Below are positions 1 through 32,830 of a DNA stretch of 32,830 nucleotides, piece by piece; position 1 is the first letter of the stretch, and every line of letters starts with the position of its first letter. Origin of the DNA: Rhodospirillales bacterium (lineage in GTDB: Bacteria > Pseudomonadota > Alphaproteobacteria > ATCC43930 > CGMCC-115725); assembly GCA_019689675.1 (NCBI GenBank), contig JADGGZ010000014.1:1-32830 (forward strand). Direction: 5' to 3'. The position numbers and the translations under genes were made by a program. The notes under the pieces are model-generated. The model was given only the letters and a program-made list of their open reading frames with translations. It was not told where the DNA came from and did no database searches.

Positions 1-249
1 GCGCTCTTCGCCGAGCCGAACCATCCCTATACCCAGGCGCTTCTTGCCGAGATACCGCGCCTCGACCGGCGCCGGACCAGCTACGCGCCGATCAAGGGCG
101 AGATTCCGTCGGCACTGAGCCCTCCGCCCGGCTGCCACTTCCATCCGCGCTGTCCTCATGCGATGCCTTTGTGCCGGGAGAGCGTTCCGGCGCTGAAGGA
201 GATCGCGCCCGGACGGCTCTCGGCCTGCCACCTCAACGACCGGAGCTGA
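1..249 (+). CDS. Peptide ABC transporter ATP-binding protein, C-terminal fragment (DppF/OppF-like)
   Basis: The open frame enters from the left edge and ends at a TGA at 247-249, so only the last 82 residues are visible. They read as the C-terminal oligopeptide/dipeptide transporter domain. A segment 'NHPYTQALL' is followed by a Cys-containing tail with 'GCHFHPRCPHA' and later 'SACHL'; this HPRC Cys cluster is characteristic of DppD/DppF/OppD/OppF ATPases. The nucleotide-binding motifs lie outside the window. The protein would energise import of peptides or similar substrates at the inner membrane. The next gene starts one base after the stop, so the two are probably co-transcribed. The substrate cannot be told from this fragment. 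Confidence 0.85.
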   Translation, partial: ALFAEPNHPYTQALLAEIPRLDRRRTSYAPIKGEIPSALSPPPGCHFHPRCPHAMPLCRESVPALKEIAPGRLSACHLNDRS

Positions 250-250
250 C

Positions 251-1114
251 ATGGAATACCGCGTTCCGGGGGTCCTCTTCCGGCGCGACCCGCGCGCCCC
301 CGAGATTCCGCTGGTCTTCGACAGCCCGCACAGCGGGACGGAGTATCCGGAAGATTTCCGCTATGCCTGCCCGCTCGAAATCCTGCGCCGGGCCGAAGAC
401 ACCTGGGTCGACGAGCTCTACGCCTCGGCTCCCGATCACGGCGCGACGCTGATCGGAGCGCTGTTCCCGCGCGCCTATCTCGACGTCAACCGGGACCCCG
501 CGGACATCGACGAGGCGCTGCTCGACGCGCCCTGGCCGGGCGAGCTGCGGCCCAGCGAGAAGACACGGCTCGGGCAGGGGCTGGTGAGGCGGCTCGCCGA
601 GCCGCAGCTTCCGGTCTACGACCGCAAGCTCGGGGTCGAGGAGGTGCAGCATCGGATCAGGACGTACTACACGCCCTATCACGAGACGCTCGAGGCCGTG
701 CTCGACAGGCTCCACGGCAAGTTCGGCGTCGTGTGGCACGTCAACTGCCACTCGATGCCGGAGCGGGGCAACGCCATGTCGTCGGATCCGGACGCGGCGC
801 GCGCCGAGTTCGTGCTCGGCGATCGCGACGGCACGACCTGCGCGCCGGAGTTCACCGATTTCGTCCGGCGGGTTCTTGTAGGGCGGGGCTACGACGTGAA
901 GGTGAACGATCCTTACAAGGGGGTCGAGATCGTGCGGCGCTACGGCCGTCCGGCGGAGAACCGACACTCGCTGCAAATCGAGGTCAACCGGCGCCTCTAC
1001 ATGGACGAGAAGCGGATCGTGAAGAACGAAAACTTTTCACGTCTTGCCGCCGACATCGGTCACCTCGTCGAGGCGCTGGCGAGTTTCGCGCGCGGCAGAA
1101 GGGTCGAAGGGTAG
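251..1114 (+). CDS. hutG: N-formylglutamate amidohydrolase
   Basis: A 287-residue protein of the N-formylglutamate amidohydrolase family, which hydrolyses N-formyl-L-glutamate to glutamate and formate, the last step of one histidine-degradation route. Visible family segments are the N-terminal 'FDSPHSG' (residues 23-29), 'DVNRDPADID' (about 78-88) and 'WHVNCHSMP' (162-170), rich in candidate metal-binding His and Asp. The length is normal for the family. The ATG lies one base after the stop of the peptide-transporter ATPase gene, so this enzyme appears to belong to a transporter operon and not to a hut cluster. No other hut genes are in the window, so its substrate could be another N-formyl or N-acyl amino acid. 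The family assignment is firm; the exact substrate is inferred. Confidence 0.85.
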   Translation: MEYRVPGVLFRRDPRAPEIPLVFDSPHSGTEYPEDFRYACPLEILRRAEDTWVDELYASAPDHGATLIGALFPRAYLDVNRDPADIDEALLDAPWPGELRPSEKTRLGQGLVRRLAEPQLPVYDRKLGVEEVQHRIRTYYTPYHETLEAVLDRLHGKFGVVWHVNCHSMPERGNAMSSDPDAARAEFVLGDRDGTTCAPEFTDFVRRVLVGRGYDVKVNDPYKGVEIVRRYGRPAENRHSLQIEVNRRLYMDEKRIVKNENFSRLAADIGHLVEALASFARGRRVEG

Positions 1115-1130
1115 GGCGCGGTCGCGCCCG

Positions 1131-1160
1131 AAAAAGAATGCCCCGCCTCAGGCGGGGCAT
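1131..1160 (-). terminator. Intrinsic terminator of ctrA
   Basis: A perfect 10-bp stem (1138-1147 pairing with 1151-1160) has a 3-base loop. On the minus strand it is followed directly by TCTTTTT (complement of 1137-1131). This is a textbook Rho-independent terminator placed 26 bases after the ctrA stop. On the plus strand the stem could also slow transcription leaving the amidohydrolase gene, but no T-run follows in that direction. Confidence 0.88.
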
Positions 1161-1185
1161 CTCGGTCTTGGAGGCGAAAAGCGGG

Positions 1186-1893
1186 TCAGCCGGCGCGGCG
1201 CATCTGCTGCTCGACCGGGGGCGGGTCGCGGAGCACGTAGCCGCGGCCCCAGACGGTCTCGATGTAGTTCTCGCCGCCGGTCGCCTGCGCGAGCTTCTTG
1301 CGGAGCTTGCAGACGAACACGTCGATGATCTTGAGCTCGGGCTCGTCCATGCCGCCGTAGAGATGGTTGAGGAACATCTCCTTGGTGAGCGTCGTCCCCT
1401 TGCGCAGCGAAAGCAGCTCGAGGATGCCGTACTCCTTCCCGGTGAGGTGCAATGGCTGCCCGTCCACCTCGACGACGCGGCTGTCGAGATTGACGACGAG
1501 CTTGCCCGTCCGGATGACGCTTTCGGAATGACCCTTGGCGCGGCGCACGATCGCCTGGATGCGGGCGATCAGCTCGCGGCGGTCGAACGGCTTCGTCAGG
1601 AAGTCGTCGGCGCCGAAGCCGAGGCCCTTGATCTTGGCGTCGAGCTCGTTGAGGCCGGAGAGGATGAGGATCGGCGTCTTGACGCGCGCGGCACGGAGGC
1701 GGCGCAGAACCTCGTAGCCGTCGATGTCCGGCAGCATGAGGTCGAGAATGATGATGTCGTAGTCGTAGAGCTTGCCGATCTCGAGCCCGTCCTCGCCGAG
1801 GTCAGTCGTGTCGCAAATGAACCCCTCAGCGCGCAGCATGAGCTCGATGCTCTGCGCCGTCGCCGAATCGTCCTCGACGAGTAGAACCCGCAT
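1186..1893 (-). CDS. ctrA: Cell-cycle response regulator CtrA
   Basis: A 235-residue OmpR-type response regulator. The receiver domain spans about residues 1-115, with acidic residues E7/D8/D9, phospho-acceptor Asp51 in 'IILDLMLPD' and Lys in 'TKPFDRRE'. A winged-helix domain follows (about 125-230), with '[19 protein letters not shown]' and '[19 protein letters not shown]', the near-invariant CtrA DNA-recognition segment. CtrA binds TTAA-N7-TTAA sites and controls cell-cycle, flagellar and chemotaxis genes in Alphaproteobacteria. Start: ATG with a GGAGG seven bases upstream. The gene is divergent from fliI and ends in a strong terminator. The upstream region has isolated TTAA elements (1932-1935, 1955-1958) but no correctly spaced pair, so autoregulation is not demonstrated by sequence. 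Confidence 0.97.
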
Positions 1894-2083
1894 TCTGAAC
1901 CTCCGCTTTTCGCGTGTTTCTCAGGTACCCTTTAATCAGTGTTGATGGAGTGAGTTAACAAAGGGTTTCCCTGTAGAAAGAATTGCGTCGGGACGGTTCG
2001 CGTCCCGGTGTCGGACCCGCCCCGCAAATCGGCCGGTCGCCGGGTGAGGTGCCGGTTTAGTGGTCTGGCGGCGGTCCTCCTAC

Positions 2084-2098
2084 TTTACCTGGGGTTAA
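2084..2098 (+). promoter_or_regulatory. Candidate CtrA binding site upstream of fliI
   Basis: The sequence reads TTTA-N7-TTAA, a single mismatch from the CtrA consensus TTAA-N7-TTAA. It lies 26-40 bases before the fliI ATG in the ctrA-fliI intergenic region. Flagellar genes are classic CtrA targets, so position and context agree. Binding itself is inferred. Confidence 0.6.
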
Positions 2099-2123
2099 GC
2101 TGAAGAGGCGAAGCTGCGCCGCG

Positions 2124-3452
2124 ATGGCCCGCGCCCTCGCTCAACTCCGCGCCGAGATCGCCGCGATCCCTGAACAGCGCCGTTACGGGCGCGTCGCCGC
2201 GGTCATGGGAATGCTGCTTGAGATCGCCGGCATGCCGAAAGCGCTCACCGTGGGTGGGCGCTGCGACATCATCGCGCGCGACGGGCGGCGCCTGCCGTGC
2301 GAAGTGGTGGGGTTCCGCGATGGGCGTGCGCTGGCGATGCCGTTCGGCGCCCTGGAAGGCATCGGGCTCGGCTGCCGGGTCGAGATGAGCGCCGGCGTTT
2401 CCGCGGTCTTCCCTCATCGGAGCTGGCTCGGCCGGGTTCTCAACGCTTTTGCCGAGCCGATCGACGGCAAGGGGCCGCTCGCTGCAGGGACTGCGGCCTA
2501 TCCCTTCCGAAACCAGCCGCCGCCAGCGCACAGCCGGCGACGGGTCGGCGAGAAGCTCGATCTCGGCGTGCGGGCGCTCAACACCTTCGTCTCCTGCTGC
2601 CGCGGCCAGCGCATGGGCATCTTCGCCGGATCGGGCGTCGGCAAGTCGGTCCTGCTCTCGATGCTGGCACGGTACACGGCGTCCGACGTGATCGTGATCG
2701 GGCTCATCGGCGAGCGCGGGCGCGAAGTCCAGGAATTCATCGCCGAGGATCTCGGCCCGGAGGGGCTCGCGCGCAGCGTCCTCGTGGTCGCGACCTCGGA
2801 CGAGAGTCCGCTGATGCGGCGTCAGGCGGCGTATCTCACGCTTTCGGTCGCGGAATTCTTTCGGGACCAGGGGCTTCAGGTCCTCTGTCTCATGGACAGT
2901 GTGACGCGCTTCGCGATGGCGCAACGCGAGATCGGCCTTTCGGCCGGGGAGCCGCCGGCGTCGAAAGGCTACACGCCCACCGTCTTCGCCGAGCTGCCTC
3001 GCCTCCTCGAGCGCGCGGGCCCCGGGACGGGCGACGGCGCCATTACCGGACTCTTCACCGTTCTCGTGGAAGGTGACGATCACAACGAGCCGATCGCCGA
3101 CGCCGTCCGCGGAATTCTCGACGGCCACGTCGTGCTCGAACGTCAGATTGCCGAGCGCGGGCGGTATCCCGCGATCAACATTCTGCGCTCGGTATCGCGC
3201 ACCATGCCGGGCTGCAATACGGAGGAGGAGAACCGGTTGGTGAGCGCCGCACGTCAATGCTTGTCGACGTATGAAGACATGTCGGAACTGATCCGCCTCG
3301 GCGCCTACCGCCGCGGCAGCGACGCCAAGGTGGACGAGGCCATCGAGCTCTATCCCGCGCTGGAAAAATTCCTTGCGCAGGGCAAGGACGAGCGCGCCGA
3401 TCTCGAGAGCGGCTACGCCGGCCTCGCTGCTATCCTCGGAGGCCGCTCATGA
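2124..3452 (+). CDS. fliI: Flagellar export ATPase FliI
   Basis: A 442-residue protein, the usual FliI length, related to the F1 beta subunit. It powers the flagellar type III export apparatus at the cytoplasmic face of the basal body. The Walker A motif 'GSGVGKS' is at residues 169-175. The Walker B region '[20 protein letters not shown]' and the export-ATPase segment '[18 protein letters not shown]' follow, and the C-terminal helical region includes '[17 protein letters not shown]'. No good ribosome-binding site precedes the ATG; the nearest purine run, GAGG, is about 15 bases away. The adjacent CtrA-like box could place the transcription start at or near the ATG. fliJ follows with an ATGA overlap. 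The other flagellar genes must lie elsewhere. Confidence 0.96.
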
Positions 3453-3868
3453 GCGCGCTCGACAGCCTGATCCGGCTTTACAAGTGGCAGCTCGACGAAC
3501 GCCGTCAGCAGGTCGCCGAGCTCGAGCGGCTCGAAGACCGGTTGAAGGCCGAGCTTCAGAAGCTCGACCAGGAGACCGCCGGCGAGCGGCAGGTGGCGGC
3601 AACGAACGAGCAAGCGGCACGATCATGGGCGGCCTGGTCCGCCGTCGCCTTGGAACGCCGCAAGACACTCGAGACCTCGATCGCGGAAACCCGCGAGCAG
3701 ATGGAGCGCGCACGCGAAGCGCTCGCCGAGGCCTTCCAGGAAGTGAAGCGGTACGAGATCGCGCTCGCCGCGCGCGAGAAGCGCGAGAAGATCGCTTTTT
3801 CGCGGCGCGCTCAGCAGCGCCAGGACGAGATCGCGCTCCAGACCTTCCGCAACCGACGCAGCGCGTAG
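3449..3868 (+). CDS. fliJ: Flagellar export protein FliJ
   Basis: A 139-residue, highly charged and almost entirely helical protein with heptad-like repeats ('[20 protein letters not shown]', then '[20 protein letters not shown]'), matching the coiled-coil FliJ stalk protein that inserts into the FliI hexamer ring and helps couple ATP hydrolysis to export. Size and position immediately after fliI fit. Its ATG overlaps the fliI TGA by four bases (ATGA), which implies translational coupling. FliJ sequences are poorly conserved, so the call rests on composition, length and synteny. Confidence 0.9.
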
Positions 3869-3886
3869 CCGTCCGGGGCCTCCGTG

Positions 3887-3912
3887 GACGGGCGCGTCGG
3901 ACGGCGCCCGTC
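3887..3912. terminator. Stem-loop between convergent fliJ and the exported coiled-coil gene
   Basis: A perfect 9-bp GC-rich inverted repeat (3887-3895 with 3904-3912) has an 8-base loop. It lies in the 54-base gap between two convergent stop codons. Neither strand has a T-run after it, so it may act as a transcript-end stabiliser or weak bidirectional terminator and not as a classic intrinsic terminator. Confidence 0.45.
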
Positions 3913-3922
3913 ATCGAAACCG

Positions 3923-4900
3923 CTATTCCCGGCCGGTTCGAATGGCTTCGGCGCGGCGCCGTTCCTTCGCGGCCGAGCGTTTGAGCGCTTCGATCCACGC
4001 GCGTTCCTCCCGGAGAATCTCTGCCTTGCCGTCGGTACCCTCCGTCCGCTCGAGGAGGACGAGGCGCCGCTCGCGTTCGGCTGCCGATGCCTCGAGCTCC
4101 GCCGCGCGCCGCTCTGCGAAGGCGAGGCGGCTCGGGCGATCGCCGGAGCCGTTCAGGACGAGGTCGGCCTGCACCTCGCGAAGCCGCGCCCTCAGCTCCT
4201 CGAGCCGCCGCTGATTGCGCGCGAGCGCGTCCACGGCGCTCTTCATGCTGGCGACGATGCGGGCATCGTAGACCGCGAACCTGCTCTCCGGGACGTCGAC
4301 GACGAACATGGCGGCGAAGGAGGCGGCGCGTGCGAGGGAGCGGAAACCCGGGATGCGCTGCGGGAAATAAGGATCGCCCGTAGTCTCGCCCGAGCGGGCG
4401 AACCGCACGAGGGCGAGCGGCCCGCTTCGGAGCCCGGGATAGGGAGAAGCGAGGAGCTCGGCTGCACCCGAAAGCCGTTCCGACGCCCGCGGCGTCAGAT
4501 AGAGCGCATCGTCATCCCGCAAAACCGAAAGCGCCGGGTCGGCGATGACGGCGACGATCGCGGCGATGGGATTGGCGGGTTCCGCCGCAAGGGCGCGCCG
4601 CACATAGGGGACCGCATCGTCCCGCCTGCGCCAATCGGCCAGCGCGATCGCGAGCGCCGCAGCCGAATTGGTCTCAGGCAGCTCGGGCGTGGCCTCCGCG
4701 ACGACACGAAATCCCCTGGCGGCACCGGCCGCATCGCCTTTCGACAGTCGCGCGTTCGCGGTCGCGTACATCTCGTCGAGAATTCGCGTCGACTCCGCTT
4801 TCGCTAGGACCTGCGGCACGAGAAAGAGGCAAAGCGCGGCGACGATCCGCTGCAGGAATTGCCCTGGCTTCGGAAAGCGCTGTCGCCGTTTCTCGCGCAC
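3923..4900 (-). CDS. Exported coiled-coil protein of unknown function
   Basis: I do not recognise this 325-residue protein. A GTG start at 4900 lies five bases after the soxA stop; no ATG is available before the signal peptide, so GTG is chosen. The N-terminus is a Sec-type signal: basic residues 2-18, a hydrophobic core around 19-32 and an 'AKA' cleavage site at 33-35. Residues about 40-130 are alanine-rich helical segments resembling TPR-type repeats ('GDAAGAARGFRVVAEATPEL', 'DDAVPYVRRALAAEPANP'). The last 110 residues are strongly charged coiled coil. It should be periplasmic. It is coupled to the sox genes but has no evident role in sarcosine oxidation, and it is convergent with fliJ. A longer frame upstream exists only inside soxA. 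Confidence 0.72.
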   Translation of the reverse strand: MREKRRQRFPKPGQFLQRIVAALCLFLVPQVLAKAESTRILDEMYATANARLSKGDAAGAARGFRVVAEATPELPETNSAAALAIALADWRRRDDAVPYVRRALAAEPANPIAAIVAVIADPALSVLRDDDALYLTPRASERLSGAAELLASPYPGLRSGPLALVRFARSGETTGDPYFPQRIPGFRSLARAASFAAMFVVDVPESRFAVYDARIVASMKSAVDALARNQRRLEELRARLREVQADLVLNGSGDRPSRLAFAERRAAELEASAAERERRLVLLERTEGTDGKAEILREERAWIEALKRSAAKERRRAEAIRTGRE

Positions 4901-4905
4901 CCGCT

Positions 4906-7900
4906 TCAGCGCCTCGCCGCGTCGGCGAGCCAGTCCTGTAGGTATCGCGCATAGGAACGGCGCACATAGACGAGCATCTCCTCTGGCCTCGCCTCGAGAA
5001 TCACCTGCGCCCGGGCGAGAAGGGTCTGTGCGCAGCGCCCGGGCGGAAACGCGCGGGGATCGAGGTCGAGCCCGCACCCCTTGGCCAGGATCCCACGGTC
5101 GGCGATGTGAAGGATCTCCCGATTGAACGTCACGTCGACGTTCCTCGTCCCCGACAAGTCGGCCTCGCCGACGATCAGAAACTCGTCGGGCCCCAGCCAC
5201 AGGATGCGGAACCCGTCTCCTTCCGCGACCGAGTTCGGTGTCTCGGGCCGAAGCCCGAGCAAGCGCTCGAGCGCTTCGGGCGCGGCGCGCACCGATGCCA
5301 TCGGCGTCGCCGCCATTTGCGGCATTGTCACATTGAGAGGAGGTCCAGGAACGGGCGCAGAGCCGGGGCTCGCAAAGCGCGGCTCGACGATCCGGGCGGC
5401 GACGCGCCGTCCCTCGAACAGGACGTTGACCTCCTCGCCGATGCGGGCGCGCCCGTTGGCGACCATGGCGAGGACGGCGGTGCGGTAGCTCGACGTGACG
5501 TGGCCGGGTCCCGGCTCGATCTGCGCGCCTTCGATCACTGGCGCGACCGGCTTGAGGCCGACGAGCTGCCGGCGGCCAGACAGCGCGTGCGCCGGACGCC
5601 GCAGCGAGCGCCGGCCGAGGAACTCCTTGTCCCAGGCGACGAGGCGCTCGAGGCCGAGATCGAGCGGCGTCGTCGAGCCGTCGGTCTCCTGACCGACCAT
5701 GAAGTAGCCCATCTCGGCGCGCAGCACGTGCATCGCCTCGGTGCCGAACGGGACTGCCCCGGCCGCGAGCCCTGCACGCCAGAGCGCCTCAGCGTAAGGC
5801 GCCGGCACGCTGACCTCGAACGAGGGGCCGCCGGTAAAGCTGACGGTGGCGATCCGCGCTGGAATGCCGTCGAGCGTCGTTTCGACGACGCGCATCGGCC
5901 GCATGTCGCCGAGCTCCGGAAAGAGGGCAGGGGCGCGCGGGCCGGCGAAAGTCACGACCGCCCAATGTTCCGTCACCGAGGTGCAGGAAACGTCGAGCTC
6001 GGTCCATTCGGTCTGGAGCCATTCCTCGAACCAGTCGAGCACGGAAGCGGCGTTCCCGGTCGTGGTGCTGACGAGCCAGCGCTCCTTGTCGAGCCTTGCG
6101 ACCACGCCGTCGTCGAACACCATTCCGTCATCGCGGCACATGATGCCGTAGCGGCATCGTCCGACCGCGAGCGTGGACATGCGGCCCGTGTAGATGCGGT
6201 CGAGGAAGGATCCAACGTCGGGACCTTGCAGCACGATCTTGCCCAGCGTCGACGCGTCGAGCATGCCGAGGCTCTCGCGGACGGCGCGACATTCGCGCGC
6301 GACGGCGGCCTCCATGTCCTCGCCGGCGCGCGGGTAGTAGCGCGGTCGCTTCCACTGTCCAACATCCTCGAACACCGCGCCTGCCGCGACATGCTCGTCG
6401 TGAAGCGGCGTCGTGCGTACGGGATCGGCGAGCGCGCCGACGTCGCGGCCGGCGATCGCGCCGAACGTCACGGGCGTGTAGGGCGGTCGGAACGTCGTCG
6501 TGCCGGTTTCGGCCGGCGAGACGCCGCGCGCCGCCGCAAGGAGCACGAACGCGGCTACGTTTCCGGTCTTGCCCTGGTCGGTGCCGAGGCCCGCCGTGGT
6601 GTAGCGCTTCATGTGCTCGACCGAACGCATCCCTTCTTGCGCCGCGAGCGCTATGTCGTCGGCGGTGGTATCGGTCTGGTAGTCGACGAAGCATTTCGCG
6701 CGGCGGCGTCGGGGCGGAACCGACAGCGCGTTCCCGGGAGGCGACAGTCCCTCGCCTGCCGCGGCGCCCACGATTTCGAGCTTCTGGCGCGCCCTGTCGG
6801 GCAGGAAAGCGGCGAGGCGGTCATCCCAGCGAAGCGTCCCGCCCGCTTGGCAGAACAGATGCACCGCCGGGTTCCAGCCGCCGCTCACGACGAGGAGGTC
6901 GCAGTCGATTCGACGGCCGGAAGCGGTCTCGACCCGGCGCAGCCGCCTGCGGCCCTCGGTCGCGACGACTGCTTCCCCATCGCGAAGATCCAGCACTGCC
7001 GCGACTTCGACCCCGGCGGCGGCGAGGTCGCGCTCGACCGATAGCCCGTCGTCGTTGTTGGCGAAGACGACGGCCCGGCGCCCTGGCGCGACGCCGAAGC
7101 GGTGGATGTAGGCGCGCGCTGCCGAGGCGAGCATGATTCCGGGACGGTCGTTGTCGGCGAAGACGAGCGGCCGCTCGTGCGCCCCGGTCGCGAGCACGAC
7201 GCGGCCGGCGCGGATCTTCCAGAGGCGCTCGCGCGGTCCCGGCTCTCCCGACGCCGCCCGCTCGACGCCGCAGAGATAGTTGTCGTCGTAGTAGCCGAAG
7301 ATCGTCGTTCGGACGAGGATGCGCACGTCCTTCGACGCCGAGAGTTCCGCCACGGCGTTCGCGAGCCACTCGGCACGCTCGGCGCGGTCGACGAGGGTGC
7401 CGCCGAGAAGGGGCGCGTCGCAGGCGATGACCACGCGCGCGCCGGTGCGCGCCGCCTCGAGCGCCGCTTCCAGTCCGGCAGGGCCGGCGCCGACGACGAG
7501 CACGTCGCAATGCGCGTTCATTCGCTCGTACCGGTCCCCGTCGGGCTCGGTCGGCGCCGTCCCGAGCCCCGCCATGCGCCGGATCAGCGGCTCGAAGAGC
7601 GGCCGCCAGAGCGGGCCCTTGAAGGTCTTGTAGTAGAAGCCAGGAACGAGCAGGGGCGCGGCGAGTCCGGTCGCGGCGCCGACGTCGAACCGGAGCGACG
7701 GCCAGGCGTTGACGGGCGCCGCGACGAGCCCGTCGTAGAGCTCGACCGTCGTCGCGCGCGCGTTCGGCTCCTCGTGCGGCCCGAGGCCGAGCTGGACGAG
7801 CGCGTTCGGCTCCTCCGGCCCGGCGCTGACGATGCCGCGCGGCCGGTGGTACTTGAAGCTCCGCGCGACGAAGTGGATGCCATTGGCGAGCAGTGCCGAG

Positions 7901-8010
7901 GCGAGCGTGTCGCCGACATGACCGTGATAGGCGCGTCCGGCGAAAACGAAGCGGATCGTGCGGGTGCGGTCGATCAGGCCGCCGGCCGGGAGGCGGAAGG
8001 GCTGGCTCAC
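4906..8010 (-). CDS. soxA: Sarcosine oxidase alpha subunit fused to a shortened gamma-subunit domain
   Basis: A 1034-residue protein. Residues 1-890 are SoxA: a ferredoxin-like N-terminal fold ('GDTLASALLANGIHFVARSF'), a dinucleotide-binding 'VVGAGPAGLEAA' at 172-183, 'KCFVDYQTDTTADDI' and 'KRYTTAGLGTDQGKTGN', then a GcvT-like tetrahydrofolate domain. The enzyme demethylates sarcosine to glycine, with the methyl group passed to folate. The last roughly 144 residues read as SoxG: 'RPETPNSVAEGDGFRILWLG', 'PDEFLIVGE', 'ILAKGCGLDLDPRAFPPGR' and a 'YLQDWLADAARR' end. There is no separate soxG. The gamma part lacks roughly 20-40 residues of its middle and N-terminal region. The start is GTG at 8010, within a GTGA overlap with soxD. 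Confidence 0.93.
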   Translation of the reverse strand: MSQPFRLPAGGLIDRTRTIRFVFAGRAYHGHVGDTLASALLANGIHFVARSFKYHRPRGIVSAGPEEPNALVQLGLGPHEEPNARATTVELYDGLVAAPVNAWPSLRFDVGAATGLAAPLLVPGFYYKTFKGPLWRPLFEPLIRRMAGLGTAPTEPDGDRYERMNAHCDVLVVGAGPAGLEAALEAARTGARVVIACDAPLLGGTLVDRAERAEWLANAVAELSASKDVRILVRTTIFGYYDDNYLCGVERAASGEPGPRERLWKIRAGRVVLATGAHERPLVFADNDRPGIMLASAARAYIHRFGVAPGRRAVVFANNDDGLSVERDLAAAGVEVAAVLDLRDGEAVVATEGRRRLRRVETASGRRIDCDLLVVSGGWNPAVHLFCQAGGTLRWDDRLAAFLPDRARQKLEIVGAAAGEGLSPPGNALSVPPRRRRAKCFVDYQTDTTADDIALAAQEGMRSVEHMKRYTTAGLGTDQGKTGNVAAFVLLAAARGVSPAETGTTTFRPPYTPVTFGAIAGRDVGALADPVRTTPLHDEHVAAGAVFEDVGQWKRPRYYPRAGEDMEAAVARECRAVRESLGMLDASTLGKIVLQGPDVGSFLDRIYTGRMSTLAVGRCRYGIMCRDDGMVFDDGVVARLDKERWLVSTTTGNAASVLDWFEEWLQTEWTELDVSCTSVTEHWAVVTFAGPRAPALFPELGDMRPMRVVETTLDGIPARIATVSFTGGPSFEVSVPAPYAEALWRAGLAAGAVPFGTEAMHVLRAEMGYFMVGQETDGSTTPLDLGLERLVAWDKEFLGRRSLRRPAHALSGRRQLVGLKPVAPVIEGAQIEPGPGHVTSSYRTAVLAMVANGRARIGEEVNVLFEGRRVAARIVEPRFASPGSAPVPGPPLNVTMPQMAATPMASVRAAPEALERLLGLRPETPNSVAEGDGFRILWLGPDEFLIVGEADLSGTRNVDVTFNREILHIADRGILAKGCGLDLDPRAFPPGRCAQTLLARAQVILEARPEEMLVYVRRSYARYLQDWLADAARR

Positions 8011-8252
8011 TCGCGCTCGATCTCGTGCGTCGCGGTGCTGCGCGCGATCGTGAACCAGCGACGGCAGCCGTGAACGTGGAACCAGCGCTCCTCGAGCCGA
8101 CCCTTGGGATTATGGCGCATATAGAGATAGTCGGCCCATTCGGCGTCGGAGAGCGCATCGGGGTCCTTCGGTCGGACGATCCCGGCCTCGCCGCCGTAGC
8201 GGAATTCGACCTCGTCGCGCGGGCCGCAGAAGGGGCACGGGATCAGCAGCAT
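8007..8252 (-). CDS. soxD: Sarcosine oxidase delta subunit
   Basis: An 81-residue protein, a little under the usual SoxD size of about 90-100. It begins '[19 protein letters not shown]', giving a CxxC pair (Cys6, Cys9), and later has 'HVHGCRRWF', supplying His and Cys. These four ligands form the structural zinc site described for SoxD of heterotetrameric sarcosine oxidase. The ATG overlaps the soxB stop by one base (TGATG), and its stop overlaps the soxA GTG by four bases, so soxB-soxD-soxA form one tightly coupled translation unit. A longer upstream frame is only a shadow of soxB. Confidence 0.93.
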   Translation of the reverse strand: MLLIPCPFCGPRDEVEFRYGGEAGIVRPKDPDALSDAEWADYLYMRHNPKGRLEERWFHVHGCRRWFTIARSTATHEIERE

Positions 8253-9499
8253 CAGTGAGCCACCGCCGCTGCGCCGTGCTCGTCGACGAGGACACCGGTC
8301 GAAAAGCGCTCGAGCGCGAAGGGCGCCGCGAGCGGGTGAGGCTCGCCGGTCGCGAGCAGATGGGCGAACACCCAGCCCGATCCCGGCGTCGCCTTGAACC
8401 CGCCGGTGCCCCAGCCGCAGTTGATGAAGAGGTTCTCTATCGGCGTCTTGCCGATGATCGGGGAGGCGTCGGGGCAGACATCGACGATGCCGCCCCAGCT
8501 GCGCATCATCTTGAGGCGCGAGAAGGTCGGGAAGAGCTCGAGGAGGGCGCCCATCTGGCTCTCGATCACGTGGAAGGCGCCGCGTTGGGCGTAGGAGTTG
8601 TAGGCGTCGATGCCGGCTCCGATCACGAGCTCGCCCTTGTCGGACTGGCTCACGTAGACATGGACCGCGTTCGACATCACGACGCAGGGCAGCACCGGCT
8701 TCAGCGGCTCCGAGACGAGCGCCTGCAGCGGGTGGCTCTGGATCGGCAGACGGAAGCCGGCGAGCGCGGCGAGCACCGAGGAATGACCCGCGGCGACGAG
8801 CCCGACGCGATTCGCGGCGATGTACCCACGCGTCGTCTCGACGCCGCGGACCCGGCCTGCTTCGATGCGGAATCCGGTCACCTCGCAATTCTCGACGATG
8901 TCGACGCCGCGCGCGTCAGCGGCGCGCGCGTATCCCCACGCGACGGCATCGTGGCGGGCGACTCCGCCGCGTCGCTGGAGCGTCGCTCCGAGCACCGGGT
9001 AGCGCGCCGTCGGCGAGACGTCTATCGGCGGGCAGAGCTTCTTCACCTCCGCGGGGCCGAGCCACTCGGCGTCGATGCCGTTGCGGCGGTTGGCTTCGAC
9101 ACGCCGACGCCCTTCGCGCACGTCGTGCAGGTTGTGCGCGAGATTGAGGACTCCCCTCTGGCTGAACATGAGGTTGAAGTCGAGCTCCTCGGCGAGCCCT
9201 TCCCAGAGCTTCAGCGAATGCTCGTAGAGCGCCGCGCTTTCGTCCCAGAGATAGTTGGAGCGGACGATCGTCGTGTTGCGCGCCGTATTGCCGCCGCCGA
9301 GCCAGCCCTTCTCGAGGACCGCGACGTCGGTGATGCCGTGGTTTCGCGCGAGGTAGTAGGCCGTCGCGAGCCCGTGCCCTCCGGCCCCGACGATTACGAC
9401 CTCGTAACGCCCGCGCGGCGCCGCGTCCCGCCAAAGCGGGCGCCAGCCGCGGTGGCCGGAGAGCGCTTCGCGCGCAAGGGTCAGGAAGGAGTAGCGCAT
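8252..9499 (-). CDS. soxB: Sarcosine oxidase beta subunit
   Basis: A 415-residue FAD-dependent oxidoreductase with an N-terminal Rossmann motif '[19 protein letters not shown]' (residues 35-53). '[20 protein letters not shown]' carries His183 in the position of the covalent FMN-linked histidine known in the family. The end has the flavin-binding '[16 protein letters not shown]'. It is the catalytic subunit that oxidises the N-methyl group of sarcosine. The length is standard. It is followed without a gap by soxD and then the soxA-soxG fusion, matching the common soxBDAG order. The ATG has only a weak ribosome-binding site, so it may be translated with the preceding DUF2336-like gene 66 bases upstream. 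Confidence 0.96.
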
Positions 9500-9565
9500 C
9501 GGCCCGAACGCGTGTTCTTGAGCGGCCCGGAGGATCCGGCCGGCGAGCCGTGCTTGTAGCCGATT

Positions 9566-10132
9566 TCAGTTGGACAAGGCGAGGGTCGGCGCGCGCCGCG
9601 CGACCGCCGGGGCGACCGAACGCCAGCCCGCGCGTGCTTCGAGGAGCCAGGCAAGAGTTTTCTCCGGTACCTCGGCGGCCTCGTTCTCGAGCAGCGTCGC
9701 TACCGCGCGCTCGTCGCCGTAGCGGCAGAGCGCGTCGGCGACCTCGGCCGCGACCGCGAAGCGCCGCGCGACTGCGGCCCGATGCTCGCCGGGGTGCTCG
9801 CGGATGACGCGCAGGAGATCCTCGGCCTCCAGCGCCTCGGAATGGGCGAGGATCGGGGCCGCGACCTCGGGACAGTCGGTCGCGAGGGCGAGCGCGACGT
9901 CGCGCGGCAGCTCCCGCGAATCCTTGAGCCACTCGGCGAGGAGGCGCCGCACGACGAGCTCGCTGTCGTGCGCCCGCGCGCGAAAGAGCTCCTCCGCGGC
10001 AAGGCGCTCGGTCTCCTCGAGGGCGCCGGCGACGTAGGCCGCGGCGACCTTTCCGATCGCCTTGGCGCGCTCGGTCCACGAAGGGTGCTCCCCCAGCCGC
10101 AGCAGGTCCCAGAAATTCGCGCCTGAACTCAT
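9566..10132 (-). CDS. DUF2336-like HEAT-repeat protein
   Basis: A 188-residue, almost purely helical protein. Repeated segments such as 'DSELVVRRLLAEWLKDS', 'LPRDVALALATDCPEVAAPI' and 'EALEAEDLLRVIREHPGEH' closely resemble the N-terminal repeats of the alphaproteobacterial DUF2336 family, whose function is not established. Full-length members are usually about 350 residues or more, so this is a short version ending after the repeats. It lies 66 bases upstream of soxB on the same strand and may be its first operon member, although a functional link is not obvious. Its upstream region contains a CtrA-like box and GANTC sites. The family call comes from pattern memory and should be treated as probable. 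Confidence 0.7.
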   Translation of the reverse strand: MSSGANFWDLLRLGEHPSWTERAKAIGKVAAAYVAGALEETERLAAEELFRARAHDSELVVRRLLAEWLKDSRELPRDVALALATDCPEVAAPILAHSEALEAEDLLRVIREHPGEHRAAVARRFAVAAEVADALCRYGDERAVATLLENEAAEVPEKTLAWLLEARAGWRSVAPAVARRAPTLALSN

Positions 10133-10169
10133 CGTTCCGGACTTTCCTTTCCCCGGTTATCGACGAGCG

Positions 10170-10258
10170 GACTCTGCGAGCTACGGGGTTAACAGAAACC
10201 TAAAGGCGAAGATCAGGTTGTGGCGAAGTGAAGACTACGTGCGCGACTCGGCGGATTC
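10170..10258 (-). promoter_or_regulatory. Candidate cell-cycle control region: CtrA-like box plus three GANTC sites
   Basis: TTAA-N7-CTAA at 10189-10203 (on the minus strand TTAG-N7-TTAA) is one base from the CtrA consensus and lies 57-71 bases before the DUF2336-like ATG. Three GANTC motifs, the CcrM methylation target, are at 10170-10174, 10245-10249 and 10254-10258. In high-GC DNA this density is higher than chance. Function is inferred from motif content only. Confidence 0.4.
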
Positions 10259-10389
10259 TCGCGCTTTTCGGCAAAATCGAGGCGGCCGAGCGGCGGAATC
10301 TGGTGATACTCGCGGCCGGCTCGCCTCCTCAAAAACTGTGCGGCTCTCGGGCGGTGGGCTGTGAATACTTTCTGGGGATAAGTCTGTGT

Positions 10390-11133
10390 TCAATATACGG
10401 CACGGCCGCCAGAGACGTCGAAAACCGCACCTGTGGAAAACGAGCATTCCTCGGTGGCGAGCCAGGCGACGAGGGCGGCGATCTCCTCGACCTGTCCGAA
10501 GCGGCCCATCGGGATTTTCGAGAGCATGTAGGCGATGTGGCTCTCGGTCATCTGCTTGAACATCTCGGTCCGGACCGCCGCGGGCGTGACGCAGTTGACC
10601 CGGATGCCGGTGGTGGCAAGCTCCTTGCCGAGCGACTTCGTCAGCGAGATGACCCCGGCCTTCGCGGCGGAGTAGGCGGCGGCGTTGGGGTTGCCGTCCT
10701 TGCCGGCGATCGAGGCGATGTTGACGATCCGCCCGTAATTCCGCTTCTGCATCCGCGGTACCACGGCGCGACAGCACAGGAAGACGCCGTTGAGGTCGAT
10801 CTCGATGACCTCGCGCCACGCATCGACCGGGTACTCGGCGACCGTGGCATTGGGCCCGGTGATCGCTGCGCTCGTCACCAGGATGTCGATCGCGCCGAGC
10901 TGCGCCTCGCTCGAGGCGGCGGCACGCTCGACCGCTTCGGCGTCGGTCACGTCGACCGCGATCGCGATCGCGCCTTCGAGGGTCTTGGCGGCCGATTCCG
11001 CGGTCGCCGAGTCGCGATCCCAGATTGCCACGCGGGCGCCGGAGCGCGTGAGGCGGTCCGCGATGGCGTAGCCGATGCCGCGGGCGCCGCCGGTGACGAC
11101 CGCTTTGCGGCCGCCGAGATCGAGCTGGTTCAT
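10390..11133 (-). CDS. Short-chain dehydrogenase/reductase (SDR family)
   Basis: A 247-residue classical SDR. It has the nucleotide-binding 'TGGARGIG' (14-21), the acidic 'DVTD' at 61-64, Ser141, and the catalytic Tyr154-xxx-Lys158 ('YSAAK'), with the usual 13-residue Ser-Tyr spacing. The C-terminal 'FDVSGGRAVY' is typical of FabG-like oxidoreductases. The structural NNAG motif is replaced by 'TSAA' near 87-90, a mild variant. It should be a cytoplasmic NAD(P)-dependent alcohol/ketone oxidoreductase; the substrate cannot be assigned. It is transcribed alone, divergently from the glycine-zipper protein gene, and the closest downstream gene on its strand starts 257 bases away. Confidence 0.92.
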   Translation of the reverse strand: MNQLDLGGRKAVVTGGARGIGYAIADRLTRSGARVAIWDRDSATAESAAKTLEGAIAIAVDVTDAEAVERAAASSEAQLGAIDILVTSAAITGPNATVAEYPVDAWREVIEIDLNGVFLCCRAVVPRMQKRNYGRIVNIASIAGKDGNPNAAAYSAAKAGVISLTKSLGKELATTGIRVNCVTPAAVRTEMFKQMTESHIAYMLSKIPMGRFGQVEEIAALVAWLATEECSFSTGAVFDVSGGRAVY

Positions 11134-11252
11134 GGCGAAAGGCTTCCCTTTGCGGCGCCCTCCGTCAAGCGGGGCGCCGCAAAAACGCCATCCTCTGCGG
11201 GCATTCTCGCCGCGTTATGATCGCGAAGGTTCGTTCGAGGAGGCCGCTCCGC

Positions 11253-11789
11253 ATGCACAAGACCGTCCGCACATTGCTCTGCGCGCTCGCCGCCATCGCG
11301 CTCGTGCCCCTCGGGGCGTCGGCGCAGCCGCGCCAGACCTACGGCACCGACAGCGGCTATTGCGATCGTGGTCTTCTCTCCGGCGTCTTCAGCACCTCGA
11401 CCGAGAACATCATCGGCTCGGCGCTTGGTGCCGCGGCAGGCGGTCTCCTCGGAAGCCAGTTCGGGAAGGGCAGCGGCAAGACCGCGATGACGATCGCCGG
11501 CGTCCTCGCCGGAGCGCTCGCCGGCGGCGCGATCGGCCGCTCGATGGAGCCGGTGGACCAGGCCTGCGTCAGCCGCACGCTCGAGCACACGCCCACCGGG
11601 CAGACCGTCGCGTGGCAGAACCCCGACAATCAGTCGAGCTACTGGGTGACGCCGACCAGGACCTACGAGACGGCGAGCGGCATGCCGTGCCGCGAGTACG
11701 TGACCGACGCGGTGATCGGCGGCCGCGTCGAGAAGGTCGTCGGCACCGCCTGCCGGCAGCCCGACGGGACGTGGCGCGTCCAGAACTGA
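11253..11789 (+). CDS. Glycine-zipper surface protein (17-kDa antigen-like)
   Basis: A 178-residue exported protein. The start at 11253 is chosen because GAGGAGG lies nine bases upstream and a clean Sec signal follows (hydrophobic residues about 8-21, cleavage after 'ASA' at 22-24). A second ATG at 11217 would add 12 residues before the signal. Residues about 43-90 form a glycine-zipper double membrane segment ('IIGSALGAAAGGLLGSQFG', 'VLAGALAGGAIGRSM'). The C-terminal domain with 'PCREYVTDAVIGGRVEKVVG' and 'CRQPDGTWRV' matches the rickettsial 17-kDa surface antigen / RT0821 type. There is no lipobox Cys at the cleavage site. It probably lies in or near the outer membrane. Its specific role is unknown. 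Confidence 0.82.
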   Translation: MHKTVRTLLCALAAIALVPLGASAQPRQTYGTDSGYCDRGLLSGVFSTSTENIIGSALGAAAGGLLGSQFGKGSGKTAMTIAGVLAGALAGGAIGRSMEPVDQACVSRTLEHTPTGQTVAWQNPDNQSSYWVTPTRTYETASGMPCREYVTDAVIGGRVEKVVGTACRQPDGTWRVQN

Positions 11790-11816
11790 GCCCACGATAA
11801 AGAACGTTTTCGCGGT

Positions 11817-11836
11817 CCGCGGCGGCTGAGCCGCGG
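11817..11836 (+). terminator. GC-rich stem-loop after the glycine-zipper gene
   Basis: A perfect 7-bp stem (11817-11823 with 11830-11836) and 6-base loop lie 28 bases after the stop. No T-run follows, so it is at best a weak or Rho-assisted terminator. Nothing else stands out in the 191 bases between the flanking genes except a good ribosome-binding site at the right end. Confidence 0.3.
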
Positions 11837-11980
11837 CCGGGCCGACGGTCCGCTCCCCCGCGACCCCGATCGGCCGGCGCGATGCCGGGCGACGACGCGC
11901 GCGCTGCCGAAAGGCGGCGAGTTGCATGACCCTGCCGATCTGGGGTACCTCAAGGTCAACGAAAACGAGAGGGAGGACCG

Positions 11981-13054
11981 ATGGCGACGGTCGACATCCG
12001 GCGCGTCAAGAAGGCTTTCGGGGAGACCGAGGTCATCCACGGCGTCGACATCGACATCGGTGACGGCGAGTTCGTCGTTCTGGTCGGACCGTCGGGATGC
12101 GGCAAGTCCACCCTGCTGCGCATGATCGCGGGGCTTGAGCAGATCACGGAAGGCGAGATCGCCATCGGCGGCAGAGTGGTGAACACGCTGCCGCCCAAGG
12201 AGCGCGACATCGCCATGGTGTTCCAGAATTACGCGCTCTACCCGCACATGACCGTGCGGGAGAACATGGCCTTCAGTCTGAAGCTGCGCGGTGCCGATCG
12301 GACGGAGATCGACCGGCGCGTCACCGAGGCCGCAGAAATTTTGGGCCTCGTCCCCTATCTGGATCGCTATCCGCGCCAGCTTTCGGGCGGCCAGCGTCAG
12401 CGCGTCGCGATGGGACGCGCGATCGTGCGCAATCCGCAGGTCTTCCTGTTCGACGAGCCGCTTTCGAATCTCGACGCGAAGCTGCGCGTGCAGATGCGCA
12501 CCGAGATCAAGGCGCTGCACCAGCGCCTCACCACGACCTCGATCTACGTGACGCACGATCAGGTCGAGGCGATGACGATGGCCGACCGCATCGTGGTCAT
12601 GCACGACGGCGTCGTCGAGCAGATCGGCACGCCGCTCGAGCTCTACGACTCGCCCGCGAATCTTTTCGTGGCCGGATTCATCGGTTCGCCGGCGATGAAT
12701 TTCATCAGCGGCCGATTGCGCCGCATGAACGGCGCGGTGTGGGTGGAGGCGCCGGACGGGACGCGGCTTCCAGCGGGTCCGAACGCCCCCGGCGCGGACG
12801 GGCAGGAGGTTATCTACGGCTTCCGTCCGGAGCACATGACGCTGGCGAACGGCGCGGACGGCATCGCGGCGAGAGTCAGCGTCGTCGAGCCCACCGGCGC
12901 CGATACCTACGTCTACGCGGAAATCGCGGGAACGCAGGCTTGCGCCATCTTCTCCGAACGGCACGCCTTCGCACCCGGCGAAACCATCCGCTTGCAGCCG
13001 GATCTCGCGGTGGTGCACCTTTTCGACGCATCGACCGGGCGTGTTCTCGACTAA
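11981..13054 (+). CDS. Sugar ABC transporter ATP-binding protein (MalK/UgpC family)
   Basis: A 357-residue ATPase of the CUT1 type. Walker A 'GPSGCGKST' is at 36-44, the Q-loop in '[12 protein letters not shown]' (79-90), signature 'LSGGQRQ' at 134-140, Walker B 'VFLFDEP' at 154-160, the D-loop '[12 protein letters not shown]' and the switch His192 in 'YVTHDQ'. The C-terminal 120 residues form the OB-like regulatory domain, with 'YGFRPEHM', that stabilises the dimer in MalK-type proteins. A strong GAGGGAGG site precedes the ATG. It is the first gene of a four-gene importer. It acts on the cytoplasmic side of the inner membrane with the two permeases downstream. The substrate is not given by sequence. 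Confidence 0.95.
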
Positions 13055-13086
13055 CCGATAACCATCATCATTGGGGAGACACTGGA

Positions 13087-14415
13087 ATGACGGATCTCAC
13101 GAGGCGCGATGTCATCAAGGCGGGTGTCGGCGCGGCGGCGCTCGCCGCCGGCAGCTCGCTGGTGTTGCCGGAGAGCGCCTTCGGGCAGCAGGCGCCGGCG
13201 TGGAACAACCAGCCCGAGAAGGGGGCGAAGCTCCGGGTCCTGCGCTGGAAGCGCTTCGTCCAGGGCGACGAGGACAAGTGGAACGAGAACACGAAGAAGT
13301 TCACGGAGCAGACCGGCATCCAGGTGCGCGTCGACTCCGAGAGCTGGGAGGACGTCCGACCGAAGGCGGCGGTCGCCGCGAATGTCGGCGCCGGGCCCGA
13401 CATCATCATCGGCACGCACGACGACCCGCACCAGTACCCGGACAAGCTTGTCGACATCACTGATCTCGCCGAGTACTTCGATAAGAAGTACGGCTGGTAC
13501 GATGTCTGCAAGGCGTACGGCCGGCGCGGCAATCGCTGGATCGGCCTGCCGATGGGCGCCGCCGGCAACTGTCTCGTCTATCGGATGAGCCACGTCAAAG
13601 CCGCGGGCTTCGACACGTTTCCGAGGGATACAGACGGTTTCCTCAAGCTGTGCCAGGCGATGAAGGCGAAGGGCACGCCGGCCGGCTTCGCGCTCGGGCA
13701 TGCGACGGGCGACGCCAACTCCTGGTGCCATTGGCTCATCTGGGCCTTCGGCGGCAAGCTTGTCGACGAGAAGAACAACGTCGTCATCAACTCGCCCGAA
13801 ACCATCGCCGCGCTCGAATACGGCAAGAAGCTCTACGAGACGTTCGCGCCCGGCACGCTCTCCTGGCTCGACCCGAACAACAACAAGGCGTTCCTCGACG
13901 GCCAGGTGTCGATCACCAACAACGGAATCTCGATCTACTACGCCGCCAAGAACTCGACCGATCCCAACATCAAGGCGATGGCGGACGACATAAACCACGT
14001 CAGCATGCCGGTGGGTCCGATCGGCAAGCCGACCGAGCTCAACCTCATGTTCCAGGCCTTCATCTTCAAGTACTCGAAGTACCCGAAGGCGGCGAAGGAG
14101 TACTTGCGCTTCATGTGGGAGAAGGAGCAGTACTGGCCGTGGCAGCAGGCCTCGATCGGCTACGTGACGCAGCCCTTCAAGGCCTACGAGGAGAACCCGC
14201 TCTGGAAGAGCGATCCCAAGAACATCCCTTACCGCGACGCGGTGAAGGTTATGCTGCCGAGCGGCTATGCCGGCACGCTCGGCTACGCCTCGGCCGCGGC
14301 GATGGCCGACTTCATCGTCGTCGATATGGTCGCCGAGGCCGTGTCGGGTTCGCAGACGCCGAAGGCGGCGGCCGAGCGGGCGCAGCAGCGCGCGCTGCGC
14401 TACTACAAGGTCTGA
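13087..14415 (+). CDS. Tat-exported sugar-binding protein of an ABC importer
   Basis: A 442-residue extracellular solute-binding protein family 1 member. The ATG at 13087 follows a GGGGAG site and the ATPase gene by 32 bases. The N-terminus 'TRRDVIKAGVGAAALAAG' is a twin-arginine signal with a hydrophobic stretch and likely cleavage near residue 30, so it is probably folded before export. Mature features include 'GPDIIIGTHDDPHQYPDKL', 'WIGLPMGAAGNCLVYRMS' and 'FLDGQVSITNNGISIYYA', with many aromatic residues suited to sugar binding. Genes for an ATPase and two permeases flank it, giving a complete carbohydrate importer. The exact sugar or polyol is unknown. Tat export of a binding protein is less common than Sec export. 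Confidence 0.93.
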   Translation: MTDLTRRDVIKAGVGAAALAAGSSLVLPESAFGQQAPAWNNQPEKGAKLRVLRWKRFVQGDEDKWNENTKKFTEQTGIQVRVDSESWEDVRPKAAVAANVGAGPDIIIGTHDDPHQYPDKLVDITDLAEYFDKKYGWYDVCKAYGRRGNRWIGLPMGAAGNCLVYRMSHVKAAGFDTFPRDTDGFLKLCQAMKAKGTPAGFALGHATGDANSWCHWLIWAFGGKLVDEKNNVVINSPETIAALEYGKKLYETFAPGTLSWLDPNNNKAFLDGQVSITNNGISIYYAAKNSTDPNIKAMADDINHVSMPVGPIGKPTELNLMFQAFIFKYSKYPKAAKEYLRFMWEKEQYWPWQQASIGYVTQPFKAYEENPLWKSDPKNIPYRDAVKVMLPSGYAGTLGYASAAAMADFIVVDMVAEAVSGSQTPKAAAERAQQRALRYYKV

Positions 14416-14423
14416 GCAGGGAC

Positions 14424-14451
14424 GGGGCGGCGCCGAGGGCTGCGCCGCCCC
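14424..14451 (+). promoter_or_regulatory. Intercistronic stem-loop after the binding-protein gene
   Basis: A perfect 10-bp GC stem (14424-14433 with 14442-14451) and 8-base loop lie nine bases after the binding-protein stop and about 20 before the first permease. No T-run follows. Such hairpins between a binding-protein gene and its permeases, as between malE and malF, stabilise the upstream mRNA and lower permease expression. That role is inferred here. Confidence 0.6.
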
Positions 14452-14471
14452 GCTCCGGATAGCGAGTCCCG

Positions 14472-15416
14472 ATGAGCGTTTCGGTATCGACCGTGCGGAC
14501 GCCCGCCAGGACGAGCCGGTTCGAGCGGATCAACGACAACCGCGCGTTCCTCTCGTGGCTGTTCATGCTGCCTGCGGCGCTTCTGCTCCTCGTGTTCCTG
14601 ACTTACCCCTTGGGTCTTGGTGTCTGGCTCGGCATGACCGACACGAAGATCGGTCGGGCCGGCGAGTTCGTGGGGTTCGAGAACTACATCTCGTTGTTCA
14701 GGGACGGCGTTTTCTGGCTCTCGGTCTTCAACACCATGCTCTACACCGTCGTCGCGAGCGTGGTGAAGTTCGCCCTCGGGCTCTGGCTAGCGCTTCTCCT
14801 CAACAAGCATATTCCCTTCAAGGCCTTCATCCGCGCGATCGTCCTTCTGCCGTTCATCGTCCCGACTGTGCTTTCTGCCATCGCGTTCTGGTGGATCTAC
14901 GATTCCCAGTTCGGGATCATCTCCTGGACGCTGCAGCGCATGGGGCTCATCGACCGCTACATCGACTTCCTCGGCGAGCCCAATCTCGCCCGGGCATCCG
15001 TCATCATCGCGAATATCTGGCGGGGAATTCCCTTCGTCGCGATCTCGCTCCTCGCCGGGCTGCAGACGATCCCGCAGTCCCTCTACGAGGCGGCGACCAT
15101 CGACGGCGGCTCGCCCTGGCAGCAGTTCCGGCACATCACCCTGCCGCTTCTCTCGCCAATTATCGCCGTCGTGATGACGTTTTCGGTGCTCTTCACCTTC
15201 ACCGACTTCCAGCTCATCTACGTGCTGACGCGCGGCGGCCCGCTCAACGCCACGCATCTCATGGCGACGCTCTCGTTCCAGCGCGCGATCCCCGGCGGCC
15301 AGCTCGCCGAGGGGGCCGCGATCGCAAACGCGATGATCCCCTTCCTCCTCGCCGCGATCCTGTTCAGCTATTTCGGGCTGCAGCGGCGCCGTTGGCAGCA
15401 GGGCGGCCGTGACTGA
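14472..15416 (+). CDS. Sugar ABC transporter permease (MalF type)
   Basis: A 314-residue inner-membrane permease with about six transmembrane segments; clear ones start near residue 27 ('WLFMLPAALLLLVFLTYPLG') and in 'AIVLLPFIVPTVLSAIAFWW'. The cytoplasmic EAA loop that contacts the ATPase is 'EAATIDGGSPWQQFRHITLP', in the expected place before the last two helices. The ATG at 14472 lacks a strong ribosome-binding site. The gene lies 56 bases after the binding-protein gene, across a strong stem-loop. The second permease overlaps its end by eight bases. It is one half of the translocation pore of the four-gene importer. Confidence 0.94.
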   Translation: MSVSVSTVRTPARTSRFERINDNRAFLSWLFMLPAALLLLVFLTYPLGLGVWLGMTDTKIGRAGEFVGFENYISLFRDGVFWLSVFNTMLYTVVASVVKFALGLWLALLLNKHIPFKAFIRAIVLLPFIVPTVLSAIAFWWIYDSQFGIISWTLQRMGLIDRYIDFLGEPNLARASVIIANIWRGIPFVAISLLAGLQTIPQSLYEAATIDGGSPWQQFRHITLPLLSPIIAVVMTFSVLFTFTDFQLIYVLTRGGPLNATHLMATLSFQRAIPGGQLAEGAAIANAMIPFLLAAILFSYFGLQRRRWQQGGRD

Positions 15417-16299
15417 CGTCGCGCGGCAGGGAGCCGCTACCGACACGCAGGGGATGGACTATCTCGTCTCGCTGCCGCGGCGGGTCGTCACTATCTACAT
15501 CCCGCTCGCGATCTTCCTCTTCGTGCTGCTGTTCCCGTTCTACTGGATGGCGGTGACGTCGTTCAAACCGAACGAGGAGCTCTACGACTATTCGCGCTAC
15601 AGCCCGTTCTGGGTGGTGAACCCGACGCTCGACCATTTCAAGAAGCTCTTCTTCGAGACGGACTACATCGATTGGATGTGGAACACGCTCCTCATCTCGG
15701 TGGTGGCGACGTTCCTCTCCCTCTTCGCCAGCGTGTGCGCGGCCTACGCGATCGAGCGGCTCCGCTACACCGGCTCGCGCTACGTCGGGATGGCCATCTT
15801 CCTCGCCTATCTCGTGCCGCCGTCGATCCTCTTCATCCCGCTCGCGACGATGGTGTTCGGGCTCGGCCTCTTCGATACCCGCTGGGCGCTCATCCTCACC
15901 TACCCGACCTTCCTCGTCCCGTTCTGCACCTGGCTCCTCATGGGGTACTTCAAGTCGATCCCCTACGAGCTCGAGGAATGCGCGCTCATCGACGGCGCGA
16001 GCCGGGTGCAGATCCTGGCGAAGATCATTCTGCCGCTCTCGGTGCCCGGCCTCATCTCGGCCGGCATCTTCGCCTTCACCCTCTCGTGGAACGAGTTCAT
16101 CTACGCGCTCACCTTCATCTCGTCCTCGGAGAACAAGACGGTCCCGGTCGGCGTCATTACCGAGCTCGTCGAGGGCGACGTCTATCACTGGGGATCGCTC
16201 ATGGCGGGCGCGCTCTGCGGCTCGCTGCCGGTCGCGATCCTCTACTCGTTCTTCGTGGAGCACTACGTCTCGAGCATGACGGGCGCGGTGAAGGAGTAG
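15409..16299 (+). CDS. Sugar ABC transporter permease (MalG type)
   Basis: A 296-residue partner permease. It has an N-terminal membrane anchor near residues 25-45, 'YWMAVTSFKPNEEL', a core of about five further helices, and the EAA loop 'LEECALIDGASRVQILAKI' followed by 'LPLSVPGLISAGIFAFTLSW', typical of MalG-like subunits. The GTG start at 15409 overlaps the upstream gene by eight bases; an ATG at 15454 would remove 15 residues and is a real alternative. With the ATPase, binding protein and first permease it completes a CUT1-type importer. No dedicated sugar regulator or catabolic enzyme gene sits next to it. Confidence 0.93.
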   Translation: MTDVARQGAATDTQGMDYLVSLPRRVVTIYIPLAIFLFVLLFPFYWMAVTSFKPNEELYDYSRYSPFWVVNPTLDHFKKLFFETDYIDWMWNTLLISVVATFLSLFASVCAAYAIERLRYTGSRYVGMAIFLAYLVPPSILFIPLATMVFGLGLFDTRWALILTYPTFLVPFCTWLLMGYFKSIPYELEECALIDGASRVQILAKIILPLSVPGLISAGIFAFTLSWNEFIYALTFISSSENKTVPVGVITELVEGDVYHWGSLMAGALCGSLPVAILYSFFVEHYVSSMTGAVKE

Positions 16300-16319
16300 G
16301 GGCCGGCCAAAGCGGCCCC
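16299..16319 (+). terminator. Stem-loop after the permease operon
   Basis: A 7-bp GC stem (16299-16305 with 16313-16319) begins within the permease stop codon and has a 7-base loop. A short TTTT occurs only about 10 bases further on, so it is a weak intrinsic terminator at best. It sits between convergent genes. Confidence 0.4.
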
Positions 16320-16402
16320 CGAACTCCGCTTTTACGCGCATCTCCCTCCGGCCGAGGCGCCGCGCCTCCCGCGCGCGGAATGACGCGCGCGACGGCTCCA
16401 CG

Positions 16403-16828
16403 TCATTTCTTTGCCGGCTCGAACTGCCTCTGCATCTCGGGGAAGCCTTCGACGGCCTTCCGGACCTCGGGCGGGAAGTCGGTCGCCTCGAAGATCTGCC
16501 GGATTTCGATGACTTCGTTGTCCGAGGCGGGACAGCGTCTTGCCCACGCGATCGCCTCTTCCTTCGACTTCACCTCGATGATCCAGTAGCCGCCGACCGC
16601 TTCATTCGCTTCGGCGAATGGGCCATTGGTGACGATGGGCGTGCCTCCGGAGAAGGAGACCCGCACTCCCGAGGAAGGCGGATGCAGCCCGTCGAGGGCG
16701 AGCAGCACGCCTGCCTTTCGCAGCGTGTCGTTGTACCTCATCATCGCCTCGACTCGCTCGGGGTCGGGCGTGGCTCCCGGTTCGGCACTCTCGTAGCCTT
16801 TCGGGATCATCAGCATCATGAATCGCAT
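16403..16828 (-). CDS. YCII-related (DGPF-type) protein
   Basis: A 141-residue protein of the YCII/DGPF superfamily. It begins 'MRFMMLMIPKGYESAEPGA' and carries 'TPIVTNGPFAEANEAVGGYW' (the usual DGPF appears as NGPF), followed by 'EAIAWARRCPA'. Members are small ferredoxin-like-fold proteins often encoded next to ECF sigma factors; here no sigma factor is adjacent. The ATG at 16828 has a GGAG about nine bases upstream. A much longer frame continues upstream but is only a shadow of the lipase gene. The biochemical role is unknown for most of the family. Confidence 0.88.
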   Translation of the reverse strand: MRFMMLMIPKGYESAEPGATPDPERVEAMMRYNDTLRKAGVLLALDGLHPPSSGVRVSFSGGTPIVTNGPFAEANEAVGGYWIIEVKSKEEAIAWARRCPASDNEVIEIRQIFEATDFPPEVRKAVEGFPEMQRQFEPAKK

Positions 16829-16956
16829 TTCGTGCGTCTCCTTCCGGGGCGCAGGACCGATGGTCCGCGCCCTTCCTCCCGTTATGACGCACGGGGTCCG
16901 GCGGAACCGACACGCGACCCGGAAAAAATTTCGGCGATCCGCCCGCCCGTCGCGGC

Positions 16957-18267
16957 TTAGGTTCTCGCTCGCAGGTCCGGAATCGGCGGCGTCCATTGCG
17001 CCGGTGCGACGCCGGGCGCCGGCCGGCCCCAGATGTTCCCGTGGCGATCCGGCCGTTCCGTGAAATGGGCGACGATGAGCCGGTGCAGCATGTCCATGTT
17101 CGGCAGGATGCCGTGGAATCCAGCGGCCGCGGCGAGGACGCGATCCTGGATTTCCCAGTATCCGAAATCCTCCGGGACGACGCAGACGAGGCTCTCGAGC
17201 GGCAGGAACTTCGGTAGTGCGCCCTCGAACGGCACCGTGCCGTCGCCGGTGCGCCGTGCGATCGCAGGGTCGGGGTCGCTCCAGCGATTGTCCCGGTCGG
17301 CGGAGCTGAAGGTGAAATCGGGCGACCTGCCGACCATGTCGATCTTGAGCTGAATGCGCGTCTCCGCGTTGACGCCGACGACGCAGAGCCAAGAGCTCGG
17401 GTCGAGCCCGCACGCCGCGAGATCGAGCCGGTCGATCCTGGTGCGATGGCGCCGCGCCGCCGTCAGCAACCCTTCGAAAAGCTGGCGCGCCTGCTGGTCG
17501 CGGCCGGTCCGGGCGAGTCCATGCAGGCGAATGTACTCCTTCAGCGTATCGATGATGCTCGGCTGCCACAGAGCCGGATCGAAAAGAGATGTTTGTGGCA
17601 GCCGCGGGTCGAGGATGAGGCCATTCGAGAAGCTCGGCAGCAGCTGATAGAGCGCAGGGGTGATCCGCGCCGCTTCGCGCTCGCGGGAGCTCGGCGCCTT
17701 CTCGCCGAGATTGGCCGTGCCGGTGGTGACCTTGATGACGGCCTCGAAGGAGCCCTGGAATGGCGTCGCGAGGGTCGCGACCTTGTGGACGCGATGCTTC
17801 TTGCCGGTGCGCTCGAGGTAGCCGGCGATCACGAGACCGCCCATCGAATGCCCGACGAGATTCACCTTGGGATCCTCGCCATAGCCCGCGGCGGCGTAGT
17901 GGCGCAGCAGCTTCGTGCGCGCGATGACCTCGTCGATGAAGGCGGCGAGCAGCGCTTCGGTTCGCTCTAGCGGCTGGCGCCAGTCGTAGGCGAAGGGAAA
18001 GACCGGGACGGGCTGATCTTCGCGCGTGCGCAAATTGTGGCGCAGCTCCTCGATCAGCTCCTTGTAGGCGACCTCGAACAATTGTCCTGCGACGACCGCT
18101 GCGGGCTCCTGCGCCTCGTAGCGGAGGTCGTCGGGGTGGAGGGCCGCCCGCTCGTACTCCTTGGTCATCACCGACCACACCGTCTCCGGAGGCAGCGGAT
18201 AGGTGTCCGTGAGGTAGGAGGCGGTGATCCCCGGAACGACGATGGTCGGATAGGCCGGCATGGGCAT
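16957..18267 (-). CDS. LCAT-like alpha/beta-hydrolase (putative lipase or acyltransferase)
   Basis: A 436-residue alpha/beta-hydrolase resembling the lecithin:cholesterol acyltransferase group. The nucleophile elbow 'LVGHSMGG' places Ser141. Asp is likely in 'RRTGDGTVPFEG' and His in 'MDMLHRLIVAHF' near the end, giving a plausible triad in the right order. The early 'IVVPGITAS' supplies the oxyanion-hole region, and 'FPFAYDWRQPLERTEALL' is the LCAT/PGAP1-type DWR segment. There is no signal peptide, so it is predicted cytoplasmic. The ATG has a GGAGGAG site upstream. It could be an esterase, lipase or acyltransferase; the substrate is unknown. It stands alone between the YCII and YihY genes on the same strand. 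Confidence 0.85.
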   Translation of the reverse strand: MPMPAYPTIVVPGITASYLTDTYPLPPETVWSVMTKEYERAALHPDDLRYEAQEPAAVVAGQLFEVAYKELIEELRHNLRTREDQPVPVFPFAYDWRQPLERTEALLAAFIDEVIARTKLLRHYAAAGYGEDPKVNLVGHSMGGLVIAGYLERTGKKHRVHKVATLATPFQGSFEAVIKVTTGTANLGEKAPSSREREAARITPALYQLLPSFSNGLILDPRLPQTSLFDPALWQPSIIDTLKEYIRLHGLARTGRDQQARQLFEGLLTAARRHRTRIDRLDLAACGLDPSSWLCVVGVNAETRIQLKIDMVGRSPDFTFSSADRDNRWSDPDPAIARRTGDGTVPFEGALPKFLPLESLVCVVPEDFGYWEIQDRVLAAAAGFHGILPNMDMLHRLIVAHFTERPDRHGNIWGRPAPGVAPAQWTPPIPDLRART

Positions 18268-18346
18268 TCGCTCTTCTCCTCCGCAGAACGCGCCCTTAGA
18301 GGGTCCACGGGAGCGGGCCCCCTAAAAGTCGCATTTTACGGACGAA

Positions 18347-18361
18347 ACGCAACCGTTGCGT
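18347..18361. promoter_or_regulatory. Palindrome upstream of the LCAT-like gene
   Basis: ACGCAAC-C-GTTGCGT is a perfect 7-bp dyad with a one-base centre, 80-94 bases upstream of the lipase ATG. Its size suits a repressor operator, but no regulator is known for it. The rest of the 252-base gap shows no other gene or clear signal. Confidence 0.25.
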
Positions 18362-18519
18362 CCGACTGCCGCCGACTGCAGGGCGCGAAGCGGATCTCGG
18401 CATTTGGCGATAGTGGAGTGGATGCCGTCGGGCTCCGGTAACGCGCCTCACCTTCACTGGCAGCGCGCGTTTCCTCGATGAATGCGTGAGGCGGCCCCGG
18501 CTGCCCCGCGGGGCGTCGG

Positions 18520-19584
18520 TCAATCCGCGCGGCCCGCCACCGTGTCGGCCATGCGGGCGCCGCGCAGCCCCATGGGCGCTGGACGCCCCGTCGTCGTGTC
18601 CTGCGCAGTCTGGTGCTCGAGCTCGGCGTTGAGCTCGGCCCCGGCGAGCACGATGTAGGCGGAAAGCCAGAACCAGAGGAGAAGCACGACCACGGCGCCG
18701 AGCGAGCCGTATGTCTCCCCGTAGGAGCCGAAGCGGCTCACGTAGAGAGAGAACAGCGCCGACCCGATGATCCAGAGCACGGTTGCGGCGATCGCCCCCG
18801 GACTGACCCATTCCCAGCGCGGCTGCTCTCGGCTCGGCCCAAAGCGATAGACGATCGCCAGCGCAACGATCACCAGGAGCCCGAGAATCGGCCAGCGCAC
18901 CGCCGAGATGATCTCTGCCCAGCCGGCGGGCACCGGCAAAAGATTCAACGCGGCCGGAATGAACGCCACCGTGAGGATCGCGATAATGCCGAAGAGCACG
19001 AGGACGGCGGTGAGGGCGAGCGCGGTGACGTTGAACCAGATGAAGTTGCGCCGCTCGCGCTCGCGATATGCCATGTTGATCGACGTCATGAGTGCGCCGG
19101 TGCCGACGCGGGCGCTCCACAACGCGATCGCGACGCCGACGACCAGTCCGAAGCTGAGCCCCGCTTGGTCCTTGTTGACGAGGTTTCTGAGTGCCTCGGT
19201 GATGATCGAAACCGCCTGTGGCGGCGCGACGGTTTCGAGGAGCGCGGCATGGCGTTCGACATCGGCGGGGTTCGCAACGAGCCCGTAAAGGGCGACCAGC
19301 GCGGCGAAGGCCGGGAAGATCGCGATGAGGCCGTAGAAGGCGACCGCGGCGGCGAGGTGGGAGATGTTGTCCTCGCCCATCTGGTTCCAAGTGCGCTTCA
19401 GGACCTCCCACCAGCCGCGGCCCGGAATTTGCTGCGGTTTGTCGGCGTGGTGTCCGTGGTCGCCGGCCTCGCGCAGCCGCTGCGCCTTGCGGCCCGCTGC
19501 TATGGCGTAGACCGTCAGCGCGGATGCAAGCGCCACCCCCCACCACGGGCTCGGCCGGACTGCCTCCCGTCCCTCGACGGCCAT
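18520..19584 (-). CDS. YihY/BrkB-family membrane protein
   Basis: A 354-residue integral membrane protein. After an N-terminal hydrophobic segment ('ALASALTVYAIAAG') comes the family hallmark 'NISHLAAAVAFYGLIAIFPAFAALVALYG'-type region, here about residues 70-100, then further helices including 'ITEALRNLVNK', 'LALTAVLVLFGIIAILTVAF' and 'SFGSYGETYGSLGAVVVLLL'-like elements near the end ('RFGSYGETYGSLG'). YihY/BrkB proteins are inner-membrane proteins of unsettled function, formerly mis-described as ribonuclease BN. The ATG at 19584 is preferred because GGAG lies six bases upstream; an in-frame GTG at 19596 is a weaker choice. No partner gene is evident. Confidence 0.92.
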   Translation of the reverse strand: MAVEGREAVRPSPWWGVALASALTVYAIAAGRKAQRLREAGDHGHHADKPQQIPGRGWWEVLKRTWNQMGEDNISHLAAAVAFYGLIAIFPAFAALVALYGLVANPADVERHAALLETVAPPQAVSIITEALRNLVNKDQAGLSFGLVVGVAIALWSARVGTGALMTSINMAYRERERRNFIWFNVTALALTAVLVLFGIIAILTVAFIPAALNLLPVPAGWAEIISAVRWPILGLLVIVALAIVYRFGPSREQPRWEWVSPGAIAATVLWIIGSALFSLYVSRFGSYGETYGSLGAVVVLLLWFWLSAYIVLAGAELNAELEHQTAQDTTTGRPAPMGLRGARMADTVAGRAD

Positions 19585-19715
19585 GCGCGTCTCCACTGCT
19601 TCCGGATGGGAACGGGCGGCGTCGTCGACCGGTTCAGGTGAAAACGTCGAGGTTAATCGTGCGGAACCGCGGTCGCTCGGCGGTTGTTGACTCGCGGCTC
19701 AGAGGGAGGTCCGCG

Positions 19716-19898
19716 ATGACCGAGAACCCGAAGAAGACTGTTGCCGCACGGGAGCCGTGGAAGGTGACGAAGGTGCCCGCGAAGCCGCAGAAATCAGGTT
19801 GGCTCGAGACCTGGCGCCGGCGCCGCGAGCCGTCCACCTATCACCGCTGCCTCGCTGTCCATATTCACTTCGCCTCGCCGCGGGGCGGGCTCAGCTGA
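19716..19898 (+). CDS. Small basic hypothetical protein
   Basis: A 60-residue frame with an excellent GGGAGG site six bases before its ATG. The protein is basic and Trp/Pro-rich ('REPWKVTKVPAKPQKSGW', 'ETWRRRREPSTYHR'). No signal peptide or known domain is seen. Its last 105 bases overlap, antiparallel, the end of the HExxH protein gene. The good translation signal favours a real small gene, possibly a regulator or phage-type remnant, but similarity cannot be judged. One of the two overlapping 3' ends may be wrong. Confidence 0.4.
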   Translation: MTENPKKTVAAREPWKVTKVPAKPQKSGWLETWRRRREPSTYHRCLAVHIHFASPRGGLS

Positions 19899-20498
19899 GG
19901 GCGGCAGCGGCCGCCCCTCGTCATCGACGAGACGGGCCGCGCGAAGGCGATCGAACACCGCGCTGAAATGCGCGGCAGCGGCCCCTCGCTGCCAGCCCTC
20001 GAGCCAGTTCTGGTCGAGGAAAGAGGCGAGTGCGGGGTGTCCGAGGGCCGCCTCCCAGAGGATGCCTAGGAGCGAGGCGGCGGCCTCCTCCGCCTCGCGC
20101 TCGAGACCGAAGACCCGCTGCGCCGCTTCCGCCTCTTCGCGCCGGCCGGTCTCGGGGCCGGGGCCGAGCCCGAACTCGGGGAGGGCCCGTCGCTCCGGCG
20201 CGGCGAGCTGGAAATGGGCGAGCTCATGCAAGAGGACGTAGGGCTCGCTGTCGGCGCGGAGCGCGCGCCCGTCCCAATGGAAGCCGTCGGAAGGCGCGCC
20301 CGGGATCGCGCTCATCCCGAAACGCCGGGCGAGCGCCAGCGCCTCGAGCCGATGTGCGTCGAAGAGCGCGTCGGTCGCGCGCTCGGGCGAGCTCGCTGCG
20401 ATGCGCGTGAATGCGATCCGGGCAGGTCCCGAGAGCTCAGCTTCGACGGCTGCCAGGGCGACGGGGAGCAGCGGCGCCGGAATCGGCGTCAGGATCAT
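19794..20498 (-). CDS. Hypothetical protein with HExxH motif
   Basis: A 234-residue protein that I do not recognise as a named family. The central 'YVLLHELAHFQLAAPERR' gives H91-E92-x-x-H95, a possible zinc-metallopeptidase site in a helix, with acidic residues ('REEAEAAQ', 'EREAEEAAASLLG') downstream that could supply a third ligand. No signal peptide is seen, so it should be cytoplasmic. The ATG at 20498 lies 50 bases after the stop of the upstream hypothetical gene on the same strand, with no strong ribosome-binding site, so the pair is likely co-transcribed. The conserved-looking HELAH segment argues for a real gene. A proteolytic function is only inferred. Confidence 0.6.
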   Translation of the reverse strand: MILTPIPAPLLPVALAAVEAELSGPARIAFTRIAASSPERATDALFDAHRLEALALARRFGMSAIPGAPSDGFHWDGRALRADSEPYVLLHELAHFQLAAPERRALPEFGLGPGPETGRREEAEAAQRVFGLEREAEEAAASLLGILWEAALGHPALASFLDQNWLEGWQRGAAAAHFSAVFDRLRAARLVDDEGRPLPPSAEPAPRRGEVNMDSEAAVIGGRLAAPAPGLEPT

Positions 20499-20547
20499 TG
20501 CGCGCAGAACCGTTCGGCCGTCGACCGGGTCGATCCCCCACGCGTCC

Positions 20548-20997
20548 TTACGCCGGATTCGCCATCGCGTCCGCGAGGCCCACGGCGAGGATCGCCTCCC
20601 ATCCGGCGACGTCGAGCCAGCGGCGCTCGTTTCGCGGCGGCGCGATCGCCCCGATCTGGCGCTCGACCAGTTCCTCGACCGATTCGATCTCCCGCGGAGG
20701 GTCGGGTTCGGCGGCCCAGAGAAGAAGGGAACGCCCATTCCTTTCGTGCTTCGAGAGGAGGCAGGAGGGCGCCGTACCGACCCGGCCGTAGAGGCCCACG
20801 GCGGACATGCGGCGGCGGTGGCATACCGTCATCGCCCCCTCGATCCCCGGAAAGGCGAACTTCATCGCTGAGTACCATCGGCAAAGCGCACGTTGCTCGG
20901 CTGGCGTGAATTCGTAAAGCCGCTGGCCCGAATTCAGGAAAGCGGCGGGCCGCCATGCGCCACGACTGTTTCCCGGAAAGGGAATAATGTTCGTCAT
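20548..20997 (-). CDS. Hypothetical protein
   Basis: A 149-residue protein starting 'MTNIIPFPGNSRG', a start commonly seen in small alphaproteobacterial proteins. It contains 'AEQRALCRWYSAMKFAFPGI', 'TVCHRRRMSAVGLYGRVG' and an acidic 'PREIESVEELVERQIGAI'. I recognise no domain, signal peptide or membrane segment. The ATG is preceded by AGGGG with almost no spacer, so initiation is uncertain. It is followed 50 bases later by the HExxH protein gene and may form an operon with it. Confidence 0.6.
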   Translation of the reverse strand: MTNIIPFPGNSRGAWRPAAFLNSGQRLYEFTPAEQRALCRWYSAMKFAFPGIEGAMTVCHRRRMSAVGLYGRVGTAPSCLLSKHERNGRSLLLWAAEPDPPREIESVEELVERQIGAIAPPRNERRWLDVAGWEAILAVGLADAMANPA

Positions 20998-21273
20998 CCC
21001 CTGTACTCAATTAACGAAGGTGAAAAAATCCCCCAAGGCGAAGCCGATTTCTCAAGCTCGTCCAAGATTTCGACAAAAGAATTACTGCAGAGGGTGAATG
21101 ACCTGTCAAAGGCCGAGGGAAGATGTTGGCAAGTCCGGCTGGGATTGTTGCGCTTTTGCCACAGTCCGGCGGCGAAATACGAAGCGTCGCCAATTTAATT
21201 CTACCTCAACGAGAGCGGATCAACTTTCGGTTCTGCTCCGTTCACCGGACCGGTGGGCGCGAAAGGTCGAAGC
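20998..21273. other. AT-richer intergenic region between divergent hypothetical genes
   Basis: These 276 bases separate two divergent genes and are visibly richer in A/T than the surroundings, including an A-run near 21023-21029. A TTAA-N7-TCAA element at 21195-21209, one mismatch from a CtrA box, lies 65-79 bases before the 91-residue gene. A 25-codon frame starting at a GTG near 21020 has no convincing start signal. The region most likely holds the promoters of both genes. Confidence 0.3.
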
Positions 21274-21549
21274 ATGTACGGGACGAACCACCAGTTCCTG
21301 TCGATTCTCCGCGAGGTCGACAGCCAGATCGGCGCGCTGGAGCTCGCCATCGGCGATGGTGAGGCGCCAGGGCGCGCGGCGCCGGCGCTCGAGGCGCTCT
21401 GGGCCCGGCGCCGTGCCCTGAGACTCCTCTTGCTCAACCGCAAGGTCGAGGCGGCCAAGAAAGTCGTCGATTTTCAGCGCTGGCGCGACGGCAACGGCGC
21501 GCTTTATCTCTTCGCCGCGCCGCCGGGAGCAAAACGGGCGCGCTTCTAG
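21274..21549 (+). CDS. Small helical hypothetical protein
   Basis: A 91-residue, charged, helix-rich protein ('MYGTNHQFLSILREVDSQIG', then 'LEALWARRRALRLLLLNRKV' and 'KVVDFQRWRDGNGALYLF'). No known domain is recognised. The ATG at 21274 is preferred over a GTG seven codons earlier. Its stop overlaps by four bases, tail to tail, the stop of the TssB/TssC-like gene on the other strand. It could be associated with that gene, but nothing in its sequence proves it. Confidence 0.5.
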   Translation: MYGTNHQFLSILREVDSQIGALELAIGDGEAPGRAAPALEALWARRRALRLLLLNRKVEAAKKVVDFQRWRDGNGALYLFAAPPGAKRARF

Positions 21550-22847
21550 GGCGAGACACCGGCGGCACCACGGCCGGCGAGCCTGCCGCCGGCAGCGAGG
21601 CTGCGCCACGCGCCGAGCCGAACCCGGTCGGTATCCCTGATCCAGAGCAGCGACATGAGGCCCGCCTCGTGGAGCAGGTTCGCGGCTCGAATCGAGAGCG
21701 CCGCCTCGGCCGGCGACTGCGCCTCGTCGCCGAGCGGATCCTTTCGAACGTAGAGGGGCAGGCGGTCGAGTTCGGGATCGTCCTTCGAGACCGCCAGCAT
21801 GAGCGCCGCGGCAAGGGCGCCGCTGCCCCAGAGCAGGCGCTCATGCACCGGGCCGTCGGGAAACTCTTCGAACTCGAAGCGCTCGATCGGGTCCGAGGCG
21901 GTCCCGTACGGCAGCCTCAGGAGAAGGCGAGGCGCCACCAGCCCGAGATGCGCCGCTTCCGGTATGCGCATCAGCGCCGCCCAGGCCGCGGCCGCCTCGT
22001 CCGACAGCTCCGCCGTGTGCCAGTCGTCGGGGTCGGGCGTCTCGGCGATCGATCTGCAGCCCGCGAGGGCGGTGTCGCCGCCCGCGAGCAGCGTCGCGTC
22101 GGCTGCCGCCGCGAGCTTCGCCAGACGGCCGAGCAGCGCCGCCGGCCCCGCCTCTGCCGGAAAGCGCCAGAGCGCGACCCAAGTCGCCCACGGTGCCGCA
22201 GGGCTCTCGATCAGCAGCTTCTCGAGCCGCCCGCTCTGCAATCCGGCGAGGAGCTCGGCAGGCGGAAGGTCGATCATGAACAGGCGCACACGGCTGCCTG
22301 TTTCGAGCCGTCCGGCGAGGAGCGCGAGCGAGCGCCAGGCCGATTCGACGCTCTGAAATCCGGGGTCGTGCAGCAGCTTGCGTAGCGCCGCGGCCGCCCT
22401 CGGACCCGGCTTCGCTTCCTCCGGCGCAACCGGGGAGGCGCTCGCCGCCGCTTCGGCGACGAGACGTTCGACCATGCGCTCGGCGTCGCTCTTTCCCGTC
22501 TGTCGTGCGGCGTCTTCCGCCACGATCGTGTCGAGCAACCCCTCGGTCGGGGCGGGGAGCGGCTCCTGCTGCTGCGCCGACGCTTCCGGCGCAGGCTCCT
22601 CGCCGATCGCCATGCGATCGAGAAGACGGTCAGGATGGAAGTCGTCGAGGCCGGTGAACCGCAGCCCGCCGGCGGTCACGTCCATTGCCGCCATGACCGC
22701 GTCGATATTGTCGCGATCGACCTCGACGAGACGGCCCGTTGCCTTGCCGCCGAAATCGCCCATGACGCAGATCCGGTAAACGCGTTCGGTCGCGCGCGAC
22801 CCGGCACCGCCGCCGAACTCGATGCCGCCGATCTCGATTGTCGCCAT
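21546..22847 (-). CDS. Fused TssB/TssC-like contractile sheath protein
   Basis: A 433-residue protein with signs of both sheath subunits of type VI secretion systems. Residues about 20-80 are TssB-like: 'VYRICVMGDFGGKA' (23-36), 'VDRDNIDAVMAAM' (43-55) and 'LDDFHPDRLLDRM' (67-79). An acidic Ala/Pro linker follows (81-150). Residues 155-415 are TssC-like: 'LHDPGFQSVESAWRSLALL' (159-177), 'APRLLLRLPYGTASDPIERF' (305-324), 'FEEFPDGPVHERLLWG' (326-341) and 'AALSIRAANLLHEAGL' near the end. TssC alone is normally near 490 residues, so both parts are shortened. The ATG at 22847 has GGGGGAG upstream. No hcp, vgrG, tssJ-M or clpV gene is nearby. It may be a sheath-like protein of a divergent or reduced system. 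Confidence 0.8.
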   Translation of the reverse strand: MATIEIGGIEFGGGAGSRATERVYRICVMGDFGGKATGRLVEVDRDNIDAVMAAMDVTAGGLRFTGLDDFHPDRLLDRMAIGEEPAPEASAQQQEPLPAPTEGLLDTIVAEDAARQTGKSDAERMVERLVAEAAASASPVAPEEAKPGPRAAAALRKLLHDPGFQSVESAWRSLALLAGRLETGSRVRLFMIDLPPAELLAGLQSGRLEKLLIESPAAPWATWVALWRFPAEAGPAALLGRLAKLAAAADATLLAGGDTALAGCRSIAETPDPDDWHTAELSDEAAAAWAALMRIPEAAHLGLVAPRLLLRLPYGTASDPIERFEFEEFPDGPVHERLLWGSGALAAALMLAVSKDDPELDRLPLYVRKDPLGDEAQSPAEAALSIRAANLLHEAGLMSLLWIRDTDRVRLGAWRSLAAGGRLAGRGAAGVSP

Positions 22848-22925
22848 GGACTCCCCCACTACCCCTGTCGGATGATGCCATCCGAGGCTCGCCTTGGCGA
22901 GCGCGCCTGCCGCATACTCGGCGCC

Positions 22926-23342
22926 ATGGCGGTCATCTTTGTCGCGCGCAGCGCGAAACTCTCGAAATGGGCATCCGACGTCGGCCTCTCGAAGCACGTG
23001 TACAAGGTCGGCGTCGCAGACGAGCCGCTGAAGCCTCTTATCGCAGCGGGCTGGTGCGGTGAGACCGATTGGACGCTCGTCAAGAAGGCCGACGCCGGCG
23101 CGCTCGACGAGGCTGAGGCGATAGAAAGGCTATCGAAGAAAGAGCGGATGATCGACCCGAACCTCTACCCGCGCCTCAGGGGCGCGAGCGGCGTGTTCAA
23201 GGTCTCGCCGACGCACGTCGAAAGCCACGTTCTCGTGAGCCGCGCCCTCGCGGGCGAGGGCGGGTTGCAGGCGTTGAAGCTGAAGCCGGCCGACTTCGCC
23301 GACTACCTGATCAAGAACGCGTTGCCCCGCGCGCCGGAGTGA
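22926..23342 (+). CDS. Conserved-looking hypothetical protein divergent from the sheath-like gene
   Basis: A 138-residue soluble protein starting 'MAVIFVARSAKLSKWASDVG', with 'HVYKVGVADEPLKPLIAAGW', 'ERLSKKERMIDPNLYPRL' and a 'LKLKPADFADYLIKNALPR' end. I cannot name a family. The 'YKVGVA' stretch faintly recalls GIY-YIG/T5orf172 nucleases, but the catalytic arrangement is not evident, so I do not assign it. The start at 22926 is the simplest; an ATG at 22874 would add 17 residues. Its ATG is 78 bases from that of the TssB/TssC-like gene, divergently, so they may share a regulatory region. Confidence 0.65.
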   Translation: MAVIFVARSAKLSKWASDVGLSKHVYKVGVADEPLKPLIAAGWCGETDWTLVKKADAGALDEAEAIERLSKKERMIDPNLYPRLRGASGVFKVSPTHVESHVLVSRALAGEGGLQALKLKPADFADYLIKNALPRAPE

Positions 23343-23351
23343 AGCTCCCCG

Positions 23352-23567
23352 TCAGTCGATCCGCGGCAGCAGGAGATCGTCGCGGCGGCACAGCCAAGTC
23401 ACTGTCTCGGCTTCATCGGCGGCACGAACGTCGAAGTCGACGCCGAGCTCGGCCCGCCAACGGCGCGCCACCAACTCTCGCGTCCGTGCGATCGCCTCGT
23501 CCGGGCTTTCGGCGCAGACCACGGCGAGCGGCCGTGCCCGGCAGGTCACGGTGAAGAGCGCGGTCAC
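23352..23567 (-). CDS. Small hypothetical protein
   Basis: A 71-residue frame ('VVCAESPDEAIARTRELVAR' in its centre). The composition is protein-like, but the start is a GTG with no ribosome-binding site, and the real start could be further in. Its stop lies 10 bases from the convergent stop of the 138-residue gene. No domain is recognised. Confidence 0.4.
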   Translation of the reverse strand: MTALFTVTCRARPLAVVCAESPDEAIARTRELVARRWRAELGVDFDVRAADEAETVTWLCRRDDLLLPRID

Positions 23568-23921
23568 GACAGAGCGCCAGTCGCGCCGGCGCTGGCGATA
23601 TGGACCGCGAGGCAGCGCTGGAAGAGCGTTTCATCCTGCCGGCGACGAAGCCGAGCCAAGATCAGCTTTCGAATAGCGCCGAGAACAGTCACGGGAATCT
23701 CCCACAATGTGCGTGAACCTCTGCGCGAACATTGACCAAGTGTCCGTCGAATTGCGAGAAATAAATCCTTTTAATTGAGGGATATTAGGGTCGAATACTA
23801 TCAAGCGGCCTGAGGGTCGGCAGAGTCGCAAGTCGCTCGATTTGACTTGCGTGCGCGGGCAGCTGAGGTATGTTTGAAAGCTTTTTCGCTAACGAAGAAA
23901 ACGAAGCCGGGGTGGGAGAGC
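23568..23921. other. Gene-free, AT-richer stretch with a hairpin
   Basis: No convincing gene is seen in these 354 bases. The region from about 23740 to 23800 is markedly A/T-rich. A perfect 7-bp inverted repeat GCAAGTC/GACTTGC (23828-23834 with 23844-23850, 9-base loop) lies 72 bases before the next plus-strand gene. A 66-codon minus-strand frame at 23631-23831 lacks coding character. The stretch may hold a promoter or small RNA; I see no tRNA. Confidence 0.3.
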
Positions 23922-24110
23922 ATGGAGCAGCGTATGCATCCGCAGCGGCGGCATGAGAACTTCGCCGACCGGTTCGTGATCGATCATCTCACCTCTCGCA
24001 ACTTTGCGAGCGTCAAGCGCTCCCCGCGCGCGATCAGCGAAGAGCAGAAGCGCGCGCTGCAGCGGGCGCTGGCGAAGCGCTGGAGCAACGGCGGCCTCGC
24101 GGATTTCTGA
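23922..24110 (+). CDS. Small basic hypothetical protein
   Basis: A 62-residue protein with a GGGAG site five bases before the ATG. It starts 'MEQRMHPQRRHENFADRFV' and ends 'QRALAKRWSNGGLADF'. It is basic and helical, with no signal peptide or known domain. The good start signal and lack of a competing gene support it. Transcription is convergent with the lipoprotein gene, and a strong hairpin lies between them. Confidence 0.5.
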   Translation: MEQRMHPQRRHENFADRFVIDHLTSRNFASVKRSPRAISEEQKRALQRALAKRWSNGGLADF

Positions 24111-24151
24111 GGCCAAACGGCGGGGCGTCTTGCACGAACCGCCCCGGTGAC

Positions 24152-24180
24152 GAGGCCGGGAAGAGGTTCTTCCCGACCTC
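24152..24180. terminator. Hairpin between convergent small-protein and lipoprotein genes
   Basis: GGGAAGA-GGT-TCTTCCC (24158-24174) extends on both sides to a stem of about 13 pairs with one mismatch (24152-24180). A further GGGGC/GCCCC inverted repeat lies at 24122-24145. Neither strand has a T-run. The position between two convergent stops suits a bidirectional, probably non-classical, terminator. Confidence 0.45.
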
Positions 24181-24202
24181 CCGGCGCGACTAGTCGACGC
24201 GG

Positions 24203-24448
24203 CTACTTCCGTAGCGACCGCTGATAGATCCTGTCGGCTTTCTCATTGGCTTGTTTCGCCTCTTCGCTCGCGCGCTGCGCAGCCATCTGCGCCTGGTGTG
24301 CCGCCTCGGCGCTGCGAGCCGCTTCCGCCTTGGCCTCCTGCGCGTTCTGATTGGCCGACGCGATGAGGGCGCGATCCGATTCGCTCAGCGACGTGCAGGC
24401 GCCGAGCGCGAGGAGACCCGTTGCCGCGATGATCGTCAGAACTCGCAT
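24203..24448 (-). CDS. Lpp-like alanine-zipper lipoprotein
   Basis: An 81-residue lipoprotein. Residues 1-17 form a signal ending in the lipobox 'LGAC', so Cys18 would be lipidated. Residues 19-20 are Thr-Ser, with no Asp retention signal, which fits sorting to the outer membrane. The mature part is one long helix rich in Ala, Glu, Gln and Lys with heptad spacing ('SANQNAQEAKAEAARSAEAA') ending 'DRIYQRSLRK', close to the Lpp/OprI alanine-zipper design with a terminal Lys that could bind peptidoglycan. A perfect GGAGG lies six bases before the ATG. A tetranucleotide repeat starts 32 bases upstream of the ATG. Confidence 0.88.
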   Translation of the reverse strand: MRVLTIIAATGLLALGACTSLSESDRALIASANQNAQEAKAEAARSAEAAHQAQMAAQRASEEAKQANEKADRIYQRSLRK

Positions 24449-24479
24449 GTACTGCCTCCTTTCTACTTTCGGGTGTCAG

Positions 24480-24522
24480 GTAGGTAGGTAAGTAAGTAGG
24501 TAGATAGAAGACCGGTAGGTAG
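24480..24522. repeat. Tetranucleotide (GTAG-type) simple repeat
   Basis: Seven near-identical 4-base units (GTAG GTAG GTAA GTAA GTAG GTAG ATAG) fill 24480-24507, and two more GTAG units are at 24515-24522. The tract lies 32-74 bases upstream of the lipoprotein ATG on the minus strand, where core promoter or leader would be. It also lies inside the extreme 3' end of one reading frame of the damaged acyltransferase gene. Confidence 0.8.
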
Positions 24523-24548
24523 CCGTGCGGGGCGACCGGCGCATTGCG

Positions 24549-25300
24549 TCAGGTCAATCGAGGGTCGAACAGGCGCTGCGCCCTCTGTCCCGCGACGATC
24601 AACCGCCGCCGAGATCGGGTCGCGGCAGTGGCGGAGGAGTTCGGTCCGCGCTTGGTTGTGCAATCGGACCGCCGCTTCAAGCCGGTTCCGGCGGGCGCGA
24701 GCGGCGGTCCCAGATGCACGTCGATACGGCCGCGTCGGGGAAGCCAGTGATCGGAGCGCAGGATCGACCGGGTCCCCCGGATCGCGACCCGCAGGTTCGG
24801 TAACCCGACTTCGGCCGCTACCGCGAAGGCGCCCATGCGGAAGGGGCGTAGCCCGGGCTCCCACGTGAAGGATCCTTCCGGAAAGAAGACGAAGTGCCTT
24901 CCGGTCCGGGCGGCCGCAACGGCCCGTCGAGCGTCCTCGACCGCGATTTCGGGGGGCGAGGCGGTCGACGAAGATCGCACCGAGCGCCCGGAGAAACGGC
25001 CCGGCGACAAACTGCTGCGCGAGCTCGCGCTTGGCCACGAAAACAGGCTCTCCTGACAGCACGGCTGCGAGAACCAGCCCGTCGAGATTGCTGCAATGGT
25101 CGCTCGCCGCGTGCCGGAAGAGCGCGCCACGAAGACGCGCAGCAATGTCCCGCGAGGTCTCCGCCTCGCCGGGAAGGGTCTCCGGCAGGTCGTTTGAGCG
25201 TGCGGCCGATCCGAAGAAGCTCCGCGTCGCTCTCCTCCGCGGCGCGCCCAGCTTCCCGGCCGTGATCCGCAGCCTCTGCAATGGCGGTGGCCTTCGGCAT
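24549..25300 (-). pseudogene. PlsC-type acyltransferase, broken by frameshifts
   Basis: Pieces of one acyltransferase appear in different frames along the minus strand. An N-terminal piece with 'ESDAELLRIGRTL' starts from an ATG at 25300. A second frame (about 25195 to 24960) has 'DHCSNLDGLVLAAVL', the HX4D catalytic motif, and 'GPFLRALGAIFVDRL'. A third frame (about 24955 to 24690) has 'FVFFPEGSFTWEPGLRPFRM', the FPEG substrate-binding motif. The frame then returns to the second for 'NRLEAAVRLHNQARTELLRH'. One shift sits at a run of six G (24951-24956); removing one base there rejoins 'DRLAPEIAVEDARRA'. At least three shifts imply a decayed gene or local sequence errors. The intact product would acylate lysophosphatidate or a similar lipid acceptor. 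The ends are approximate. Confidence 0.7.
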
Positions 25301-25481
25301 GGCTCCTCGACCGCTCCGAGTCGAAAGGGGCAACACGCGCACTGCCGGTCGGTTGCACCGCGCCGGCGAGGCGCACTTCCCCCGGCTCTCCTGCCAAGTG
25401 CCGACGCGCGCCGATCGGCATTGAGGCACGTCAAGGACGTTTTCGGGAGCGCCGCGATAATAAATTCTGAGGCGGAACAGG

Positions 25482-26228
25482 ATGTCGAGCGAGCACACGA
25501 TCAAGGCGTTTTCGGAGGAGCTGCGGATCCTGAAGCAGTCGGTCTCGAGCCTCGGCCGACTCGCGGCGATCCAGGTCGCCGACGCCGTTGCTTCGGTCGG
25601 CAATGTCGATGTCGATCTCGCCCGCAAGGTCATCGAACGGGAGCCCCAAGCCGACCGCCTCGAGTTCGAGATCGAGAATCTCGTCGTGCGCCTTTTCGCA
25701 CTGCGACAGCCGATGGCGGTCGATCTGCGTGACATCCTCGCGGCACTGCGTGCAGCCAACGAGCTCGAGCGAATTTGCGACTATGCCGAGGGCATCGCCA
25801 AGCGGTTGCTGGCCGTCGCAGGAGCGCTGCACCTCCCGACCGCGTCGCTTGTCCGGCTCGGTAGCTTCGCACAGACGATGGTGGCGGACGTCGTCGACGC
25901 CTACGAGCGACGCGACGAAAGCGCTGCGCTGGCGGTATGGGAACGGGACGAGGCTCTCGACCAGATGTACACGAGCCTTTTCCGCGAGCTGATGACGCAC
26001 ATTCTCGAGGATCCGCGGCAGCTCTCGACCGGAACCCACCTTCTGTTCATGGCGCGAGACCTCGAGCGCATCGGCGATCATGCCACCAACATCGCCGAGA
26101 TGGTCCGCTACGCCGTGCTCGGAACGCGGCAGACCGATCCGCGCCCCACGGCGGATATGACGAAATCGATGATCGTGACCGGCGATTCCGCGACGCCGGC
26201 CGACGGAGGCAAGGCGGAGCAGCAATGA
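25482..26228 (+). CDS. phoU: Phosphate-uptake regulator PhoU
   Basis: A 248-residue, all-helical protein with the duplicated three-helix PhoU fold. Each half has a metal-binding E/DxxxD-type helix, 'ANELERICDYAEGIAKRL' (about 91-108) and 'ARDLERIGDHATNIAEMVRY' near 190-210. PhoU normally restrains the PhoR kinase and the PstSCAB phosphate transporter. Here no pst or pho genes accompany it. The C-terminal 35 residues are a polar extension. The ATG has a moderate purine-rich site. The downstream YbhB-type gene overlaps by four bases (ATGA), so these two are translated together. Confidence 0.96.
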   Translation: MSSEHTIKAFSEELRILKQSVSSLGRLAAIQVADAVASVGNVDVDLARKVIEREPQADRLEFEIENLVVRLFALRQPMAVDLRDILAALRAANELERICDYAEGIAKRLLAVAGALHLPTASLVRLGSFAQTMVADVVDAYERRDESAALAVWERDEALDQMYTSLFRELMTHILEDPRQLSTGTHLLFMARDLERIGDHATNIAEMVRYAVLGTRQTDPRPTADMTKSMIVTGDSATPADGGKAEQQ

Positions 26229-26689
26229 CGCTCGCACTCGAAAGCAACGCGTTCTATTCGGGCGGCCGTCTTCCGGCGAAGTTCACGTGCGACGCCGAAA
26301 ACGCATCGCCGCCGCTCTTGTGGTCGAAGCCGCCCGAGGGCACGCGCAGCCTCGCCCTCGTTTGCAGCGATCCCGATGCGCCTTCAGGGACCTTCTATCA
26401 CTGGGCGATTTACGACATGCCGCCCGACACCGGAAAGCTTCCGGAACATTACCCGGCGTCTGGGCTCGGCAAAGGGCCCCTTCAGGCGAGGAACGATTTC
26501 GGACGCATCGGGTATGACGGACCGTGCCCGCCGAAAGGTCACGGGGTCCATCGCTATTTCTTCCGGCTCTACGCCCTCGACCTCGAACGGCTGCTAATTC
26601 CGCACCTGGCCCACGCGCGGGATGTCGAAAGGGCCGCCGAAAAGCATGCCGTCGCCACCGCCGAGCTCATGGCGATGTACGAGCGCTAA
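26225..26689 (+). CDS. YbhB/YbcL-family PEBP-like protein
   Basis: A 154-residue protein of the bacterial phosphatidylethanolamine-binding / Raf-kinase-inhibitor-like family. The ligand-pocket motifs are 'VCSDPDAPSGTFYHWAIYDM' (about 47-66) and 'GHGVHRYFFRLYALD' (105-119), and 'GRIGYDGPCPPKGHG' precedes the second. No signal peptide is seen, so it is cytoplasmic like YbhB. The biological role of the bacterial members is not settled. The ATG overlaps the phoU stop by four bases, which is the most informative feature of its context. Confidence 0.93.
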   Translation: MTLALESNAFYSGGRLPAKFTCDAENASPPLLWSKPPEGTRSLALVCSDPDAPSGTFYHWAIYDMPPDTGKLPEHYPASGLGKGPLQARNDFGRIGYDGPCPPKGHGVHRYFFRLYALDLERLLIPHLAHARDVERAAEKHAVATAELMAMYER

Positions 26690-26716
26690 CGTCCCTGACC
26701 GCGCGAGCAGCGCCGC

Positions 26717-27370
26717 TCATCCGGCTGGCGGCGGCCCGGTTCCGTCGTCGAGGACGACCCCTGATTGCTGCATGGTCCGGATCGCAAGCTCGAGCGAGCC
26801 GGCCTGGTCGATCGCGCGGCAGGCCGCGAGGAGGACTGTCGTTTCGAAGCCCGCCGCGCGCCCGTCGATCGCGGAATACGCGACGCAGTAGTCGGTCGCG
26901 AGACCGCATAGCCAAAGACGTCGGATTTGCCGTTCGCGCAGGTATCCGGCGAGCCCGGTCGGCGTGCGACGGTCGTTTTCGCAAAAGGCGGAGTAGGAAT
27001 CGATCGCCTTGCGAAACCCCTTACGCAGGACGAGCTCGGCCTTCGCGACTTCGAGCGCGGGATGAAACTCGGCGCCGCGCGTGCCCTGCACGCAATGATC
27101 CGGCCAGAGAACCTGCGTGCCGTAATCGAGCTCGATGACTTCGAAGGGCTGTCGGCCGGGGTGTGCGCTGGCGAAGGAAAGGTGGCCAGAGGGATGCCAG
27201 TCCTGCGTCAGGACGACATGCGGGAATTCTGCCGCAAGCCGGTTGACGAGAGGCACGATCTCGTCGCCCTTCGGCACTGCGAGCGCGCCGCCCGGACAGA
27301 AGTCGTTCTGCAGGTCGATGATGATAAGGGCGCAGTCGTCGTCGAGATATCGTCCATTGGGCCGAGCCAT
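26717..27370 (-). CDS. pncA: Nicotinamidase / pyrazinamidase
   Basis: A 217-residue isochorismatase-fold amidohydrolase that converts nicotinamide to nicotinate for NAD salvage. The catalytic triad is visible as Asp23 ('DLQNDF'), Lys117 ('RKGFRK') and Cys162 ('ATDYCV'). Metal ligands are Asp57, His59 and His63 in 'QDWHPSGHLSF'. The cis-peptide region 'LCGLATDYCVAYSA' is typical of PncA. The ATG at 27370 has GGAGGAG five bases upstream; a longer frame to 27454 lacks this support. It stands alone, divergent from a hypothetical gene. Confidence 0.95.
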   Translation of the reverse strand: MARPNGRYLDDDCALIIIDLQNDFCPGGALAVPKGDEIVPLVNRLAAEFPHVVLTQDWHPSGHLSFASAHPGRQPFEVIELDYGTQVLWPDHCVQGTRGAEFHPALEVAKAELVLRKGFRKAIDSYSAFCENDRRTPTGLAGYLRERQIRRLWLCGLATDYCVAYSAIDGRAAGFETTVLLAACRAIDQAGSLELAIRTMQQSGVVLDDGTGPPPAG

Positions 27371-27508
27371 CGGCTCCTCCGAGAAGCCGCCGCGAGGAAC
27401 GAAGCAGTATTCTACGACCGCTCGCGGCGTCGCGCTCCCTTTGACTTGTCGCAAGGCGGCGCGATTGCCCCTCGGACATCATCCGGCCATCCTGAAAGGG
27501 CCTTCGAG

Positions 27509-27976
27509 ATGAAGCTCGTTCTCACCGAAGCTGATTTCGCCGCGATGCCGGCGGAGCTCCGAAGGGATCTGCTCGCCCGGCTCCTGCCCACCGCTGTGGC
27601 TCCGGCGGCCGAGCTTGCGCCGCGCGACGAGCAGAATCGGGTGGTCCTTGACGAGCGGCAGGCCATGGCGCTGCTGCGCCACGTGAGCTTCGGCCGCAGG
27701 CATCGACCATTGTACGACCTGCTCCGGTTCCTCGCCAAGGAAGGGACGCTGGCAGCGCCTGTCGCCGAGCTCGGTCTCGACGAGCGGCAGCTGCGCAGGC
27801 GCGCGCAGGTGTTGGACCGGCTGGTGCAATTGCTGACGCGCGATCGCAAAGCGCGCCTCGTCGCTCCGACCAGCGACGGCAGGCTCTCCCCGCACGCGCA
27901 GACGCGTGCCGTGCTCCAAGACATCTTCGAGCGGTTGGATCGCTCGAGCGCCGAAGAGGCGTCGCTCTGGGAGTGA
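27509..27976 (+). CDS. Hypothetical protein
   Basis: A 155-residue soluble protein. It begins 'MKLVLTEADFAAMPAELRRD' and has a central 'QAMALLRHVSFGRRHRPLYD' followed by 'ELGLDERQLRRRAQVLDRLV', which could be a helix-turn-helix-like or purely helical region. I recognise no family. A GAAAGGG site precedes the ATG. The CapA-like gene starts 17 bases after its stop on the same strand, so the two are probably one operon. A longer frame upstream is only antisense to pncA. Confidence 0.6.
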   Translation: MKLVLTEADFAAMPAELRRDLLARLLPTAVAPAAELAPRDEQNRVVLDERQAMALLRHVSFGRRHRPLYDLLRFLAKEGTLAAPVAELGLDERQLRRRAQVLDRLVQLLTRDRKARLVAPTSDGRLSPHAQTRAVLQDIFERLDRSSAEEASLWE

Positions 27977-27992
27977 TCGGCGCGGAGAGAAC

Positions 27993-29177
27993 ATGCCCGA
28001 CCAAATGGGTCGACGGGCCTTCATCGCCGGTGCAGCCGTCGGCACGGTCGGGATGAGCGTCGTCGGAGCGAGGTCCGCCATGACGAAGCTCTTCCTTTGC
28101 GGCGATGTGATGCTCGGTCGCGGGATCGACCAAATCCTGCCGGAGCCGAGCGATCCGCTCCTCTACGAAAGCTACGCGAAGTCGGCCCTCGTTTATGTCG
28201 AGCTCGCCGAGCGCGCGAACGGACCGATCCCGCGCCCGAGCACGTACGACTATCCTTGGGGCGAGGCGCTCGCCGAACTCGACCGAGCCGCCCCTTGGGC
28301 ACGGATCGTCAATCTCGAGACGGCGATCACGACCAGCTCGGAGCGCGAGCCGAAGGGCATCAATTACCGGATGCATCCGGCGAATGCGCGAGCCATTGCA
28401 GCGGCAGGGATCAATTGCTGCGTCCTGGCGAACAATCACGTGGCCGACTGGGGCGAGGCAGGGCTGCGGGACACGCTCGCAGCACTGCAGCGGCTCGAGA
28501 TCCGCGTCGCCGGGGCGGGGCTCGACGACGAAGAGGCGGCGCGCCCGGCCGCGCTTCCGCTGCCGGACGGCGGACGGGTGCTGGTCTTCGGCTTCGGCGT
28601 GCCGACGAGCGGCGTTCCACGGCATTGGGCAGCGAACCATGGACGCCCGGGCGTCAACTTCCTTCCGGATCTCTCTGACCGGAGCCTTGCCGCGGTCGTG
28701 AAGAAAATCGAGGCGGCCCGCCGACCGGGCGACCTCATCGTCGTTTCGATCCATTGGGGCGGGAATTGGGGATACGAGGTGTCGGACGAGGAACGGCGTT
28801 TCGCGCACCGTCTCGTCGAAAGCGGGGCCTGCGACGTCCTGCATGGCCACTCGTCGCATCATCCGCGCCCGCTCGAGGTCTATCGCGACAGGCTGATCCT
28901 CTACGGCTGCGGCGACTTCCTCAATGATTACGAGGGGATCTCGGGCTACGAGCAGTACCGGAGCGAGATCGTGCTGATGTACCTTCCTCTGCTCGATCTG
29001 GATGGCCGGCTGCTCGGGCTGGACCTCGTGCCGTTCCGCATCCGACGCTTCCGGCTCGAGCGCGCGAGCGCCGAGCAGAGGGAGTGGCTGCGAACCACGC
29101 TCGATCGCGAGAGCCGGCCGTTCGGCTGCCGCGTGCTGCCGGGAGCCGGAGGGCGACTGCGGGCGGCATGGAGATGA
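27993..29177 (+). CDS. Tat-exported CapA-family protein
   Basis: A 394-residue protein of the CapA/PgsA family (poly-gamma-glutamate capsule-type metallophosphatase fold). The N-terminal 'GRRAFIAGAAVGTVGMSVVG' (6-25) is a twin-arginine signal. Family motifs are 'LCGDVMLGRGID' (35-46), 'IVNLETAITT', 'VLANNHVADWGEAGLRDTLA', 'SIHWGGNWGYEV' and 'DVLHGHSSHHPRP', with 'LYGCGDFLNDY'; together they supply the Asp, Asn and His metal ligands. No capB/capC ligase or capD gene is present, so it is unlikely to make a capsule by itself. The ATG at 27993 has GGAGAG upstream and starts 17 bases after the preceding gene. Confidence 0.88.
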   Translation: MPDQMGRRAFIAGAAVGTVGMSVVGARSAMTKLFLCGDVMLGRGIDQILPEPSDPLLYESYAKSALVYVELAERANGPIPRPSTYDYPWGEALAELDRAAPWARIVNLETAITTSSEREPKGINYRMHPANARAIAAAGINCCVLANNHVADWGEAGLRDTLAALQRLEIRVAGAGLDDEEAARPAALPLPDGGRVLVFGFGVPTSGVPRHWAANHGRPGVNFLPDLSDRSLAAVVKKIEAARRPGDLIVVSIHWGGNWGYEVSDEERRFAHRLVESGACDVLHGHSSHHPRPLEVYRDRLILYGCGDFLNDYEGISGYEQYRSEIVLMYLPLLDLDGRLLGLDLVPFRIRRFRLERASAEQREWLRTTLDRESRPFGCRVLPGAGGRLRAAWR

Positions 29178-29231
29178 GCGATCGACGCTGGCCCCATTCA
29201 GGTGCTCCGTTCTTCCGAGGCGATCGCGCGT

Positions 29232-30041
29232 TCAAACCACGAGCAAATTTTTCCTTTCCGCGACCGAAGGCGAGGCGAGGAGCAGCTTGCCGACGGAGGA
29301 CCGTCCGCTGAACGCGAGCATGCGGCACGGCGCCGCCTCGATGTAGCGCAGCAACGGGGGACCCGTGCGGATCACGGCGTCGACCGGCAATTGCTCGTCG
29401 CCCACCGTCACGGACGACAGCCTCTCGACCGGCTCGCCCGGCGCGACCTGGACGACAGACAGCTTCATTCCGGTGCTTTCGGCTACGCCCGCCGCGAGGC
29501 GGAGCGCAGCCTGCTCAGCGGGATCGGTCGGATCCGAGAAGAGGGCGAGCAGAGCACCCCCGGTGTCGCCCTCGCGAACGATCAGCCGCGGTGCATCGAG
29601 GGCGGCGACGGCGCCGACCCATGGCGAAGGCGTCCGAAAATAGGGGGTCACCGGCAACGCGCGGCTGTGTACGACGACGAAGTCGCTCGGCTCGATCGAA
29701 GACAGCGAGGCGGCGGCGATCGTGCCGGTGATGGCGCGGAAGGACCACACGAGATTTCGCTGTGCCGCCGCTTCGCCGAGCAGCTTCTGCGCCCGATCGA
29801 TGGAAGCGGCGAGCTGCGCGAGAAGTCCCTCGGCGGTCATCGGACGCGGCTCGGCGGCGAAGGTCACCTCCCTGACGAAGGGGAGTTCCGCAAGCCGGAG
29901 CAGGCCGGCGTCGCGGATGAAAAGGCCGTGCAGCTCCGCGCGCCAGCTTTTGGCGAGCGCGGCGGCGGTATCGATGGCCTCGCGCAGCTCTGAGACGGCA
30001 TCGAGCCCCAGAACCACCCGCCGAACAGCGAGCTCAGGCAT
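29232..30041 (-). CDS. Universal stress protein-like protein
   Basis: A 269-residue protein with a UspA-like fold. It begins with the beta strand 'RRVVLGLDAVSELREAIDTA', continues 'ALAKSWRAELHGLFIRDAGL', and ends 'MLAFSGRSSVGKLLLASPSV', which occupies the place of the usual ATP-binding G-x2-G-x9-G-S/T loop in altered form. The size suggests two Usp-like halves, the first being degenerate. The ATG overlaps the end of the Lon-like gene by eight bases, so it is translated from the same message. Members are cytoplasmic stress proteins. The assignment is from fold-like features and is less certain than for the neighbours. Confidence 0.65.
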   Translation of the reverse strand: MPELAVRRVVLGLDAVSELREAIDTAAALAKSWRAELHGLFIRDAGLLRLAELPFVREVTFAAEPRPMTAEGLLAQLAASIDRAQKLLGEAAAQRNLVWSFRAITGTIAAASLSSIEPSDFVVVHSRALPVTPYFRTPSPWVGAVAALDAPRLIVREGDTGGALLALFSDPTDPAEQAALRLAAGVAESTGMKLSVVQVAPGEPVERLSSVTVGDEQLPVDAVIRTGPPLLRYIEAAPCRMLAFSGRSSVGKLLLASPSVAERKNLLVV

Positions 30042-32496
30042 GGTCGATTCCCCGGCGCGCCGTCCGCTCGCGCGCCCGCCGCGCCAAGGTTTTCGCCTCG
30101 AACCGGGCCAGCCGCGTCGCGATGCGATGATTGACTGTGCCGTCCGGGTAGTTGCCCGCGAGATCGGGCGCGCCCGCCGGAATCCCGGTCAGAAGCTCGA
30201 TCCCCTGGTCCACCGTCGACACGGGATAGATGCGGAACTTGCCTTCGCGCGCCGCCTCGACGACGTCGTCGCGCAGCATGAGATGCTTGACGTTGGCTGC
30301 CGGAATCAGCACCCCCTCCTTTCCGGTGAGGCCTGCGTTTCGGCAGGTATCGAAGAATCCTTCGATCTTCTCGTTGACGCCGCCGATCGCCTGGATGTTG
30401 CCGAGCTGATCGACGGAGCCGGTCACCGCGAGCGACTGCGCGATAGGAATTTCGGCGAGGGCCGAGAGGAGCGCGAAAAGCTCAGCGGCGGACGCGCTGT
30501 CGCCATCGACGGCGCCGTAGGATTGCTCGAAGACGAGGCTTGCCGTGAGCGCCAGCGGACGCTGGCTGCCGTATCGACCGGCAAGAAAGCCGGTGAGGAT
30601 CAGGATGCCTTTGGAATGCACCGGGCCGCCGAGCCTCACCTCGCGTTCGATGTCGATCACCTGGCCTTCGCCGAGCCGCACGCGCGCGGTGATGCGGGTC
30701 GGAAGACCGAAGGCGAAGCCGCCGAAGGTATGGACGGAGAGGCCGTTCACTTGGCCGATGCGCTCGCCGCTCGTCTCGATGCGGATCGTCTTGCGGCGGA
30801 TCTCCTCCTGCAGGCGCTGATAGAGCCGGTCGGCGCGCCGGATCCGCGCCTCGACCGTCGCCTGCACCTCCTCGGCCGAGACGATGTCCCTGCCGTTGCG
30901 CCCGGCGCGGTGGTCTGCCTCTTCGAGCAGCTCGACGACCTCGCGGACGCGCGTCGCGAGCTTTTCCGAATCGCTCGCGAGGCGCGACACGTAGTCGACG
31001 AGCCGCGCCACGGCGCCGCGATCCGGCGGGCGCAGCTTGCGCTCGCGCACGATCGCTCCGAGGAGCCGCGCGAACTCGACGATGTTGTCGTCGTTCCGGT
31101 CGACGCGGTCGTCGAACTCCGCGGCGATCTTGAAGAGCTGCTGGAACTCGGCGTCGAACTCGGCGAGAAGGTGGTAGAGGAGCGGCGGTCCGATCAGAAT
31201 CACCTTGACGTCGAGCGGGATCGGCTCGGGGTCGAGGGAGACCGTCGTGGCGACGCTCAGGAGCTGCTCGAGCGACTGGATCCGGATCTCGCCTGAGTGA
31301 AGCGCCCGCTTCAGCGTGTCCCAGCCGAAGGGCGCGCGCAGGACCTTTTCGGCATCGAGGATGAGATAGCCGCCGTTGGCGGCGTGGAGCGCACCGGCGA
31401 CGAGGAGGTTGAAGTCGGTGACGAGCGTTCCGAAGCGGGCGATATGCTCGATGCGCCCGACGAGGCGCTGATGGGTCGGATTGTCTTCGCAGACGACCGG
31501 CGCGCCGCGGGACGACGCATGATCGACGAGCGCATTCACCTGATAGCGGCGAAACCCCGAGAGCTCGGCCGGGATTTTGAAGGGAAGCTGGTTTCCCGCC
31601 TCCTCGGCCATGAGGAAGTCGTTCGCGTTCTCTTGAAGGTCGCGCTCGACCTCGTCGAGATAGGCGAGCACTTCCGGCAGATCGGCGTAGCCGGCGCGGA
31701 TCGCACCGATGAGGTGCCCGACCGCCGAGGCGGTCGTCTCGCGGTTGAGGCGCCGCAATGCCTCGCGATGCTCCTGCTCCCATTCCGGGGTCTTGCGCAT
31801 CAGCGCCGTGAGTTCCTGCTCGGTCTCGGCGATGTCCGCTCGAATCGCTTCGCGTTCCGCCTCCGGCAGGCGCTTGAAGACCTCTGGTGGAATCACCTCG
31901 CCGTTGCGCACCGGCGCGACCGCAAGGCCGACGGGCGTGCGAAGGAGCGCGAGGCCCTTCTTCTCCGCACGCTGCTGCAACTCGCCGAACGCCTGCTCGT
32001 GGCGTGCCTTCAGCTCCTGGTCGAGCGCGTCGCGGCGCGCCCGGTACTCCTCCCTCTGGAACGCCGCCGGCAGCGCGACGCGAAGGTCCTGGACGAGGCG
32101 GTTCATCGCATCGCGCAAACCGACCGCGCGGCCGGGAGGAAGGCGCAGCGCCTTCGGCCGAGCCGGGTCGGCGAAGTTGTTGACGTAGCACCAGTCGGAC
32201 GGCACCGGCTCCGTTGTGGCATGGGCGCGGACTAGCTCCGTCACGCGGCTGTGACGTCCGGTCCCGGCCGGCCCATAGACGAAGAGGTTGTAGCCCTTGC
32301 GCCGCATCTCGATCGCCAGCGAGATCGCCTCCACGGCGCGATCCTGGCCGAGGATCCCCGTCGGCGCGCCGAGCTCGGCGACGGTCTCGAAGGGAAGGGT
32401 CGTGGGGTCGCAGCGGCGGCAGAGCTGCCCGGGATCGAGCGCCTCGGGGGCGCCGCCCGCGCCGGCAAGTCCGAAAGTCGTCGTCAGGTCGTTCAT
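30034..32496 (-). CDS. Lon-like AAA+ protease (AAA_32 type)
   Basis: An 820-residue ATP-dependent protease related to Lon but with a different N-terminal AAA region. The nucleotide loop is 'YGPAGTGRHS' (74-83), with Arg81 where Walker A usually has Lys. A long charged helical insertion follows (about 125-310), then 'HAANGGYLILDAEKVLRAPF' in the AAA core. The C-terminal Lon domain has 'VHSKGILILTGFLAGRYG', catalytic Ser667 in 'VDGDSASAAE' and Lys710 in 'GGVNEKIEG', the same 43-residue Ser-Lys spacing as in Lon. It is predicted cytoplasmic. There is no strong ribosome-binding site before the ATG. The Usp-like gene overlaps its end. Confidence 0.93.
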   Translation of the reverse strand: MNDLTTTFGLAGAGGAPEALDPGQLCRRCDPTTLPFETVAELGAPTGILGQDRAVEAISLAIEMRRKGYNLFVYGPAGTGRHSRVTELVRAHATTEPVPSDWCYVNNFADPARPKALRLPPGRAVGLRDAMNRLVQDLRVALPAAFQREEYRARRDALDQELKARHEQAFGELQQRAEKKGLALLRTPVGLAVAPVRNGEVIPPEVFKRLPEAEREAIRADIAETEQELTALMRKTPEWEQEHREALRRLNRETTASAVGHLIGAIRAGYADLPEVLAYLDEVERDLQENANDFLMAEEAGNQLPFKIPAELSGFRRYQVNALVDHASSRGAPVVCEDNPTHQRLVGRIEHIARFGTLVTDFNLLVAGALHAANGGYLILDAEKVLRAPFGWDTLKRALHSGEIRIQSLEQLLSVATTVSLDPEPIPLDVKVILIGPPLLYHLLAEFDAEFQQLFKIAAEFDDRVDRNDDNIVEFARLLGAIVRERKLRPPDRGAVARLVDYVSRLASDSEKLATRVREVVELLEEADHRAGRNGRDIVSAEEVQATVEARIRRADRLYQRLQEEIRRKTIRIETSGERIGQVNGLSVHTFGGFAFGLPTRITARVRLGEGQVIDIEREVRLGGPVHSKGILILTGFLAGRYGSQRPLALTASLVFEQSYGAVDGDSASAAELFALLSALAEIPIAQSLAVTGSVDQLGNIQAIGGVNEKIEGFFDTCRNAGLTGKEGVLIPAANVKHLMLRDDVVEAAREGKFRIYPVSTVDQGIELLTGIPAGAPDLAGNYPDGTVNHRIATRLARFEAKTLARRARERTARRGIDHA

Positions 32497-32751
32497 GATC
32501 TGGAGATAACCCTAGGCGCCTACCGCCCGCTCCGTGTTGACCTGACGCAATCTTCGGCCGAAGCGCTCTTCATCCGTAATCAGGGACCCGGTGCAGAAGC
32601 GATAGGCCGGATTTTCGAGGCATTCGATCCGATCGACCAGGGCTGAGGCGGAGCCGCTTGCCGCAGGGTCGAAGGGGAAGCGTTGTCGCAAATGCGCCGA
32701 TTCACGCCTCGTTAGGGCGTCGCGTCGGATCGTTCCTCGTCGGAGGATCGA
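32497..32751. other. Intergenic region upstream of the Lon-like gene
   Basis: These 255 bases separate the Lon-like gene from a possible divergent gene at the right edge and should hold their promoters. I see no clear sigma-70 promoter, operator or RNA gene. A 131-codon plus-strand frame running through it is antisense to the Lon-like start and lacks a start signal. Confidence 0.3.
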
Positions 32752-32830
32752 TTGAAGGGCTGGTTCGCAAGGGCTTGGATCGGCCGCGAGCGCGATTTCG
32801 ACCGCGAAGCGCGGGAGTGGATGGATCGTC
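32752..32830 (+). CDS. Possible gene start at the right edge (partial)
   Basis: A TTG codon at 32752 is preceded by GGAGG with a 5-base spacer and opens a frame to the window end (26 residues, 'KGWFARAWIGRERDFDREAR' after the first residue). The good ribosome-binding site is the main evidence. No family can be recognised from so short a piece. Confidence 0.35.
   Translation, partial: MKGWFARAWIGRERDFDREAREWMDR

Follow-up and report, generated by a model that had tools for sequence, protein, structure and literature searches.

A 433-amino-acid protein, P0001, belongs to a family of short TssB-TssC fusions, of which we gathered 35 members from Alphaproteobacteria, Gammaproteobacteria, and Acidobacteriota by profile searches. 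As defined here, a member joins a TssB-like N-terminal part, a linker, and the N-terminal domain of TssC in one chain, without PF18945. The family and its link to the type VI secretion system (T6SS) are well supported, and it is very likely that the fusion is a T6SS accessory. Its mechanism, including sheath binding, ClpV binding, and capping, we infer; the chances seem about even that P0001 belongs to an accessory family of trans-encoded, nonpolymerizing mimics of the sheath protomer that bind the sheath and recruit ClpV. With its parts drawn from a known machine, the short fusion counts as a variant of that machine and not as a machine of a new kind.

Control of T6SS sheath length and turnover varies among bacteria, and the known helpers TssA, TagA, and TagJ do not occur in all of them. 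A protein derived from the sheath that has a ClpV-type motif but no handshake domain would add a new class to these helpers. Such proteins are easily missed: databases label them "contractile sheath large subunit," and approximately two-thirds of the genes collected here lie outside T6SS clusters, beyond the reach of cluster-based surveys. We found no paper describing the short TssBC fusion in the open-access literature, which is weak evidence of novelty given the many subscription papers outside it. The Tvp accessory proteins (PMC13373197) are VgrG/PAAR chaperones and differ from the short fusion.

Sequence features of P0001

The window, meaning the whole 32.8-kb stretch of DNA analyzed, is an entire contig (C324) of the draft genome G000 (4.22 Mb, 423 contigs, 98% complete), and the view of the gene's surroundings stops at the contig ends. 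The coding sequence of P0001 occupies positions 21546 to 22847 on the minus strand, with an ATG at 22847 and a stop codon at 21546 to 21548. Direct reading of the sequence places a purine-rich, Shine-Dalgarno-like GGGGGAG at 22851 to 22857 (minus strand), 3 bases upstream of the ATG, where it may function as such a site. The open reading frame is intact, and its GC content by codon position is coding-like.

The initial annotation described the product as a TssB-TssC-like fusion and proposed VipA and TssC profile searches, which confirmed a cut-down sheath fusion. P0001 matched Pfam VipB (PF05943) well above the cutoff (E = 1.2e-27; 97.2 bits, cutoff 27) and VipA (PF05591) weakly and below the cutoff (E = 0.0017; 18.6 bits, cutoff 24). 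Scores against the NCBIfam models TIGR03355 (1.6e-27, 96.5 bits) and TIGR03358 (0.0015, 18.3 bits) were far under the equivalog cutoffs of 271.5 and 97.25, respectively. The match to the TssB families (PF05591 and TIGR03358) is restricted to residues 21 to 58, well short of full length. Using phmmer, P0001 also retrieved solved TssC chains from the PDB (best E = 8.6e-23). The weak N-terminal VipA match is not a chance result, because all 32 family members scanned matched both families, and in better-preserved relatives the VipA match was strong (best 8.1e-20).

Three segments can be distinguished, all on the minus strand. The TssB-like segment (residues 1 to 80, positions 22608 to 22847) includes beta strands at residues 24 to 30 and 40 to 43 and the motifs GDFGG, DRDNID, and DDFHPD; the TssB-type helix that follows HPD in most relatives is deleted. 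The low-complexity linker (residues 83 to 150, positions 22398 to 22601; pLDDT mostly <66) contains a conserved hydrophobic motif, LLDTIV (residues 104 to 109, positions 22521 to 22538), within a predicted helix spanning residues 104 to 117. The TssC-like segment (residues 149 to 417, positions 21597 to 22403) lies inside a stretch matching TssC residues ~63 to 399, and the C-terminal gpW/gp25-like domain of ~95 residues is absent. With its TssB helix lost and its N-terminal strand weak, P0001 ranks with the more degenerate proteins in the family.

Two other genes in the window were recorded as side observations. An LCAT-like alpha/beta hydrolase (PF02450), a possible lipase, is encoded at 16957 to 18267 on the minus strand, ~3.3 kb from the fusion; we saw no evidence for a T6SS effector role. 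A FliI/SctN-type ATPase (ATP-synt_ab and T3SS_ATPase_C) at 2124 to 3868 on the plus strand is followed by an open reading frame for a FliJ-like coiled coil, and no further flagellar or type III gene was recognized in the 32.8 kb.

The host genome encodes a T6SS on other contigs

The gene was initially annotated as isolated, with no other secretion genes. Within the 32.8-kb window this holds, as no T6SS gene was recognized among the other open reading frames; genome-wide it does not, since T6SS genes lie on four other contigs. Contig C266 ends with tssA-tssB-tssC1; C404 carries tssC2, tagJ/impE, tssE, tssF, and tssG and ends just past tssG; C331 carries clpV-hcp-vgrG-DUF6931; and C381 starts at tssL (DotU-OmpA) and includes tssM. 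The earlier suggestion of a repurposed sheath or a scattered system is thus borne out, in that a cut-down sheath fusion accompanies a T6SS encoded on other contigs. The one gene missing is tssK, the place of which would coincide with a contig break. The imp-type gene order of Agrobacterium, which we take to apply here, would put FHA and tssK in the gap between tssG on C404 and tssL on C381, and the absence of tssK is probably a contig gap. G000 therefore has an ordinary and probably complete T6SS with a separate TssB and two TssC proteins of its own. These two are the TssC-like open reading frames found besides P0001, and both TssC1 and TssC2 match PF18945 (1.4e-47 and 3e-44).

The DUF6931 protein (L199:1488-2015, on C331) adjoins vgrG of the host T6SS, and the T6SS cluster of Centralia_MAG_132 seems to hold a similar protein (L028:13887-14543).

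A distinct family of short fusions

Carriers made up 16 of the 369 gammaproteobacterial genomes and 14 of the 297 Acidobacteriota genomes sampled, and the cut-down architecture also occurs in Centralia_MAG_132, Blastocatellia, Aliikangiella, G187, G524, and G728. PF18945 was found in none of the 32 fusions scanned, each of which matched both PF05943 and PF05591, and was present in the canonical TssC controls (both from G000 and one from G003). On a family profile, fusions scored at least 359 bits versus at most 303 bits for canonical TssC; P0001, itself included in the profile, scored 378.8 bits. A quick IQ-TREE analysis of the shared TssC region placed the 35 fusions and 37 TssC sequences on two sides of one branch with SH-aLRT support of 100, although relations inside the fusion family are unsure because several fusions have long branches, which we flagged. 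Domain 2 and the core motifs (LPYG, FEE, and W) are conserved across the family. Many members also have an N-terminal strand-like segment of the MEFxF type ahead of the core, which is absent in two members and weak in P0001. The idea of a simple paralogue fails on these data: the fusions lack the handshake domain that the tested canonical TssC proteins have, and a long branch sets them apart as a clade of their own.

L035 (Citrifermentans), although raised by the family search, is an ordinary adjacent tssB-tssC pair, and a phage origin of P0001 was dismissed after tblastn gave no match in 50,697 phage records. With P0001 as the query, no plasmid relatives were found at 1e-5; the Aliikangiella member as the query led to complete Rhodobacterales T6SS plasmids.

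Predicted fold and the missing handshake domain

The AlphaFold2 model of P0001 (pLDDT 83.7, pTM 0.80) and an AlphaFold model of the Blastocatellia member (pLDDT 84.7, pTM 0.81) both align to solved TssC chains over residues ~63 to ~399 and go no further, with Z scores to 5n8n_B of 28.7 and 35.1, respectively. According to these models, P0001 is predicted to fold as a single-chain sheath protomer comprising domain 2 and part of domain 3. In Pseudomonas aeruginosa TssB1C1, the tube-forming handshake consists of TssC strands beta11, beta12, and beta13 and the N-terminal strand beta1 of TssB (PMC5807055). Since the TssC strands responsible for receiving and donating beta strands from one subunit to the next are missing, P0001 should not polymerize as a sheath.

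A predicted ClpV-motif-like helix in the linker

Across 32 members, linker columns 104, 105, 108, and 109 are hydrophobic in 72, 100, 91, and 100% of sequences, respectively (L104, L105, I108, and V109 in P0001), and the rest of the linker, a disordered region, is polar. An LLxxIL-like motif is present in effectively all members, and both AlphaFold models predict a helix there at low confidence. A similar LLDQIL-like motif occurs at the N terminus of 40 of 69 canonical TssC proteins. In Vibrio cholerae, ClpV is bound through the LLDEII motif of VipB (PMC4239648; see also PMC5048182), and LLDTIV of P0001 occupies the place of this ClpV-binding N-terminal helix of canonical TssC. It is an even question whether the linker motif recruits ClpV; a short hydrophobic motif of this sort could have a different partner.

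Genomic context and co-occurrence with T6SS genes

Among the 35 carrier genomes, the fusion lies within ~21 kb of T6SS genes in 12 and on another contig or far away in 22, counts that draft assemblies blur; in the remaining one (G995, 5.4 Mb; fusion at L175 1394-2923), neither canonical TssC nor TssM was detected. Several unlinked members sit on contigs measuring between 150 kb and 1 Mb, and in G1030 the fusion and the T6SS are ~3.9 Mb apart on one 4.98-Mb contig. The location is stable in Acidobacteriota, where up to seven genomes have the unlinked gene beside mnmG-parA-parB-tatA-tatC. The neighbors of linked members are clpV, vgrG, PAAR, tssK, or FHA genes. The fusion of Centralia_MAG_132 is flanked by clpV and PAAR/vgrG within a full T6SS cluster, and on complete Rhodobacterales plasmids the gene is inside full clusters between tssH and vgrG, annotated "contractile sheath large subunit" alongside normal tssB and tssC.

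Carriers almost always have a T6SS. Canonical TssC was found in 15 of 16 gammaproteobacterial carriers compared to 69 of 369 genomes overall (19%; Fisher 4e-11, kinship ignored) and in 14 of 14 Acidobacteriota carriers, nine of them close kin, compared to 46 of 297 overall (15%; Fisher 7e-13, kinship ignored). TssF and ClpV were found in all seven carriers tested. Separately, a locus in G309 (L070, 10189-13453) holds the C-terminal part of a TssC next to fragments resembling TssF and TssG, with no other T6SS gene in view, apparently a decaying system.

Proposed role and alternative explanations

A sheath-like shape, the absence of the handshake domain, and a ClpV-like motif together suggest that the fusion contacts the sheath or its subunits and brings ClpV, or that it caps the sheath end. 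A chain that joins the N-terminal half of TssB to the first three-quarters of TssC, lacking the handshake domain, would bind the sheath of a canonical T6SS whose genes lie elsewhere; the likeliest sites are an exposed sheath end or free subunits. The ClpV-motif-like helix in the flexible linker would then recruit ClpV to the bound site, and sheath length and recycling would be capped or tuned. End capping taken by itself is rather unlikely. We hold only tentatively, if slightly more readily, the wider proposal that these proteins are an undescribed, widespread T6SS component, a nonpolymerizing protomer mimic, often encoded off-cluster, that determines sheath length or recycling by capping the sheath or bringing ClpV to it. 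Counted against the accessory/ClpV reading are the carrier without detected TssC or TssM, the degeneracy of P0001, and the many linked members beside vgrG or PAAR genes.

That last observation is what favors the best-surviving alternative, in which the fusion is an adaptor at the spike or baseplate end that loads or positions VgrG/PAAR or effectors, its sheath-like fold fitting the first sheath ring on the baseplate. One or both of vgrG and PAAR lie beside the fusion or a few kilobases from it in Centralia_MAG_132, on the Rhodobacterales plasmids, in the gammaproteobacterial genomes G980 and G849 (counted as unlinked, with vgrG adjoining the fusion), and in G948. However, most Acidobacteriota members and several gammaproteobacterial members are in housekeeping surroundings without vgrG, and the linker motif resembles a ClpV site, not a known VgrG adaptor; we consider this role unlikely.

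Still less probable is that the fusion is a decaying gene left from a lost second T6SS, even though P0001 is both short and divergent and stands by itself on its contig and the related genome G003 retains a member inside a full T6SS cluster. The reading frame is intact and coding-like in composition, the core and linker motif are conserved, and the unlinked state is widespread (22 of 35 genomes) and, in up to seven genomes of Acidobacteriota, syntenic beside mnmG-parA-parB. The initial annotation had offered a remnant as one explanation; a random remnant is unlikely for a single clade on the tree that is conserved across three large groups, and we rejected a lone remnant as the main reading, given a conserved family in which unlinked loci are common.

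Conservation of domain 2 and the core motifs would also fit a minor sheath subunit that copolymerizes with TssB/TssC and alters the sheath, but the handshake domain is missing from all 32 fusions scanned, which leaves them unable to receive or provide the TssC strands that a subunit needs within the lattice (PMC5807055) and makes this improbable. Most improbable is a moonlighting scaffold that works outside the T6SS. Unlinked loci in unrelated neighborhoods and G995 would suit it, but the presence of canonical TssC in 29 of the 30 carriers in the two samples, against a 15 to 19% background, speaks against it.

Comparison with known sheath proteins and variation in the family

Like the sheath large subunit TssC/VipB (PF05943 and PF18945; TIGR03355), the fusion has the domain 2 fold, LExxWR, PRxLxRLPYG, FEE, and W, and an LLDxI-like motif close to where the TssC part begins; unlike it, the fusion has no C-terminal gpW/gp25-like domain, places its TssC part behind a TssB-like part, and forms a separate clade. 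With the small subunit TssB/VipA (PF05591; TIGR03358) the N terminus shares strands and the motifs GDFSG, DRDNxD, and DDFHP, but only the N-terminal portion is present, scores fall under the family cutoffs, and P0001 has the helix deleted. R-pyocin, eCIS, and phage single-chain sheath proteins have an N-to-C layout equivalent to TssB plus TssC (Z ~14 to 18 to the fusion models) and carry the C-terminal part that the short fusion lacks. TagJ/HsiE (ImpE), an accessory linking the sheath to ClpV (PMC4239648), is comparable in working only; its domains (TPR and ImpE) are unrelated to the fusion, and in G000 tagJ is on C404.

Full-length TssB-TssC fusions also join both subunits in one chain (L008:940-2865, 641 aa; L013:1096-3087, 663 aa), but these genuine fused sheath genes differ from the short fusions in that the C-terminal domain is retained and the tree places them with canonical TssC. 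Both come from small-genome Alphaproteobacteria, one with a genome of only ~0.6 Mb.

Among the short fusions, the Rhodobacterales, Centralia, and G994 members end in D-ELAxLL-type tails. A side observation concerns L198:12465-15656 (Qingshengfaniella plasmid) and L196:13821-15731: the fusion has an acidic N-terminal extension of ~500 amino acids with many LDDLLxxL-type repeats, and the Phaeobacter homologue has similar but shorter tails. These may be arrays of short binding motifs.
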